From Haloferax sulfurifontis ATCC BAA-897 (GTDB lineage: Archaea > Halobacteriota > Halobacteria > Halobacteriales > Haloferacaceae): 64,000 nucleotides of DNA. The notes below the pieces were generated by a model that was not told the DNA's origin, did not search any database, and saw only the letters and a program-made list of their open reading frames with translations. The stretch's first letter is position 1; each line of letters starts with the position of its first letter. The position numbers and the translations under genes are program-made. Below are positions 1-64,000 of the stretch, one piece after another. Location: positions 1 through 64,000 of the forward strand of contig NZ_AOLM01000025.1 of the NCBI RefSeq assembly GCF_000337835.1, given 5' to 3'.

Positions 1-279
1 GCCCCGTCGCTCGCGGAGGCCGCCGCCGAGTACGTCGCGGACGACACGGTCGTCGTCGCCAACGGCGGCCTCGGCGACCCGGACGCGGCGCGGGCCGCCC
101 TCGACGCCGGCGCGGACCTGTTCACGCTGGGGACGAGCGCGCTCGCCAACCCGGACTGGCCGGCGCGCGTGGCCGCCGGCGACGACCTCGACGCGTTCGA
201 CCCGGCGGAGTACCTCGCGCCGACCGCCGGGCTCTCGGACCACGAGGTGCCGTCGGAGCCCCCGCTCGCGGACGACTGA
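1..279 (+). CDS. C-terminal fragment of an old-yellow-enzyme family NADH:flavin oxidoreductase
   Basis: The window opens inside this reading frame and the stop is at 277-279, so only 92 residues are visible. They contain a glycine-rich strand (NGGLGDPDAA) followed by LGTSALANPDWPAR and FDPAEYL, which matches the end of the (beta/alpha)8 barrel of the old yellow enzyme family, where the G-R-x-x-I/L-A-N-P-D segment helps bind the FMN phosphate. These enzymes reduce activated C=C bonds using NAD(P)H. The usual Arg before the ANPD motif is replaced by Thr/Ser here, so cofactor binding detail may differ. Assignment rests only on this tail and the substrate cannot be inferred. Confidence 0.7.
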   Translation, partial: APSLAEAAAEYVADDTVVVANGGLGDPDAARAALDAGADLFTLGTSALANPDWPARVAAGDDLDAFDPAEYLAPTAGLSDHEVPSEPPLADD

Positions 280-323
280 CGCGGGTTCGCCGCCGGCTTC
301 CCCGTCGGCGACCCGACCACCGA

Positions 324-344
324 ACCCCTTCGCTTCCACTCGAA
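324..344 (-). repeat. ORB-like (origin recognition box) motif
   Basis: Read on the minus strand this is TTCGAGTGGAAGCGAAGGGG followed by T. It matches the archaeal ORB core (TGGAAACgAAgGGGT type) with a single A to G change. It sits in the 120-nt gap between two convergent genes. Three further gaps in the first 23 kb carry related motifs (6254-6319, 9847-9868, 22468-22490). Binding by Orc1/Cdc6 is inference from the motif only. Confidence 0.5.
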
Positions 345-399
345 CTCCCGTTTCACAGCTCCGACGGCCGCCGTATTCGGTCGCGCTGACTCGATTCGA

Positions 400-1209
400 C
401 TACCCGAGCGTCACGTCGAGATAGAGCATCACGACGACGCCGAGCATCGTCCCGAACGTCGCCACGCGCTCGTGGCCGTTCGAGTGCGTCTCGGGGACGA
501 TTTCGTCGGAGATGACGAACAGCATCGCGCCGGCGGCGAAGCCCATCGCGTAGGGGAGCAACGCCGCGGCGTACTGGACGGCCCACGCGCCGAAGACGGC
601 GAGCGGAATCTCCACGAGGCCGGCGCGGATGCCCGCGAACGTCGCGTAGGTCGTGTTCCGAAGCCCGGCGTTGACGGCGGCGATGGAGACGGCCAGCCCC
701 TCGGGGATGTTCTGGATGCCGATGGCGAGCATCAGCGGGATGGCGGTCCCGAGGTCGCCGGAGCCGAAGCCGACGCCGACGGCGAGGCCCTCGGGCATGT
801 TGTGGATGGTGATGGCGACGATGAACAGGATGACCGATGCCATCTTTTTGTCCGTCTCCGGGGCGTCAGCCCGGGTCTTGCCGGTCACGAGGATGTGGAC
901 GTGCGGAATCCACAGGTCGGCTTGGTCGAGGACGACGACGCCGATGACGAAGCCGGCGAGGACGGGAATCGGATTCCCGCCCGCCGCCTCGATGCCGGGG
1001 AGAATGAGGCTCGTGAAGCTCGCGGCGAGCATGACGCCGGCGGCGAAGCCGAGGAGCGTGTCGAGCGAGCGCTTCGAGGGGTCGCGCCAGACGAGGATGA
1101 GGAGCGCGCCCAGCATGTTCATGCCGGCGATGACGACGCCGCCGAGGAGGCCCTGCATCACCGGGTCCGAGCCGGCGAGCGAGACGAACAGCTCTTCGGC
1201 CGCGGTCAC
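400..1209 (-). CDS. ZIP family divalent metal transporter (GufA-like)
   Basis: An integral membrane protein with about eight predicted hydrophobic helices. The two metal-coordination helices are clear: HNMPEGLAVGVGFG (TM4) and IQNIPEGLAVS (TM5), the latter with Gln where many family members have His. GFAAGVMLAASFTSLILPGIE is typical of the GufA branch. ZIP proteins move Zn, Fe or Mn into the cytoplasm; substrate is not decidable here. Start: no ATG is available near the family N-terminus. I chose the GTG at 1209, which has GGAAGTGAG just upstream; an in-frame GTG at 1260 would add 17 residues. A TATA-like ATACATAC near 1275 would place the transcript start near 1250, favouring the shorter form. 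Confidence 0.85.
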   Translation of the reverse strand: MTAAEELFVSLAGSDPVMQGLLGGVVIAGMNMLGALLILVWRDPSKRSLDTLLGFAAGVMLAASFTSLILPGIEAAGGNPIPVLAGFVIGVVVLDQADLWIPHVHILVTGKTRADAPETDKKMASVILFIVAITIHNMPEGLAVGVGFGSGDLGTAIPLMLAIGIQNIPEGLAVSIAAVNAGLRNTTYATFAGIRAGLVEIPLAVFGAWAVQYAAALLPYAMGFAAGAMLFVISDEIVPETHSNGHERVATFGTMLGVVVMLYLDVTLG

Positions 1210-1317
1210 AGTCGTCTCACTTCCGGTCGTCGGCTCCCGCGTCGTTCGGTCATGGGCCACCTGACGGGCGGGAGGTATGTATGCCCTCGGTCGGTTCTCG
1301 CCGCCCGCGACGACCGA

Positions 1318-1746
1318 CTACCCCGTCTCGTCGAGGACGTACCGGACCGTCGGCGACCCCTCGAACCGCGGACCGTGGCCGACGCGGTCGAAGCCGGCGT
1401 GCTCGACCGCGTCGCAAAGCGGCGTCTCGGATTCGAGGACGAGCACCTCGACCGGCAGGTCCTCGGCGCTGGCGAAGCGGAGCGGCTCTTCGAGCAGTCG
1501 CCGCACCGCCGTCTCGGTCCCGCCGAGCCGGGTGACGTGGAGGACGCCGTCGCGGACGTCGAAGCCGACGAACCCGAGCACCGGTTCGTCGTCCGCCGGC
1601 GCGTCGGCGTGGGGGTCCGACCCCGTCTCGGCGGTGGCGAGGCGGACCGTCCGGTCGCGTATCAGCCGCCGCATCGCTCGTATCGGCGCGTCGGCGACGG
1701 CGGCGAGCGCCTCGGCGTCGGTGTCGACGGCGTCTCTGACATCCAT
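1318..1746 (-). CDS. GNAT-like conserved protein
   Basis: 142 residues from the ATG at 1746 (an upstream in-frame ATG at 1836 would add 30 residues of non-acidic sequence and is less likely). The N-terminus, MDVRDAVDTDAEALAAVAD, has the beta1-alpha1 look of GCN5-related acetyltransferases, and the remainder (VLGFVGFDVRDGVLHVTRLGG, LEVLVLE-like strands, HAGFDRVG near the end) follows the GNAT strand order. The acetyl-CoA loop Q/R-x-x-G-x-A is not obvious, so activity is uncertain. The gene stands alone, convergent to the ZIP transporter and divergent from lysC. Confidence 0.55.
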   Translation of the reverse strand: MDVRDAVDTDAEALAAVADAPIRAMRRLIRDRTVRLATAETGSDPHADAPADDEPVLGFVGFDVRDGVLHVTRLGGTETAVRRLLEEPLRFASAEDLPVEVLVLESETPLCDAVEHAGFDRVGHGPRFEGSPTVRYVLDETG

Positions 1747-1857
1747 GTCCGAACCTTCCGCGGCGTCGGTGATAAATCTCCGCCCGCGAGGCGTCGGTAC
1801 GGGCCGTCTCAGCGCCGGATTCGCGGGTGACGGCAACGGTTGAATCGGAGGACATAG

Positions 1858-1863
1858 TTATAC
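1858..1863 (+). promoter_or_regulatory. TATA-like box for the lysC transcript
   Basis: TTATAC, the only AT-rich patch in the 1837-1933 gap. Counting about 26 nt from its centre puts the transcript start at 1886-1887, exactly at the ATG of a short ORF that precedes lysC and 47 nt before lysC itself. Confidence 0.5.
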
Positions 1864-1886
1864 GTCCCCCCGCGTTAGCCCCTCGC

Positions 1887-1943
1887 ATGTTTACCAACGA
1901 AGCCCCGAAGCGACGCGACGCACCGGAGGGACGATGCGCGTAG
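1887..1943 (+). CDS. Candidate leaderless upstream ORF overlapping the lysC start (18 aa)
   Basis: An ATG at 1887 opens an 18-codon frame (begins MFTNEAPKRRDA) whose TAG at 1941-1943 lies inside the first codons of lysC. The predicted transcript start coincides with this ATG, so the mRNA would be leaderless for the uORF, while lysC has its own GGAGGG (1925-1930) four bases before its ATG, inside the uORF. That arrangement permits translational coupling or reinitiation. The peptide has no obvious enrichment in Lys, Thr or Met. Expression is not shown by sequence alone. Confidence 0.35.
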   Translation: MFTNEAPKRRDAPEGRCA

Positions 1944-3112
1944 TCGCGAAGTTCGGCGGCACCTCGCTCGGTAGCGGCGACCGAATCAACCGCGCCGCCG
2001 ACTCCATCGCCGCGGCCGTCGAACACGGCCACGAAATCGCCGTCGTCGCCTCCGCGATGGGCTCGACGACCGACGACCTCCTCGACGAGATCAAGTTCGA
2101 GGCCGACGACCGCGACCGCGCCGAAATCGTCTCGATGGGCGAGCGGACCAGCGTGCGCATGCTCAAGGCGGCGCTGGCCGCCCGCGGCGTCAACGCTCTG
2201 TTCGTCGAACCCGGCACGGACGAGTGGCCGGTCATCACCAACGACCTCGGCGAGGTCGACGTCGAGGCCACGAGAGAGCGGGCCGCGAAGCTCGCGGCCG
2301 AACTCGACGGCGTCGTCCCGGTCATCACCGGCTTCCTCGCGCAGAACCACGACGGCGAAATCACGACGCTCGGCCGCGGCGGCTCCGACACCTCCGCCGT
2401 GATGCTCGGCAACTACATGGACGCCGACGAGGTCGTCATCGTGACCGACGTGGAGGGCGTCATGACCGGCGACCCGCGGGTGGTCGAAGGCGCGCGCAAC
2501 GTCGGCCGCATCACCGTCGACGAGCTTCGGAACCTCTCGTTCCGCGGGGCCGAGGTCGTCGCGCCGTCGGCGCTGTCGTACAAGGACGCGGCGCTCGACG
2601 TTCGGGTCGTCCACTACCAGCACGGCGACCTGCTCACCGGCGGGACGCTCATCGAAGGCGAGTTCCACAACCTCATCGACATGCAGGAAGAGCCCCTCGC
2701 GTGTCTCACCGTCGCCGGGCGGGCGATTCGCAACCGACCGGGCATCCTCGCGGACCTCTCGGCCGCCCTCCGAGAGGAGGACATCAACGTCGACTCGGTC
2801 GCCTCCGGGATGGACTCCATCACGTTCTACGTCCTCGAAGACGACTCCGACCGGGCCGAGGCCGTCCTCCACGACCGCGTCATCGCCGACGACGCGCTGT
2901 CCTCGGTCACCGTCGAAGACGACATCGCCGTCGTCCGCGTCACCGGCGGCGAACTCCCGAACCGCCCCGGCGTCATCCTCGACATCGTCCAGCCGCTGTC
3001 CGACGCCGGCATCAACATCCACGACGCCATCACCTCCGCGACCTCCGTCGCCATCTTCGTGGCGTGGGACGACCGCGAGGAGACGCTCGGCATCATCCAA
3101 AACGAGTTCTGA
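1934..3112 (+). CDS. lysC: Aspartate kinase
   Basis: Phosphorylates L-aspartate with ATP, the first step towards diaminopimelate/lysine, threonine and methionine. The 392 residues fit a monofunctional aspartokinase: amino-acid-kinase domain with KFGGTSLGSG at residues 6-15, the FLAQNHDGEITTLGRGGSD segment that forms the substrate site, VVIVTDVEGVMTGDP, and two C-terminal ACT domains from about residue 255, where end-product feedback usually acts (RPGILADLSAALREEDINVDSV; NRPGVILDIVQPLSDAGINI). The ATG at 1934 is preceded by GGAGGG and begins with the family's first strand. Since lysine in haloarchaea is made by the diaminopimelate route, this gene supports lysine synthesis independent of the LysW-type operon further right. 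Confidence 0.95.
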   Translation: MRVVAKFGGTSLGSGDRINRAADSIAAAVEHGHEIAVVASAMGSTTDDLLDEIKFEADDRDRAEIVSMGERTSVRMLKAALAARGVNALFVEPGTDEWPVITNDLGEVDVEATRERAAKLAAELDGVVPVITGFLAQNHDGEITTLGRGGSDTSAVMLGNYMDADEVVIVTDVEGVMTGDPRVVEGARNVGRITVDELRNLSFRGAEVVAPSALSYKDAALDVRVVHYQHGDLLTGGTLIEGEFHNLIDMQEEPLACLTVAGRAIRNRPGILADLSAALREEDINVDSVASGMDSITFYVLEDDSDRAEAVLHDRVIADDALSSVTVEDDIAVVRVTGGELPNRPGVILDIVQPLSDAGINIHDAITSATSVAIFVAWDDREETLGIIQNEF

Positions 3113-3313
3113 GCCGGCCCCGCCCCGTTACCTCTCGACGCTGTTTTCGCGCGACTGCGTCCCCGCCAGCGACGCCAACGGCCGGTGAGCCACGACGGCC
3201 GCCGAGGTCGGTTCGTGGCGGTTCGTGGCGAGAGCGGAACAGCCGGCGACACCGATGCACACACCCGTCCACGAGCGCCGGAAACCGGTCGTCGTCCCTC
3301 GATTTTCCGCCTG

Positions 3314-3324
3314 CCGATTACTTC
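3314..3324 (+). promoter_or_regulatory. Probable tnaA promoter element
   Basis: CGATTACTTCA is centred about 28 nt before the tnaA ATG, consistent with a leaderless start. The 235-nt gap upstream (3113-3347) otherwise holds a perfect tandem 10-bp repeat, GTTCGTGGCG twice, at 3211-3230 and no convincing gene. In Haloferax volcanii the tnaA promoter is known to be induced by tryptophan; whether the repeat is the regulator site is not known to me. Confidence 0.5.
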
Positions 3325-3347
3325 ACGTTCGCGGGCCTATTGCGGGC

Positions 3348-4694
3348 ATGAAATCGTACAAGGCGAAGATGGTCGAGCCCATCGAACTCCCCTCGCGCGA
3401 GGAGCGCGAGGCCGCCCTCGAACGCGCCGGCTACAACGCGTTCAACCTCGACGCCCGCGACGTGTACATCGACCTCCTGACCGACTCGGGGACGGGCACG
3501 ATGTCCGCCGAGCAGTGGGCGGCGATGATTCGCGGCGACGAGGCCTACGCCGGAAGCGAGTCGTTCGCCCGCCTCGCCGACTCGGTCCGCGACGTGATGG
3601 GCTTCGAGCACGTCGTGCCGACCCATCAGGGCCGCGGCGCGGAGAACGTCCTCTACGGCGTCCTCTTGGAGGACGGCGACGTGGTGCCGAACAACTCCCA
3701 TTTCGATACGACCCGCGCCCACGTCGTCAATCAGGGCGCGGAACCCGTCGACTGCCCGTCGCCCGCCTCACGGGACCCCAACTCCACGGAGACGTTCAAG
3801 GGGAACTTCGACATCGACGCGGGCTACGCGCTCGTCGAGGAGGTCGGTGCCGACGCGATTCCCGTCGTCGTCCTCACCATCACGAACAACTCCGTCGCCG
3901 GCCAGCCCGTCTCGATGGCGAACATCCGCGCCACCGCGGAGTTCGCCCGCGACATCGACGCCATGTTCGTCATCGACGCCTGTCGGTTCGCCGAGAACGC
4001 CCACTTCATCAAGACCAACGAGGCGGGCTACGAGAACCACTCGGTCGCCGAAATCGCCCGCGCGCAGTTCGAACACGCCGACGCGATTACGATGTCCGGC
4101 AAGAAAGACGCCCTCGTCAACATCGGCGGCTTCGCCGCGATGCGCGACGAGACGGTGTTCGAGCACGCGAAACAGCGCGCCATCCTCTACGAGGGCTTTC
4201 CCACCTACGGCGGCCTCTCGGGGCGCGACATCGAGGCGATGGCCGTCGGCCTCCGCGAGGCCGTCACGCCGCCGTACGTGACCGACCGGGTCGAGCAGGT
4301 GGCCGAACTCGGTGACCTGCTGGTCGAGGCCGGCGTCCCCGTCTACCAGCCGACGGGTGGGCACGCGGTCTACCTCGACGCCGGCGAGGTGTTCCCGCAC
4401 GTCCCGAAAGACGAGTACCCCGGACAGCAACTCGTCTGCGCGCTCTACCTCGAAGGCGGCGTCCGCGGCGTCGAACTCGGCGGATTCGCGTTCCCCGGCA
4501 CGGACCGCCCGGACCTCGTGCGCCTCGCGCTCCCGCGGCGCACCTACAGCCGCGAGCACCTCGAACACGTCGCCGAGACGGCCGCGAAAGTGATGGCCTC
4601 TGCCGGCGAGTACGGCGGCCTCGAAATCGTCGAGGAGCCGCCGATGAAGGAGCTTCGGCACTTCTCGGCGCGGCTCGAACCGGTGTCGAACTGA
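3348..4694 (+). CDS. tnaA: Tryptophanase (tryptophan indole-lyase)
   Basis: A PLP-dependent beta-eliminating lyase of 448 residues that splits L-tryptophan to indole, pyruvate and ammonia. The PLP lysine lies in MSGKKDALVNIGGF (Lys252/Lys253), corresponding to the SAKKD motif of bacterial TnaA; THQGRGAENVLYG and FVIDACRFAENAHFI are the other cofactor-binding signatures. The start is the ATG at 3348, chosen because it follows a well-placed TATA-like element; a longer frame exists but its extra 41 residues are not family-like. Tyrosine phenol-lyase is a close relative and the main alternative. The gene is rare in archaea and is probably an old acquisition from bacteria, although its codon use matches the neighbours. 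Confidence 0.93.
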   Translation: MKSYKAKMVEPIELPSREEREAALERAGYNAFNLDARDVYIDLLTDSGTGTMSAEQWAAMIRGDEAYAGSESFARLADSVRDVMGFEHVVPTHQGRGAENVLYGVLLEDGDVVPNNSHFDTTRAHVVNQGAEPVDCPSPASRDPNSTETFKGNFDIDAGYALVEEVGADAIPVVVLTITNNSVAGQPVSMANIRATAEFARDIDAMFVIDACRFAENAHFIKTNEAGYENHSVAEIARAQFEHADAITMSGKKDALVNIGGFAAMRDETVFEHAKQRAILYEGFPTYGGLSGRDIEAMAVGLREAVTPPYVTDRVEQVAELGDLLVEAGVPVYQPTGGHAVYLDAGEVFPHVPKDEYPGQQLVCALYLEGGVRGVELGGFAFPGTDRPDLVRLALPRRTYSREHLEHVAETAAKVMASAGEYGGLEIVEEPPMKELRHFSARLEPVSN

Positions 4695-4716
4695 CGATTT
4701 CGGGACGGCTACTCGC

Positions 4717-4722
4717 TTTTTT
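4717..4722 (+). terminator. T-tract terminator after tnaA
   Basis: Six consecutive T on the plus strand 23 nt after the tnaA stop, in the short convergent gap with the next gene. Archaeal termination usually needs only a T-run, so this is a plausible end for the tnaA transcript. Confidence 0.5.
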
Positions 4723-4724
4723 CC

Positions 4725-5384
4725 CTACTTTCCCTCGTACAGCCGACTCGCCAACCGCTCCGGCAGGCCGACCTCGCGCACGCGCTCCGCGACGCGGTCG
4801 ATGTCGTAGTTGACGCGTTCGGCTTCGATTTCCATCGCGTCGAGGTCGGCGACCGCGTAGGCCGCCCGCGGGTCGCCGTCGCGGGGTTGGCCGACGCTTC
4901 CGGGGTTCAGCACGATTCCGTCGTCGTAGATTCGGTGGCCCTGTACGTGGGTGTGGCCCAACACCAGCAGATCCTCGTCGTCGAGGAGCGACGGCGAGAA
5001 GTCGTCGGGGTAGGTGTAGCGGTCGGGGTCGCTCGGGTGGCCGTGGGCGAGTTTGACCCGCTCGTCGGCGACGTGCCGCGTGTTCGGGAGCGCGGAGAGC
5101 CACTCCATCGACGCCGGCGACAGCGCGTCGCGGGCGTAGTCGACGCCCGCGGCCGCCATGCTGTTGAAGCGGAAGCCGGTACCCGACGTGACCGCGCGGT
5201 CGTGGTTCCCCGAGACCGTCGGAACGTCCCGCTCGGCGAGTTCGGACACGCACTCCTCGGGCCACGGGTTGTAGCCGACCACGTCGCCGGCGCAGACCAA
5301 TCGGTCGACCGGCGGCATCGATTCGAGCACCGCTTCGAGTGCCGGGAGGTTCCCGTGCACGTCCGAGATGACGCCCAGACGCAT
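4725..5384 (-). CDS. Calcineurin-like metallophosphoesterase (MJ0936/YfcE type)
   Basis: 219 residues beginning MRLGVISDVHGNLPALEAVL, the first metal-binding block (D-x-H). The further blocks are all present in order: CAGDVVGYNPWP (GD), VSGNHDRAV (GNHD), KLAHGHPSD (GH) and VLGHTHVQ (GHTH). This is the compact single-domain phosphodiesterase family that hydrolyses phosphodiesters such as bis-p-nitrophenyl phosphate in vitro; physiological substrate is unknown. It starts 48 nt from the end of purO and is transcribed in the same direction, so co-transcription is possible. ATG start is unambiguous. Confidence 0.88.
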   Translation of the reverse strand: MRLGVISDVHGNLPALEAVLESMPPVDRLVCAGDVVGYNPWPEECVSELAERDVPTVSGNHDRAVTSGTGFRFNSMAAAGVDYARDALSPASMEWLSALPNTRHVADERVKLAHGHPSDPDRYTYPDDFSPSLLDDEDLLVLGHTHVQGHRIYDDGIVLNPGSVGQPRDGDPRAAYAVADLDAMEIEAERVNYDIDRVAERVREVGLPERLASRLYEGK

Positions 5385-5432
5385 GGCTCGGTGTACGGCG
5401 TCGCGGCTGAAAAATCTCGGGCCGGGGCGGCG

Positions 5433-6005
5433 TTACTCGCCGTTGTAGAAGGCGGTCTCGACCGCGTCGCCGACGGTCGCGGCGGCGGCGCAGACGGCGT
5501 GTTCGAACTCGTGGTCGTACAGTTCGCGGGCCGCGTCGGCGGCGGTCTCCGCGTCGAGGTCGAACGCCCGCGGGTCGTCTTCCTCGTAGGTCGCCACGAG
5601 CGTGGGCTCGGTCACGGCTTCGACGACGAGCGCGTCCCTGCGGACGATGCCGATGAAGGCCTCGTCGTCGCCGACGACGCCCGCGATGCGGGGCGTGTCG
5701 TAGTCGTCCTTCTCGTAGTCGAGCGCGAGCAGAATCTCCGCGAGGGCGTCCCGCGGCGGGTAGCCGAGGTCGAGTTTCTCCGCGACGGGGTCGACCTGCG
5801 AGCCGTTGCCGACGACGACGTAGTCGCCGCCCTCGCGGACGCAGTTGTAGGCGATGTAGGGGTTGTCGGTCTCGGGGGCGTCGGGCGTCGGCCCGACGGT
5901 CAGGGCGTCGTCCCGGTCGACGACCTGTCGGTTCGGGAAGGACCGAGAGGAGACGCGATACGCACCGATTCCGGGGCCAACGACGACGAAACGTCCGACG
6001 TACAT
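5433..6005 (-). CDS. purO: IMP cyclohydrolase, archaeal PurO type
   Basis: Closes the ring of FAICAR to give IMP, the last step of de novo purine synthesis, using the archaeal enzyme unrelated to bacterial PurH. The N-terminus [10 protein letters not shown], the SSRSFPNR motif and [11 protein letters not shown] are characteristic, and the length (190 residues) fits. I start at the ATG at 6005 because it matches the family N-terminus and follows a TATA-like CTATTTG near 6034; an in-frame ATG nine codons upstream at 6032 would fall before the predicted transcript start. It lies divergent from the tRNA gene. Confidence 0.9.
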
Positions 6006-6137
6006 ACACGACAGTGGATAGAATAAGGGCAAATAGTTGGCGGTTTATGCACGTCTGTCCGTCGCCGTGCGACGAAATCCCACGGCGGAATCGACACGCA
6101 ACGTTTACAAATACCCGCGAAGTACGAACTGATGCGA

Positions 6138-6210
6138 AGTCCCATGGGGTAGTGGCCAATCCTGTTGCCTTCTGGGGGCAACGACCCAGGTTCGAATCCT
6201 GGTGGGACTA
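6138..6210 (+). tRNA. tRNA-Gln, anticodon CUG
   Basis: 73 nt folding into a full cloverleaf without intron: acceptor stem AGTCCCA paired with TGGGACT and discriminator A at 6210; anticodon stem TTGCC/GGCAA around the loop TTCTGGG, which gives anticodon CTG with U33; T-arm CCAGG-TTCGAAT-CCTGG. CCA is not encoded. The CAG-decoding glutamine tRNA is used heavily in GC-rich haloarchaea. An ORB-like cluster begins 44 nt downstream. Confidence 0.95.
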
Positions 6211-6253
6211 CTTCTCAGCGTTCTACTCCCGATGAGGCTACGCCGTCCCCTTG

Positions 6254-6319
6254 TTCTCCAGTTGAAACGAAGGGGTAGGTTTCAGAAACCAAGGGGGTCC
6301 GTTTCGAGTGGAGTTTTCC
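6254..6319. repeat. Cluster of ORB-like motifs downstream of tRNA-Gln
   Basis: Three related units lie within 66 nt. The plus-strand copy 6254-6276 contains CTCCAGTTGAAACGAAGGGG then T, close to the archaeal ORB consensus. A shorter plus-strand unit, TTCAGAAACCAAGGGGGT at 6281-6298, resembles a mini-ORB. The minus strand of 6298-6319 reads AACTCCACTCGAAACGGA, the left part of an ORB in opposite orientation, giving an inverted arrangement. There is no obvious AT-rich unwinding element beside it, so it is not by itself a typical origin. Confidence 0.55.
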
Positions 6320-6371
6320 ATTACAGACTCTCAAACTCTCGAATACGGACGGTACAGGCCGCGAAAATCGT

Positions 6372-6866
6372 TTAGCGGTCGACCGCGAGGAGCGCGACTC
6401 GCTCTCTGACCAGCGCGGGGAGGTCGCCGTCGGCGACGCGCAACTCCGCCTCGCCCACGTCGAACACGTCGCGGACGAGCGCTTCGTCGTAGTCGCCGAG
6501 GGTTTCTGCGGGTTCGAGGTCGAGTCGGTCGAACAGCGCGGCCTCGGCTTCGGCCTCGTCGCCGCCGTCGACGAGAATCACGACGGGGAGCGTCCCCTCC
6601 GAGACGCCGATTTCGAACGCGCGGTTGATCTGCCGGCGGCCGCTGGCGTAGAGGAGGATTTCGACGGCGCGATCGCGGGCGATTTCGTTGCCGCGGGCGA
6701 TGGCCCGGTCGGCGAGTTCGGTCGCCCGTTCGAGGTGCTCGCGGTCCACGACGTACCGGGCGTCGAACGCCTGCACCGTCGCGCCCGTCTCGTCAGCTAT
6801 CTCGCCGACCGCCGCGATGAACGAATCGAGGTTCGCGACGGTCGCCTCGGCCTCGACGAGCCTCAT
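6372..6866 (-). CDS. cgi121: KEOPS complex subunit Cgi121
   Basis: 164 residues of the Cgi121/TPRKB family. KEOPS (Kae1, Bud32, Cgi121, Pcc1) makes the N6-threonylcarbamoyladenosine at A37 of ANN-decoding tRNAs; Cgi121 binds the tRNA CCA end and contacts Bud32. Family features are the central helix block around [38 protein letters not shown] and the strand VVILVDGG. The start overlaps the hel308 stop by four bases (ATGA), so both are translated from one mRNA. The pairing of these two genes is conserved among haloarchaea to my knowledge. Confidence 0.9.
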
Positions 6867-9352
6867 TCGAAATCACCCAGACTGGCCTGCTGGTCGGCGC
6901 GCTCTTTGGCCGTCTCGAAGCCGGCGTCCTCGGGCACGGCGTCGTCCGGCGCGTCGTCTTCGTCCACCTCGTCCATCGACGGGTTCTTTCGACCCGCGGC
7001 TTCGAGGATGTTCTGTGCCGTCTTCCTGCGGCCCCGGAGGGCGGCGAGGATGCGCGATTTCTCGGCCTCGCGGAGGTCGGCGCGGCTCTCGACGCCGGCT
7101 TCGAACAGTCGGCGGGCGCGCTTTCGGCCGACGCCGCGGACGCCGGCGAGGTCGAGCAGTTCCTCGCGGACGCCGTACTCGACGCGCTTTTTCGCCTCGC
7201 GGACCGCGTACACCGAATCGAGGTCGAGTTCGGAGGCGAGCCGCTCGGCCGCGCCGAGGAGCCACTCGGCCGTCTCGACCTTCCCGCGGATGTCGCCGGG
7301 GCCGACGCCGTAGCGCTCGGTGATGCGGTCTTCGTCCACCTCGCCGACCCAGTCTTCGAGGAGCTTCGCGGTCTTCAGCGCCGACAGCCAGTCCTCGAAC
7401 GCCACGTCCTCGTACTCGGAGGGGACGCGCCCGAGGAACTCCGGTTCGCGCTCGTAGCACAGCTCGGTGTACGTCTCGCGGTCGCCGGACTTCAGGTAGA
7501 GCCGGTACATGTCCGGCGTCCGGCAGACGAGGTGATAGAGGCCGAGCGGCGTCGGATACGTCCGGTCCGTCTCGAACGCGTCGGCGTCCCCGCCGCCGCC
7601 GTCTGTGTCGTCCGCGCCGTCCCCGTCGTCGCCGGCTCCACCGCCGCCGTCGTCGGCGACCATCTCGCTGGCCCGCTGGAAGCCGCCGGGCTCGTCGTCC
7701 GAGTCGCTCCGGTCTCGCTCCGGCTTCTCGGGCGTCTCGCCCGCGAGCGCCCGGAGCTTCTCGGTTCGGTGGTCCGCCGCCCATTCGAGGCCGTCGATGA
7801 TTTCGGCGGCGCTCATCGGGTCGAGATAGAGCCGCGAGACGGTGTGGCCGACGGGCGTCGCCCGAATCGTCTCTCCTTCGAACTCGACGAACCCGTTTAC
7901 TTCGAGGTAGTCGAGCACGCGGTCTGTCACCTGCCCGAGTCGCTCGGGGTCGTCGGTCTGGGTCGCATACAGCGTCTGGTCGAGGAATTCGAGCAGTCCC
8001 TCGCGGGTGTGGGCGAAGCCGGAGGCGACCGTGGCGAGCAGGTGCGTCCGCAGGGCGGGCTCGGCCGCGAGCTTCGACCGCACGTCCTCGGGGTCGGCCC
8101 AGATGTACCGCTCGAACAGCTCGTCGCGGGCGTCCGCGTCCTTCGCCAACAGCACCGCCTCGCCGTAGGGGTCGAGGCCGGGCCGACCGGCGCGGCCCAT
8201 CATCTGGTGGACTTCGAGCACGTCCAGCGGTTTCATCCCGCCGTAGTCGCCGTCGTAGCGTTGCCAGTCGCGGACGACGACCCGTCGGCTCGGGGTGTTG
8301 ACGCCGGCGGCGAGCGTCGGCGTCGCGCAGATACATTTGATGAGTCGGTCGCGGAAGGCGTCTTCCACGAGGGTGCGGTGCTCCGCGGCCAGCCCCGCGT
8401 GGTGGAACGCCGCGCCCTTGGCGACCGCCTTGGCGAGGTCCTCGGAGGTCTCGGTGTCGGACACGTCGCGTATCTCGGCGGCGAGTTCCGCGAGGTCGCT
8501 CCGCTCGTCGCCGGTGAGGTAGCGCTCCGTCACGCCGGCCATGCGGCGGGCCGCGGACTCCGCGTTGCGCCGCGAGTTCACGAAGACGAGCGAGGAGCCT
8601 TGGTCGCCCTCACCGTCGCCCTCTAACGCGTCGGCGACGAGCGCGGGCGTCTGTCGTTCCCCGCGGCCGACCGGCACCTCGCGTTGGCTCCCGTCGGCGA
8701 AGGAGACGGCGTTGCCGTAGTGGACGCCCATCTTGAGGTCGATGGGCCGCCAGTCGGACTCGACGAGCTTCGCGTCGAGCCAGTCGGCGACGACGCCCGC
8801 GTTGCCGACGGTCGCCGACAGCGCGACGACCTGCAGGTTCGGGTTGAGCCGGCGGAGCTTCGCCAGCGTGACCTCCAGCGTCGGCCCCCGATGGCGGTCG
8901 TCGACGAGGTGGACCTCGTCGGCGACGACGCAGGTGAGTTGGTCCATCCACGCCGCGTTGTTCCGGACGAGCGAGTCGACCTTCTCGCTCGTGGCGACGA
9001 TGATGTCGCGCGAGGAGAGCCACTCGCCGTCGGACTCGTAGTTACCGGTCGAGACGCCCACGTCGATGCCGTACTCCTCCCAGCGCTCGAACTCGGCTTT
9101 CTTCTCGGAGGCGAGCGCCCGAAGCGGGACGATGTACAGCGCCTTCCCGCCGCGCGCGACGCTCGACAGCATCGCCAGTTCGGCGACGAGCGTCTTCCCG
9201 CTCGCGGTCGGGACGGCGGCCACGAGGCTCTCGCCGTCCGTCAGGCCGGCCTCGACGGCCTCGGCCTGCGGCGGGTACAGCTCCTCGATGCCCTCGTCGC
9301 GGAGGGCCTCGGGAATCCCCGTCGGCAGGCCCGTCAGGTCCGCAGTTCGCAT
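6863..9352 (-). CDS. hel308: Hel308 family DNA helicase
   Basis: An 829-residue superfamily 2 3'-5' helicase that acts at stalled replication forks and in recombination control. Motif I is PTASGKT at residues 48-54, motif II DEVH at 145-148, motif [11 protein letters not shown]. The winged-helix and ratchet domains follow, and a helix-hairpin-helix segment ([17 protein letters not shown]) lies near the end. An acidic low-complexity insert ([20 protein letters not shown] region) separates the ratchet from the rest, typical of halophilic versions. The last residues, QASLGDFE, resemble a PCNA-interacting PIP box. A GCTTAAACC box centred near 9381 supports the ATG at 9352 as a leaderless start. 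Confidence 0.95.
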
Positions 9353-9516
9353 TGCATCCCCCTTGGACCGTCCCCCGGTTTAAGCCATCGGGTCGGGTCG
9401 GTCGCGGGGGCGGCGCTGTCGGCGGTGTCGGCCGCGCCGTCGCGGCGCTCGTCGCCGCCGCCGAATCGGCGTCCCGCGTCGGCAGGGCTTTGTACGGCCC
9501 GGCGGTACGATTGCCC

Positions 9517-9762
9517 ATGAAAGTCGAGTACGACCGCGACACCTGCATCGGCATGTTCCAGTGTGTCGACGAGTGGGAGGGCTTCGAGAAGAACGTCGAC
9601 GACGGCAAGGCCGACCTCGTCGACGCCGAGGAGACCGACGACGGCGTCTTCGTCCGCGAGGTTCCCGAGGACGCCGAGTTCGACGCGAAGTTCGCCGCCC
9701 GCGTCTGCCCCGTCGAGGCCATCCGCATCCTCGACGACGACGGCGAACAGCTCGTCCCCTGA
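9517..9762 (+). CDS. Small ferredoxin-like iron-sulfur protein
   Basis: 81 residues starting MKVEYDRDTCIGMFQCVDEW. Cysteines are Cys10 and Cys16 (CIGMFQC) and a later CPVEAI, the pattern of the small single-cluster ferredoxins that usually hold a 3Fe-4S centre or a 4Fe-4S centre with a replaced ligand. The middle is very acidic, as expected in a halophile. The ATG at 9517 was chosen because upstream in-frame sequence from 9352 is not ferredoxin-like and overlaps the hel308 promoter. Electron partner is unknown; its nearest same-strand neighbour is the small membrane protein at 9923. Confidence 0.8.
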   Translation: MKVEYDRDTCIGMFQCVDEWEGFEKNVDDGKADLVDAEETDDGVFVREVPEDAEFDAKFAARVCPVEAIRILDDDGEQLVP

Positions 9763-9846
9763 CCGCGACGGCGACGAGCCTGTGTGCTCTCTCGCGTCCG
9801 CGACGCGACCGGACCGTGTGACCGTCGCCCGTGGGGCGCGTCCCCG

Positions 9847-9868
9847 AACCCCTCCGTTTCGACTGGAG
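9847..9868 (-). repeat. ORB-like motif
   Basis: The minus strand reads CTCCAGTCGAAACGGAGGGG then TT, one base away from the GAAACGAAGGGG core of the copy at 6254-6276. It lies in the gap between the ferredoxin gene and the promoter of the small membrane protein, 24 nt upstream of the TATA-like AGTTAAGC at 9892-9899. Confidence 0.5.
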
Positions 9869-9891
9869 ATTCGCCGACGACAGAGTGTAAA

Positions 9892-9899
9892 AGTTAAGC
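9892..9899 (+). promoter_or_regulatory. TATA-like box for the 9923-10859 gene pair
   Basis: AGTTAAGC preceded by an A-rich stretch, centred 28 nt before the ATG at 9923, the spacing of a leaderless haloarchaeal transcript. Confidence 0.5.
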
Positions 9900-9922
9900 G
9901 GCGGCCCCCTAATCGTGCCACT

Positions 9923-10009
9923 ATGAGCCAAGCGACGAAAATCGTGCTCGGTACCGTCGGCGTGTCGGCCCTGCTGGCCGTCGTGTTCATCGGGATGAGC
10001 ATCGCCTGA
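9923..10009 (+). CDS. 28-residue single-span membrane protein
   Basis: A very short ORF: a polar N-terminus (MSQATK), then about 20 hydrophobic residues (IVLGTVGVSALLAVVFIGMS) ending in IA. It has a well-positioned promoter, an ATG at the expected leaderless position, and the next gene starts four bases after its stop, so the two are probably one transcript. I do not recognise a family. A single-pass peptide of this size could be an accessory subunit or regulator of a membrane complex, but nothing in the sequence says which. Confidence 0.6.
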   Translation: MSQATKIVLGTVGVSALLAVVFIGMSIA

Positions 10010-10013
10010 GCGG

Positions 10014-10859
10014 ATGTTCGAGACGCGCACCCTGCCGTCGGACCTCGAATCGGTCCGCGACGAGTACGCCCCCGGCGCGCTCGTCTTGGACGTGGCCGGC
10101 GACTTCGACACCGTCCCCCCGGAGGCCGCGGAGAACCTCGGGCTGGTGGTCGAGTCGCTCTCCCCGGCGGCGTACCCCGCCGAGTGGCTACCAGACGACG
10201 CGCCCCAACAGCTCCGGCGCTACGCGTCGTCCGACTTCACCATCGGGATGCCCGGCGACGGCACGGTGACGTGGTCTCGGCAGACCACGCCGCCGGTCGT
10301 GCTGGTGAAGTACCGCGCGAAGGGGACGCCCGACGACTTTCTTGATTTCCTCGTCGCCGAGGCGTTCGTGCAGGCCGGCACCGACGAGATTCCCGAACAG
10401 TTCCTGCCCTTCTTCGGCGAGCGCTACCGCGACCTCGCCGCGGCGACGCCGCTCGGCCCGAGCGAGACGTATCAGGTCGCCGCCGCGCTCTACGAGGGCT
10501 GGGTCGGGCTCCACACCCGCGAGGCGTTCGCGTCGTGGGAGGGCCGATACGACCGCCTCCACGAGGCGTGGGTCGACGCGGGCGGCCGGCTCGACGACCG
10601 ACTCGAAAACCTCCCGCGGCTCGTCGCGCTCGGCAGGCTCTCGTTCGCCGAGGCGACCGAGTTCGCGTGTTCGGCGGTCAAACACGAGCGCGACCTGCCC
10701 GCGCCGTTTTCGGCGCTGGACACCGCGGCGTACCGCGACCACGGGCCGAGCTACGCGGTCAAGTGGGCCGAAAAGACGTTCGAGCAACTCGCGGCGGACG
10801 ACGACGCGGAATCGGGCGGCGACGCCGACCCGACCGCCGACGACGCTGACTCGGCGTAG
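10014..10859 (+). CDS. Uncharacterised haloarchaeal protein
   Basis: 281 residues, acidic, soluble, with no membrane span and no motif I can link to an enzyme. The central part has alternating strands and helices (PPVVLVKYRAKGTPDDFLDFLVAEAFVQAG, then FFGERYRDLA) and the C-terminal 30 residues are a low-complexity Asp/Ala tail. It begins four bases after the stop of the 28-residue membrane protein and shares its promoter, so the two may act together. ATG start at 10014 is the only good candidate. It converges with the gene at 10881. Confidence 0.8.
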   Translation: MFETRTLPSDLESVRDEYAPGALVLDVAGDFDTVPPEAAENLGLVVESLSPAAYPAEWLPDDAPQQLRRYASSDFTIGMPGDGTVTWSRQTTPPVVLVKYRAKGTPDDFLDFLVAEAFVQAGTDEIPEQFLPFFGERYRDLAAATPLGPSETYQVAAALYEGWVGLHTREAFASWEGRYDRLHEAWVDAGGRLDDRLENLPRLVALGRLSFAEATEFACSAVKHERDLPAPFSALDTAAYRDHGPSYAVKWAEKTFEQLAADDDAESGGDADPTADDADSA

Positions 10860-10880
10860 CCGGTCGCGTCGCGTTTCGCC

Positions 10881-11459
10881 TCAGAACTCGGTCGTGACGG
10901 TGCCGTCCTCGTTGAGGTCGACGACGCCGTCGAACAGTTCGCGGAAGCGGTCGAGCGTCTCCTGGTCGTGGACCTCCTTCGAGAGGTGGAACAGCCCCAC
11001 CGCGTCGAACTCGTCGAGGAGTTCGAGAATCTGCTTCGTCGCCTCGAATGCGCCGTCCTCGTCGGCGTAGTAGGCCATCTCCGTGACGGAATCCACGCTG
11101 AGCCGGAGCTTTCCGTCGTGACCTTCGAGGAACTGCCGGGTCTTCTCGACGATGGCGTCGAGGTCGTCGGGGGACGCGACGTAGTGGATGTTGTCCGAAC
11201 TGCGTCGGGAGTAGCCGCGCTCGATAGACAGCGTGTCGAGGATAGTGGCGCTGGACTCGTCGACCTCGTAGTGTTCCAGCTTCTGTTCGACCTCGCGCGC
11301 GGTGGTCCGCGTCGAGATGACGAGGAAGTGGTCGGTGTCGACCTTGAAGAAGTCCGTGTCGATGCGGTCGGTCTCGCCGATGCTCGGATGAAGGAGCAAG
11401 ATACCTGTGCCGCCCGGAATCGTCTCGGGCGCGTCTTCGATGGCGAGCTCGTAATCCAT
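10881..11459 (-). CDS. Uncharacterised protein resembling a degenerate KaiC/RecA-fold domain
   Basis: 192 residues. The N-terminal segment GGTGILLLHPSIGETDRIDTDFF sits where KaiC/RAD55-type proteins have the Walker A loop, but G-x(4)-GK[ST] is replaced by HPSIGETD, so ATP binding is unlikely. Later segments (HFLVISTRTTAREVEQKL; LSVDSVTEMAYYADEDGAFEATKQILELLDEFDAVGLFHLSKEVHD) keep the strand-helix alternation of that fold, with a Walker-B-like LRLSVDS. The resemblance is my reading of the pattern and needs structural prediction. The gene has its own ATG at 11459 and no operon partner. Confidence 0.7.
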   Translation of the reverse strand: MDYELAIEDAPETIPGGTGILLLHPSIGETDRIDTDFFKVDTDHFLVISTRTTAREVEQKLEHYEVDESSATILDTLSIERGYSRRSSDNIHYVASPDDLDAIVEKTRQFLEGHDGKLRLSVDSVTEMAYYADEDGAFEATKQILELLDEFDAVGLFHLSKEVHDQETLDRFRELFDGVVDLNEDGTVTTEF

Positions 11460-11552
11460 ACCCCAAGCAGTTACCCTGCCGACTTAATCCTTCATGCCGT
11501 GTGACCGGCGTCGTCCCGGAATCGTAACGTATGTTCACGCCTCTCGGCGAGG

Positions 11553-12011
11553 TCAGAACAGCGAGTCGGCGGTGGCCGCGCCGATGACGCTGAACACCGC
11601 GCCGACGCTCGTCGCCTTGAGCGTGATTCGGAGCACCGCGAGGTCGACTTCGTATCCGAGGACGGTGACGAGGCTCTGTCCCGACACGTCCGAGAGGAAC
11701 GTCCCCGGCGCGTCGAACGCGAGCGCGAGGATGAACACGGAGAGATACGAGACGGAGATGAGCGAGATGAACCGGACGGGAATCCCGCCGACCTCGCGCT
11801 CTCTGTCGGGGTCGCGGTCGTCGGCCTTGTAGAGCGCGCCGTAGCCGACCGCGAGCACGATACAGAGCGTGAGGAGCGCCTGCGCGAACGACATGCTCCG
11901 CGCGAGCACCCACACCTCCTCGGTGACGACGAACGGCCCCGCGAGGAGGAAGCCGCCGACGACCTGCTGGGCGGTGTCGGCGAGCGCGAACCGGCGGCGG
12001 ACTCCGACCAT
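11553..12011 (-). CDS. DUF2391-like integral membrane protein
   Basis: 152 residues with four to five hydrophobic segments (QQVVGGFLLAGPFVVTEEVWVLAR, ALLTLCIVLAVGYGALY, FISLISVSYLSVFILALAF and LKATSVGAVFSVIGAATADSLF). The pattern, including the TEEVW and the C-terminal GAATADSLF, fits the DUF2391 (TIGR02587-type) putative integral membrane family, whose function is unknown. The ATG at 12011 is chosen over a longer frame because it opens directly on the conserved region and the upstream part overlaps the opposite-strand methyltransferase. Confidence 0.7.
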   Translation of the reverse strand: MVGVRRRFALADTAQQVVGGFLLAGPFVVTEEVWVLARSMSFAQALLTLCIVLAVGYGALYKADDRDPDREREVGGIPVRFISLISVSYLSVFILALAFDAPGTFLSDVSGQSLVTVLGYEVDLAVLRITLKATSVGAVFSVIGAATADSLF

Positions 12012-12137
12012 ACACCGGTCGTCGTGACGGCGGTAATTAAAAGGCGCGACGGGGGGACGCGACCGAGTCGTCGCCGGACTCGCCGCCCGTGCGGTCCGGT
12101 CCGAACGCATTTTCACTCCGGCGCGCGAGGCTCCGGT

Positions 12138-12818
12138 ATGAGCGTCCGCGACGAGTTCGACGCCTGGGCGGCCGACGGCCGCGACAAGGGCATGGAGGAC
12201 CGACACTGGCACACCGCGAAGCACGCGCTCGCGCGGATGCCCGTCGAGGAAGGCGACACCGTCGTCGACCTCGGAACCGGAAGCGGCTACGCCCTCCGCG
12301 CGCTCCGCGACACGAAGGGCATCGGCCGCGGGTTCGGCCTCGACGGCTCGCCCGAGATGGTCCAGAACGCCCGCGCGTACACCGACACCGACGACCTCTC
12401 GTTTCTCGTCGGCGACTTCGACGACCTCCCGTTCGAGGACGACAGCGTCGACCACGTCTGGTCGATGGAGGCGTTCTACTACGCCGCCGACCCGCACCAC
12501 ACCCTCGAAGAGGTCGCCCGCGTCCTCAGGCCGGGCGGCACGTTCTACTGCGCGGTGAACTACTACGAGGAGAACGTCCACTCCCACGAGTGGCAGGACC
12601 TCATCTCCATCGACATGACCCGCTGGTCCCACGCGGAGTACCGCGAGGCGTTCCGCGACGCCGGCCTCCACGTCGCCGAACAGGACTCCATCGCCGACCT
12701 CGACATCGACATCCCCGCGGCCGCCGAGTTCCCGACCGACGACTGGGAGACCCGCGAGGCGATGGTCGAGCGCTACCGGACGTTCGGCACGCTCCTGACC
12801 GTCGGCGTCGCGCCCTGA
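12138..12818 (+). CDS. SAM-dependent class I methyltransferase
   Basis: 226 residues. Motif I is VVDLGTGSGYALRALRD (around residues 40-56), followed by GLDGSPEMV (acidic end of beta2 that binds the ribose), FLVGDFDDLPFEDDSVDHVWSMEAFYY (motifs II and III) and VLRPGGTFYCAVN. This is the UbiE/Methyltransf_11 layout; the methyl acceptor cannot be read from sequence. The start ATG at 12138 gives a normal family N-terminus. The gene stands alone, divergent from the DUF2391 protein and convergent with thiQ. Confidence 0.85.
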   Translation: MSVRDEFDAWAADGRDKGMEDRHWHTAKHALARMPVEEGDTVVDLGTGSGYALRALRDTKGIGRGFGLDGSPEMVQNARAYTDTDDLSFLVGDFDDLPFEDDSVDHVWSMEAFYYAADPHHTLEEVARVLRPGGTFYCAVNYYEENVHSHEWQDLISIDMTRWSHAEYREAFRDAGLHVAEQDSIADLDIDIPAAAEFPTDDWETREAMVERYRTFGTLLTVGVAP

Positions 12819-12830
12819 CTGAACGGCGCG

Positions 12831-12836
12831 AAAAAA
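12831..12836 (-). terminator. T-tract terminator after thiQ
   Basis: Six A on the plus strand are six T in the direction of thiQ transcription, 13 nt after its stop. Confidence 0.45.
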
Positions 12837-12848
12837 CGACTCCCCTCG

Positions 12849-13985
12849 CTACTCGACGATGTGAGCCGCCGCCGGGTCGAATCCGACCTCCATCGTCGTC
12901 CCGATCTCGAACCCCGCGTCCGACTGTTCGCCGCCGTCGTCGACCGCCACGACGAGTTCCGTCTCGCCCCAGTCGAGTCTGACCCGCGTCGTCGCCCCCT
13001 GAAACTCGGTGTCGACGACGGTTCCTCGTATCTGGTTCGTCCCCGCGCCGACCCGGAGCTGTTCGGGTCGGACGCAGAAGGTGAGTTCGTCGCCCGGTTC
13101 GGGACGCGCGGGCCGGCTTCCGTCTTTCGCATCGTTTTCAGCGCGTTCGCCGGAGACCGCTCCCGCCCGCCCGAGCACGCGCCGGCCCTCGGCCAGCGTG
13201 AACACCGCGTCGCCGACGCCGACGCGAATCCCCCCCGTTTCCGGTCGAGACTCGACGACCGCGTCGAGGACGTTGTTCTCGCCGAGGAACTCCGCGACGA
13301 ACCGCGTCCGGGGTCGGTGGTAGAGTTCGCGGGGGTCGCCGACCTGTTCGACGCGGCCGCGGTTGAGGACGGCCACCCGGTCTGAGACCGCCAGCGCCTC
13401 CGACTGGTCGTGGGTGACGTAGACGGTCGTCACGCCGAGTTCCGACTGGATGTGCTTTACCTGTCGGCGGAGTCGGTCGCGGAGTCGGGCGTCCAGCGCC
13501 GACATCGGCTCGTCGAGGAGGAGCAGGTCCGGGCCGGGAGCGAGCGCGCGGGCGAGCGCGACGCGCTGTTGTTGCCCGCCGGAAAGCGAGTCGGGGTCGC
13601 GGTCTTCGAACCCCGCGAGGTCGACGAGGTCCAACAGTTCGGCGACGCGGTCGTCGCGGGAGCCGCCGCCCGGCGGGTCGGTAAACCGGAGGCCGTAGGC
13701 GACGTTCTCGCCGACGCTGAGATGCGGGAACAGCGCGTAGTTCTGGAACACGACGCCGACGCCCCGCGACTCGGGCGCGACGCCGGCCATCGACTCGCCG
13801 TCGAAGCGGACGGCCCCCTCGGTCGGGGCCTCGAACCCCGCGATACAGCGGAGCGTGGTCGTCTTCCCACAGCCGGACGGCCCGACGAGCGTGAAGAACT
13901 CGCCGTCGTCGACCGACAGCGAGACGGAATCGAGCGCCGTCGCCGACCCGTAGCGCTTGGACACCGCGTCGAGTTCGAGTCTCAC
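12849..13985 (-). CDS. ABC importer ATP-binding protein, thiamine/iron type
   Basis: 378 residues: the energising ATPase of the adjacent importer. Walker A is GPSGCGKTT near residue 38, the signature is LSGGQQQRVALARALA, Walker B LLLLDEP, and the switch His is in VYVTHDQSEALA. The C-terminal 140 residues form a TOBE-type domain (FCVRPEQLRVGAGTNQIRGTVVDTEFQG), as in the PotA/FbpC/MalK group. It is the last gene of the thiB-thiP-thiQ cluster, separated from the permease by 115 nt. Assignment to thiamine rather than Fe3+ rests mainly on the binding protein. Confidence 0.85.
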   Translation of the reverse strand: MRLELDAVSKRYGSATALDSVSLSVDDGEFFTLVGPSGCGKTTTLRCIAGFEAPTEGAVRFDGESMAGVAPESRGVGVVFQNYALFPHLSVGENVAYGLRFTDPPGGGSRDDRVAELLDLVDLAGFEDRDPDSLSGGQQQRVALARALAPGPDLLLLDEPMSALDARLRDRLRRQVKHIQSELGVTTVYVTHDQSEALAVSDRVAVLNRGRVEQVGDPRELYHRPRTRFVAEFLGENNVLDAVVESRPETGGIRVGVGDAVFTLAEGRRVLGRAGAVSGERAENDAKDGSRPARPEPGDELTFCVRPEQLRVGAGTNQIRGTVVDTEFQGATTRVRLDWGETELVVAVDDGGEQSDAGFEIGTTMEVGFDPAAAHIVE

Positions 13986-14100
13986 GGGTTCGCCTCCGAA
14001 GTCACGTGCTCCCCTCGCCGGCGGACGGGCATAATTCTCACTTCCGGCGCTCCCCCGCGGTTCGCGTTCTGCGTCCGCCCCGGTTCGCCCTCCGGCCCCC

Positions 14101-15822
14101 TCACAGCTCGCCCCACCGGCCGCCGAAGCGGTCCACGACGAGGAAGCTGGCGGACGTGACGAGAAGCAGGAGACAGCCCATCGCCGTCGCGGGGCCGAGC
14201 CGCCGGCCGAGGAACCGCTCGACGGCGACGGGCATCGTGTAGCTCCCCGCCCCCTCCGCGAGGATGATGGTCGAGTCGAACTCGCCGATGCTGATGGCGA
14301 CGGCGAACGCCGCGCCCGCGACGACGCCGGTCCAGACGAGCGGCAGTTCGATGTCGACGAGCGCGCGGGTTCTGGTCGCGCCGAGCGACCGCGCGGACTC
14401 CACGAGCCGGCCGTCGAGCCGGGCGAAAAGCGGCGCGACGTTCCGGGTGACGAAGGGGTACGCGCCGACGGCGTGGGCGGCGACGATGGCGAGCGCGCCG
14501 GTGACGCGGATTCGCGTCCCCAGCACGTCGACGCCGAAGACGAGGCCGCGGAGCAGGCCGAGGCCGACGACGATGCCCGAGACGGCGAAGGGGGCCATCG
14601 AGAGCACGTCGATGAGGCCGCGCCCGCGGTACCGGCGGGTCGTGAGGACGGCCATCGTCACGCCCATCGGGACGGCCACGACGAGCGTCCCCGCGGCGAA
14701 GCCCAGCGAGTTCAGGATGGCCGGGAGGGGCTTGACCTGAAAGCTCGCGCCGGTCGCCTGCCGCTCGGCGAGGAAGGCGTAGTTGGCGAGGGTGAAGCCG
14801 CCGTCGCCGCCGGTGACGCTCGCCAGCACCATGCTGGCGATGGGGACGACGAACACCAGTCCGACGACGAGGGCGTAGCCGGCGATACCGACCGTCCGGA
14901 GCGTCGATTTCGGCGTCCAGTCGGACGGGAGGACCGAGCGCCGGGGAAGCGGGTTCGCCGCGCCGCCGGCGGACCGCTGGCTCGCCTCGTATCGGAGGTA
15001 GACGGCGGTCAGCGTGATGGAGACGGCCGTCTCGACGACCGCGAGGCTGGCGGCCTCGGCGTACGCGAGGTCTCGCACCCGCGAGTAGACGAACACCTCG
15101 ATGGTCGCCAGTTGGAAGCCGCCGAGCGCGAGGACGATGGGGAACGACGCGAAGGTGAAGATGAACGTCAGCGTCGCGCCGACGCCGATAGACGGCAGGA
15201 GTTGCGGGAGGACCACGTCGCGGAAGGCCCGCCGCGGGCCCGCGCCGAGCGAGCGGGCGGTCTCGACGGTTCGGGCGTCCACGCTCTCCCACGCCGCGGT
15301 GACGACGCGGGCGACGAGCGGGGCGTTGTAGAACGCGTGGGCGACGATGATGGCTTCGAGCGTGAACAGCAGTTCGACCGGCGGCAGGCCGACGAGGGAG
15401 AGCGCGCGGTTCAGCGTCCCGTTGCGGCCGAACGTCGCCACGAAGCCGATGGCGACCATGATGGAGGGCATGACGAACGGGAGGATGGTGAGAGAGCGGA
15501 GCGTCTCGCGGCCGCGGAACTCGAAGCGGGCGAACAGCCACGCGGCGGGGAGGCCGAGCGCGAGGCTGGCGAGCGTCGAGTAGAACGCCTGCTTCGCCGT
15601 GAACCAGATGATGTCGACGAGGTAGAACTCGCTCGTCAGCACCGCCGCGATGGGTTCGACAGTGAGTCGGCCGTCGGCGAGGACGGCGTCGGCGAAGACG
15701 GTGGCGACGGGGTAGTAAAACAGGACCAGAAGGACGACGGCGGTGAGCGCCGCGACGAGGGTGAGCAGTCGCTGTTCGAGGGCGCGGGCGGCCCGTCGAA
15801 CCGAGGCCGAGACGCGGCTCAC
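14101..15822 (-). CDS. thiP: ABC importer permease with two fused transmembrane domains (ThiP-like)
   Basis: 573 residues with about twelve membrane helices in two halves of similar design. Each half has an EAA loop that contacts the ATPase: ETARSLGAGPRRAFRDVVLPQLLPSI near residue 195 and ESARSLGATRTRALVDIELPLVWTGV near residue 485. Such a fused double permease is typical of ThiP and FbpB. It starts nine bases after the stop of the substrate-binding protein, so the two are certainly co-transcribed. ATG start fits the first helix well. Confidence 0.85.
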   Translation of the reverse strand: MSRVSASVRRAARALEQRLLTLVAALTAVVLLVLFYYPVATVFADAVLADGRLTVEPIAAVLTSEFYLVDIIWFTAKQAFYSTLASLALGLPAAWLFARFEFRGRETLRSLTILPFVMPSIMVAIGFVATFGRNGTLNRALSLVGLPPVELLFTLEAIIVAHAFYNAPLVARVVTAAWESVDARTVETARSLGAGPRRAFRDVVLPQLLPSIGVGATLTFIFTFASFPIVLALGGFQLATIEVFVYSRVRDLAYAEAASLAVVETAVSITLTAVYLRYEASQRSAGGAANPLPRRSVLPSDWTPKSTLRTVGIAGYALVVGLVFVVPIASMVLASVTGGDGGFTLANYAFLAERQATGASFQVKPLPAILNSLGFAAGTLVVAVPMGVTMAVLTTRRYRGRGLIDVLSMAPFAVSGIVVGLGLLRGLVFGVDVLGTRIRVTGALAIVAAHAVGAYPFVTRNVAPLFARLDGRLVESARSLGATRTRALVDIELPLVWTGVVAGAAFAVAISIGEFDSTIILAEGAGSYTMPVAVERFLGRRLGPATAMGCLLLLVTSASFLVVDRFGGRWGEL

Positions 15823-15831
15823 CGGCTCACC

Positions 15832-16974
15832 TCACTTGCTGGCGAACTCGCGGGCCCACGCGTCGGTCCAGTCACTCAGGTTGTTCTGAAGCCGGTCGTA
15901 GGAGAACGTGACGGCTTCCGGCGGCTCTTGGGCGTACTGCGCGAACTCCTCGGGGAGTTCCGCGGTGGTCGTCGCCGGGAACTGGACGTTGCGGACGGCG
16001 ATTTCGGCCTGCACCTCGGGCCGGAGCACGAAGTCCATGAATTCGGCGGCGAGGTCGGGGTTCGACGCGTCGGCGAAGGGGGCCATCCCCTCGGGGTTGG
16101 CGTAGCCCTCGTCGTTCAGGAAGCGAATCTGGTGTCTCGCCATGTCCTCGCCGGACTCGGCGGCGTACACCTGATCGGTCGAGTACGAGACGACCATCGG
16201 GGCCTCCCCGTTCGAGTAGGCGTTGTAGGAGTCCTCCCAGTTGCCGAGGACGCGCACGTCGTTTTCCTTCAGGCTCGCCCAGTAGTCGAGGTAGCCGTCT
16301 TCGCCCTTGGCGTCGATGGTGTGGAGTAAGAACGCCTGTCCCGTCGCCGACGACGTGGGGTTCTGCGCGAGGAGCGCGCCCGCGTACTCGGACTCCAGCA
16401 GGCCGTCGAACGTCTCGGGGGCGACGAAGTCTCCGTCGCCGTCGCCGTAGGTCTCGTCGTAGACGAGCGAGATGTAGCCCGTGTCGTAGGGGACCGCGCG
16501 GCCCTGCGGGTCGAAGTTCAACTGCTCGTTCACGTCGCCGAGTCGGGACAGCCCCTCGGCGGGCGAAAACAGCGCGTCGTCGAGGTTCTCGTCGATGCGG
16601 ACGAGCATCTGCGCGTCGAGGCCGACGTAGAGGTCCGCGCCGGACTCGACGCCCCGGAGGGCGCGCTCGATGTAGTAGTTCACGCCCGAGTCGGGCGTCT
16701 GCCACTCAAGGGTCGCGTCGAACTCGGACTCGAACGCCTCTTTCAGCCACGGCCCGGGACTCGAACTCGGCGCGTCGACGAACGAGCCGTAGGTGCCGAC
16801 GGTGAGCGTCGGCGACTCGCCGCCCGTGGTCGTCCCTTGGGTCGTCGTTGTCGTCTCGGTCGCGTCGCCCGAGGCCTCGGTCGTCGCCTCGTCGCCGCCG
16901 GTCCCGGCACAGCCGGCGAGGAGCGCGGAGACGCCTCCCGCCCCCGCGGCCTTCAGGAAGCTACGTCGTCTCAT
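15832..16974 (-). CDS. thiB: ABC importer substrate-binding lipoprotein, thiamine-binding (TbpA/ThiB) type
   Basis: 380 residues. It starts MRRRSFLKAAGAGGVSALLAGCAG: a twin-arginine (Tat) signal with a lipobox (LAGC), so it is exported folded and anchored by lipid outside the cell. A Thr-rich linker follows. The mature part has SGADLYVGLDAQMLVRI, YDTGYISLVYDETY, and a C-terminal YDRLQNNLSDW, which resemble thiamine-binding protein; Fe3+-binding proteins are the closest alternative. I start at the ATG at 16974, 41 codons inside a longer frame, because the signal peptide begins there and a GTTAAGTA box lies about 30 nt upstream. No thiamine pyrophosphate riboswitch is seen upstream. Confidence 0.85.
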   Translation of the reverse strand: MRRRSFLKAAGAGGVSALLAGCAGTGGDEATTEASGDATETTTTTQGTTTGGESPTLTVGTYGSFVDAPSSSPGPWLKEAFESEFDATLEWQTPDSGVNYYIERALRGVESGADLYVGLDAQMLVRIDENLDDALFSPAEGLSRLGDVNEQLNFDPQGRAVPYDTGYISLVYDETYGDGDGDFVAPETFDGLLESEYAGALLAQNPTSSATGQAFLLHTIDAKGEDGYLDYWASLKENDVRVLGNWEDSYNAYSNGEAPMVVSYSTDQVYAAESGEDMARHQIRFLNDEGYANPEGMAPFADASNPDLAAEFMDFVLRPEVQAEIAVRNVQFPATTTAELPEEFAQYAQEPPEAVTFSYDRLQNNLSDWTDAWAREFASK

Positions 16975-17102
16975 TACTCGGTTGTTGTACTCTGTGGTAC
17001 TTAACGGGAGTGATGTTCCCGGGGCGGTACCCGGCCGAAACCGTCGGTTTCGAGCCTCGTCGCGGGAGAACGACTTTACCCTCTGCCGGAGTATCATCGG
17101 AG

Positions 17103-18185
17103 GTGACTGCTTCTCGTCCGTACGTCTTCGGCGGCGTGCTCGCCCTCTTTGCGCTCCTCGCGGCGGTCATGCTCGCGAACGTGCTGGCGACGGTGTTTTT
17201 CGCCATCACCGTCGCCTACCTGCTCGTCCCGCTCAGGCGAGGCCTCGAAGCGCGCGGGGCCTCCCGGTGGGTCGCCAGCCTCGCCGCCACCGTCGTCGCG
17301 GCGGTCGGCGTCGTCGTCGTGCTCGCGCCGCTCTTCGTCATCCTCTTTCTCCGGCTGAGCGACATCCTCGAACTCGCGGCGCTCCTTCCCGACGTGGTGA
17401 CCGTCGAGTTCCTCGGGATGGTCGAGACGGTGACGCTGGACGACGTGGTCGCGGTCGGCCTCGGCCTGCTCCAGTCGGTCGGCCGCGCCGCCGCCACCGC
17501 CGCGCCCGTGGTGCTCATCAAGCTCACGCTGTTCGGCTTCCTCGTGTTCGCGCTCCTCCTCAGCGGCGACGCCGTCGGCCGAACGCTCCTCGCGCTGGTC
17601 CCGGCCGACTACCGGGACGCGGCGACGGCGCTCAACGAGCGGGCCCGCGAGACGCTGTTCGCCATCTACGTCCTGCAGGCGGCGACCGCCGTCGGCACGT
17701 TCGCCATCGGCCTCGTCGTCTTCTGGGCGCTCGGCTACGACTACGTCGTCACGCTCGCGACGGTCGCGGCCGTCCTCCAGTTCATCCCCATCGTCGGCCC
17801 GAGCGTCCTGCTCGCGGCGATGGCGGCCTACCACGTCGCCGTCGGCGACCTCGTCGCCGCCGCGCTCGTCGTCGCCGTCGGCGGCTTCGCGGTCGCGTGG
17901 CTCCCGGACATCCTGATTCGCCCGCGGCTCGCCAAGGAGACCGCCGACCTGCCGGGGAGCCTCTACTTCGTCGGCTTCGTCGGCGGCCTGCTCAGCCTCG
18001 GCCCGGTCGGCATCATCGCCGGCCCGCTCGTCGTCGCGCTCCTCGTCGAGTCCGTGGACCTGCTCGGCGCGGAGTTACGCGTCGATGGGGGTGGCGGCGT
18101 CGGTGGGGGCGGCGACGATGGCGACGAGAGCGACGGAACCGCCGGGACCGAGGGCGGTGACGCCGCCGACTCGCTCCAGTCGTGA
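17103..18185 (+). CDS. AI-2E family transporter (YhhT/PerM-like permease)
   Basis: 360 residues from a GTG at 17103, which follows GGAG. Eight or so membrane helices with the paired N-terminal hairpin (VFGGVLALFALLAAVMLANVLATVFFAITVAYLLVPLRRGL) and the family's late signature (LQFIPIVGPSVLLAAMAAYHVAVGDLVAA, then ILIRPRLAKETADLPG). AI-2E family members export small molecules; some act as Na+/H+ antiporters. A Gly/Asp-rich 40-residue tail is cytoplasmic and poorly conserved. No substrate can be named. It is divergent from thiB with about 128 nt between starts. Confidence 0.85.
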   Translation: MTASRPYVFGGVLALFALLAAVMLANVLATVFFAITVAYLLVPLRRGLEARGASRWVASLAATVVAAVGVVVVLAPLFVILFLRLSDILELAALLPDVVTVEFLGMVETVTLDDVVAVGLGLLQSVGRAAATAAPVVLIKLTLFGFLVFALLLSGDAVGRTLLALVPADYRDAATALNERARETLFAIYVLQAATAVGTFAIGLVVFWALGYDYVVTLATVAAVLQFIPIVGPSVLLAAMAAYHVAVGDLVAAALVVAVGGFAVAWLPDILIRPRLAKETADLPGSLYFVGFVGGLLSLGPVGIIAGPLVVALLVESVDLLGAELRVDGGGGVGGGGDDGDESDGTAGTEGGDAADSLQS

Positions 18186-18194
18186 CCCTGCTCG

Positions 18195-18971
18195 TCAGTC
18201 CTCGACGACCGCGCCGTCGCGGGCCTCCCACTCGGTGAGACTGCCCTCGTAGAACGCCACGTCGTCGTAGCCGAGATGCGAGAGCACGACGTAGGTGTGG
18301 CTGATGCGCCGGGCGGTGTTGCAGTAGAGGACGACCCGCCGGTCCGGGGTGACGCCCGCGGCCTCCAGAATCGAGTCGAGTTCGTCCCGCGGCTTCAGCC
18401 CGCGCGTCTCGTCGTCGACGAGCTCGCGCCAGTCGACGTTGACCGCGCCGGGGAGGTGCCCCTCCTCGTACTCCGCGGGGTCGCGGGTGTCCACGGTGAC
18501 TGTCTCGGGGTCGTCGAGCGCGGCCTCGACCGCCTCGAAGTCCACGAGCGGCGTCTCGGCCGGTTCGGTTATCTCGTAGACCGTCTCCGCGACCTCGGTC
18601 GCCTCCGTCGTCGTCTCGCGCTCGCGGTTCCACGCGCTGAAGTCGCCGTCGAGGAGGTGGAGCCTGTCGGGGTCGTGCCCGTAGAGGAGCGCGGTCACGA
18701 GAAAGCGGGCCGCGAACACGCCGTGGGTGTCGTCGTAGGCGACCACGTCGTCGTCGGCCGCGATACCCGCGCCCGACAGGAGGTCGGTCCACGCGTCGCG
18801 GCCGGGGAGCATCCCCACGTCGCCGTCGGCGCTCCGGAAGCTGTCGAACGGTATCGAGACCGCGCCGGGGAGGTGCCCGATGCCGTCGAACTCCCAGCCG
18901 TCGCGCACGTCCACGACGCGCACGTCGCCGAGCCGGTCCGCGAGCCAATCCGAAGAGACCACGTCTACCAT
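18195..18971 (-). CDS. tssA: Tandem rhodanese, thiosulfate/3-mercaptopyruvate sulfurtransferase
   Basis: 258 residues making two rhodanese domains. The N-terminal one (VVDVRDGWEFDGIGHLPGAV) is the inactive structural repeat. The C-terminal one ends in VVLYCNTARRISHTYVVL with the catalytic Cys at residue 217; the usual CRxGxR loop is CNTARRI, so substrate preference may differ from its divergent partner. The ATG at 18971 gives the normal N-terminus. Together with the neighbour at 19223 this is a divergent paralogous pair, possibly controlled from the shared 251-nt gap. Confidence 0.88.
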   Translation of the reverse strand: MVDVVSSDWLADRLGDVRVVDVRDGWEFDGIGHLPGAVSIPFDSFRSADGDVGMLPGRDAWTDLLSGAGIAADDDVVAYDDTHGVFAARFLVTALLYGHDPDRLHLLDGDFSAWNRERETTTEATEVAETVYEITEPAETPLVDFEAVEAALDDPETVTVDTRDPAEYEEGHLPGAVNVDWRELVDDETRGLKPRDELDSILEAAGVTPDRRVVLYCNTARRISHTYVVLSHLGYDDVAFYEGSLTEWEARDGAVVED

Positions 18972-19222
18972 GACCCCACGTTTCCGGGCCGCGGATTTAG
19001 GTCCGCCCCTCCTCACACCCCTCGCCACGTGTCCGGGGTAGCGGACGTTGTTGCTGGTTCCGTCGGATACCGGACTCAGATAGCGCGTGACGGTTGTTCT
19101 CCGAGTCGCTTTCGCCGTCTCCCCCGCCATATGTAGGTCAATATTGCCGCATCACCCGAGGTCAGGCCGTACATGCCGTCGCTGTGAGAGTTATGGGTCT
19201 TCCTGTTGTACGGGGAAACGCG

Positions 19223-20083
19223 ATGTCAAACTCCGATTACGCGAAGGACGTACTCGTCTCTGCGGACTGGGTGGAGAGCCACCTCGACGAGTTCCAGAGC
19301 GACGACGCGGCGTACCGACTCGTCGAAGTGGACGTGGACACCGAGGCGTACGACGAGAGTCACGCCCCCGGTGCCATCGGGTTCAACTGGGAGTCCCAAC
19401 TGCAGGACCAGACGACCCGCGACGTGCTGACCAAGGAGGACTTCGAGGACCTCCTCGGCTCGCACGGCATCTCCGAGGACTCCACGGTCGTCCTCTACGG
19501 CGACAACTCCAACTGGTTCGCCGCCTACACCTACTGGCAGTTCAAGTACTACGGCCACGAGGACGTTCACCTGATGAACGGCGGCCGCGACTACTGGGTC
19601 GACAACGACTATCCGACGACCGACGAAGTCCCGTCCTTCCCGGAGCGAGACTACACCGCCAAGGGTCCCTTCGAGGACATCCGCGCGTACCGCGACGACG
19701 TCGAGAAGGCGGTCGACAAGGGCCTTCCCCTCGTCGACGTTCGCTCGCCCGAGGAGTTCTCCGGCGAGATTCTCGCGCCCCCGGGACTGCAGGAGACCGC
19801 CCAGCGCGGCGGCCACATCCCCGGCGCGAGCAACATCTCGTGGGCCGCGACCGTCAACGACGACGGCACCTTCAAGTCCGCCGACGAACTCCGCGACCTC
19901 TACGCGGACCAGGGCATCGAAGGCGACGAGTCCACCATCGCCTACTGCCGCATCGGCGAGCGGTCGTCCATCGCGTGGTTCGCCCTCCACGAACTCCTCG
20001 GCTACGAGAACGTCACCAACTACGACGGCTCGTGGACGGAGTGGGGCAACCTCGTCGGCGCGCCCGTCGAGAAGGGTAACTGA
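19223..20083 (+). CDS. tssB: Thiosulfate sulfurtransferase, tandem rhodanese
   Basis: 286 residues with two rhodanese domains. The catalytic cysteine is Cys242 in STIAYCRIGERSSIAWF, an exact CRxGER loop that favours thiosulfate. HAPGAIGFNW and GHIPGASNISW are the CH2A-type motifs in the two halves. It transfers sulfane sulfur to cyanide or thiol acceptors and is related to the sulfurtransferases of actinobacteria. The ATG at 19223 lies some 28 nt after GTTATGGG, consistent with a leaderless start. A T-run lies 44 nt after its stop. Confidence 0.92.
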   Translation: MSNSDYAKDVLVSADWVESHLDEFQSDDAAYRLVEVDVDTEAYDESHAPGAIGFNWESQLQDQTTRDVLTKEDFEDLLGSHGISEDSTVVLYGDNSNWFAAYTYWQFKYYGHEDVHLMNGGRDYWVDNDYPTTDEVPSFPERDYTAKGPFEDIRAYRDDVEKAVDKGLPLVDVRSPEEFSGEILAPPGLQETAQRGGHIPGASNISWAATVNDDGTFKSADELRDLYADQGIEGDESTIAYCRIGERSSIAWFALHELLGYENVTNYDGSWTEWGNLVGAPVEKGN

Positions 20084-20126
20084 GCCGCCTCGGCCTCAGT
20101 TCGTTTCGAGACCGACCGTACGGTTC

Positions 20127-20131
20127 TTTTT
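20127..20131 (+). terminator. T-tract terminator after tssB
   Basis: Five T in the convergent gap between tssB and the fatty-acid transporter, after a GC-rich stretch. Confidence 0.4.
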
Positions 20132-20136
20132 GCGGC

Positions 20137-21579
20137 TTACATCGGGAGGACGCTGATGCCGACGGCGACGAGCACGCCCGCGCCGAGAAGCACCATCACG
20201 CAGTAGCCCATGATGTCGCGGACCGACAGGCCGCTGATGGAGAGAAGCGGGATGGCCCAGAAGGGCTGAATCATGTTCGTCCACGCGTCGCCCCACGAGG
20301 CGGCGACGGCGACCCGCGGGATGGACTCGCCGGACGCCTTCGCGGCCGTGACGAGCGTCTCGCCGATGACGGCCCACTCGCCACCGCCGGAGGGGACGAA
20401 GAAGTTCACGAGGCCGGCGGTGAAGAAGGCGAAGGCCGGGAGCGTCCCGTCGGGCGCGACGGCGACCATGCCCTGTGCGATCTGCGTGGCGAGGCTGACC
20501 GACCCCTCGGGCGCGTAGGCCATAATGCCCATGATGCCCGCGTAGAACGGGAACTGGAGGATGATGCCCCAGACGTTCTCGACGGCCTCGACGATGGCCT
20601 CGATGTACGCCTTGGGCGTCCCGTGGAACAGCAGGCCGAGAAAGAGGAAGCCGAAGTTGACGATGTTCAGGTTGAGGTTGTTCCACGGCATCGTCCCGTT
20701 CTGCACGCCCTCGAAGAAGTACAGCGCGACCGCGAGCAGGCCGACGAGGCCGATTGCCACGCCGATGCCGAGCGAGTGCTCGATGCGCGTCGCGAGCGAG
20801 GCGTCCTCGGGGACGGCCGTGGAGGCCCATCCGCTCGTCGTCTGCTCGCCGCCGTCGGTCGCCGCCTCGAACTCCGCGGGGTCGATCGGCGTCTTCTTCG
20901 TCTCGTCGGTCGGGTACATGAGCGCGAACAGCGCCGGCAGGAAGAGGAAGCCGACCGCGACGACCAACGCGAGGTTGGCGACCGTGAAGATGGTCCCGCC
21001 GGTGCCGAACGTCGTGTCGAGGATGCCCGCTTCGATGAGGAAGTTATCCTCGGTGTTCAACAGGAGCGGAATCGACCCCGCGAGGCCGCCGTGCCAGACG
21101 ACGAACCCGGAGTACGCGCCGGCGACGACGATGGGGAAGTCGATGCCGCGCATCTCGGTCGCTATCTTCCGGGCGAAAAGCGCCCCGACGACGAGGCCCA
21201 GCCCCCAGTGGACGAACGACGCCGCGGCGGCGACGACCGGAACCATCGCGGCCGCGCCGCGCTCCGTGTTCGGGACGCGCGCGAGCCGCGTCAGGAGCCA
21301 GTCCACGGGCTTCGTCTGCGCGAGCGCGTAGCCCGTCATCAGGATGAGCGTCATCTGCATCCCGAACGAAAGCAGGTTCCAGAAGCCGCCGTACCAGCCG
21401 TCGAGAAGCAGGTTTCCGGCGTGTCCGACGACGCCGGTCCCCTCGCCCGGCGCGACCGATACCAGCGCCAGCACGAACGCCACGCCCGTCAGAATGATGG
21501 CGAACAGAAACGCGTCGGGGAGGTACTGTTCGACCAGTTTCGAACTGCGCTCCGCCGCCTGCCTGATAGCGTTTGTCAT
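20137..21579 (-). CDS. Short-chain fatty acid transporter (AtoE family)
   Basis: 480 residues with about 12-14 membrane helices. Diagnostic stretches of the AtoE family are FPIVVAGAYSGFVVWHGGLAGSIPLL, AGLVNFFVPSGGGEWAVIGETL and AASWGDAWTNMIQPFWAIPLL. These proteins take up short-chain fatty acids such as butyrate or acetoacetate. I use the ATG at 21579, since an upstream in-frame ATG at 21606 falls within the AT-rich promoter (TTGTATTATC). No catabolic partner genes lie beside it. Confidence 0.88.
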   Translation of the reverse strand: MTNAIRQAAERSSKLVEQYLPDAFLFAIILTGVAFVLALVSVAPGEGTGVVGHAGNLLLDGWYGGFWNLLSFGMQMTLILMTGYALAQTKPVDWLLTRLARVPNTERGAAAMVPVVAAAASFVHWGLGLVVGALFARKIATEMRGIDFPIVVAGAYSGFVVWHGGLAGSIPLLLNTEDNFLIEAGILDTTFGTGGTIFTVANLALVVAVGFLFLPALFALMYPTDETKKTPIDPAEFEAATDGGEQTTSGWASTAVPEDASLATRIEHSLGIGVAIGLVGLLAVALYFFEGVQNGTMPWNNLNLNIVNFGFLFLGLLFHGTPKAYIEAIVEAVENVWGIILQFPFYAGIMGIMAYAPEGSVSLATQIAQGMVAVAPDGTLPAFAFFTAGLVNFFVPSGGGEWAVIGETLVTAAKASGESIPRVAVAASWGDAWTNMIQPFWAIPLLSISGLSVRDIMGYCVMVLLGAGVLVAVGISVLPM

Positions 21580-21765
21580 AGCCCGAGTTATTTCATGATA
21601 ATACAATACATAATGTTTAATATTCGAACGGGTTCGGCTCGGTTGGATGTCATGAACCGGCCGACTCGGCGGGCGACTTGCCAGTCACCTCCTCGCCCGT
21701 CGCAGACTCGAGCCGGACTCGCCGCCGCCGATGGGTACAAACCCGAGACGACCATACGGGGCCGT

Positions 21766-22365
21766 ATGACCGAACTCCTCGACACCCTCCGCGACGACCA
21801 CGAGACGCCGCTTTCCCGACTCGGCTCCTCGAAGGCGCTGTACGCCGTCACCGGCGGCGAGATGGACGGCGACGCGGTCCGCGCGGCCGCCGCCGCCGAG
21901 GCCGCCGCCGCCGCCGACCTGTTCGACTGGTGGGCCGACGACGAACCGAACGACGAGGCCGCCGCGCTCTTTTCGGACCTCGCCGACACCGCCCGCGACC
22001 ACGCCGACACCGTCGACGCGGAGCCGGACGGGTCGAAGCCGAACGTCTACGACGTGCTCGCCGAGTTCGAGACGACCGACGGCCGCCTCGGCGGCGCGCT
22101 CGCCCGCGCGCTCGTGTCGCTGAAGACCGTCGAGCAGATGGTCGGCTTCTTCGTCGGCGACGCGGACCCGATGGCCGCAAACGACTTCCGCACGCTCAAG
22201 TCCGACCTCAACGACCAACTCGACGCGCTCGGAGCCGCCGTCTCCGACCTCGTCGAAGACGACGCCGTCGCCCGCGAGGCCGCCGACGCGGTGGTCGAAG
22301 CCGCCTACGACGAGTACGTCGAGACGCTGGAAGGCATGGGCGTCAAGCCGAAGAACGTCTGCTGA
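21766..22365 (+). CDS. Uncharacterised helical, ferritin-like protein
   Basis: 199 residues, almost all predicted alpha helix, alanine- and aspartate-rich. The layout of four long helices (TLRDDHETPLSRLGSSKAL; AAAAEAAAAADLFDWWADD; ALARALVSLKTVEQMVGFFVG; AREAADAVVEAAYDEYVETLEGMGVKPKN) recalls rubrerythrin/ferritin-like bundles, yet the paired ExxH metal motifs are absent, so it is probably not a di-iron enzyme. I do not recognise a named family. ATG at 21766 opens the conserved helix; sequence upstream in the same frame is not haloarchaeal-protein-like. Confidence 0.75.
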   Translation: MTELLDTLRDDHETPLSRLGSSKALYAVTGGEMDGDAVRAAAAAEAAAAADLFDWWADDEPNDEAAALFSDLADTARDHADTVDAEPDGSKPNVYDVLAEFETTDGRLGGALARALVSLKTVEQMVGFFVGDADPMAANDFRTLKSDLNDQLDALGAAVSDLVEDDAVAREAADAVVEAAYDEYVETLEGMGVKPKNVC

Positions 22366-22370
22366 CTCGC

Positions 22371-22375
22371 TTTTT
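22371..22375 (+). terminator. T-tract terminator
   Basis: Five T, followed by CATAT, six bases after the stop of the ferritin-like gene. Confidence 0.4.
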
Positions 22376-22467
22376 CATATCCGGGGTCGCGGGGCGACCC
22401 GCTCGGCGCGAAATCCGTCTTCGCTCACCGAGTGCCGACAGCGCCGACTGGCGGCGTAACGGGTGAG

Positions 22468-22490
22468 TTCCAGTAGAAACGAAGGGGTTT
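22468..22490 (+). repeat. ORB-like motif
   Basis: TTCCAGTAGAAACGAAGGGG followed by TTT. This is the cleanest copy of the motif in the window and differs from the copy at 6254-6276 at few positions of the shared CCAGTNGAAACGAAGGGGT core. It lies in the convergent gap between two small genes, so it is not a promoter element. Confidence 0.55.
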
Positions 22491-22502
22491 GTCAGCCGGT
22501 CG

Positions 22503-22772
22503 TCAGACGCCGGGGACGCCCTTGCGGTATTCGAGGACCTCGCTTCGGGCCTCGCGGACCGTCTCGGCGACGTCGCCGTCGAGGTCCTCGGCGAGGTCGT
22601 GGAGGACCGTCATGTGCCGGGCGAGTCGCCCGTGGTCCGGTCCCTGCTCGCGCGTCGCCAGCTTCGCCAGCTGGTCGGACTGTTCGTAGAGTCGCTCCTG
22701 TACGTCGCCGTCGGTCGCCTCGGCGGCTTCCTTGAGCAGGTTGCTCGCGCGTTCGAGTTCGGCTCGGGTCAT
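22503..22772 (-). CDS. Small uncharacterised helical protein (89 aa)
   Basis: 89 residues, charged, predicted as three helices with heptad-like spacing ([72 protein letters not shown]). No cysteines, no membrane span. The pattern is that of a small haloarchaeal-specific conserved protein of unknown function. It is divergent from uvrB with 88 nt between starts, so the two may share regulation, but nothing else links them. Confidence 0.75.
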
Positions 22773-22860
22773 ACAGGAACGTTCGACAGCCCGCCCCAAA
22801 ACCGTTCCTCCGGCGACAAGCACCGCCTCGCTCAAGTACGCCGCGGCCCAAGGACGGGCA

Positions 22861-24963
22861 ATGAGCGAGTCCGGTCCCCTGTCCGCCGACAGACCCGACG
22901 CAGACCGCGAATTCCGCGTCGACGCCCCCTTCGACCCCGCGGGCGACCAGCCCGAGGCAATCGAGGCGCTTGCCCGCGGCTTCCGCGAGGGCGCCGACGT
23001 ACAGACCCTGCTCGGTGTCACCGGCTCCGGCAAGACCAACACCGTCTCGTGGGTCGTCGAGGAGATTCAGAAGCCGACGCTCGTCCTCGCGCACAACAAG
23101 ACCCTCGCCGCCCAGCTGTACGAGGAGTTCAAGGGGCTGTTCCCCGACAACGCGGTCGAATATTTCGTATCGTACTATGACTATTATCAACCCGAAGCTT
23201 ACATCGAACAAACCGACACCTACATCGACAAGGACATGTCGATAAACGAGGAAATCGACCGGCTCCGCCACTCCGCGACCCGGTCGCTTCTCACCCGCGA
23301 CGACGTCATCGTCGTCGCCTCGGTGTCGGCCATCTACGGCCTCGGCGACCCGAAGAACTACACCGACCTGTCCCTCCGACTGGAGGTCGGCCAGGGGATG
23401 GACCGCGACGAACTGCTCGGCGCGCTCGTCGACCTCAACTACGAGCGCAACGACGTGGACTTCCGGCAGGGGACGTTCCGCGTCCGCGGCGACACCGTCG
23501 AGGTGTTCCCGATGTACGGCCGCTACGCCGTCCGCATCGAGTTCTGGGGCGACGAAATCGACCGGATGCTGAAGCTCGACCCGCTTGCGGGCGAGGTGAA
23601 GTCGTCGGAGCCGGCGGTGCTCGTCCACCCGGCGGAACACTACTCAATCCCCGAAGCACAGCTCGAAGGCGCAATCTCCGAAATCGAGGAGCTGATGGAA
23701 CAGCGGGTGAAGCACTTCCAGCGACAGGGCGACCTCGTGGCCGCCCAGCGCATCGAAGAGCGCACCACCTTCGACATCGAGATGCTCCGCGAGACGGGCC
23801 ACTGCTCCGGCATCGAGAACTACTCGGTCCACCTCTCGGACCGCGAGCCGGGCGACGCGCCCTACACCCTCCTCGACTACTTCCCCGACGACTTCCTCAC
23901 CGTCATCGACGAGTCGCACGTCACGCTCCCGCAGATAAAGGGCCAGTACGCCGGCGACAAGTCCCGAAAGGACTCGCTTGTCGAAAACGGCTTCCGCCTG
24001 CCGACGGCCTACGACAACCGCCCGCTGACCTTCGAGGAGTTCGAAGAGACCGTCGGACAGGCGCTTTTCGTCTCCGCGACGCCCGGCGACTACGAGCGCG
24101 AGCACTCCGACCAAATCGTCGAGCAAATCGTCCGGCCGACCCACCTCGTGGACCCGAGAGTCGAGGTGACGGAGGCGACCGGGCAGGTCGACGACCTGAT
24201 GGCCCGCATCGACGAGCGCGTCGACCGCGACGAGCGCGTGCTCGTCACGACGCTCACGAAGCGGATGGCCGAGGACCTCACTGAGTACCTCGAAGAGGCC
24301 GGCGTCGACGTGGCCTACATGCACGACGAGACCGACACGCTCGAACGCCACGAACTCATCCGGTCGCTCCGCCTCGGCGACATCGACGTGCTCGTCGGCA
24401 TCAACCTCCTCCGGGAGGGCCTCGACATCCCCGAGGTGTCGCTCGTCGCCATCCTCGACGCCGACCAGCAGGGCTTCCTGCGCTCGGAGACCACGCTCGT
24501 CCAGACGATGGGCCGCGCCGCCCGCAACGTCAACGGCGAGGTCGTGCTCTACGCCGACGAGATGACCGACGCGATGGAGGCCGCCATCTCCGAGACACAG
24601 CGCCGCCGGCGCATCCAACAGGCGTTCAACGAGGAACACGGCTACACCCCGACGACCATCGAAAAGGAGGTCGGCGAGACGAACCTGCCGGGGAGCAAGA
24701 CCGACACCCGCGGCGTCTCCGGCGACGAACCCGCCGACGCCGACGAGGCGGTCGAACAGATAGCCTTCCTCGAAGACCGGATGCAGGAGGCCGCCGACAA
24801 CCTCGAATTCGAACTCGCCGCCGACATCCGCGACCGCATCCAGACGCTCCGCCGCGAGTTCGACGTGGACGCGCTCGAAGACGGTGTCGCGCCCGAGTAC
24901 CCCGACGAACACGACGGCGACGGCGACGGCGACGGCGGCCTCGCACCGCCCGACGAGTTCTGA
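22861..24963 (+). CDS. uvrB: UvrABC nucleotide excision repair subunit B
   Basis: 700 residues. UvrB is the damage-verifying helicase-like subunit loaded by UvrA and joined by UvrC. Walker A is GVTGSGKT at residues 52-59; the beta-hairpin that inserts between strands is [21 protein letters not shown] at about 100-120; the DEAD-like box is DESH in [18 protein letters not shown]; motif VI is TMGRAARN; the C-terminal UVR domain ([28 protein letters not shown]) binds UvrC. ATG at 22861 is clear. Bacterial-type uvr genes in haloarchaea are old acquisitions. The hairpin segment has a cluster of AT-ending codons (TAT, GTA, CAA, GCT, ATA) unlike the rest of the gene. Confidence 0.97.
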
Positions 24964-24969
24964 CCGGCC

Positions 24970-25389
24970 GTGTCTCGACCCCCAACGCTGACGTTCGCGG
25001 CCGGCGGGCTTCTCCGCCGCGACGACGGCCGACTCTGTCTGGTCCACCGGCCGCGCTACGGCGACTGGTCGCTCCCGAAGGGAAAGCTCGAACCCGGCGA
25101 GACGCTGGTCGAGACCGCCGTCAGAGAGGTCCGCGAGGAGACGCGCTGTGCGGTCGACTGCGGCGGCTTCGCCGGGCGCTACGAGTACCGCGTCCCCGAC
25201 GACGCCGGGACACGGAGCGGCCCGAAGGGCGTGTTCGTCTGGCACATGCGCGTCGCCGCCGAGCACCCGTTCGAACCCGGCGGCGAGGTCGACGCGCGCC
25301 GGTGGGTCACCCCCGCCGAAGCCCTCGACCGGCTGACGTACGAGACCGAACGGGCGCTGGTCAGACGGGCATTCGAACTCAACGAGTGA
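24970..25389 (+). CDS. NUDIX hydrolase
   Basis: 139 residues starting with GTG at 24970, six bases after the uvrB stop, so probably in the same transcript. The NUDIX box is complete: GKLEPGETLVETAVREVREET, that is G-x5-E-x7-R-E-x2-E-E. These enzymes cleave nucleoside diphosphates linked to another moiety; with uvrB as neighbour, removal of damaged nucleotides is an attractive guess, but substrate is not visible in sequence. The short linker GRYEYRVPDDAGTRSGPKGVFVWH has no diagnostic substrate residues. Confidence 0.88.
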   Translation: MSRPPTLTFAAGGLLRRDDGRLCLVHRPRYGDWSLPKGKLEPGETLVETAVREVREETRCAVDCGGFAGRYEYRVPDDAGTRSGPKGVFVWHMRVAAEHPFEPGGEVDARRWVTPAEALDRLTYETERALVRRAFELNE

Positions 25390-25797
25390 ACACAGATTTT
25401 GGATAGAAACACATGTTACTGGTTTTTCGACGCGCGTCGGTGTGTGGACAGTACCCAAAATGGTGGGCCGACATCAAGACTTATTACTCCGACCTCGCTA
25501 TGCCTGTTCCACCGTGATCCGCACCTCGGCGGACGAGCCTGCAACCCACACCGTTCACCACGCCTACCCCAACGGAGGCATTACCTGAATGGTCCGCGGA
25601 TTCGAGCACTCCGTGCTCGACAGTTCGGGCGACCACCGCACGCCGGTCCATCCGGTGTGCGACGCGGTCGCATCCTCGGGAGATGGTGAACACGCGCGGG
25701 TCGGTGCCGCTGGTGACTCGGCAAACGGGCTGTTTTCGACGCGTCACTCCACGCGAGTGCACGCGGACGCTACTGCGTACTGACAACAACGAGAACC
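25390..25797. other. 408-nt gap upstream of the TauE-type permease; possible short ORFs only
   Basis: No recognised gene. A CTTATTAC box at 25480-25487 could start a plus-strand transcript near 25510, where a GTG at 25514 opens a 24-codon frame ending at 25588; an ATG immediately after (25589) opens a 64-codon frame ending at 25783, 15 nt before the permease. The order suggests a polycistronic leader, but the third-position GC of the 64-codon frame is lower than in neighbouring genes and its product (VRGFEHSVLDSSGDH) is not acidic enough to be convincing. Confidence 0.35.
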
Positions 25798-26880
25798 ATG
25801 AGCTCTCAGTCTCTCAGTCACGTCCAGAAGTCGTTCCTGAAGTACCAACACATCCTCGTGTTCATCGCTCCCCTGCTGTTCCTCGCCTCGGTGTTGACCA
25901 TGGCACCGACGCCGTCGGGTGCAGGCATGGAGTACTGGCTCCAGTACTGGTGGCTGTTCCCGGTGTTCCTCACCGGCGCGACCATCGTGAACACGGTCGG
26001 CATCAGCGGGTCGGCGCTCTTCGTCCCGTTCTTGATCTTCATCTTCCCCATCTTCGCGCACCCGCTCGACTCGTCGACGCTGGTGAAGGTGGGCCTCATC
26101 AGCGAGGCGTTCGGCCTCTCCAGTTCGGCCGTCGCCTTCATCCAGTACGGCCTCGTCGACCGTCGACTGGCGCTGACGCTCGTCGGCGGGTCGATTCCGT
26201 TCGTCGTCGGCGGCGCGCTCCTGTCGTTCGTCATCCCCGACGTGGTGTTCCACGCACTGCTCGGCATCGCACTGCTCGCCGCGTCGTACCTGCTTTTCAC
26301 CGCCGACCTCGGTCACGAGGACCACGGTTCGTCGGGCTCCGACCACGCCGCGGCCACCGACGGCGGCGTCTCCGCGAGCCTCCCCAACGACCCCGGTAAG
26401 CTCGGTCCCGCGGGCGTCAACACGGCCGACGACGGGACCGTCACCCGCGTCGACCGCGAGGGCGACGACTACACCTACACCCGCGGCGGCTACCTGCGCC
26501 GCTTCGCCAACTACAGCGTCGGCGGGATGTTCCAGGGTCTCGCCGGCTTCGGTATCGGCGAACTCGGCATCATCTCGATGCTCGGCACGAAAGTCCCCGT
26601 CCGCGTCGCCATCGGCACGAACCACATCGTCGTCGCGCTGACCGCCATTCTGGCGTCGCTCGTCCACGTCTTTGGCGGCGGCCTCGTCGGCGGCCACTCG
26701 CTGAGCCTCGCGACGACGCCGTGGAACATGGTCGTGTTCACCGTCCCCGCGACGGTCCTCGGCGGCCAAATCGCTCCCTACGTGTCGAACGCGCTGGAGA
26801 CCAGCGTCATCAAGAACTTCGTCGGCGTCCTCTTCGCCGTCATCTCGGTCGCGCTGTTCCTGATGGCGCTGGGTATCTAA
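25798..26880 (+). CDS. TauE/SafE family permease (sulfite exporter type)
   Basis: 360 residues with eight or so membrane helices arranged as two related halves, separated by a long acidic loop (GHEDHGSSGSDHAAATDGG, residues about 175-240). Typical family strings are GATIVNTVGISGSALFVPFL in the first half and GGMFQGLAGFGIGELGIISML with VPVRVAIGTNHIVVALTAI in the second. The family moves sulfonates, sulfite or other organosulfur anions. Two rhodaneses lie about 6 kb away but not in an operon, so a sulfur role is only a possibility. ATG at 25798. Confidence 0.85.
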   Translation: MSSQSLSHVQKSFLKYQHILVFIAPLLFLASVLTMAPTPSGAGMEYWLQYWWLFPVFLTGATIVNTVGISGSALFVPFLIFIFPIFAHPLDSSTLVKVGLISEAFGLSSSAVAFIQYGLVDRRLALTLVGGSIPFVVGGALLSFVIPDVVFHALLGIALLAASYLLFTADLGHEDHGSSGSDHAAATDGGVSASLPNDPGKLGPAGVNTADDGTVTRVDREGDDYTYTRGGYLRRFANYSVGGMFQGLAGFGIGELGIISMLGTKVPVRVAIGTNHIVVALTAILASLVHVFGGGLVGGHSLSLATTPWNMVVFTVPATVLGGQIAPYVSNALETSVIKNFVGVLFAVISVALFLMALGI

Positions 26881-26948
26881 CGACTCGGACCCGTCCGAAC
26901 CACCTCGCTGGCACCACTTTCACAGTCCCCGATTCTGAACGTCCACCC

Positions 26949-27389
26949 ATGTACGACCACATCCTGCTTCCGACCGACGGCAGTGACGCGACCGACGCGA
27001 CCATCGAGCACGCGGCGACCCTCGCGGAGACCTACGGCGCGACGGTCCACGTGCTGTCGGTGGCCGACTCGCGCAACCGCTTCGAATCGCCCTCGGCCGG
27101 CATCGCGCCGGACGTGTGGGAGAAGTCAGAACTCGAACGCGCCGAGTCAGCGGCCGACGCCGCAATCGAGGCGCTTCCCGACGGCGTCGAGACCGAACGA
27201 ACCGTCGTGGAGGGCGTCCCGCACTCGACTATCGTCGACTACGCCGCCGACGGCGACATCGACCTCGTCGTGATGGCGACCCACGGCCGCACCGGCCTCG
27301 ACCACTACCTCGTCGGCTCCGTCACCGAGCGCGTCGTCCGGCAGTCCGACGCGCCGGTGTTGACCGTCCGCGCGGCGGACGAAGAATAA
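26949..27389 (+). CDS. UspA-type universal stress protein
   Basis: 146 residues with the full Usp fold: MYDHILLPTDGSDATDATIEHA at the N-terminus and the ATP-binding signature VVMATHGRTGLDHYLVGSVTERVVRQSDAPVL (G-x2-G-x9-G-[ST]) at the C-terminus, so the ATP-binding subgroup. It begins 68 nt after the permease and may be transcribed with it; Usp proteins often sit beside transporters in haloarchaea and regulate them. ATG at 26949 is the family start. Confidence 0.92.
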   Translation: MYDHILLPTDGSDATDATIEHAATLAETYGATVHVLSVADSRNRFESPSAGIAPDVWEKSELERAESAADAAIEALPDGVETERTVVEGVPHSTIVDYAADGDIDLVVMATHGRTGLDHYLVGSVTERVVRQSDAPVLTVRAADEE

Positions 27390-27408
27390 GACCCGCGAGC
27401 GGGCCGCC

Positions 27409-27903
27409 CTACTCGAACTCTTCCGCCAGCGCGGCGCGGTGCTCGCGGCGCTTCTGGAGCGCCGAGTCGCGCAGTTCGCGCTCCTCTTGGGAGTCGCAGA
27501 CGAGGTCCGGGACCGGAACCGGCTTCTCGTCGTCGTCGAGCGCGACGAAGGTGAAAAAGGAGGTGAGCGTCTCGCGGCGGTCGCCCTCGCTCGGGCGCTC
27601 GGCCGTCACGTCGACCTTGATGTCCATGCTGGTGCGACCGGTGTCGAAGACGTACGCCTCGACGGTCACCACGTCGCCCACGTCGATGGGCGCGAGGAAG
27701 TCCACGTGGTCCATCGACGCCGTGACCACCTGCCGCTCGGCGAAGCGCCGGCCGGCGATGGCCCCGCAGACGTCCATCCACTCCAAAATCCGTCCCCCGA
27801 GGGCGCGCCCGAGGTTGTTCGTGTCGTTGGGCATCAGAATCTCGCTCATCTCGGCGCGAGACGCCGACAGCGACCGCGTCCCGACCGACGACTGCTGTTG
27901 CAT
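27409..27903 (-). CDS. Acyl-CoA thioesterase, hotdog fold
   Basis: 164 residues of the YciA/acyl-CoA hydrolase type: MPNDTNNLGRALGGRILEWMD is the N-terminal signature with Asn, Asp and Thr at the active site, followed by ASMDHVDFLAPIDVGDVVTVEAYV and the later SFFTFVALDDDEKPVPVP. It hydrolyses acyl-CoA to the free acid; chain length is unknown. The C-terminal 30 residues are a charged helix. ATG at 27903, single gene. Confidence 0.88.
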   Translation of the reverse strand: MQQQSSVGTRSLSASRAEMSEILMPNDTNNLGRALGGRILEWMDVCGAIAGRRFAERQVVTASMDHVDFLAPIDVGDVVTVEAYVFDTGRTSMDIKVDVTAERPSEGDRRETLTSFFTFVALDDDEKPVPVPDLVCDSQEERELRDSALQKRREHRAALAEEFE

Positions 27904-28349
27904 ACCACACGGTCCGTGACGAGCGGGGTTAAATTATTCTACGTCGTAAAAACTAGAAATAAAGGCGATTAATCGCTCGGGTTGGGGGTTTAGCGGGTCG
28001 CTCGACGTTTCAACGACCTAGATGATTAATAGTGTTTATCCCGTTTAGTACGGTGTCTGCGCGAACCGCAGACCGGTGGTGGGACGCCGACACCCGTCTC
28101 TCGTCCGCGTTCGGGGGGACGTTCCCGAAGGTTCCGACTCTCGTTCGACCGGACGGGTGGGGAATCAGCCGCGACCCGAACTCGACGCACCGAGCGGTCT
28201 CCCGTCTCACGTCCGCCTCGCGCCTCGCCGAACCGCGACGGCCGGACGACGGGACCCACGTCGGTCGCCCCCGCAGACCGGCCACGACGCTGTACCGGCC
28301 CCGGTGCGCCGAACGGGTCACCGACTGATTCGCGTATCGGATTTTTCGC
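27904..28349. other. 446-nt gap with a doubtful leaderless ORF
   Basis: No recognised gene. Near the middle, GATTAATAG at 28024-28032 would put a transcript start at about 28054, coinciding with a GTG at 28053 that opens a 91-codon frame ending at 28328. The product is rich in Arg and Trp (TADRWWDADTRL, RPDGWGISRDPN) and not acidic. GC at third positions is fairly high. No homologue comes to mind. The left part (27920-28030) is comparatively AT-rich and may hold the promoter of the thioesterase gene. Confidence 0.3.
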
Positions 28350-29552
28350 TCACTCGACGCGTTCAGTTTCGACGCCGCCGTCTTCGATTTCGATGTCGAC
28401 CGCGTCCGCGGAGATATCGGCCGTCTCGATGCCGTCCAGCTCACCGAGTATCTCGCTGATGTCGTCGAGACCGAGGAGTTCGCGGGTCTCCTCGTCGAAC
28501 GCCTTGCTTTCGAGGCCTGCGGCCTGCTGTATATCGGAACCGCTCAGCCCCTTCCCGTAGCGACCGAGAAGCGACGTGAGTTCCTGCGGCAGGACGTACG
28601 TCGTCGACGGTGAGGTGCCGATGTTCGCCAGCGTCTCCATGCCCTTGTCGATGATGGCGCGCTCGCCCATCGACTCCGCCGCGCGGGCCCGAAGCACCGT
28701 CGAGATGGCGTCACCCTGCGCTTCGAGAATCTGGGACTGCTTTTCGCCCTGCGCGCGGATGATGTTCGACTGCTTGTCACCCTGAGCTTTCTCGACGGCG
28801 GAGCGACGCTTGCCCTGTGCTTCGAGAATCATGGCGCGGCGGCGGCGCTCGGCGGAGGTCTGCTGTTCCATCGCGTTCTCGACGTCCTTCGAGGGCTTCA
28901 CCTCGCGGACCTCGACGGACTCCACGCGGACGCCCCACTCGTCGGTCGGCTCGTCGAGTTCCCGGCGGATGCGCGCGTTGATGTGGTCGCGTCGCGCCAG
29001 TGTGTCGTCGAGTTCCATGTCGCCGAGGGCGGCCCGGAGCGTCGTCTGTGCGAGCAACGAGACGGCCCGGCGGTAGTTGTCGACCTGCAGGAAGGCGCGT
29101 TCGGGGTCCATCACGCGGATGTAGACGACGGCGTCGGCCGTGACCGGCGAGTTGTCTTCCGTGATGGCCTCTTGGGAGGGCACGTCCAGCGTCTGGGTCC
29201 GCATGTCGAAGCGGTAGGTCTTCGAGACGAACGGCGGGACGACGTTCAGCCCCGGTTCGAGGATGCCCTTGTAGTCGCCGAACACCGTCAGCGTCCGCTT
29301 TTCGTACGCCTGCACGATTTCGACCGCGTCGTACACCGCGGCGACGGCGAGCGCGAGGGCGACGTAGCCCGCGAGCGTCAGCGGCGTGACGGGGAAGACG
29401 ACGACGGCGAGGCCGAAGACGACCACCGCGACCGCGAGGGGACCGAGCCACCGCGGGATTCGGCCGGGCTCGCTGTCGACCCGCGCCGCGCCCGACGAGG
29501 ACGACGACGAGGACGCCGAGAGCTTCCCGAGTTGGTAGAACAGGCTGTCCAT
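28350..29552 (-). CDS. SPFH/band 7 (stomatin-prohibitin) membrane protein
   Basis: 400 residues. An N-terminal Ser-rich stretch leads to two membrane helices (LGPLAVAVVVFGLAVVVFPV and LAGYVALALAVAAVYDAVEI). The SPFH domain follows (KGILEPGLNVVPPFVSKTYRFDMRTQTLDVPSQEAITEDNSPV), then a coiled-coil stem with repeated glutamine-rich turns (EAQGKRRSAVEKAQGDKQSNIIRAQGEKQSQILEAQGDAIS). Such proteins form ring-like membrane scaffolds. The ATG at 29552 sits 28 nt after a CTTTATTC box; a GTG five codons upstream is less likely. The usual NfeD-type partner is not adjacent. Confidence 0.9.
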   Translation of the reverse strand: MDSLFYQLGKLSASSSSSSSGAARVDSEPGRIPRWLGPLAVAVVVFGLAVVVFPVTPLTLAGYVALALAVAAVYDAVEIVQAYEKRTLTVFGDYKGILEPGLNVVPPFVSKTYRFDMRTQTLDVPSQEAITEDNSPVTADAVVYIRVMDPERAFLQVDNYRRAVSLLAQTTLRAALGDMELDDTLARRDHINARIRRELDEPTDEWGVRVESVEVREVKPSKDVENAMEQQTSAERRRRAMILEAQGKRRSAVEKAQGDKQSNIIRAQGEKQSQILEAQGDAISTVLRARAAESMGERAIIDKGMETLANIGTSPSTTYVLPQELTSLLGRYGKGLSGSDIQQAAGLESKAFDEETRELLGLDDISEILGELDGIETADISADAVDIEIEDGGVETERVE

Positions 29553-29644
29553 GGTGGAGAGTGACACCGAGGCGGAATAAAGCTACCCGGCTGTTCCCCC
29601 ACCCGGCCACCAGCTATTTGTCCGCGAACGCCCCACGGCCCCGT

Positions 29645-29839
29645 ATGCGAACGAACCGCGGCCGAATCGACGTGGAGGACCTGCTGAAAATCATCCTCCT
29701 GCTCGTCCTCGTCTGGCTCGTCCTCGAAATCATCGGCGAGGTGCTCGGGCTGTTCGGTGCGTTGCTCGGCCCGCTCCAGCCGCTTTTGGGCCTCGTCGTC
29801 GCGGCGCTCATCGTCCTCTGGCTCCTCGACCGAATCTAA
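29645..29839 (+). CDS. Small membrane protein (64 aa)
   Basis: 64 residues: a basic N-terminus (MRTNRGRIDVEDLLK) followed by two very hydrophobic helices (IILLLVLVWLVLEIIGEVLGLF and LGLVVAALIVLWLLDRI). Function unknown; the pattern is that of a conserved small haloarchaeal membrane protein. It is divergent from the SPFH gene with 92 nt between starts, so a link to that membrane scaffold is possible but not shown. Confidence 0.75.
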   Translation: MRTNRGRIDVEDLLKIILLLVLVWLVLEIIGEVLGLFGALLGPLQPLLGLVVAALIVLWLLDRI

Positions 29840-29894
29840 CCGCCCTCCGCGGCGACGACGATACGCCTTTGTGTCTCTCGCGTGAGACACGGGC

Positions 29895-30392
29895 GTGTAC
29901 AGTCTGAACGTCCCGGTTCCGGGGCGGGTCGCCCGCCTCGCGTCCGACCTGTTTCCGTACCTCGCCTCGTTCGACCGGGTTCGCGACCGGCACACGCTCG
30001 TCTGTAAGCGGTTCGAAGACGACGACCTCGACCGCCTACGCGAACAGTTGCGGCACGCGCTCGCCGGCCAGCCGGCGTTCGAGGCCCGCGTGACCGACAT
30101 CCGGTTCTTCGAGGACCCGCCGCGCGGGGCCGCGCCGGTCGTCTACCTCGCGGTCGAGAGCCCCGGCCTCCTCGACCTGCACCGCGCGCTCGCCGACGAG
30201 TTCGGCGCTATCGAGGGTATCGAGGGCGACGACTACGTCCCGCACGTCACGCTCGCCCGCGGCGGGAGCGTCGCCGACGCCCGCGCGGTCGCAAGCCAGC
30301 CGCTCGACCCCATCGAGTGGACCGTCTCACAGCTCGACGTCTACGACTCGTCGTTCCGCGAGACCGCCGCCTCGATTTCGCTCCCTGCCTGA
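29895..30392 (+). CDS. 2H phosphoesterase / 2'-5' RNA ligase-like protein
   Basis: 165 residues from a GTG at 29895. The two catalytic H-x-[ST]-x motifs are present: HTLV near residue 34 and HVTL near residue 117, so this is a 2H family member (LigT, cyclic phosphodiesterase). LigT-type enzymes open 2',3'-cyclic phosphates or join 2',5'-linked RNA ends. The sequence differs from classical ThpR by its shorter first lobe (MYSLNVPVPGRVARLASDL). It may be transcribed with the 64-residue membrane protein 55 nt upstream. Confidence 0.8.
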   Translation: MYSLNVPVPGRVARLASDLFPYLASFDRVRDRHTLVCKRFEDDDLDRLREQLRHALAGQPAFEARVTDIRFFEDPPRGAAPVVYLAVESPGLLDLHRALADEFGAIEGIEGDDYVPHVTLARGGSVADARAVASQPLDPIEWTVSQLDVYDSSFRETAASISLPA

Positions 30393-30443
30393 CCGCGAGC
30401 CCCCGACTCCCAGCGACGGCGCGTCGAGCCGCCGGTCCGCGCG

Positions 30444-31820
30444 TCAGTCGCGCGCCCGGAGCCGCATCCCCATCGGCTCTTCGGGGTGCATCGTCAGCGA
30501 CCCGCGGAGCGAAAACGGCTCGTCGCGCACGTAGTCGAGTTCGTACCGCTGGGCGACGGTGCCGAGGATGAGCCGCCCTTCGAGGAGCGAGAGGTGTTTG
30601 CCGATGCAGTGGCGCGGTCCCCCGCCGAACGGGAAGTACGCGAAGCGCGGGCGGTCGCCGGTCCGCTCGGGCGCCCAGCGGTCCGGGTCGAACGAAAGCG
30701 GGTCGTCCCACCACCGGTCCGAGCGGTGGACGACCCACTGCGGGAGCATGATGGCCGACCCCGCGGGGACGCGGTAACCGCCGAGGCGAACGTCCACCTT
30801 CGGCTCGCGGAACATCACGTACACCGGCGGGTACAGCCGCATCGCCTCGTTCAGCACGCGCTCGGTGTACTCCAGTTCTCGCACGTCCTCGAACGTCGGC
30901 GTCCGCCCGTCGAGCACCTCGTCCAGTTCGCGGTGGAGTTTCGCCTCCGCCTCGGGGTGTTGCGAGAGCAGATACCACGCGTACGTCAGCGTCAGCGCCG
31001 TCGTGTCGTGGCCCGCGAGGAGCATCGTCATCAGCTCGTCGCGGAGGTTCTTCTCCGTCTGTTCGCCCTCGTCGTAGGCGCGGAGCAGAATCGAAAGCAG
31101 GTCCATCGGCCCCTCCTCGCCCGTCGCGCCGGCCGACACCGACGACGCCGGCGTCTCGCCGTACTCGGTCCCGCGGCGCTCCTCGACGATGTCCCAGACG
31201 AGCGATTCGAGTTCGGATAGCGCCTCCTTGTACTGGCGGTTCTCCCGCGTCGGCGCCCAGTCGGGCGTCAGGAACCGAAGCGGGTCGGGTTCGAACCGCG
31301 CGCCGAGCGGTTCGAGGTTCTCCTGTACCCGCCGGACGCGCTCGTCGTCGAGGTCGGTGCCGAACATGGCGTCGACGATTATCTCGACGGTCAGCCGCGC
31401 CATCTCCAACTGCACGTCGACCACGTCGCCGTCGCCCCACGACGACAGCATCGACGCCGTCCGGTCGGTCATCATACCGGCCATCGTCGAGATTCGCCGC
31501 ACGTCGAACGCCGGCTGGGCGAGGCGGCGCTGTTTCTTCCACGTCGCCCCCTCGCTCATCAGCAGGCCGTCGCCCAGCAGGTCGCCGATGGCTCTGTCTT
31601 GGAACTGCGGCTTTCTGAACTTCGACGCCTCGCTCACGAGCACCGTCTCGACGTCCGCCGGGTTCGTGAGCATGTACGTGTCGAGCGGGCCGAGGTCGAA
31701 GTGGACCACGTCGCCGTAGGCGTCCGCGACGGCCGTCAGGAACGTGAACGGGTCGCGGGCGTACTGTCTGCTCGCGCCGAACAGCGGGAGGCCCTTCGGT
31801 CCGGGAGGGGTCGAACTCAT
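30444..31820 (-). CDS. Cytochrome P450
   Basis: 458 residues. The heme-thiolate signature is FPFGGGPRHCIGKHLSLLEG with Cys405 as ligand; the I-helix oxygen motif is AGHDTTALTLTY; the K-helix ExxR is ETEKNLR-independent and visible as NEAMR; PPVYVMFREP is the expected following turn. No membrane anchor, so a soluble monooxygenase of the type related to fatty-acid hydroxylases. Redox partners are not adjacent. I start at the ATG at 31820 (the GTG three bases upstream is an alternative); a GATTCTTACC box at about 31848 supports it. Confidence 0.93.
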   Translation of the reverse strand: MSSTPPGPKGLPLFGASRQYARDPFTFLTAVADAYGDVVHFDLGPLDTYMLTNPADVETVLVSEASKFRKPQFQDRAIGDLLGDGLLMSEGATWKKQRRLAQPAFDVRRISTMAGMMTDRTASMLSSWGDGDVVDVQLEMARLTVEIIVDAMFGTDLDDERVRRVQENLEPLGARFEPDPLRFLTPDWAPTRENRQYKEALSELESLVWDIVEERRGTEYGETPASSVSAGATGEEGPMDLLSILLRAYDEGEQTEKNLRDELMTMLLAGHDTTALTLTYAWYLLSQHPEAEAKLHRELDEVLDGRTPTFEDVRELEYTERVLNEAMRLYPPVYVMFREPKVDVRLGGYRVPAGSAIMLPQWVVHRSDRWWDDPLSFDPDRWAPERTGDRPRFAYFPFGGGPRHCIGKHLSLLEGRLILGTVAQRYELDYVRDEPFSLRGSLTMHPEEPMGMRLRARD

Positions 31821-31898
31821 CACCCTGTGTTGGTTCGAACAGGTAAGAATCGCACGGCGGTCGCCGTCGCTGTCGCTCCGACTGCGAGCGCGACGCGC

Positions 31899-34103
31899 TC
31901 AGGGCCGCGGCGGGTCGCCGTCGTAGGCGTCGCGGTCGGCGTAGAAGTTCAGCATCGCGAACTTGAGTTTGTTCGGCGCGATGTCGACCATCTCGGCGCG
32001 CTCCTCGACCGGGAACGACCCGCGGACGCCGTACTTCCCCATGGAAGAACTCTCGCGGGTGTAGCGCTTGTCGGCCAGCACGCGGACGCCGAAGTCGTCG
32101 GGCGCGCGGATGACCCGCCCGAGCGCCTGTCTGGTCTTCCGAATCGTCGGAATCTCGACGGCGTAGCGCCAGCCGGCGTCCCTCTTGCCGCGGTAGGCGC
32201 GGTCGTAGGCGGCCTGTACCGCCTCCAGCCGCTCGGAGAGATGCGGGTAGGGCACGCCGACGACCACGACGGTTCGGGCGTCGTCGCCGTCGAAGCTCAC
32301 GCCCTCGGCGAGCGTCCCCCACAGCGAGGTGAGAAGCACCGCGCCGTCCTTGCCGACGAACTCGCGGCGCAACTCCTCGGCGCGGACGCCCGGCTCGTCC
32401 AAAAACAGCTCCGCGTCGACGTCCGGATTCGTCCGCAGGCGCTCGTGGTGGCGCTCCGCCTCGGCGTACGACGGGAAGAACACGAGCGTGTTGCCCGGCG
32501 TGAAGGCGGCCGCGTCAGCGAGCATCTCCTCGATGGTCTCCTGCGTGCCGGGGTCGTCGCGTTCGGAGGAGAACAGCGCGGGCAGTGAGACCGAGAACGT
32601 CCGGCGGTTCTCCTCGGGGTATTCGAGGCCGTAGGCCATCGTCACCGGGTTTTCGAGGCCGAGCGTGCCCTCCGTCACGTCGAACGGGCGGAGCGTCGCC
32701 GACATCAGGACGCTCGCGTGGACCTCCTCGAACAGCTCTCTGGTGACCTCTCGCGGGATGCAGGTGTACAGCTCGGCGCGGCCGTAAATCTCGTCGGTGC
32801 CGCCGTCGCGGCGGACCGACAGCATCGGATGGCGACCGAGTTCCCCGCCCATCTCCGTCCAGTCGGCGATGAAGTTCGCCGCCTGAAGCGTCTGGCACTC
32901 CTTGCGCGTCGTCGCCTCGCCGTTCTTGTACGCGTCTTCGTACTGCTCGTCCAACTGCTTGCCCAACTGGAGGGCGAGTTCGACCTCCACGTCGATGCCG
33001 CGGCCCTCGTAGGACTGCAGGAACTCCATCGTCAGGTCGTCGCGGCGGCCCTGATTGGCGATAGAGAGGTCGTACCAGTTCTCGCCGACCTGCTCGCGCT
33101 CGCCGAAGCCGAACGCCTCCTCGTAGCTGTCGCGAAGCGCGTCGAGGAACGTCCCGATGACGTTGCGGGCGCTCTCGGCCCGCGAGTCGTCTTCGTCTTC
33201 CAGCTCGTTCATCGCGCTTTCGAGCGTGTTCTCGGTGAGCGCGCGACTCGCGTGGTCGCGGGCGGCGCTCTCGATGTTGTGCGCCTCGTCGAACACCGTA
33301 ATCACGTCGTCGGGGTCGCGGTCCAACCACCGGAAGAACTGCTCGCGTATCATCGGGTCGAGCAGGTGGTGGTAGTTGCAGACGACGAGGTCGATGCCCT
33401 CCATGCCCTCCTTGAGCAGTTCGTAGCCGCAGAGGTTCTGCTTTCCCGCGTACTCGAAAATCTCGTCGGGCGTCCGCACGTCGTCGAACAGCCACTGGAA
33501 GAACTGGTCCGTGTTCCGCGTGAGGTTGTTGTAGTAGTGCTCGCAGTAGTTGCCCTCTTTCAACTCCTCCAGTTCGTCGTCGAGGGCGTCGAGTTCGTCC
33601 GTGACGGCGCTCCGCGCGTCGGCCGCTCCGGACTCGCCCTCGCGCATCCCGTCGAGGAGCGACTGCGCCTGCTCGGAGAGTTCGGCCTTGTCGGACTCCT
33701 TTTCGACGATGCTCCGGGTCGTATCTCGGAGGGTCTGGCACTCCTGAAAGCCCACGTCGATGTGGCACATCGAGGACTTCCCGCGGAACACCACCGCGCG
33801 GATGGCCTCCTCTCTGGTGATGGCGCGGGCGTCCTCGACGAACTGGCGCATCTGCTGGTGGACGTTGGTCGTGATGACGACCGTCTTGTCGTGCTCGCGG
33901 GCGTACGAGAGCGCGGGCACGAGCGCGGAGATGGTCTTCCCGGTCCCGGTCGCCCCTTCGAGGAGGACGTTCCGCTCGTCGTCGAGCGCGTCGGCGATGC
34001 CGGCCATCGCCGCCTCCTGATTGGGGTACGGCTCGTCGTACGGGAAGAACCGCCACGCGCCGTCCGCGTCGCCGTCGTCGGGTGCGCCGTTGGCGTGGGC
34101 CAC
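31899..34103 (-). CDS. XPD/Rad3-related DNA helicase
   Basis: 734 residues. Walker A is EGATGTGKT near residue 50; the DEAH box is FDEAHN; motif VI is ALGRVIRAPDDFGVRVLADKRY. Four cysteines lie in order between motifs Ia and II (SSMC, QEC, NYC, NLC), the ligands of the XPD iron-sulfur cluster. The enzyme is a 5'-3' helicase of repair type. The start is a GTG at 34103, placed 27 nt after GATTAAAAG at about 34130, again leaderless. The region between FeS domain and DEAH box is longer and more acidic than in thermophilic XPD. Confidence 0.92.
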   Translation of the reverse strand: MAHANGAPDDGDADGAWRFFPYDEPYPNQEAAMAGIADALDDERNVLLEGATGTGKTISALVPALSYAREHDKTVVITTNVHQQMRQFVEDARAITREEAIRAVVFRGKSSMCHIDVGFQECQTLRDTTRSIVEKESDKAELSEQAQSLLDGMREGESGAADARSAVTDELDALDDELEELKEGNYCEHYYNNLTRNTDQFFQWLFDDVRTPDEIFEYAGKQNLCGYELLKEGMEGIDLVVCNYHHLLDPMIREQFFRWLDRDPDDVITVFDEAHNIESAARDHASRALTENTLESAMNELEDEDDSRAESARNVIGTFLDALRDSYEEAFGFGEREQVGENWYDLSIANQGRRDDLTMEFLQSYEGRGIDVEVELALQLGKQLDEQYEDAYKNGEATTRKECQTLQAANFIADWTEMGGELGRHPMLSVRRDGGTDEIYGRAELYTCIPREVTRELFEEVHASVLMSATLRPFDVTEGTLGLENPVTMAYGLEYPEENRRTFSVSLPALFSSERDDPGTQETIEEMLADAAAFTPGNTLVFFPSYAEAERHHERLRTNPDVDAELFLDEPGVRAEELRREFVGKDGAVLLTSLWGTLAEGVSFDGDDARTVVVVGVPYPHLSERLEAVQAAYDRAYRGKRDAGWRYAVEIPTIRKTRQALGRVIRAPDDFGVRVLADKRYTRESSSMGKYGVRGSFPVEERAEMVDIAPNKLKFAMLNFYADRDAYDGDPPRP

Positions 34104-34253
34104 GGGAGAATCTCGGCCGCCATCCGATTAAAAGGCTCGGAGCACCCACCCCGCCTTTTTCTCGGCGGCGACCGGCCGACAGACAAGACTCACAGAAACA
34201 ACTGACAAATGTTCTATGCTTCGTCCGGACGTACTCACACCGGGTGAACCGAG

Positions 34254-34718
34254 ATGGACCCGATACCGACAGCCGAGATGAAAGCGACGGTTCGGCACGT
34301 CGAAGAGGCGGTGTGGAACGGCCGTGACCCGGCGGCCTTCGACGAACTGGCGACCGACGACTTCGTCATGCACGACCCGATGGGCGACCGCGGCGTCGAC
34401 GGCGCGCGCGAGATGGTTCAGGCGGTCCTCGACGGGACGCCGGACCTCGAATTCACCGTCGACGACCTGTTCGCCGCCGGCGACCGGGTCGCCGTCCGCT
34501 ACACGCTCGAAGGGACGAACGAAGCGCCGTCGTACCTCACCGCGGAACCGACCGGGAACCACTGGCAGTCGAGCGGTATCACTATCTACCGCTTCGAGGG
34601 CGACAGAATCGCGGAACAGTGGGACGCCTTCGACTACTTCGGGACGATGCGGCAACTCGGGCTGATTCCGTCCGAGGCGGAGACGGACGCCGAAGGCAGT
34701 GCGGGCGCGCCGGCGTAA
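34254..34718 (+). CDS. SnoaL-like (polyketide cyclase fold) protein
   Basis: 154 residues with the cone-shaped alpha+beta fold seen in SnoaL-like proteins: EAVWNGRDPAAFDELATDDFVMHDP, then VQAVLDGTPDLEFTVDDLFAAGDRVAVRYTLEGTN and the end segment FEGDRIAEQWDAFDYFGTMRQLGLI. This ester-cyclase-like family has many members without known substrate. The conserved His/Asp of the pocket (MHDP) are present. ATG at 34254; stands alone between the helicase and the arginine operon. Confidence 0.8.
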   Translation: MDPIPTAEMKATVRHVEEAVWNGRDPAAFDELATDDFVMHDPMGDRGVDGAREMVQAVLDGTPDLEFTVDDLFAAGDRVAVRYTLEGTNEAPSYLTAEPTGNHWQSSGITIYRFEGDRIAEQWDAFDYFGTMRQLGLIPSEAETDAEGSAGAPA

Positions 34719-34731
34719 GCGGCGGACTCGC

Positions 34732-35631
34732 TTATTCTTCGAGCAGTTCGACGATGAGGCCCTTCTGGGCGTGCAGGCGGTTCTCCGCCTGGTCCCAGAC
34801 GAGCGAGCGCTCGCCTTCGAGCACGTCGCCGGTAATCTCCTCGCCGCGGTGGGCCGGCAGGCAGTGCATGACCTTCGCGTCGGTCCCCGAGAGCAACTCC
34901 TCGTTGAGCTGGAACCCCTCGAACGCCTGCAGTTTCTCGTGGCGCTGGTCCTCTTGACCCATCGAAATCCACACGTCGGTGTAGACCACGTCCGCGTCCG
35001 AAACGGCTTCTTCGGGGTCGGTCGTAATCGTCGGTGCCGAGCCGAGTTCGTCCGCCTTTTCGAGCACGTCGTCGTCGACGCCGTACGCCGGCGGCGTCGC
35101 CACGGTGAGGTCGATGCCGGCCATCGCACAGCCGAGGACGAACGACTGGCCGACGTTGTTGCCGTCGCCGACCCACGCCGCGGACACCTCGTCGAAGTCG
35201 CCGACGTGCTCGCGGATGGTGAGCAGGTCGGCGAGCGTCTGACAGGGGTGGGCGTCGTCGGTCAGGCCGTTGATGACCGGCACGTCGGAGTGCTCGGCGA
35301 TTTCGAGCAGGTCCTCGTGTTCGAACAGACGGGCCATGATGGCGTCGCCGTAGCGACCCAGCACGCGCGCGGTGTCCGAAAGCGGCTCGCCGTGGCCGAG
35401 CTGGATGTCCTCCGGGCCGAGGAACAGCGCGTGGCCGCCCAGCTCGGTCATCCCCGTCTCGAAGGAGACACGCGTCCGGGTACTCGGCTTCTCGAAGAGC
35501 ATCGCCAGCGTCGCTCGGGTGAGTTGCGTCTCGTCGTCGCCGGATTTGATGTCGGCGGCGTGGGTGAGAACGCGGTCTAACTCCGATGCGCTGATGTCGT
35601 CGATGTCGGTGAAGTGGGTGGTTTCGAGCAT
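34732..35631 (-). CDS. argF: Ornithine carbamoyltransferase
   Basis: 299 residues. Converts ornithine and carbamoyl phosphate to citrulline. Signatures: carbamoyl-phosphate loop KPSTRTRVSFE, HPCQTLADLLT, and the ornithine loop HCLPAHRGEEIT. It is the last gene of the lysW-argX-C-B-D-E-F run and starts 69 nt after the argE stop, so it may also have its own promoter. The clear ATG at 35631 gives MLETTHFTDIDDIS, a normal family N-terminus. Confidence 0.96.
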   Translation of the reverse strand: MLETTHFTDIDDISASELDRVLTHAADIKSGDDETQLTRATLAMLFEKPSTRTRVSFETGMTELGGHALFLGPEDIQLGHGEPLSDTARVLGRYGDAIMARLFEHEDLLEIAEHSDVPVINGLTDDAHPCQTLADLLTIREHVGDFDEVSAAWVGDGNNVGQSFVLGCAMAGIDLTVATPPAYGVDDDVLEKADELGSAPTITTDPEEAVSDADVVYTDVWISMGQEDQRHEKLQAFEGFQLNEELLSGTDAKVMHCLPAHRGEEITGDVLEGERSLVWDQAENRLHAQKGLIVELLEE

Positions 35632-35700
35632 TGTGTCGTGTGTCGTGTCTCCGTGTCGGTTCGTCGTCTCGGTCGTTCGGTCGCCGCCGCTCGGCTCGCC

Positions 35701-36843
35701 TCAGTCGTCAGCGAGGCGCTCGCACACGTCGACGAGCACGTCGATGGCGCTGTCGAACTCGGCGAGGTCGAGGTGTTCGTTCGGGGCGTGGTCGAGGTCC
35801 GAGTCGCCGGGGCCGTAGGTCGCCATCGGGCAGTCCCACGTCCCGGCGAAGATGTTCATGTCGCTGGTTCCGGTCTTGCGGAGGAGCCGGGGCTTCACGC
35901 CGCCGACGTTGCGGATGGCGACGCGGAACGCCCGCGCCACGTCGGTGCGGGGGCTCATCATGACCGGCGGGATGGGTTTGTTCCAGTGGACGCCGCCGCG
36001 GGTGAGTTCGCTCTCCGCGACCTCGCGCACGTCGTCGATGGTGTACCGCGGCGGGACGCGAAACTGCACGTCCACCGTCGCCTCGACCGCGAGGCCGTCG
36101 TCGCTCGGGCCGCCGTCGAAGCGCACCGGCTTGGTCGTCACCGTGTCGAAGACGCCGTCGCGCTCCTCGTCGAAGAAGTCGGCCACGCGGGACCACCACG
36201 CGACCGCGGACTGGATGGCGTTCTCCTCGGGGCGCGAGGAGTGGCCCAGTTCGCTCGTCGAGATGTACGTCCCGGAGAGGAAGCCGCGGTAGCCGAGGGT
36301 GACGCCGTCCCAGCCCGAGGGTTCGCCGTTGACGACCGCGTCGGGCTCCTCGCGGTCCTCCACGAGGTGCCACGCGCCGCGCGAGGAGGTCTCCTCGCCG
36401 ACGACGCCGACGAACGAGACGCCCGTCTCGACGGCCGCCGCGGCCATCGAGCAGAGCGGTCCGGTCGCGTCGACGCTCCCGCGACCCCAGAGGACGCCGT
36501 CTTCTATCTTCACCGGCACGTCGCCGGGGACGGTGTCGATGTGGGAGGTGAGAAGCACCGCGTCGTCGGCCGGCGCGCGGACGTTGCCGATCTCGTCTAT
36601 CCACACCTCGCGGTCGTGCGCCTCGAAGAACGCCTTCAGCACCTCGGCGGCCGCCTCCTCCTCGCCCGACACCGAGGGCGTCGAGACCATGTCGTAGAGG
36701 AGGTGGCGCGCCTCGGCCCACTCGCCTTCGTCGAGGGCGTCGGTCCCGTCGTCGGAGACGGCGCTCGCGTCGGTCTCGGCGTCGGCCGCTCCCGCGTTCT
36801 CCACGTCTGCCTCGTCGTCTTCGCGTTCGATTTCGGCGTTCAT
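35701..36843 (-). CDS. argE: [LysW]-ornithine hydrolase (LysK/ArgE, M20 peptidase family)
   Basis: 380 residues. Cleaves the isopeptide bond between the LysW carrier and ornithine, releasing ornithine. Metal-binding residues are in SHIDTVPGD, GRGSVDATGPL, GVVGEETSSRG (Glu pair) and the late DHAPNEHLDL; GTSDMNIFAG is also typical. The first 45 residues are a strongly acidic, poorly conserved extension before DEGEWAEARHLLYDMVS. The ATG at 36843 overlaps the argD stop (ATGA). Confidence 0.93.
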   Translation of the reverse strand: MNAEIEREDDEADVENAGAADAETDASAVSDDGTDALDEGEWAEARHLLYDMVSTPSVSGEEEAAAEVLKAFFEAHDREVWIDEIGNVRAPADDAVLLTSHIDTVPGDVPVKIEDGVLWGRGSVDATGPLCSMAAAAVETGVSFVGVVGEETSSRGAWHLVEDREEPDAVVNGEPSGWDGVTLGYRGFLSGTYISTSELGHSSRPEENAIQSAVAWWSRVADFFDEERDGVFDTVTTKPVRFDGGPSDDGLAVEATVDVQFRVPPRYTIDDVREVAESELTRGGVHWNKPIPPVMMSPRTDVARAFRVAIRNVGGVKPRLLRKTGTSDMNIFAGTWDCPMATYGPGDSDLDHAPNEHLDLAEFDSAIDVLVDVCERLADD

Positions 36844-37976
36844 GATAACACGTTCGTCATGGCGTCGACCGCGCGGTCGGCGTGTTCCTCCTCGATGACG
36901 AGCGGCGGCAGGAAGCGGACGACCGTCCGGCCCGCCGGGAGCGCGAGCAACTGCTCGGACAGCGCGAGGTGCTTCAGCGTGCGGTTCGCGCCGCGTTTGA
37001 CCTCGACGCCGACCATGAGGCCGTCGCCGCGGACCTCGCGGACCGGCAGGTCGTGCTCCTCGACGGCGGCTTCGAGTTCCGTCGTGAGGTAGTCGCCCAC
37101 CGCGGCCGCGTGGCCCGGCAGGTCTTCCTCGACGATTGTGTCGAGGGTGGCGTTCGCCGCCGCACAGACCACGGGACCGCCGGAGAACGTCGAGCCGTGG
37201 GAGGCCGCGCCGTCGGCAATCCAGTCGGCACACAGCGTCGCGCCGAGCGGGAGACCGTTGGCGATGCCCTTCGCGCTCGTGAGGATGTCGGGGACGACGC
37301 CGGCGTTCTCGCAGGCCCACAGCGACCCGGTGCGACCGATGCCGGTCTGAATCTCGTCGAAGACGAGCGCGGCACCCGCGTCCTCGGTCAGGTCGCGGGC
37401 GGTCTGGAGATATTCCGCCGTCGCGGGGTTGATGCCGCCTTCGCCCTGAATCGGCTCTAAGAACACGGCGGCCGTCTCGTCGTCGACGGCCTCGGCGAGT
37501 TCCGCTTCGTCGCCGTAGCTGACGAACTCCACGCCGCCGGCGACCGGCTCGTAGGGCTTCTTGTACTTCTGTTTCCACGTCAGCGCGAGGCTCCCGAGGG
37601 TGCGACCGTGGAAGGCGCGCTTCGTGGCGACGATTTTCTCGCGGCCGGTCGCCGAGCGGGCGAACTTCATCGCCGCCTCGTTGGCTTCGGTGCCGGAGTT
37701 ACAGAGCCAGACGTTCGAGATGTCGCCGGGCGCGAGCGTCGCCAGCTTCTCGTACAGTTCGGTGCGGACCTCGACGGGGTACGACGCCTGCACGTAGGTC
37801 AGCTTCGCGGCCTGTTCCTGAATCGCGGAGGTGACCGCTGGGTGGGAGTGGCCGAGCGCCGCGACGGCGTAGCTCGCGCCGAAGTCGAGGTACTCGGTGC
37901 CGTCGCCCGAGTAGAGATACGGCCCCTCGCCGGACTCGATGGCGATGGGCTTCTCGTTGAAGACGAAGCCGCTCAT
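36840..37976 (-). CDS. argD: [LysW]-glutamate-semialdehyde (ornithine) aminotransferase
   Basis: 378 residues of the class III PLP aminotransferases. The Schiff-base lysine is in LTSAKGIANGLPLGA, the PLP phosphate region is NSGTEANEAAMKFAR, and FDEIQTGIGRTGSLW binds the ring. In this operon it aminates the LysW-bound glutamate semialdehyde to LysW-ornithine. Start overlaps the argB stop by four bases; stop overlaps argE. Confidence 0.94.
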   Translation of the reverse strand: MSGFVFNEKPIAIESGEGPYLYSGDGTEYLDFGASYAVAALGHSHPAVTSAIQEQAAKLTYVQASYPVEVRTELYEKLATLAPGDISNVWLCNSGTEANEAAMKFARSATGREKIVATKRAFHGRTLGSLALTWKQKYKKPYEPVAGGVEFVSYGDEAELAEAVDDETAAVFLEPIQGEGGINPATAEYLQTARDLTEDAGAALVFDEIQTGIGRTGSLWACENAGVVPDILTSAKGIANGLPLGATLCADWIADGAASHGSTFSGGPVVCAAANATLDTIVEEDLPGHAAAVGDYLTTELEAAVEEHDLPVREVRGDGLMVGVEVKRGANRTLKHLALSEQLLALPAGRTVVRFLPPLVIEEEHADRAVDAMTNVLS

Positions 37977-38905
37977 TGTTCGGCCCCCTCGGCTTCGACC
38001 AGCGCGCCGGGCGTCACGTGCGTGCCGCCGCCGTTGAGCGCCGTCACGATGGGGTCGTTGAGGTTCGCGTCGGAGACGACGACCTCGGCGGCCCCGCCGT
38101 CGAGCGCCTCCTTCGCGGCCATGACCTTCTTGGTCATGAACCCCTCAGCGGCCGATTCGAGCGCCGAGAACCCCTCGGGCGTGTCGGCCGTCTCGATGAG
38201 CGTGGACTCGTCGTCGGGGTCGGCGTAGACGCCTTTCACGTCGGTGAGGACGACGAGTTTCGCGCCGAGCGCGCCCGCGACCGCGGCGGCGGCGCGGTCG
38301 GCGTCGGCGTTGACCGGCACGCCGTCGTCGGCGAGCATCGGAACGGTCACGATGGGCGTGTAGCCGCCGTCGAGGAGCGTTTCGAGGAGCGTCGCGTTCA
38401 CCGAGGTAATCTTCCCGGAGTGGTCGCCGCGCTTGATCTTCTTCTTGCCGTCTTCGACGACGCGGACGGCCGACTTGCGCGGCCCGGTCAGGAGGCCGCC
38501 GTCGACGCCCGAGAGGCCGAGCGCGTCGACGCCCGCCTCGCGGAACAGCGCGGTCAGGTCCGTGTTGAGCTTTCCGGGCATCACCATCGAGAAGACCTCC
38601 ATGGTGCGCTCGTCGGTGAAGCGGCCGGAGACGCCCGAGGGCGACTCGACGTAGGTCGGCTCCTCGCCGAGTTCTTCGAGCGTCTCGTCGACGGCGGTCG
38701 AGCCGCCGTGGACGACGACCACGTCGGTGCCGTTGGCGACGAGGTGGGCCACGTCGGAGACGGCTCCCTTCGGGTCGACGGCCTTCGCGCCGCCGATTTT
38801 GACGACGACCGGCGGCTCCTTGCCGCCATCGGTGAGTAGATTCGCTTCGTTGTCGACGAGCTGTTCGTGTGCCGCGAGCAGTTCCTCGCGTGTGTATCCT
38901 GTCAT
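37973..38905 (-). CDS. argB: [LysW]-glutamate kinase
   Basis: 310 residues, amino-acid-kinase family. VVKIGGAKAVDPKG forms the ATP phosphate site, VVVHGGSTAVDETLEEL binds substrate, and VVLTDVKGVYADPDD closes it. In LysW-dependent synthesis it phosphorylates the gamma-carboxylate of carrier-bound glutamate. The insertion KKKIKRGDHSGKI after the kinase core is characteristic of the LysZ branch rather than bacterial ArgB. It lies 57 nt after the argC stop. Confidence 0.92.
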   Translation of the reverse strand: MTGYTREELLAAHEQLVDNEANLLTDGGKEPPVVVKIGGAKAVDPKGAVSDVAHLVANGTDVVVVHGGSTAVDETLEELGEEPTYVESPSGVSGRFTDERTMEVFSMVMPGKLNTDLTALFREAGVDALGLSGVDGGLLTGPRKSAVRVVEDGKKKIKRGDHSGKITSVNATLLETLLDGGYTPIVTVPMLADDGVPVNADADRAAAAVAGALGAKLVVLTDVKGVYADPDDESTLIETADTPEGFSALESAAEGFMTKKVMAAKEALDGGAAEVVVSDANLNDPIVTALNGGGTHVTPGALVEAEGAEQ

Positions 38906-38962
38906 AGTCGAAATGGTGCGTAAATCGTGTGTCGGGGGCGAGTCCGTTCGGGGGCGGTGCGG

Positions 38963-40006
38963 TCAGGGCGAGCCGATGGGGTGGAAGCCGGTGAAGTCGA
39001 GTCCGGCAGTCTCCTCCAGCCCAAGCGCGATGTTGGCGGCGTGGACCGCCTGCCCCGCGGAGCCTTTCATCATGTTGTCGATGGCCGAGAAGACGACGAG
39101 TCGTCGGTTTCCGGGGTCGATTTCGAAGCCGACCTCGCCGAAGTTCGTCCCGGCGACCGACTTCGGTTCCGGGTAGCGGTAGACGCCGCCGCCGCCGGCG
39201 ACGGTGCGCATGAACGGTTCGTCGCCGTAGGAGCCGCGGAACGCTTTCCACATGTCGCCCTTCGAGACGGGGCCGTCGGGGAAGACGTGACAGGTCGCCG
39301 CCGCGCCGCGAACCATGTCGACCGCGTGGACGGTAAACGAGACCGAGAGGCCGAGGTACTCCTCGATTTCGGCCTCGTGGCGGTGGCCGGTCGGCGCGTA
39401 GGGCCGGACGATGCCCGAGCGCTCGGCGTGCGACGACGCCTTGCTCGCGCCCGCGCCGCCCTCCGACGAGCCGACTTTCACGTCCACGACGACCTGCTCG
39501 TCGCCGGAGAGGATGCCGGCGTCGAAAAGCGGCTTGAGGCCGAGAATCGTCGCGGTCGCGTTACAGCCGCCCGCGGCGATGAGGTCCGCGCCGGGGAGGT
39601 TCTCGCGGTTAAGTTCGGGGAGCGCGTACTCCGACTGTTCGAGGTATTCGGGGCAGACGTGGCCGTCGTACCACTCGTCGTACTGCGCCGCCTCCGAGAG
39701 GCGGAAGTCAGCGGAGAGGTCGACGACGGTGTCCGCCGCGTCCTGAAAGGCGTCGATGTGCTCCATCGAGACGCCGTGGGGCGTCGCCGTGAACAGCACG
39801 TCGACCGATTCGAGGTCCTCCGGCGAGGTGAAACGGAGGTCGAGGTGACGAAGGTTCGGGTGGACGTGACCGACGGTCTTGCGCTCGTAAGAGCGGCTCG
39901 TGGCCTGTTCGACGTCGAAGTTCGGGTGGCCGTCGAGCAGGCGGAGCAGTTCGCCGCCGGTGAAGCCGGAGCCGCCGACGACGCCCGCGGTGAGCCGGTC
40001 GCTCAC
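38963..40006 (-). CDS. argC: [LysW]-glutamyl-phosphate reductase
   Basis: 347 residues. Reduces carrier-bound glutamyl phosphate to the semialdehyde with NADPH. GVVGGSGFTGGELLRLLDGHP is the nucleotide-binding start; the catalytic cysteine is in AAGGCNATATILGL; SEGGAGASKASSHAERS and the later HRHEAEIEEYLG are family features. Start overlaps the argX stop (ATGA) so the two are coupled. Confidence 0.94.
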   Translation of the reverse strand: MSDRLTAGVVGGSGFTGGELLRLLDGHPNFDVEQATSRSYERKTVGHVHPNLRHLDLRFTSPEDLESVDVLFTATPHGVSMEHIDAFQDAADTVVDLSADFRLSEAAQYDEWYDGHVCPEYLEQSEYALPELNRENLPGADLIAAGGCNATATILGLKPLFDAGILSGDEQVVVDVKVGSSEGGAGASKASSHAERSGIVRPYAPTGHRHEAEIEEYLGLSVSFTVHAVDMVRGAAATCHVFPDGPVSKGDMWKAFRGSYGDEPFMRTVAGGGGVYRYPEPKSVAGTNFGEVGFEIDPGNRRLVVFSAIDNMMKGSAGQAVHAANIALGLEETAGLDFTGFHPIGSP

Positions 40007-40878
40007 GCCGAGACCTCCGCCAGCGACTGCTCGCCGTCGACCTTGGCTTCGAGCCAGTCGACGACCGTCGCGGGAACGTCCGTCTCGACGGCGTCGTTGA
40101 GCGCCTTGAACTCGACGGTGTGGTTGACCTCGTGGACGGTGTAGTCGTCTCCCGTCTCCATGAGGTCGACGCCGAGTAAGCCGCCGCCGACCGCGTCGGA
40201 CGCCTGCTTGACGAGTTCCTTCGCGCGGTCGTCGAGTTCGAACTCGTCGACGCTCGCGCCCTTCGCGGCGTTCGTGAGCCAGTGGTCCGACGAGCGGACC
40301 ATCGCGGCCACGGGTTCGCCGTCGACGGCGAGCACGCGGATGTCGCGGCCCGGTTTCTCGACGAACTCCTGGATGTAGAACACCTTGTGCTCGTAGTTAC
40401 CGAGCGTCGACTTGTGTTCGAGGATGGCCTCGGCGGCCGACTCGGAGTCGATTTTCGCCATCAGGCGACCCCACGAGCCGACGACCGGCTTGAGGACGCA
40501 GGGGTAGCCGAACTCCTCGACGATTTCCATCGCCGATTCGACCGTGAACGCCACTTTCGTGTTCGGCGTGGGCACGCCCGCGTCCGCGAGCGCGAGGCTG
40601 TTTTTCGCCTTGTCGGCGCAGATGTCGGCGGTCTCGTGGGAGTTGACGACCGGGATTCCGTACGACTGCAGGAAGCGCGTGATGTAGATGCTCCTGCTCG
40701 TCGCCAGACAGCGGTCGACCACCACGTCGAGTCCGTCGAACGATTCCGGCGGCTCCGTGAGGTCGAACTGCTCTTTCCGAACGTCTATCTTCGTCACCTC
40801 GTGGCCGCGGTCGCGAAGCTCGTTGAGCAGGAGCTTCTCGTCGCGGCGAATCCGGGAATAGAGCAGTCCAACGTGCAA
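40003..40878 (-). CDS. argX: Glutamate-LysW ligase (ATP-grasp)
   Basis: 291 residues of the LysX/ArgX ATP-grasp group. Attaches glutamate through its amino group to the C-terminal glutamate of LysW, protecting it during arginine synthesis. ATP-grasp landmarks: FGYPCVLKPVVGSWGRLMAKI, IQEFVEKPGRDIRVLAVDGE, and the metal site in EVNHTVEFK. The start is a TTG at 40878, one base after the lysW stop; it aligns exactly with the family N-terminus (HVGLLYSRIRRDEK), and no ATG or GTG is near. Confidence 0.93.
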   Translation of the reverse strand: MHVGLLYSRIRRDEKLLLNELRDRGHEVTKIDVRKEQFDLTEPPESFDGLDVVVDRCLATSRSIYITRFLQSYGIPVVNSHETADICADKAKNSLALADAGVPTPNTKVAFTVESAMEIVEEFGYPCVLKPVVGSWGRLMAKIDSESAAEAILEHKSTLGNYEHKVFYIQEFVEKPGRDIRVLAVDGEPVAAMVRSSDHWLTNAAKGASVDEFELDDRAKELVKQASDAVGGGLLGVDLMETGDDYTVHEVNHTVEFKALNDAVETDVPATVVDWLEAKVDGEQSLAEVSA

Positions 40879-40879
40879 T

Positions 40880-41059
40880 TTACTCTCCCCAGTCCTCTTC
40901 GAGCTCGGGCGCTTCTTCGAGTGTCACGGGGTCGAGGGAGACGACTTCCAGCTCTGCGCCCGTGGCGGGGCTGTCGATGATTTCGCCGACTTCGACGTCG
41001 GACGGCAGTTCGATTTCCTCTCCGCTCAGCGGGTCTTCCGCGGTGATGGTGTCGCTCAT
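40880..41059 (-). CDS. lysW: LysW/ArgW amino-group carrier protein, cysteine-free
   Basis: 59 residues. The C-terminal part, TGAELEVVSLDPVTLEEAP then ELEEDWGE, is the diagnostic EDWGE tail whose last glutamate carries the growing amino acid. In characterised LysW (Thermus, Sulfolobus) two CPxCG knuckles bind zinc. Here both are gone: the first becomes AEDPLSGEE and the second SPATGAE, with no cysteine anywhere in the protein. The gene directly precedes argX, the ligase that charges it, and its ATG follows a perfect TATTAAA box by 27 nt. It was too short to stand out as an ORF. Confidence 0.93.
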   Translation of the reverse strand: MSDTITAEDPLSGEEIELPSDVEVGEIIDSPATGAELEVVSLDPVTLEEAPELEEDWGE

Positions 41060-41085
41060 TACATCCGTGGCTGGTCGACGGACGG

Positions 41086-41092
41086 TATTAAA
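41086..41092 (-). promoter_or_regulatory. TATA box of the lysW-argXCBDEF operon
   Basis: TTTAATA on the minus strand, 27 nt before the lysW ATG; the transcript would begin within a few bases of the start codon. Confidence 0.65.
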
Positions 41093-41340
41093 GGCGTCGA
41101 AAATTACGCGTGGAAAATTAACGCAAAGAAGTCTCTAACGGGTGTTATCTGTCGAATCGGCCGAACGTACGGGCCGGCCGAACGACGCGTCGAGCTTGGG
41201 TGCCACGCTCACTCGACGCCGGAGACGGGACCGGTCGTCGGACCGGTCGACCCGTCCCCCGCGTCGGGCGTGGTGGTCGTCGTCGCGGCGCGGTCGCTCG
41301 CGGTCGTCGAAGCAGGCCCGCGGGCGTCGCGCGTCCGGAC
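41093..41340. other. Gap between argH and the lysW promoter
   Basis: About 250 nt. An AT-rich zone (41098-41150, GAAAATTACGCG and GGAAAATTAACGC) borders the promoter and could hold operator sequences; the rest is GC-rich with several short inverted repeats (CGGGCCGGCCG near 41170; GACCGGTCGTCGGACCGGTC at 41229-41248). A 67-codon arginine-rich minus-strand frame overlaps the argH stop but has no promoter or family resemblance. Confidence 0.4.
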
Positions 41341-42807
41341 TCAGACATAGCTCGAAACCTCCTCGTCGAGGCCCTCGGCGGCCGCCGCGAGCGAGTCGCG
41401 GGCGTCGGCGACGGCGGCGGCGTCGTCCGAGAGCTCGTCGCGGGCCGTCGAGAGCGTCGCCTCCACGGCGGCGGGCGCGGGCCCGCCGACCGAATCGCGA
41501 CTCGCCACGCTCTCGGTCGGGTCGAGCGCGGCTTCGACGGCCTCGGCTGTCACGTGCGTAAAGAGTGACTCACCTAATACGTCCGTAGCGACGGCGTCAA
41601 GTGTTGCCACGTCGGGCGTTCCCTCCGAGCGGGCGGCCGCCTCCGCGACGACCTCGTGGGCCGTGCGGAACGGGAGGCCGGCCATCGCCAGCAGGTCCGC
41701 CACGCCGGTCGCGGTCGAGAAACCGTCGCCGGCGGCCGCGGCGAGTTCGCCTTCGGGCCACGTCGCCGACCCGACCGCGCCGGCGGCCACCGCGGCCGCC
41801 TCGGCCACGTCGTCGACGGTGCGGAACGCGTGTTTGTGGGCGCGCTGGAGGTCGCGGTTGTACGCGCGCGGCAGTCCCTTCAGCGTCGTCAGGAGGCCGG
41901 TGAGTTCCCCGACCGCGTCGCCCGCGACGGCGCGGACGAGCTCCATCGTGTCGGGGTTCTTCTTCTGCGGCATGATGGAGGAGGTCGACGAGTAGTCGTC
42001 CGACAGCTCGACGAGGCCCTTGTTCGAGAATATCACGAGGTCCTCGGCGAGACCGGAGAGCGTGACCGCGTGGGTCGTGAGCGCCGACAGCGTCTCCGCG
42101 AGGAAGTCGCGGGTCGCCGAGGCGTCCATCGAGTTCTCCATCACGCGGTCGAAGCCGAGCAGGTCGGCCACGAGTTCGCGGTTCACGTCGAAGGGCGTGC
42201 CCGCGAACGCCGCCGACCCGAGCGGCGACTGGTTGATGCGCTCGTACGCGCACATGAGGCGGGCGCAGTCGCGGGCGACCGCCCGCTCGTACGAACACAG
42301 GAAGTGCGCGACCGTCGTCGGTTGCGCGGGCTGGAGGTGCGTGTAGCCGGGCATCACCGTCTCGGTGTGTTCGGCGGCCGTCTCGAGTAACGACTCGCGC
42401 AGGGCGAGCGCGGCGTCGAGGGCCGAAAGCACGTCCTCGCGCAGGCGGTAGCGGATGCAGGTCGCCACCTCGTCGTTGCGCGAGCGGGCGGTGTGCATCT
42501 TCCCGCCGTCGGGGCCGACGATGTCGATGACGGCGGCCTCGATGGCCTCGTGGACGTCTTCGCCGCCCGAAAGCGCGTCGTGGCCCGCGGCCTCGACCTC
42601 GTCCAGCGCGGCGAGAATCTCGCTCGCGACCTCTGCCTCGATGATGTCTTGGGCCGCGAGCATCACGACGTGCGCCCGGTCGACGGCGAGGTCGGCCTCG
42701 AAGATGCGTTCGTCGGCCGCGAGGCTCGACATGAACCCGCGGGCGGGGCCGCCGCTGAAGCGGTCCCGACGGATGACGCCCTCGGAGTCGCCGTCCTCGC
42801 CTGCCAT
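41341..42807 (-). CDS. argH: Argininosuccinate lyase
   Basis: 488 residues. Splits argininosuccinate to arginine and fumarate. The superfamily signature is STSSIMPQKKNPDTMEL, and TVMPGYTHLQPAQPTTVAHFL plus RSRNDEVATCIRYRLRED are the other active-site segments. One base separates it from the argG stop, so both are one transcriptional unit. The C-terminal region after residue 400 is Ala-rich and more acidic than in non-halophilic enzymes. Confidence 0.95.
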   Translation of the reverse strand: MAGEDGDSEGVIRRDRFSGGPARGFMSSLAADERIFEADLAVDRAHVVMLAAQDIIEAEVASEILAALDEVEAAGHDALSGGEDVHEAIEAAVIDIVGPDGGKMHTARSRNDEVATCIRYRLREDVLSALDAALALRESLLETAAEHTETVMPGYTHLQPAQPTTVAHFLCSYERAVARDCARLMCAYERINQSPLGSAAFAGTPFDVNRELVADLLGFDRVMENSMDASATRDFLAETLSALTTHAVTLSGLAEDLVIFSNKGLVELSDDYSSTSSIMPQKKNPDTMELVRAVAGDAVGELTGLLTTLKGLPRAYNRDLQRAHKHAFRTVDDVAEAAAVAAGAVGSATWPEGELAAAAGDGFSTATGVADLLAMAGLPFRTAHEVVAEAAARSEGTPDVATLDAVATDVLGESLFTHVTAEAVEAALDPTESVASRDSVGGPAPAAVEATLSTARDELSDDAAAVADARDSLAAAAEGLDEEVSSYV

Positions 42808-42808
42808 C

Positions 42809-44026
42809 TTACTCGTCGCTACCGCCGTCTGCGGCGAGTTCGGGCTTCTGCTTCTTCGCGCTCTGGTTTGCGAGACGCGCCTGGAAGCCGTGGTACTTGG
42901 CGACGCCCGTCGCGTCGGCTTGCTCGATGCCGTCGACCGTCTCCGTGTTGAAGGAGGCGGCGGACTCGGAGTAGGCGGCGTACTCGGACTCGCGGCCGAC
43001 CGGGCGGGCCTGTCCGCCCTCGAACTTGATGGTCACGGTGCCCGTGACGCGCTCTTGGGTCTTCTCGACGAAGGCGTTCAGCGCGCCCACGAGCGGCGCA
43101 TCGATGAGGCCCTCGTAGGCCTTCTGGGACCACTCGTTGTCGACGGTGGCCTTGAAGTCACGCTCTTCTTTCGTGAGGACGAGCCCTTCTAGCGCCTCGT
43201 GGGCGTTCAGGAGCGTCGTCGCGGCCGGGTGCTCGTAGTTCTCGCGCACCTTGAGGCCGAGCATGCGGTCTTCCATCATGTCCGTGCGGCCGACGCCGTG
43301 CTTGCCGGCCTTCTCGTTGAGAAGCGAGATGAGTTCGAGGGGTTCGAGCTCCTCGTCGTCGACGGCGACCGGGTAGCCGTCTTCGAACGCGATTTCGATG
43401 AGCTCCGTCTCGTCCGAGGGCTGGTCGGTCCACTCGTAGATGTCCTCCGGCGGGACGTAGCCGGGGTCTTCGAGGTTGCCGCCCTCGATGGAACGGCTCC
43501 AGAGGTTCGTGTCGATGGACCAGACGCCCTCGTTGCCGCCCTGCACCGGGAGGTCCTTCTCGGCGGCGTACTCGATTTCCCACTCGCGGGTCATGCCCAT
43601 CTCGCGGACGGGCGCGATGACTTCGAGGTCGGAGGCGCGCCAGACCGCCTCGAAACGGAGCTGGTCGTTACCCTTGCCCGTACAGCCGTGGGCGATGCCG
43701 TCACAGCCCTGCTCCTCGGCGAGTTCGAGGATGGCCTTGGCGATGACCGGGCGCGCGAGCGCGGTGCCGAGCGGGTAGCCCTGATAGTCCGCGTTGGCGC
43801 AGACCGAGTCGAGACAGAGCTGTGCGAACTCCTGTTTCGCGTCGACGACGTGGTGTTCCAGTCCGAGGGCCTCGGCCGTCTCGTAGGCCTCCTCGAACTC
43901 CTCTTCGGGCTGGCCGACGTCGACCGTGACGCCGACGACCTCGTCGTATCCGTACTCCTCTTCGAGGATCGGGACGCAGACTGTCGTGTCGAGTCCGCCC
44001 GAGAACGCGAGTGCGACTTTCTTCAT
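42809..44026 (-). CDS. argG: Argininosuccinate synthase
   Basis: 405 residues. Joins citrulline and aspartate with ATP. VALAFSGGLDTTVCVPIL near the start is the PP-loop; GCTGKGNDQLRFE and NLWSRSIEGGNLEDP are further family signatures. I start at the ATG at 44026 (MKKVALAFSGG) rather than 14 codons upstream, because an AATTTATC box at 44053-44060 puts the transcript start within a few bases of it. First gene of argGH; a short arginine-rich ORF with its own promoter lies 138 nt upstream. Confidence 0.95.
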   Translation of the reverse strand: MKKVALAFSGGLDTTVCVPILEEEYGYDEVVGVTVDVGQPEEEFEEAYETAEALGLEHHVVDAKQEFAQLCLDSVCANADYQGYPLGTALARPVIAKAILELAEEQGCDGIAHGCTGKGNDQLRFEAVWRASDLEVIAPVREMGMTREWEIEYAAEKDLPVQGGNEGVWSIDTNLWSRSIEGGNLEDPGYVPPEDIYEWTDQPSDETELIEIAFEDGYPVAVDDEELEPLELISLLNEKAGKHGVGRTDMMEDRMLGLKVRENYEHPAATTLLNAHEALEGLVLTKEERDFKATVDNEWSQKAYEGLIDAPLVGALNAFVEKTQERVTGTVTIKFEGGQARPVGRESEYAAYSESAASFNTETVDGIEQADATGVAKYHGFQARLANQSAKKQKPELAADGGSDE

Positions 44027-44052
44027 GTACTCGTCTGTGGCGGGGACATACA

Positions 44053-44060
44053 GATAAATT
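44053..44060 (-). promoter_or_regulatory. TATA-like box proximal to argG
   Basis: AATTTATC on the minus strand, centred 30 nt before the argG ATG. It gives argG a nearly leaderless transcript independent of the upstream element at 44269-44275. Confidence 0.5.
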
Positions 44061-44163
44061 CTTTGCATTCAATCTGTGAAATTAAGAGGTAGAGATGCCT
44101 ATAGGCACGAAAAATGGAGATTAGAGATTTCGACGTGTCCCGAAGGAGATGATGATTGTGGCC

Positions 44164-44241
44164 CTAAAGGGCCCGTCGTCGGGGTCGGACAGCCGCGGCT
44201 CGCAGTGGGGCAAAAGTGGCGCAAGTACTGCGAGTCGCCAT
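44164..44241 (-). CDS. Candidate arginine-rich leaderless small ORF upstream of argG (25 aa)
   Basis: An ATG at 44241 opens 25 codons; six are arginine (residues 4, 14, 19, 21, 22 and 23), four of them in the final VRPRRRAL. The TAG lies in the loop of a perfect hairpin, GGCCC-TTTA-GGGCC. Inside the ORF a second perfect stem, CTCGCAGT with ACTGCGAG, can form. A TTTAATA box 28 nt upstream places the transcript start about five bases before the ATG. A run of five T on this strand (44114-44110) follows downstream. It may be a leader peptide, a small protein or a small RNA; GC-rich DNA yields arginine-rich frames by chance, so this needs expression data. Confidence 0.4.
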   Translation of the reverse strand: MATRSTCATFAPLRAAAVRPRRRAL

Positions 44242-44268
44242 TGTTGTGAAACGCTACGACGTCGTCCC

Positions 44269-44275
44269 TATTAAA
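44269..44275 (-). promoter_or_regulatory. TATA box of the small ORF upstream of argG
   Basis: TTTAATA on the minus strand, identical to the lysW box and with nearly the same distance (28 versus 27 nt) to the following ATG. Confidence 0.5.
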
Positions 44276-44300
44276 CGCTTCCGGCGACGCAAACGTTTCC

Positions 44301-44417
44301 TCAGTCGAGCAACTCCCCGGCGAGTTCGACCAGCAGTTCGTTGTCGACGAGCGCGAGGACGAGCGCGACGAGCGCGACCACGACGACTGCGATGACGAGC
44401 CACTCGATAAGGGTCAT
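44301..44417 (-). CDS. Small membrane protein (38 aa)
   Basis: 38 residues: MTLIEWLVIAVVVVALVALVLALVD is one continuous membrane helix with an aromatic-acidic cap, followed by an acidic amphipathic tail (NELLVELAGELLD). It is too short for standard ORF cut-offs, but the N-terminal helix and tail make a plausible single-span protein, and its codons match the local GC-rich style. Family unknown. It lies between argG and the antiporter gene, in the same direction. Confidence 0.5.
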   Translation of the reverse strand: MTLIEWLVIAVVVVALVALVLALVDNELLVELAGELLD

Positions 44418-44548
44418 AGCACCCGCAACGTGACGGCTCCTCGGGTAAGTGTTCTGTGGCCGGCCGAGTCAGTCGAGTCGGCCTCGGCGTTCGAGTCGGT
44501 CGCGTTCGTCGCGGCCGCAACCGACGGGCAGAAACCGCGCCGGGCGAC

Positions 44549-45763
44549 TCAGGCGCTCTCCGTCGAGGCGTCGCCGTCCGCCGCGCCGCCGCGGAAGACG
44601 AGTCGCTCCACGAGGTCCGACCGTTGCATCAGCACCGTTCCGAGCGCGCTCATGACGAAGACGTAGCCGACGGCGAACGCCGGGATGATTTCGCGCATCA
44701 CCGGCGTCGTGCCCGCCGCGGCCAGCGCCGCGATGACGAGCGAGAACTCGCCGCGGGGGACCATCCCGACGCCGACCCGGAGCGACCGGTGCGCCGAGAG
44801 GTCGTACGCCCGACCGCCGAGATAGCCCGAGAGAACCTTCGACGGCGTGGACACGACGACCGCGATGGCGAGCGGGACGGCCGCCGCCGCCAACAGCGTC
44901 GGGTCGGTGCCGAGGCCGATCCAGAAGAAGAACACCGCGGCGAACACGTCGCGCACGGAGACGAGCAAGTGTTCGAGCCGCTCTCTGTGGCCGCTCGTCG
45001 AAAAGCCCATGCCGACGAAGAACGCCGCGACGGCCTCGCTCACCCCGAGCGCGAGCGCCGCGCCCGAGATGGGGACGACGACCGCGAGCGCCCGCAGGAC
45101 GAACGCCTCCTGGTTCTCCACGTCGAGGACGCGGGCGAAAAGCGCCGTTCCGTACTGGACGGCCACGAACAGGAGGCCGAGGAAGCCGAAGGCGATGGCG
45201 AGCGACCGGCCGATGGCCGCGACGCCGCCGTCGCCGCCGAGCACGAGCGAGGTGACGACCGCGAGGTAGACCGCGATGGCGAGGTCCTCGAAGACGAGCG
45301 TGCCCAAAATCGGCTCCGACTCGGGGTCCGCAATCCACCCGAGGTCGATGAGCGTCTTCGTCACGATGGCCGACGACGAGATGTAGACGATGCCGCCGAG
45401 CAGGAGCGCCTCGACCGGCGACCACCCGAGGACGAGGCCGATGGCGACGCCGATGGGGAGGTTCACCGCGAGGTCGATGACGCCCGCGCGGCCGATTTTC
45501 GCCCCGGACGCCCGGAGCCGGTCGAGGCTGAACTCCAAGCCGAGGAAAAACAGGAGGAGGACGATACCGAGTTCCGCCAGAATCGTCACGACCTCGCCGT
45601 TCGGGACGTACGGGAGGCCGAACCGCCCGGCGACGTACGGCCCGGCGACGACGCCGCCGACGACGTAGAGGGGAATCACCGACAGGCCGAGGCGGAGCGC
45701 GACCGCTCCGACGACCGCGAGGACGGCGAACAGGTAGCCGAATTCGAGGAGCGCCGCCGCCAT
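44549..45763 (-). CDS. Kef-type cation:proton antiporter (CPA2 family)
   Basis: 404 residues with about 12 membrane helices. Characteristic stretches are LGIVLLLFFLGLEFSLDRLR, VYISSSAIVTKTLIDLG, GTLVFEDLAIAVYLAV (the conserved acidic ion-binding region) and VGVGMVPRGEFSLVIAAL. It exchanges K+ or Na+ for H+ and is usually gated by a cytoplasmic subunit, here the gene directly upstream, whose stop overlaps this start by one base (TGATG). Confidence 0.9.
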   Translation of the reverse strand: MAAALLEFGYLFAVLAVVGAVALRLGLSVIPLYVVGGVVAGPYVAGRFGLPYVPNGEVVTILAELGIVLLLFFLGLEFSLDRLRASGAKIGRAGVIDLAVNLPIGVAIGLVLGWSPVEALLLGGIVYISSSAIVTKTLIDLGWIADPESEPILGTLVFEDLAIAVYLAVVTSLVLGGDGGVAAIGRSLAIAFGFLGLLFVAVQYGTALFARVLDVENQEAFVLRALAVVVPISGAALALGVSEAVAAFFVGMGFSTSGHRERLEHLLVSVRDVFAAVFFFWIGLGTDPTLLAAAAVPLAIAVVVSTPSKVLSGYLGGRAYDLSAHRSLRVGVGMVPRGEFSLVIAALAAAGTTPVMREIIPAFAVGYVFVMSALGTVLMQRSDLVERLVFRGGAADGDASTESA

Positions 45764-46248
45764 CAGGTCCCTTTGACGAGCGCGACGAAGTCGCGGCAGG
45801 CCGTCTTGGGACCGATGACGACGAGCGTGTCGCCGGCTTCGACCATCGCGTCGCCGCCGGGCGAGGTGATGACCTCGTCGCCCCGCTCGATGGCGATGAC
45901 GGACGCGCCGGTCGCCTGCCGGAGGTCGGACTCGCCGAGGGTCTTCCCCGCGATGTCGGAGTCCGCGCCGACTTCGACCCACTCGATGAGCGTGTTGTCG
46001 CCCAGAAGCGTCTCGATGGTCTCGGTCTGGACCGGCTGGAAGTACGCGCCTTCGAGGAGCGTCCCCACCTGCCGGGCGAGCTTGTCGGTGAGTTCGAACA
46101 GCTTCTCCGAGTCGCTGTCGGCGCTCGCGCGCCGGAACACCTCTCGTTTCCCCGTGTTGTGCGTCACGATGACGAGCCGGGAGCCGTCGCCGAGCTCAAC
46201 CTCGTGTTTCTTCCCGACGCCCGGAAGGTCGCTCTCGTAGACAGTCAT
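45763..46248 (-). CDS. Antiporter regulatory subunit with TrkA-C (RCK C) domain
   Basis: 161 residues like KhtT of the KhtTU K+/H+ antiporter. The N-terminal part (MTVYESDLPGVGKKHEVELGDGSRLVIVTHNTGKREVF) is the KhtT N-domain. From about residue 75 the TrkA-C fold is visible (LIEWVEVGADSDIAGKTLGESDLRQATGASVIAIERGDEVITSPGGDAMVEAGDTLVVIG), which binds regulatory nucleotide or ion. It is translationally coupled to the antiporter. Confidence 0.9.
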   Translation of the reverse strand: MTVYESDLPGVGKKHEVELGDGSRLVIVTHNTGKREVFRRASADSDSEKLFELTDKLARQVGTLLEGAYFQPVQTETIETLLGDNTLIEWVEVGADSDIAGKTLGESDLRQATGASVIAIERGDEVITSPGGDAMVEAGDTLVVIGPKTACRDFVALVKGT

Positions 46249-46291
46249 GACTCGACGATTAGCGAGCGGACGAAATAAAGCCGCCTTCCGC

Positions 46292-46894
46292 TCAGGCGAG
46301 AAGCCAGAGCGTCACCGCGATGGCGGTACAGGCGACCGGCGGAATCGAGAGGTTGTCGTCGATGACGTAGCCGGCGACGACCGGCTTCGCGCCGTCGGCC
46401 AGCGTCGCGCCGGCGGCTCCGGCGGCCGCGGCGAGCCCGCCCGCGGCGACTCCCGAGACGGGAATCACGAACGGCGCGGCGAGGATGAAACAGACCGCGA
46501 ACATCGCCGCGAGCGTCCGCGCCGACTTCAGCTCGCCCACCGGCGCGGAGCCCATGAGGCCGCTTATCGGGTCGCCGATGGTTAGCATGAGCATCCCCGG
46601 CACCGCGATGTGTGGGCCGAACACCAGCGCGACGGCGGTCTGGCTGTAGACGTACAGCGCGTAGCCGGCGACGTTGTCCTGTTCGTACTCGCGGGTGAGT
46701 TCGTCGTAGACGGCCCACTGGAGACCGCCGAACAGCCGGAGCAGTTCGAGGACGCTGACGACCGCCGCGAGGAAGACGAACAGATACCCGAGGGTACGCC
46801 ACTCGACCAGCCCGAGGAGGTACAAAAGCGGCATCCCCGAGCCGCTCGCGTGGACCAGTCGCCGCTTCACCTCGGCGGTGCTCGGTCGCCCCAC
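46292..46894 (-). CDS. Dolichol kinase / SEC59-like CTP-dependent kinase
   Basis: 200 residues, about six membrane helices. The motif EVKRRLVHASGSGMPLLYLLG at the N-terminus and MLTIGDPISGLMGSAPVGELKSARTLAA in the middle are typical of the dolichol kinase/phytol kinase family, which phosphorylates polyprenols with CTP for N-glycosylation in archaea. It starts seven bases after the glyS stop and is probably co-transcribed. Phosphatidate cytidylyltransferase is the closest alternative family. Confidence 0.8.
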   Translation of the reverse strand: MGRPSTAEVKRRLVHASGSGMPLLYLLGLVEWRTLGYLFVFLAAVVSVLELLRLFGGLQWAVYDELTREYEQDNVAGYALYVYSQTAVALVFGPHIAVPGMLMLTIGDPISGLMGSAPVGELKSARTLAAMFAVCFILAAPFVIPVSGVAAGGLAAAAGAAGATLADGAKPVVAGYVIDDNLSIPPVACTAIAVTLWLLA

Positions 46895-46900
46895 GGCGGG

Positions 46901-48685
46901 TTACGCCTCGACGACCTCGTTGTCGTCGAGCACGTCGTCGAACGAGGCGGTGCCGGCGCGCAGGCCGACGAGCGTTCCGACGAGGTCGTCGACGGGCAGT
47001 CGGACCTGCTTGCCGCTGTCGCGCTCGCGGATGGTGACGGTGTTCGCGCCGTCGCCTTCGAGCCCGTCGCGGTCGATGGTGATGCAGAACGGCGTGCCCA
47101 CCTCGTCCTGCCGGCGGTAGCGTCGACCGATGCTACCGGAGTCGTCGTAGACGACCGCGAAGCCGGCCGCGCGGAGTTCTTCGGCCACGTCGTCCGCGAG
47201 GTCGACCAGTTCGTCGACGTTGCTCACGAGCGGGAAGACGCCGACGTTCGTCGGCGCGACCGACGGCGAAAGCGAGAGGTAGCTCCGCGCCTCGCCGTCG
47301 ACCTCGTCGGTCTCGTACGCGTGCGCGAGGAGCGTGTACACCGTGCGGTCGATACCGAACGAGGGCTCGACCACGTGCGGCGTGATGTGCTCGCCCGCCT
47401 CGGTCTGCGTCTCGACCGAGAAGTTGGCCACGTCGGTGTCGACGGTGACTTCCTCGCCGTCGACGTCGAGGGTGACCTCGTCGGCGTCGAAGGCGTCGGG
47501 GTCGCGCTCGGCGAGCGTCTCTAGCGCCTCGGCCACGTCGGCGGCCCGCGCGCCGAACTCGGGGCCGAGCGTCGCCATGTCGGGGTCGACGACGGCGCGC
47601 TCGACCGTCTTCGGCTCGTCGTACTGCTGGAAGACGGTGAAGTCGTCGTCGCCGTACTCGCCGTGTTTCGAGAGGTCGTAGTCGCTCCGGTAGGAGAAGC
47701 CCGCGATCTCTATCCAGTCGCCGTCGACCTCGCTTTCTGCGTCCCAGCAGTCCGAGGAGTAGTGGGCGCGCTCGCCCGCGAGGTGCTGGCGGAAGCGGAA
47801 GCGGTCCATGTCGACGCCGACCGTCTCGTACCACTCCTGGGCGATGCCGAGGAAGTAGCCGAGCCACGCGTTGCCGATGATACCGTCTTCGACGGCCTCG
47901 CCGATGGTGGTCTCGACGTAGTCGCCGTCGTCGGCCTCCTGTTCGGTCGCGGGGTACAGAAGCACCTCGACGTCCTCGACCGCCGAAAGGTCGGCCTCGT
48001 CGCGCTCGGGGTCGATGAAGTGCTCCAGTTCGGCCTGCGTGAACTCGCGGGTGCGGACGATGCTCTTCCGCGGCGAAATCTCGTTGCGGTAGGCGCGACC
48101 GACCTGCGTCACGCCGAACGGGAGGCTGTTGCGCGCGTACTCCTTGATGCGCGGGAACTCCACGAAGATGCCCTGTGCCGTCTCGGGCCGGAGGTAGCCC
48201 GGCGTCGACGAGCCGGGGCCGATGTTCGTCTCGAACATGAGGTTGAAGTCCTCGACCGACTGGCCGGCGAGGTCAGCGCCGCAGGTCGGACAGACGAGTC
48301 CGAGGTCGGCGATTTTCTCGGCCGCTTCCTCGGGCGACAGCGTCTCGGCGTCTTCCAGTTCCGAGTTGTCCTCGATGAGGTGGTCCGCGCGGTGGGACTC
48401 GCCGCACTCGGCGCACTCGACGAGCATGTCGTCGAAGCCGTCGAGGTGGCCCGACGCCTCGAAGACCGGCTCGGGCATGATGGTCGGCGCTTCGATTTCG
48501 AGGTTGCCCTCCTGGACGGCGAAGCGCTCGCGCCACGCCTCCTCGACGTTGGACTTCAGGGCCGCGCCCTGCGGGCCGTAGGTGTAGAACCCGCCGACGC
48601 CGCCGTAGGCCTCCGAGGAGCCGAAGAAAAAGCCCCGGCGCTTTGCGAGTTCGGTGAGCGCGGCGGACTCGTCGCCCTCACTCAT
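46901..48685 (-). CDS. glyS: Glycyl-tRNA synthetase
   Basis: 594 residues, class II, alpha2 type as in archaea and eukaryotes. Motif 2/3 stretches: VGRAYRNEISPRKSIVRTREFTQAELEHF and EPSFGIDRTVYTLLAHAY. A treble-clef zinc knuckle is seen early (VECAECGESH and LVCPTCGADL). The C-terminal anticodon-binding domain begins around residue 480 (NVGVFPLVSNVDELVDLADDVAEELR). It overlaps the end of the CBS gene by eight bases. Confidence 0.96.
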   Translation of the reverse strand: MSEGDESAALTELAKRRGFFFGSSEAYGGVGGFYTYGPQGAALKSNVEEAWRERFAVQEGNLEIEAPTIMPEPVFEASGHLDGFDDMLVECAECGESHRADHLIEDNSELEDAETLSPEEAAEKIADLGLVCPTCGADLAGQSVEDFNLMFETNIGPGSSTPGYLRPETAQGIFVEFPRIKEYARNSLPFGVTQVGRAYRNEISPRKSIVRTREFTQAELEHFIDPERDEADLSAVEDVEVLLYPATEQEADDGDYVETTIGEAVEDGIIGNAWLGYFLGIAQEWYETVGVDMDRFRFRQHLAGERAHYSSDCWDAESEVDGDWIEIAGFSYRSDYDLSKHGEYGDDDFTVFQQYDEPKTVERAVVDPDMATLGPEFGARAADVAEALETLAERDPDAFDADEVTLDVDGEEVTVDTDVANFSVETQTEAGEHITPHVVEPSFGIDRTVYTLLAHAYETDEVDGEARSYLSLSPSVAPTNVGVFPLVSNVDELVDLADDVAEELRAAGFAVVYDDSGSIGRRYRRQDEVGTPFCITIDRDGLEGDGANTVTIRERDSGKQVRLPVDDLVGTLVGLRAGTASFDDVLDDNEVVEA

Positions 48686-49532
48686 ACAGCGCCTCCAGCA
48701 GGTTCACGTCGCGGACGACGCCGATGAGCTCGTCGCCGGAGACGAGCGGGATCTGCTCGATATCCTCGCGGATCATCGTCTGGGCGGCGTCCTTGGCGGT
48801 GACGCGCGTCGCGACGCTCACGAGGTCGTCGCTCATGAACTTCGAGACCGGCTCGGCCGGAATCTCGACGTTCCGGGTCGGGATGTAGCGGTTGCCGACC
48901 GCCTTGATGCCCTCCCACATCCACTCGTCGTCCTGATTGGCGACCGAGTCGCCGGTGCCGGCCTCGCCTTCGACGACGCGGGCGACCTCGATGATGTCGA
49001 CTTCGGTCACGATGCCGGCCAGCGAGGCCTCGTCGTCGAGGACGACCGCGTAGGGGACGTTCGCGTAGAATATCTCGCGTTCGACGATGTGGAGGGGAAC
49101 GTCGACGTACGTCGTGTTCACGTCGCGGGTGGCGAGGTCGCCGACCTCGGTCTCGCCGTCGATGTCGCCGCGGGCGATGGCCCGGACCACGTCGGTGACG
49201 GTGAGGATGCCCTCGATGGCGTCGCCGTCGACGACGGGGATTCGGCGCGCGCCCTCCGAGACCATCGTCGCGGCCACGGCTTCGAGGTCGTCGTCGGCGC
49301 TCGCGGTCGGCACCTCGCGGACGAGCACCGCCAGCTGGTCCTCGTCGGGGTGTTCGATGAGGTCCTCCCGAGAGATGAGCCCTCGGTACTTCGTCCCCTC
49401 GTCGGTCTCTTTCACCACGGGAACGGAAGAGAACCCACGCTCTTGGAGGTATTCCAGAACGTCGTCGCGGGTGCCCGGCAGGGACACCGTCACGACCTCC
49501 TCGCCGCGGGTCATCGCGTCGGCTACTTTCAT
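48678..49532 (-). CDS. Protein with four CBS domains
   Basis: 284 residues made of two Bateman pairs. CBS repeats start at MKVADAMTRGEEVVTVSLPGT, at LAVLVREVPTASADDDLEAV, at VGDLATRDVNTTYVDVPLHI and at VSKFMSDDLVSVATRVTAKD, each followed by the typical RRIPVVDGD-like turn. These bind adenosyl ligands (AMP, ATP, SAM) and usually sense energy state. Its end overlaps the glyS start by eight bases, so it may tune or simply be co-expressed with the synthetase. Confidence 0.9.
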   Translation of the reverse strand: MKVADAMTRGEEVVTVSLPGTRDDVLEYLQERGFSSVPVVKETDEGTKYRGLISREDLIEHPDEDQLAVLVREVPTASADDDLEAVAATMVSEGARRIPVVDGDAIEGILTVTDVVRAIARGDIDGETEVGDLATRDVNTTYVDVPLHIVEREIFYANVPYAVVLDDEASLAGIVTEVDIIEVARVVEGEAGTGDSVANQDDEWMWEGIKAVGNRYIPTRNVEIPAEPVSKFMSDDLVSVATRVTAKDAAQTMIREDIEQIPLVSGDELIGVVRDVNLLEALYE

Positions 49533-49664
49533 ACACCCGCTTTCTTCCCCCCGCCTAATGTACTCTGCGAACGCTTTCGCCTCGCTGACAGGCGTCCGCC
49601 GCGGCTCGCGGGGGCCGGGGGACAGGGGATGCGCACACGGCGCAGAAGCAGAACGGCTCTCGGC

Positions 49665-50255
49665 TCAGTTGCCGTCGTCGGTCTCGCCGTCGCCGTCGCC
49701 ATCGCCGCCGTTCGGCGCGTACCGCCGAATCGCGTCGAGGTTGGGGAAGAACTTCTCGGGGTCGTCGTGTTCGACGACGCCAACGATGGTGCCGTCGAGC
49801 TTCTGGAGATAGGAGTACATCCGACCCTCTTCGACGGCGACGGTCGCACACTCAAGCGCCTCGCGGAGGTCCCACGCGCCCGCGATGAAGACCGCGGTCT
49901 CGGTCTCCGGCGAGAACAGCGCCGTCACGATGTACACGCGGCCGTCGTTCTCCGCGCGGTAGACTTCGTACTCGGGGAACGTGGTCGCCTCGAACAGCTC
50001 GGCGACCGTCTCGGCCTTGTCGCCGGGGATGACGTACGCGAGGCCGAACGCCCCCTCGTCGCCCTTCCCGCTGGAGGGACCGAACGGGCCGCTGTCGCCC
50101 GCGGCGATGCGGACCGTCGTCCACCCCTCGTCCTCGAAGTCGTCGGCCATCGCGGCCATGTCGTCGAGCGTCGCGCCCCACGCCTCGCGGCGACGGTCCG
50201 CCTCGCCGGCGATGCGTTCGACCTCGGGCGTCTCGTCGTCTCCGAGTTCGGCCAT
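49665..50255 (-). CDS. Uncharacterised acidic haloarchaeal protein
   Basis: 196 residues, strongly acidic, soluble. It opens with a helix (MAELGDDETPEVERIAGEADRRREAWGATLDDMAAMADDFEDEGW) and continues with strands (TVRIAAGDSGPFGP, YVIPGDKAETVAELF, EYEVYRAENDGRVYIVTALFSP). The C-terminal Gly-Asp run is low complexity. No catalytic motif is visible. Follows the DUF-like membrane gene by 60 nt in the same direction. Confidence 0.75.
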   Translation of the reverse strand: MAELGDDETPEVERIAGEADRRREAWGATLDDMAAMADDFEDEGWTTVRIAAGDSGPFGPSSGKGDEGAFGLAYVIPGDKAETVAELFEATTFPEYEVYRAENDGRVYIVTALFSPETETAVFIAGAWDLREALECATVAVEEGRMYSYLQKLDGTIVGVVEHDDPEKFFPNLDAIRRYAPNGGDGDGDGETDDGN

Positions 50256-50315
50256 ACCCGTTCTGGACGACGTATATGGTAAAAGGCATCGAAGGTCGCG
50301 GGCGCCCCCGACCGG

Positions 50316-50762
50316 TCAGTAGTTGATCTCGAAGACGACCTCCATCGCGTAGGAGGCCGCGAGGATACAGACCGACGCGAGGAGCAGTTTCACCCCGCTC
50401 GACGGCCGCTCGTCGCCGGTCGCCGGTCGCAGTCGCGGCGGCAGTATCGCGTCGAGGGCGTCCCCGACGAGCTTCTCGACGCCGACGGGCTCGTCGCTCC
50501 CCGAGAACAGGCCGCCGTCGGTGCCGCCGGTGCCGCCGCTTCCGTCTCCGCGCTTCCACGCCGCCTTCGGGCGAACCTTCAGCGACGAGTAGCCGAACAT
50601 GGCGAATCCGAGAAAGAACATGAGCCACTTCGCGCCGGGCAGTCCGTTGCCGGCGAGCGTGCTCACGACGGCGGTCACGACGAACACCACGCCGGTGAGG
50701 GCGACGGCGTAGGCCACGGCGTCGATGGCCTTGACGCCGAATCGGCGTGGGTCGAACTCCAT
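50316..50762 (-). CDS. Uncharacterised membrane protein (148 aa)
   Basis: 148 residues with three membrane helices: two near the N-terminus (AIDAVAYAVALTGVVFVVTAVVS and GAKWLMFFLGFAMFGYSSL) and one at the end (SGVKLLLASVCILAASYAMEVVF), joined by a Gly-rich cytoplasmic stretch. It starts two bases after the dppF stop, so it is probably part of the same transcript as the peptide importer, although no importer of this type needs such a subunit. Function unknown. Confidence 0.75.
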   Translation of the reverse strand: MEFDPRRFGVKAIDAVAYAVALTGVVFVVTAVVSTLAGNGLPGAKWLMFFLGFAMFGYSSLKVRPKAAWKRGDGSGGTGGTDGGLFSGSDEPVGVEKLVGDALDAILPPRLRPATGDERPSSGVKLLLASVCILAASYAMEVVFEINY

Positions 50763-50764
50763 GG

Positions 50765-52095
50765 CTATCGGACGAGCGTCTCGAAGACGGTCGCCGGCTC
50801 CTCGTACTCGGCGTCGTGGCGGTGACAGAGGCTCAGCCGCCCTCGGTCGCCCACCGAGAGCTGTTCGGGCCGCTCGTGGTCACAGACGCTTCCGAACTCC
50901 TCGCGGAGGTAGGTCCGCGCGGCGTCTTCGTCGTCGTTTTCGGCGTAGTCGGCGGCCTCGCGGACGTGGGTCATCACGTCCGAAGGCACGTCGAGGTCGC
51001 CGAACAGCTCGGGGATGATCTCGTCCATGCCGGCGCGGTGGCTCTCCCGGCCGAGCAGTTTCCGGACGCGGTCGCTCAGCGAGGGGTCCGCGCGCGAGCG
51101 CTCCCGAAGCACCTCGCGGAAGATTTCGATGCGCTCCCAGACGTCGGGGTCCATGTCCCTGTACGCCGCCGGGCGAATCTTCACCGGACAGCGCGTCGAG
51201 AACGGACAGCCCGCCGGCGGGTCCCGCGGGCTCGGCGGCGTCCCGCGAAGGGTGATGCGGTCGCGCTCGACCGTCGGGTCAGGCTCCGGAATCGACGACA
51301 ACAGCGCGTGGGTGTACGGGTTCGCCGGCTCGTCGAACAGCTCGTCGGCCGGGCCGATTTCCATCATGTTGCCGAGGTACATCACGGCGACGCGGTCGCA
51401 GATGTGGCGGACGACCGCGAGGTCGTGGGCGATAAACAGGTACGTCAGCCCGAACTCGTTTTGCAGGTCTTCGAGCAGGTTGAGAATCTTCGCCTGCACG
51501 GACACGTCGAGCGCCGACACCGGCTCGTCGAGGATGATGAACTCCGGTTCGAGCGCGAGCGCGCGGGCGATGCCGATGCGCTGGCGCTGGCCGCCGGAGA
51601 ACTGGTGGGGGTAGCGGTAGTAGTGCTGTTCCTGCAGGCCGACGGTTTCGAGCAGTTCGCGGACGCGCTCGCGGCGTTCGGACGGCGTCTTCCAGTCGTG
51701 GACGTCGAGCGGCTCGCGGACGATTTCGCCGACGGTCATCCGCTCGTTGAGGCTCGAATCGGGGTCCTGGAACACCATCTGCACGTCCTTGCGGAACTGC
51801 TTGAGGTCGGAGCCGGACAGCGTGGTGATGTCCGTGCCGTTGAGTTTGACCTCGCCCGCGGTGGCCTCTTCGAGGCGCATCAGCGTGCGGCCGAGCGTGG
51901 ACTTCCCACAGCCGGACTCGCCGACGAGCCCGAGCGTCTCGCCGCGCTGGATGTCGAACGAGACGCCGTCGACCGCCTTCACGGGATTGCTCCCGAGGAG
52001 GCCGCCGTCCTCGTAGTAGGTCTTGAGGTCGTTGACTTCGAGAATGGTCTCTCCGCGCGCCGTCGTGGGTCGCTCTTCTTCAGTGGGTGTGGTAC

Positions 52096-52099
<4 letters not shown>
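50765..52099 (-). CDS. dppF: Dipeptide/oligopeptide ABC importer, ATP-binding protein DppF
   Basis: 444 residues. Walker [15 protein letters not shown] near residue 60, signature [16 protein letters not shown], Walker B FIILDEP, and the oligopeptide-importer hallmark C-terminal region [11 protein letters not shown] with cysteines that bind the iron-sulfur-like motif. An added C-terminal 110 residues ([31 protein letters not shown]) carries Cys/His pairs ([15 protein letters not shown]) that may bind a metal; this tail is longer than in bacterial DppF. Overlaps dppD by four bases. Confidence 0.9.
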
Positions 52100-53171
<1,072 letters not shown>

Positions 53172-53175
<4 letters not shown>

Positions 53176-54611
53176 GCGCCACCTCCCGTGGCGGCGGCCT
53201 CGTCACCGGTGTCCGCCTGCGGGTCGATGGCGTCGCGGATGCCGTCGCCGAAGGCGTTCAGCCCGGTCACGACGAGCGTGATGAGGAGGCCGGGAACCAG
53301 CGAGATGTGCCACGAGGGGCTCGCGACGTACTGCTGTCCGTTGGCGATGAGCCGCCCCCACTCGGGGGTCGGCGCGGTGATGCCGAGCCCGAGATACGAG
53401 AGCCCGGCGACGCTGATGATGATTCCACCGAGACTGAGCGAGGCGTAGATGAGCATGTAGCTGAACACGTAGGGTGCCATGTGTTTGCGCATGACCTGCG
53501 TCGGCGTCTGTCCGAACGACTTCGCGGCGTCGATCCAGTCCTCCTCGGACACCTGGAGCGCCGGGCCACGTATCGACCGCCAGATGAACGGCCAGTAGAC
53601 GACGCTGAAGATGAGGATGATGAGCACCGCGCCGTCGTACAACTCCCTGACCCAGGTGTTCTGGAAGATGACGAGCATCAAGATGAGGACCATGATGACC
53701 GGCAACGCCTGTACCGAGTCGGAGACTAACACCGTCGCCAAGTCCGCCAGCCCCTTGTAGTACGCCGTTATCATGGCCAAGCCGAGTCCGATGAGCCCGG
53801 CGATGCCCATGGCGACGACGGCGATGGTCAGGGATATCCTGGCCCCGAACACCACCTGTGTGAACAGGTCCTTCCCGTTCGTCGCCGTGCCGAACGGATG
53901 GAACCGCCCGTAGTCGTCGTACGTCAGCGGCGCGACGTTCTCGTCACCCGCGCCCTGCGACCCCGAGCCGAGGTTGGCCTCGCCGACGAGGACCGTCTCG
54001 GTGCTCTGGGTGTCTTCGCTCCAGTAGGTGACCTCGTAGTCGTACGGCTGGAGGATGTTCCGCTCCATCGTGGTCGGCCCGAGCGCGGGCGCGAATACCG
54101 CCATGACCACAAACGTGATGACGATAACGAGCCCGAACTTGCCCCAGGAGTGACCCCGGAAGCGGTTGACCACGTCGTCCCGCGGCGTCCAGTCGACGCG
54201 GCGGTAGTGGCGGCGGAATCGGGTGTAGCCGTTCCACGCCCACGCCAGCACTGCGAAGGCGTACGCGTAGACGAACGCGACCCGGATGAACCACGCGACC
54301 GCGGGCGAGAGCCCGAGGAAGGTGTTCTCGTAGCCCGTTCCGTTCCAGTAGCCCTGGTTCGGAATCACGTCGCGGGAGACGAGCGTCGGAACCGCGTTGA
54401 ACGCCGCCTGCAACGACTGGACGGCGGACGCGCCGGGGTCACCGGGGAGGAGGTTGACGACCACGCCGGCGACGGCGCCGACGACTTGGAGGATAGCGCC
54501 CAGCTCGACGCCGATGAGGACGGCACCGACGGCGGCCCAAATCAGCGCTGGCTGGGGGTTCTCAGCGACTCGTTGTCGGAGCGGAATCTCGGTTTCGGTT
54601 GTCGTGCTCAC
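53172..54611 (-). CDS. dppC: Dipeptide/oligopeptide ABC importer, permease DppC
   Basis: 479 residues. The C-terminal 290 residues are a standard DppC permease with five to six helices (GARISLTIAVVAMGIAGLIGLGLAMITAYY; EEDWIDAAKSFGQTPTQVMRKHMAPYVF is the EAA loop; GINIISVAGLSYLGLGITAPTPEWGRLI-type end). The N-terminal 190 residues are an extra segment with additional helices and an extracytoplasmic stretch, giving a protein about 170 residues longer than bacterial DppC; such extensions occur in haloarchaea. Six bases separate it from dppB. Confidence 0.9.
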
Positions 54612-54617
54612 TGTGAT

Positions 54618-55667
54618 TCACCCGTCGTACCCGACGCGCGGGTCGATAATCGTGTACAGGAAGTCCTGCAGGATGTTCGTGCCGACCAGGATGAGGATGA
54701 AGATGAACATCAGCGTCCCGATGAGCGGCAGGTCCCCGTTGATGGCGGCGTTGAAGAACAGCCACCCGAGGCCGTTGATGGCGAAGACCGTCTCGACGAA
54801 CACCGACCCGCCGAGAAGCAGGAACGCCTCGCCCGTGATGATGGGCACGAGCGGGATGAGCGCGTTCCGGAAGATGTGCTTCCAGACGAGCGAGCGCCCG
54901 GAGACACCCTTCGCGCGGGCGGTCTCGACGTAGTTCGAGTTGATGGTTTCGAGGACGGCGGTGCGGCCGATACGCATCTCGTTACCCATCGACGCCGACC
55001 CGAGGACCAGCGCCGCCGGGGCGATCTGCTTCGTCGCCCGGATGAACGACTCGGTCCACCCGCCGGGGTCGGCGAGGAACTGCTCGACCGGCGATTGGAA
55101 GAAGCCCAGCGCCGGCGGCGTGACGACGTTCGTCCTGACGATCCACGTCTGCCACGTGAACAGGCCGTTCGTCCACGTCCCGAGCTGTGAGAGGGCCGTG
55201 ACGAGCATGATTGCCAGCCAGAAGTTCGGCATCGCGCGCCAGACGATTCCGCCGAAGGAGGCGACATAGTCGGACGGCGTGTTCGGGTTCAATCCGGCGT
55301 AGAAGCCGAGCGGAATCCCGACGAACAGCGCGATGAGCACCGACCAGAAGCCGAGCCAAATCGTCCGGGGCGCGTAGATCTCGATGAGTTCGTACGCGGT
55401 CGTCCCGGGCGCGATGACCCACGACTGGCCGAGTTGGAAGGTGAACAGCTCGTACATGAAGTCGAGGTACTGACTCCAGAGCGGCTGGTTCAATCCGAGG
55501 TTCGTTCGAATCTGTTCTGCCGCCTGCGGGTTGTATTGCGTCCCCAGAATCGCCGACACGGGGTCGAGCGGCCCCAGGCGGATGAGGGCAAACGTAATCG
55601 TCGTCCCGAAGATGACGACAGGAATCGACATCAGTACCCTGCGGAGGAAGTACTGCCATCGACTCAT
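54618..55667 (-). CDS. dppB: Dipeptide/oligopeptide ABC importer, permease DppB
   Basis: 349 residues with six membrane helices. The N-terminus MSRWQYFLRRVLMSIPVVIFGTTITFALIRL and the EAA loop NYVETARAKGVSGRSLVWKHIFRNALIPLV are typical; the end PLIGTLMFIFILILVGTNILQDFLYTIIDPRVGY is the classic DppB C-terminus. The ATG at 55667 has GAGGTGA a few bases upstream, unlike most leaderless starts here, and a TTACAATAA box about 39 nt before. Confidence 0.93.
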   Translation of the reverse strand: MSRWQYFLRRVLMSIPVVIFGTTITFALIRLGPLDPVSAILGTQYNPQAAEQIRTNLGLNQPLWSQYLDFMYELFTFQLGQSWVIAPGTTAYELIEIYAPRTIWLGFWSVLIALFVGIPLGFYAGLNPNTPSDYVASFGGIVWRAMPNFWLAIMLVTALSQLGTWTNGLFTWQTWIVRTNVVTPPALGFFQSPVEQFLADPGGWTESFIRATKQIAPAALVLGSASMGNEMRIGRTAVLETINSNYVETARAKGVSGRSLVWKHIFRNALIPLVPIITGEAFLLLGGSVFVETVFAINGLGWLFFNAAINGDLPLIGTLMFIFILILVGTNILQDFLYTIIDPRVGYDG

Positions 55668-55819
55668 GGCATCACCTCGCAGACCGTTCGAGCGGACATT
55701 ATTGTAAGGGTTTACTGAGTGGTATGGTTATGTCTTGCGCTTCGAAGTCCCAATACTGCTGTTTCAGCAACTCTAACGCCAGATTATGCCACATAGTAGC
55801 GACTAACTATACGCTTGTC

Positions 55820-55824
55820 AAAAA
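55820..55824 (-). terminator. T-tract after dppA
   Basis: Five T on the minus strand, 54 nt after the dppA stop, followed by a stem TGCTG-AAA-CAGCA nearer dppB. It suggests that most dppA transcripts end before the permease genes, which would raise the level of binding protein. Confidence 0.45.
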
Positions 55825-55878
55825 TATCCGGGAGTTCGATTCGGACGGGACGCGAGGGCGTGCCCGTGTTCCCCGGCG

Positions 55879-57705
55879 TTATCGGTTGAGGGTGACGTTG
55901 TTGAGCTTCTGGCGGCTCGGACCCATGCCACCGAACGGCTCGATTTCGACGGTGTCGTACCAGAACGTCTCTTCCTTCTGGTTGTAGACCGGCAACATCG
56001 CAACGTCTTCCCAGTTGGCCGTCTCGATGTCGACGTAGGCCTCGTTGCGGACCTGCTGGGCCTCGTCGGTCGGCGCCGGGTTGTCGACGACCTGCTGGTA
56101 GGCGTCGGTCGCCTGCTGGTAGGCGTCGCCGTTCTCGGCCGTCCAGTTGACGTACGAGATGGGGCCCTGCTCGGACGTGTCCGTCTGCGGCGGGTTCAGA
56201 AGCTGGAGGAAGTTGTCCGGGGCCGGCCAGTCGGCGATCCAGCCGAGGGTGTACGCTTCGAGCTGACCGTTGCGGCCGCGCTCGAGGAGCGTCGAGAAGT
56301 CGGCCTTCTGAATCTGCATGTTGATGTGGGCGGACGCGAGCTGGTCGCGGAGGATGCTCGCCATCTCCTCCCACGCGTTGTTGTTGTACTGAGTCCACTG
56401 GATCTCGTACTGGTTGTCCGGCCCGTAGCCGGCGTCCTCCATGACCTGACGGGCGGCCTCGATGTCCGTCTCGCCCGCGCTGTACGGGTAGTCGGAGCTG
56501 ACGAGGTCGCTCGCGGCCTGCGCGCCGCCGGGGAAGATGGTCGGGGGCGTGAACAGTTCCGCCGGGGAGCCGCGGCCCTTGAACACCTCGGAGACCATCT
56601 GGTCTTGGTTCAGAACGTAGGCGAACGCCTGGCGGACCGCCTTCGGGACCTTCTCCATGTTGAAGCCGACGTAGTAGATAGACAGCGTCGGGACGCCGAC
56701 GTAGTTGAGCGTCTTCCCGTTGCGGACGGGGCCGTACTGACCGACTTCACGACCGTACTCGTCGGTCGACTCCACCTGAACGAGACCGGGGTCGTACTGC
56801 GCGGTGGGCAGTCCGAAGTAGTCCGCGTTCTCGTTCATCGCGTAGTTGTAGCGGGCCGTGTCGTCCTCGATGACCTGCCAGCGGACGTTGTCGACCTGCG
56901 CGACCTGCCCGTAGTAGTCGTCGTACTTGGAGACGGCCGCGGCGGTGCCCTGCTCCCAGAAGGCGAACTCGAACGGACCCGCGCCGATGGGGTTGTTCGA
57001 GGCGAACTCGGTGTACTCCATCTCGCCGTCGTACTCCTCGATGTCGCCGAGAATGCCCTCGGGGAGGGCGGCGAAGGAGGTGTAGGCGAACATCTCGAGC
57101 GTGTCGTGGAACGGCTCTGCGAGGTTGACGACGAGTTCGCTCTCGCTCTCGCCGACCTCGAGGCCGAGCGTCCCGGGCACGTAGTTGCCCTCGTCGTCTT
57201 CCTCGTGTTCGACGCCGACGGAGTCGAGGATGAAGTAGGCGCGACGGCTGTTCTCGGAGGCCGCGAGGCGCTCCCACGCGTAAATGAAGTCGGAGGCGGT
57301 GACCTGGTCACCGTTGTGGTAGGTCGCGTCCGCGAGCTCGAACGTGTAGGTCGTGAAGTCGTCGGAGACCGTGTAGTCCGCGGCGAGTTCGTTTTCGACC
57401 GTCGGGAGGGCGTTCTGATAGGACATCAAGCAGTCGAAGACCTGCTGGATGAGGATGCCCGACGACGTGTCGGTCGCGGCGACGGGGTCCATCGTCGTGA
57501 TGGTCCCGTCGAGGATGCGGTTGAACACCGAACCGGACAGCTCCGTGCCCGTGTCCTCTTGGGTGGTCTCGGTCTCCCCGCCACCGGACTCGGTCGTCGT
57601 CTCTTCACCGTCACCGCCGGTACAACCGGCGAGGGCGGCGGCCGTGGCGGCCCCCCCCGTTGCCTTCAGAAAACGGCGACGCGAGAGTTTGTTAGTGTCT
57701 GGCAT
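55879..57705 (-). CDS. dppA: Dipeptide/oligopeptide ABC importer, substrate-binding lipoprotein DppA
   Basis: 608 residues. N-terminus LSRRRFLKATGGAATAAALAGC: a Tat signal with lipobox, then a Thr/Glu-rich linker. The mature protein is SBP_bac_5 family: LADATYHNGDQVTASDFIYAWERL, LVVNLAEPFHDTLEMFAYTSFAALPEG, and the late PVYNQKEETFWYDTVEIEPFGG. It captures peptides outside the membrane for the DppBCDF channel. ATG at 57705; AAGTTTATCC at 57731-57740 supports it as a leaderless start. Confidence 0.93.
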   Translation of the reverse strand: MPDTNKLSRRRFLKATGGAATAAALAGCTGGDGEETTTESGGGETETTQEDTGTELSGSVFNRILDGTITTMDPVAATDTSSGILIQQVFDCLMSYQNALPTVENELAADYTVSDDFTTYTFELADATYHNGDQVTASDFIYAWERLAASENSRRAYFILDSVGVEHEEDDEGNYVPGTLGLEVGESESELVVNLAEPFHDTLEMFAYTSFAALPEGILGDIEEYDGEMEYTEFASNNPIGAGPFEFAFWEQGTAAAVSKYDDYYGQVAQVDNVRWQVIEDDTARYNYAMNENADYFGLPTAQYDPGLVQVESTDEYGREVGQYGPVRNGKTLNYVGVPTLSIYYVGFNMEKVPKAVRQAFAYVLNQDQMVSEVFKGRGSPAELFTPPTIFPGGAQAASDLVSSDYPYSAGETDIEAARQVMEDAGYGPDNQYEIQWTQYNNNAWEEMASILRDQLASAHINMQIQKADFSTLLERGRNGQLEAYTLGWIADWPAPDNFLQLLNPPQTDTSEQGPISYVNWTAENGDAYQQATDAYQQVVDNPAPTDEAQQVRNEAYVDIETANWEDVAMLPVYNQKEETFWYDTVEIEPFGGMGPSRQKLNNVTLNR

Positions 57706-57730
57706 TCAGAACAAAATTTTCGCGGCGCGT

Positions 57731-57740
57731 GGATAAACTT
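57731..57740 (-). promoter_or_regulatory. TATA-like box of dppA
   Basis: AAGTTTATCC on the minus strand, centred about 30 nt before the dppA ATG. The rest of the 234-nt gap to 57940 contains a small hairpin, CCCTC-TGTTCT-GAGGG, near 57850 and the plus-strand promoter at 57911. Confidence 0.5.
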
Positions 57741-57910
57741 ACCGTATTCGATTTGTTTGATATAGTGTAGCGTGGAAAGCACGTAGTTCCATACCCAAGC
57801 GGCGAAAACTGCCACGAGACTCCCTACAAAACTCGTTTCAGGTTTCACCCTCTGTTCTGAGGGACTGAACCGGCCGTCCCGGCTCGTCTCGCCCCGTCGT
57901 TTCGGTCCAC

Positions 57911-57918
57911 TTATATAG
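57911..57918 (+). promoter_or_regulatory. TATA box of the 55-residue gene
   Basis: TTATATAG, the strongest TATA-like element in the window, centred about 25 nt before the ATG at 57940. Confidence 0.6.
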
Positions 57919-57939
57919 GGGTGTCACTATGTATCATAC

Positions 57940-58107
57940 ATGACGCCGGATGCGACGGCTTCCGTCGACGACTCGGGCGCCGAGGTCATGGCCTCGGTGG
58001 ATCGCTCTCAGACGGGCCAGCGTCTTATTATCGCGGATATCTCCCGCGACGACGCGTGGCTCGCTTCTGACGTAGCCGACGCGCTCGCGCTCGACGAGTG
58101 GCGGTAA
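57940..58107 (+). CDS. Small acidic protein (55 aa)
   Basis: 55 residues beginning MTPDATASVDDSGAEVMAS, with a compact strand-turn-helix region (RLIIADISRDDAWLASDVADALALDEWR) and ending in a conserved-looking DEWR. Strong promoter at the right spacing, so it is very likely expressed. It is shorter than usual ORF thresholds. No known domain; I believe related short proteins occur in other haloarchaea. It is followed by the PPC protein and polD2 in the same direction. Confidence 0.65.
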   Translation: MTPDATASVDDSGAEVMASVDRSQTGQRLIIADISRDDAWLASDVADALALDEWR

Positions 58108-58181
58108 TCGCTCCGGCCCCGTTCGCCTCCCCGGCGAGCAGACCATTCACATTTTAGTCCGACTCGCTCGTGGTACGCTAC

Positions 58182-58601
58182 ATGAACGCTCGAGCGGTGA
58201 CGGTGAGCGAGGAGTACCTCGCCCGTCTCGAACACGGCGCGGACTGGCGCGAGGAGATCGAGGAGTTCTGCGCGCGCAAGGGCATCGAGTCCGCGTGGTT
58301 CAACGCCATGGGTGCCGTCCAGGACGCCGAACTCTGGTTCTACGACCAGACGGACCAGGAGTACCAGTCCGTGACGTTCGACGAGCCGCTCGAAGTCGCC
58401 GCCTGCGTGGGTAACGTCGCGCTCCTCGACGGCGAGCCCTTCGCACACACGCACGCGATCCTCTCCCGACGGAGCGGCCAGGCGCTCGCGGGTCACCTCG
58501 ACTCGGCGACCGTCTTCGCGGGCGAACTGAACCTCCGCGCCTTCGAGGAACCGCTCGAACGCGACCACGACGCGGTGACCGACCTCGACCTCTGGCTGTA
58601 A
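58182..58601 (+). CDS. PPC/DUF296 DNA-binding-type protein
   Basis: 139 residues with the PPC (plant and prokaryote conserved) domain: MNARAVTVSEEYLARLEHGADWREEIEEFC, then ESAWFNAMGAVQDAELWFYDQ, and FAHTHAILSRRSGQALAGHL with the His pair that binds zinc or ligand, ending in VFAGELNLRAFEEPLER. These trimeric proteins are known from AHL DNA-binding proteins. The ATG at 58182 follows a TTTTAGT box by about 27 nt and is preferred to a GTG four codons upstream. The stop is two bases before the polD2 start, so the genes form one transcript. Confidence 0.85.
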   Translation: MNARAVTVSEEYLARLEHGADWREEIEEFCARKGIESAWFNAMGAVQDAELWFYDQTDQEYQSVTFDEPLEVAACVGNVALLDGEPFAHTHAILSRRSGQALAGHLDSATVFAGELNLRAFEEPLERDHDAVTDLDLWL

Positions 58602-58603
58602 CC

Positions 58604-61600
58604 GTGCGCGAGGAGGAAACCCGGTACTTCCGTCGCATCGAAGCCCGCCTCGACGAGGCGTTCGAGCTCGCGGAGGCCGCGAAGGCGACGGGGTACGACC
58701 CGAAGACCGAAGTCGAGATTCCGGTCGCCAAGGACATGGCCGACCGCGTCGAGAACATCCTCGGCATCGACGGCGTCGCAGAGCGCGTCCGCGAACTCGA
58801 AGGCGAGATGTCACGCGAGGAGGCCGCGCTCGAACTCGTGACCGACTTCGTCGACGGCAACGTCGGCGACTACGACTCCCGCGAGGGCAAAGTCGAGGGC
58901 GCGGTCCGAACCGCCGTCGCCCTGCTCACCGAGGGGGTCGTCGCCGCGCCCATCGAAGGCATCGACCGCGTCGAAATCCTCGAGAACGACGACGGCACCG
59001 AGTTCGTCAACGTCTACTACGCCGGCCCGATTCGCTCGGCGGGCGGCACCGCACAGGCGCTGTCCGTGCTCGTCGCCGACTACGCCCGCTCGCTCCTCGA
59101 CATCGACGAGTACAAGGCCCGAAGCGACGAGGTCGAGCGCTACGTCGAGGAGGTCAACCTCTACGACAAGGAGACCGGTCTCCAGTACTCGCCGAAGGAC
59201 AAGGAGTCGCGCTTCATCGCCGAGAACATGCCTATCATGCTCGACGGCGAGGCCACGGGCGACGAGGAGGTCTCGGGCTACCGCGACCTCGAACGCGTCG
59301 ACACCAACTCCGCCCGCGGCGGCATGTGCCTCGTCATGGCCGAGGGAATCGCCCTCAAGGCCCCGAAGATTCAGCGCTACACCCGTCAGCTCGACGAGGT
59401 CGACTGGCCGTGGCTCCAGGACCTCATCGACGGCACCATCGGCAAGGACGACGGGAAGGCCGCGAAGGCCGACGACGCGGGAGACGACGCTGACGAGGCC
59501 GACGAGGCGGACGCCGACCCCGATGCCGACGCCGACGACGCCGAGAGCGACGCCCCCGACGGGCCGACCCGCGTCGAGCCCGCGACCAAGTTCCTCCGCG
59601 ATCTCATCGCTGGCCGCCCGGTGTTCGGCCACCCCTCCGCGCCCGGCGGCTTCCGCCTCCGGTACGGCCGCGCCCGCAACCACGGCTTCGCGACCGCGGG
59701 CGTCCACCCCGCGACGATGCACATCGTTGACGACTTCATCGCCACGGGCACCCAAATCAAGACCGAGCGCCCCGGCAAGGCCGGCGGCGTCGTCCCCGTC
59801 GACTCCATCGAGGGGCCGACGGTCAGACTCGCCAACGGCGACGTGCGCCGCATCGACGACCCAGAGGAGGCCGAGGAGCTCCAGAACGGGGTCGAGAAGA
59901 TTCTCGACCTCGGCGAGTACCTCGTCAACTTCGGCGAGTTCGTCGAGAACAACCACCCGCTCGCGCCCGCCTCGTACGTCTTCGAGTGGTGGATTCAGGA
60001 CTTCGAGGCGACCGAGGCCAACGTGCAGGCGCTCCGCGACGACCCCGCCGTCGACCTCGAAGACCCCACCGTCGAGGACGCCCTCTCGTGGGCGGCCGAG
60101 TTCGACGCCCCGCTCCATCCCGTCTACACCTACCTCTGGCACGACATCTCGGTCGAGCGGTTCGACGCGCTCGCCGACGCCGTCGCGGCCGGCGAGGTCG
60201 TCGCCGCCGAGGCCGACGGCGGCACGACTGCCCCGCTCGAACACGACAACGAACCCGAGCGCGGACTGGAGGGCACGCTCGTCCTCGACAACACGCCCGA
60301 GATTCGGGAGGCGCTCGAACACCTGCTCGTCGCCCACCGCCAGACCGACGAGACGCTTCGCGTCCCCGTCTGGCGACCGCTCGCCCGGAGCCTCGGTCTC
60401 ACCGACGACCGCGAGCGAACGTGGGAACTCGATGATCTCTCCGAGCACGCCCGCACGTGGGACGGCGGCGACAACGCCGTCGAGGCCGTCAACGAGGTCG
60501 CGCCCTTCACCGTCCGCGAGCGCGCGCCCACCCGCATCGGCAACCGCATGGGCCGCCCGGAGAAGTCCGAGCGCCGCGACCTCTCGCCCGCGGTCCACAC
60601 GCTGTTTCCCATCGGCGAGGCCGGCGGGAGCCAGCGCGACGTGGGCGACGCCGCCAGACACCGCGGCGAGTCCGGCAAGCGCGGCCAGATTTCGGTCCGC
60701 CTCGGCCGGCGCAAGTGCCCCGACTGCGGCGCGTTCGGCTTCAAGTCGAAATGCCCCGACTGCGGCGGCCACACCGAACCCCACTACGAGTGCGACGACT
60801 GCGGGACCGTCCTCGAACCCGACGAGTCCGGCCGCGTCTACTGCGAGCGCTGTGACTGGGACGTCGAGAGCGCCGAGTGGCAGGACATCGACCTGAACAC
60901 CGAGTACCGCGACGCCCTCGAACGCGTCGGCGAGCGGGAGTCGTCGTTCCAGATTCTCAAAGGTGTGAAGGGTCTCACCTCCGCGAACAAGACGCCCGAA
61001 CCCATCGAGAAGGGCGTCCTGCGGGCGAAACACGACGTGTCGTCGTTCAAAGACGGTACCGTCCGCTACGACATGACCGACCTGCCCGTCACCGCGGTCC
61101 GCCCCGAGGAACTCGACGTGACGGCCGACCACTTCCGCGAACTCGGCTACGAGACCGACATCGACGGCGAACCCCTCCGGTTCGACGACCAGCTGGTCGA
61201 ACTCAAAGTCCAGGACATCGTCCTCTCGAACGGCGCGGCCCAGCACATGATGCAGACCGCCGACTTCGTAGACGACCTCCTCGAACAGTTCTACGGCCTC
61301 GAGCGCTTCTACGAAATCGAAGAGCGCGACGACCTCATCGGCGAACTCGTCTTCGGGATGGCCCCCCACACCTCCGCCGCGGTCGTCGGCAGGGTTGTCG
61401 GTTTCACGACAGCGGCTGTCGGATACGCGCATCCGTACTTCCACGCCGCGAAGCGCCGGAACTGCTTCCACCCGGAGACGAAGGTCTGGTACCGAGACGA
61501 GACCGACCGGTGGCGATACGACGAGGTTCGAACGCTCGTCGAGGAACGACTCGATGAGCCGGAGACCGACGACTTCGGGACGCTCGTTCAGGAACTGGAC

Positions 61601-63700
61601 GGAGACGTGTACGTTCCGTCTCTGACCAGAAGCGGCAGAGAGACCATCAAACCGGTCGAAGCCGTCTCTAAGCACGTCGCACAGAACCACCTCGTACGAA
61701 TCGAGACTCGTGGTGGGAGAGAACTAACGGTCACTCCGGACCACACGGTGATTCGAGCCGACAAGGGCGGCTTCACCCGGATTCCCGCGCACGAACTCGA
61801 CGAAGGCGACGCACTTCCGTCGCCTAAGCGCGTCGACATCGACGCGGACCCGGCGCAGTTCGACTTGCTCGCGGAGTTCCTGCACGGCGAGTCGATACCG
61901 GCCGAAGACCTGATGGTTCGGGGGCTCGGCGCGGACCGAATCCGTTCGCTCTTCGACGAGCATACCGAAGCAAACGGCTACCTGAAACCGGTCGCCGAGC
62001 GACTCGGACGGAGCGAGTCGACGGTTTACAACTGGGTCTCTCGCGACAGCGTTCCGGCATCGGTGTTCGTGGAGGTTCTCGGTGACGTCGAAACGGTCGT
62101 CGACGTGCTTCCGCGTGAGCTATCTCTCGGTGTCCGTCGCGATACCGCGACCGTTTCGAGAGTGCTCGATATCGACGAATCATTCGGAACTGTACTGGGG
62201 TACTACGCCGCAGAAGGATTCACGAGGGCATCGCACGGAAACCTCTACCAGACGACAATCTGTATCCCGGACGAACTCGCCCGTAAACGTATCCTCGATA
62301 CCGTTAGCGAAGCACTCGGCGTCGACGCGTTCGAGGAGAACGAGTGGAAGGTCACGGTTTCGAGTCGGCTCGTCCAGTCGCTGTTTGCGGACGTCATCGG
62401 ATGCGGGTCGCGTGCCGAGGACAAACGCGTCCCGGACTCGGTACTCACCGGCCCCGAGCCGGTGCTTCGGTCCTTCCTGTCGGCGTACTTCTCCGGCGAC
62501 GGAAGCGCGTCTTCGGACCGCGTGGAGATTCGCGCGCACACCGTGAGCGACGACCTCAAACGCGACCTCGTTGCCGCACTCAAACGCTTCGGCATCGCCT
62601 CGAAGACCTACTCCGAGCGCCGAACGCCACAGACGGGTGCGGTGGCGGAGTTCTACGACGGAGACGAGGTCCCGACGTTCGACTCGTGGGTCCTCAAACT
62701 CACGTCGGAGAACGCGGTCCGATTCGCCGAGGAGGTCGGATTCCACCCCCCCCGAAAGAGCGAGGCGCTGGCGAGCGCGCTCGACGACACGGGCGTCCGA
62801 AGCCAGCGTCTCTTCTCGGACGGCGGGGACACGTGGCTCGACGAAGTCGTCTCGGTCGAATACCTCGAAAGCGACATCGACCACACCTACTCGTTGACCG
62901 TCGAAGACACCAACTCGCTCGTCGCCAACGACCTCCACGTCGCGCAGTGCGACGGTGACGAAGACTGCGTCATGCTCCTCATGGACGGTCTTCTCAACTT
63001 CTCGAAAGAATATCTCCCCGACAAGCGCGGCGGACAGATGGACGCGCCGCTCGTCATGTCCTCGCGCATCGACCCCTCGGAAATCGACGACGAGGCGCAC
63101 AACATGGACATCGTGCGGCAGTACCCCCGCGAGTTCTACGAGGCGACCCTGCGGATGGAAGACCCCGACGACTGGGAAGACGAGGTCACCATCGCTGAGG
63201 AGTATCTCGGGACCGACCGCGAGTACACCGGCTTCGACCACACCCACGACACGACGGACATCGCCGCCGGCCCGGACCTCTCGGCGTACAAGACCCTCGG
63301 GTCGATGATGGACAAGATGGACGCCCAGCTGTTCCTCGCGCGGAAGCTCCGGGCGGTCGACGAGACGGACGTGGCCGAGCGCGTCATCGAGTACCACTTC
63401 CTACCGGACCTCATCGGCAACCTCCGCGCCTTCTCGCGGCAGGAGACGCGGTGTCTCGACTGCGGCGAGAAGTACCGGCGGATGCCGCTTTCGGGCGACT
63501 GCCGGGAGTGCGGCGGCCGGGTGAACCTGACGGTCCACCAGGGCTCCGTGAACAAGTACATGGACACCGCGATTCAGGTGGCAGAGGAGTTCGACTGCCG
63601 CGACTACACGAAACAGCGGCTCGAAGTGCTCGAAAAGAGCCTCGAATCGGTCTTCGAGAACGACAAAAACAAACAGTCGGGTATCGCGGACTTCATGTGA
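58604..63700 (+). CDS. polD2: DNA polymerase D large subunit DP2, with intein
   Basis: 1698 residues encoded, 1203 after intein removal. DP2 is the catalytic subunit of the archaeal replicative PolD heterotetramer. Family features: [21 protein letters not shown] near residue 145, [25 protein letters not shown], two zinc clusters near residue 704 ([19 protein letters not shown]) and 720-755, the active-site [19 protein letters not shown] and a C-terminal zinc motif [22 protein letters not shown] near 1617. An Asp-rich insert ([19 protein letters not shown]) lies near residue 300. The start is a GTG at 58604. The last residues QSGIADFM look like a PCNA-binding PIP box. Confidence 0.96.
   Translation: [1698 protein letters not shown]
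61463..62947 (+). other. Intein within PolD large subunit (495 residues)
   Basis: Inserted at residue 954 between AKRRN and the catalytic CDGDED. Cys at 954 starts the N-block [13 protein letters not shown]; the B-block [11 protein letters not shown] is seen at about 1036. A LAGLIDADG homing endonuclease follows: LGYYAAEG at 1198-1205 and LSAYFSGDG at 1292-1300. Between the splicing block and endonuclease a helix-turn-helix segment ([17 protein letters not shown], near 1129) is seen. The last residue before the extein Cys is Gln (LHVAQ/C) rather than Asn, a variant known from other archaeal PolD inteins. The insert has more AT-ending codons than the host gene, so it is a later arrival. Confidence 0.92.
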
Positions 63701-63754
63701 ACTTCACTAACGAGTTAATTATAGTTGTTTGAAATTGAATGAATGAATTGAACG

Positions 63755-64000
63755 ATGTGTGACTTCGCATTCTACCCCTCTCTGTATCACAAGGATTGCT
63801 CTGCTCTTCAGTCTTGGAAGTGTCCCTACCCATCGTTACCAAATCGCTCTTACTGTGTATTTCATACTCTCCCTCCGGTTTTGGATCAGATCTTCCCAGA
63901 GGAAAGTCAGAAAAGAATCGCATATCTGTCAACAATAAACCAAGCCGGTGTCGCAGAACTTGTCTGCACTCACGTTGAGATCAGCCTTCGACTGGATAGT
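63755..64000 (+). CDS. N-terminal part of a cysteine-containing protein, runs off the window
   Basis: 82 codons, open to the last base of the window. The N-terminus MCDFAFYPSLY then WKCPYPSLPNRSYCVFHTLPP has a Cys-rich pattern (CP-x9-C-x2-H) that recalls the short zinc-finger-like leader of haloarchaeal pentapeptide-repeat proteins. The DNA is much more AT-rich than upstream, with codons such as AAA, ATA, TTA and CTT, so the gene is probably foreign or from a genomic island. TTAATTATA near 63715-63723 is the likely promoter. The gap 63701-63754 holds no other gene. Confidence 0.6.
   Translation, partial: MCDFAFYPSLYHKDCSALQSWKCPYPSLPNRSYCVFHTLPPVLDQIFPEESQKRIAYLSTINQAGVAELVCTHVEISLRLDS

Follow-up and report, generated by a model that had tools for sequence, protein, structure and literature searches.

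Leader-peptide attenuation is a type of control known from bacteria. In the trp, his, leu and thr operons, and in the pheM leader of E. coli pheST, a short leader ORF with codons for the end product lies just before a gene for that amino acid or for its tRNA synthetase, and the position of the ribosome decides whether a hairpin forms. Here we describe an archaeal leader with the same kind of ORF in the same position, for which we propose the same role of the ribosome. We searched the open-access literature and came across no archaeal case of leader-peptide attenuation, in agreement with the preliminary description of this locus, according to which such a layout is not known to have been described in archaea. 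Small ORFs in 5' regions of 150-250 nt with mapped start sites have been described in Haloferax volcanii (Babski et al. 2016, PMC4983044), and the leader reported here is an ORF of the same kind. However, argG is not in the published table, the pI values listed there are low compared with a predicted pI of 12 here, and no attenuation was proposed.

The window is the whole stretch of DNA that we analysed, 64,000 nucleotides from Haloferax sulfurifontis ATCC BAA-897. On its minus strand, a leader region lies between a transporter-like gene and argG, and the locus has the following features:

44275-44269, minus strand: P1, a TATA box (TTTAATA) with GAAGCG before it; the spacing from box to ATG is the same in nearly all genomes
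44241-44164, minus strand: leader ORF of 25 codons, MATRSTCATFAPLRAAAVRPRRRAL followed by a stop, with six Arg and a predicted pI of 12
44238-44195, minus strand: stem 1, its 5' arm (44238-44227) directly after the ATG and its 3' arm at 44206-44195
44187-44173, minus strand: Arg cluster CGA CCC CGA CGA CGG, the proposed arginine sensor
44173-44160, minus strand: hairpin 2, GGCCC(TTTA)GGGCC, the proposed terminator/attenuator
44159-44142, minus strand: G-free, C/A/T-rich stretch ACAATCATCATCTCCTTC 3' of hairpin 2
44114-44109, minus strand: T5C, a possible termination site, whose T5 (44114-44110) begins 46 nt past hairpin 2
44058-44053, minus strand: P2, argG's own TATA box (TTTATC)
44026-42809, minus strand: argG, argininosuccinate synthase, the proposed regulated gene
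42807-41341, minus strand: argH, directly 3' of argG

The P1 box lies 27 nt from the leader ATG (44241-44239), and its transcript is predicted to be near-leaderless, with a start at about 44246. The stop codon TAG (44166-44164) forms the 3' edge of the loop of hairpin 2. Folding and reading of the sequence both place stem 1 (arms GCGACTCGCAGT and ACTGCGAGCCGC, with one mismatch) and hairpin 2 one after the other without overlap, and the two are therefore not mutually exclusive alternatives. There is no U-tract directly after hairpin 2, where the G-free, C/A/T-rich stretch is found instead; because the T5 run starts only further downstream, hairpin 2 alone is not a bacterial-type terminator. 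These results bear out much of the anatomy given in the preliminary description: the near-leaderless TTTAATA box upstream of an ATG (at 27 rather than 28 nt), the 25-codon minus-strand ORF with six arginines and a stop in the loop of a GGCCC/GGGCC hairpin, and argG's own near-leaderless TATA box are all present. The stem that it placed within the ORF exists and is longer than stated, but it does not overlap hairpin 2 and so is not an alternative to it; likewise, the five-T run is there, but 46 nt downstream of the hairpin rather than adjacent to it. Structured RNAs of the kind collected in Rfam would likewise be cis-acting upstream elements, and the argG leader matches none: the covariance models, those of T-box and riboswitches included, gave nothing up to E = 1 for the window and nothing at the gathering score for five related loci. 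At the two ends of the locus, a small hydrophobic frame, MTLIEWLVIAVVVVALVALVLALVDNELLVELAGELLD (44301-44417, minus strand), adjoins P1 on its upstream side and was seen in 12 of the 15 genus members but not in the remaining three, and a lysW-type gene with its own promoter box (41092-41086) comes after the argG-argH pair.

Within the genus, the leader stands at the same place before argG in 15 of 15 genomes. One group of leaders ends in VRPRRRAL before the stop and the other in VRRRRPAL, encoded with CGA CGA CGA CGA. In stem 1 there is a compensatory pair, T-A in three genomes and C-G in the rest, with both changes synonymous (AGT/AGC and CCA/CCG). In two genomes the hairpin 2 loop has changed from TTTA to CTCA; the stem is intact and the frame stops three codons later. 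For a wider comparison, we used argG upstream regions from 80 further genomes, picked across genera and families from searches of the family (148 genomes) and of the order (146 genomes). We parsed 84 argG leaders from 13 families, while four regions in which the argG start was not recognised were left unparsed. The leader is present nearly everywhere sampled in the order. Its sequence and length vary, but the layout is shared: P1 box, ATG, stem 1, Arg cluster and a G+C hairpin whose loop holds or adjoins the stop. The frames run from 20 to more than 50 codons (87 in one named genome), and their N-terminal sequences are unrelated, while the C-termini converge on RRPRRPG(L/R), RRRRPAL and similar endings before the stop. 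A few relatives (for example L049, L052 and L053) have an Arg-rich frame with a divergent layout. We found no leader at argG in three deep-branching families (f2, f9 and f11; loci L071, L097 and L100); the origin of the device may lie within the order.

The preliminary description cautioned that arginine-rich frames arise by chance in GC-rich DNA, and a chance frame next to a chance hairpin is one rival account. As a control, we took 1,739 intergenic small ORFs before genes from 2 Mb of one same-genus genome. Arg-rich tails alone are indeed common there (12.9% have at least three Arg in the last 10 codons), but only 2.5% of the control ORFs have a comparable stop hairpin and five (0.3%) have both. 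We also scanned a 22-nt pattern for the leader 3' end, CGACGACCGGGCCNNTAGGCCC, which contains no argG information, against one genome per species for 84,980 species. All 37 matches are haloarchaeal, among them Halogranum amylolyticum, Halosimplex carlsbadense, Halococcus morrhuae, Halorientalis marina, Halobaculum gomorrense and Natribaculum breve. Thirty-five lie directly before argG; at the other two the DNA ends 132-141 nt on, and a typical leader is found upstream of the match. The element thus recurs throughout the order before the same gene while its sequence changes, and its consistent placement across species before a gene for the end product is the one seen in attenuators. The argG leader is real and far beyond chance, and the comparative data refute the chance account, to which we give a vanishingly small probability.

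A further objection in the preliminary description was that argG has its own promoter. P2 is found before argG in families f1, f6, f7, f10, f14 and f16, and no P2-type box was found in the argG upstream regions of seven others (f3, f4, f5, f12, f13, f15 and f17). In families without P2, the distance from leader stop to argG is usually 58-110 nt. Since P1 is the only recognisable promoter in these seven families, leader and argG should share a transcript there, and it is these families, with the leader but without P2, that answer the objection most strongly. In the window's genus and the five other families in which P2 is present, attenuation would govern only part of argG transcription. The same data bear on the idea, also raised earlier, of a separate small gene, for an Arg-rich micro-protein or small RNA, that has its own terminator and only happens to stand before argG. 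The window itself is compatible with this idea, as P2 would allow a P1 transcript to stop before argG. However, the layout is conserved and the protein sequence is not, the element always stays with argG among the pattern matches (shown for 35 of the 37, with two cut off), and seven families have no other recognisable argG promoter; we regard a separate gene as most improbable. Near P2 we also observed a palindrome, TGCCTATAGGCA (44096-44107), with TCTCTACC directly after it; it lies some 40 nt from the box on the upstream side. Families f1 and f6 both retain the motif (C)TATAGGCATCTCT, a candidate operator for P2.

We next consider what the leader could sense. Across the 84 parsed leaders, the frequency of Arg is 76% at codon -4 before the stop, 67% at -5 and 71% at -7, and 6-28% beyond -8; 62 of 68 non-redundant argG leaders have at least three Arg in the last 10 codons. 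End-product codons are therefore enriched near the 3' end of the leader ORF, as they are in attenuators, and Arg codons and argG neighbourhood are conserved together across the order. The choice of codon is also distinctive: 72% of the Arg codons among the last nine leader codons are CGA, compared with 31% earlier in the frame and 20% in the genes of one genome of the genus. This CGA preference is confined to the proposed sensor region, and it could come in part from a need for unstructured RNA. An alternative is that the nascent peptide itself acts, with an Arg/Pro-rich C-terminus (RRPRRPGL/R) in the ribosome tunnel sensing free arginine, much as the arginine attenuator peptide of fungi does. 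An Arg-Pro-Gly C-terminus does recur in many genera, and polybasic and proline-rich ends can slow ribosomes. However, only Arg, Pro and Gly are conserved: the N-terminal part is free in length and sequence, and we found no fungal-type conserved arrest residues in leader peptides that vary freely outside these three amino acids. The strong choice of CGA points to codon or tRNA sensing and would be needless for a peptide sensor, and a Phe leader before pheS (see below) shares the plan although its peptide is another one. We consider arrest by the nascent peptide very unlikely.

A hairpin is present at or next to the stop in all 68 non-redundant argG leaders. Its arms vary while pairing is kept (for example GGGCC/GGCCC, GGCCC/GGGCC, GGGTC/GACCC and ACCCC/GGGGT), and 359 of 408 pairs are kept compared with a shuffled mean of 278 and maximum of 300 (500 shuffles), although the hairpins were chosen for pairing and the control small ORFs are therefore a fairer null than the shuffles. 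The in-frame stop codon occupies the 3' edge of the loop or directly follows the hairpin; the loop is 3-8 nt long, and loop length and the frame of the 5' arm covary. Compared with synonymous shuffles in which peptide and codon counts are unchanged, the ORF bodies fold better (mean z -1.36, with 61 of 68 below zero), and stem 1 starts 3-12 nt past the A of the ATG in many genera whose sequences are quite different. Taken alone, the stem 1 helix test gives a modest result (p <= 0.05 in 17 of 68 leaders), and the whole-leader minimum free energy of a single species is unexceptional (z -1.57), so that comparative tests are needed. No antiterminator was seen by folding or by eye, only the two non-overlapping stems. 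Downstream of the hairpin, at 10-20 nt after the stop, the RNA has 5% G and 46% C across leaders, and T-runs of at least four are mildly enriched (57% versus 37% shuffled). With a hairpin kept by compensatory changes, the stop at the loop edge and Arg codons -4 and -5 within reach, the geometry is that expected if a stalled ribosome were to mask the hairpin; from codon -7 or further upstream, it would hardly extend that far. In families without P2 (L074-L085), we also observed that a second hairpin (for example CCGCCC...GGGCGG) is often present 30-60 nt ahead of argG and that an GGTTCGTTTCG-like motif follows the G-poor stretch; either is a possible pause or termination signal.

The same arginine-sensing leader could act after transcription, with the position of the ribosome altering mRNA cleavage or stability or the translation of argG. 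The missing U-tract next to the hairpin would fit this reading, as would the 5' region of about 60-185 nt past the leader stop in readthrough mRNA without P2, whose folding could matter. A hairpin that opposes initiation is, however, expected near the argG start, and the constant hairpin lies 58-184 nt upstream. Moreover, hairpins without a T-stretch do terminate in H. volcanii, where such a hairpin can end 59% of transcripts and the T5C motif 95% (PMC7237163); the T5C of the window resembles that motif. We consider post-transcriptional control unlikely.

Comparison of the loci establishes the leader frame, the Arg/CGA cluster, the stop in the hairpin, stem 1, the exclusive link to argG and seven families without a second promoter. 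From these features we infer ribosome stalling, masking, termination and a response to arginine, and we propose that the element is probably an arginine-sensing, ribosome-mediated leader-peptide attenuator before argG-argH. The attenuation-like layout on which the preliminary description had remarked is supported across the order at the level of sequence. In the proposed mechanism, RNA polymerase would start at P1 and a ribosome would load at once on the near-5'-terminal AUG, opening stem 1. When charged Arg-tRNA, mainly the CGA-reading species, is scarce, the ribosome would stall within the Arg cluster, at a distance of 4-8 codons from the stop. By analogy with bacteria, a ribosome whose A site holds codon -4 or -5 would cover about 13 nt downstream, which in the commonest geometry is the whole 5' arm of hairpin 2; the hairpin would be blocked and transcription would continue into argG. 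When arginine is plentiful, the ribosome would reach the stop in the hairpin loop and leave, hairpin 2 would form, and stem 1 would close over the start region and hinder re-initiation. The ribosome-free, G-poor RNA could then be terminated by the hairpin itself, by the downstream T-stretch or by FttA, a factor thought to act on RNA uncoupled from the ribosome and preferring U-rich RNA (PMC11616081). This model would work without an antiterminator.

In a second example, we identified a leaderless frame, MASEPERGARASEPTTDGFGFFFLTA followed by a stop (L133:638-718), upstream of pheS (phenylalanyl-tRNA synthetase alpha) in the window's own genome. Its codons -4, -5, -6 and -8 encode Phe, and the stop lies inside a hairpin loop. 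Phe-rich frames with GFGFFF-like endings precede pheS in 21 of 30 genomes sampled, from most haloarchaeal families (a few are weak, for example L148 and L152), and their stop hairpin is less constant than that at argG. A GGYGGACTC motif is conserved shortly past the pheS leader stop. In H. volcanii, a 26-codon uORF before pheS has a mapped start site, with no second start at pheS, and was reported without an attenuation reading (PMC4983044, Table 2). The pheS leader is likely this published uORF, as the length fits, although mass and pI differ somewhat. By its sequence, we consider the pheS leader a second candidate attenuator. The device seems to be restricted to few genes. In a survey of 2.0 Mb of a same-genus chromosome with a strict promoter box, a stop hairpin was found only at argG and at a TTG-started frame before an ilvA-like gene; with a relaxed box, the enriched residue fits the gene only at argG and pheS. 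Amino-acid enrichment in this survey is overall similar in same-strand and opposite-strand frames and is therefore not evidence alone. In the window's own genome, the upstream regions of trpS and tyrS have no such leader by reading, and genes with ACT and PALP domains have no convincing one. A W-rich frame before a lipA-like gene was judged to be chance.

If true, this would be the first ribosome-mediated attenuation in Archaea, regulating after transcription initiation, and an order-wide attenuator would demonstrate control during elongation. It would also be functional evidence for coupling of ribosome and RNA polymerase in archaea, offer a natural setting in which to test whether it is FttA or a hairpin that stops transcription once the ribosome departs, and mean that attenuation arose, or spread, outside bacteria. 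The proposed attenuator can be tested in the genetically tractable H. volcanii, where argG is HVO_0049 (PMC8305020).

Lastly, we compare the leader with the known systems. The fungal arginine attenuator peptide (the arg-2/CPA1 uORF) is likewise an upstream ORF that controls an arginine gene. In contrast to the argG leader, in which the Arg codons are conserved and the peptide is not, it is eukaryotic, works through a conserved peptide and causes stalling when arginine is high. With Rho-dependent control of the tnaC type, the argG leader shares the possible exposure of C-rich, G-poor RNA once the ribosome is gone, and FttA has been described as a functional analogue of Rho (PMC11616081). However, FttA is not a relative of Rho, its preferred RNA is U-rich, and the proposed signal is tRNA charging rather than a free ligand. 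Unlike the bacterial attenuators, the argG leader is archaeal and near-leaderless, has its stop in the control hairpin's loop or beside it, and has no adjacent U-tract and no antiterminator that we could see. It is thus a variant rather than a textbook attenuator, one that would work like the bacterial kind. We lean towards the view that haloarchaea evolved their own form of leader-peptide attenuation, in which leaderless ORFs would sense Arg at argG and Phe at pheS, the stop lies in the control hairpin, no antiterminator is used, and termination would be archaeal, through a hairpin, a T-stretch or FttA acting on ribosome-free RNA.
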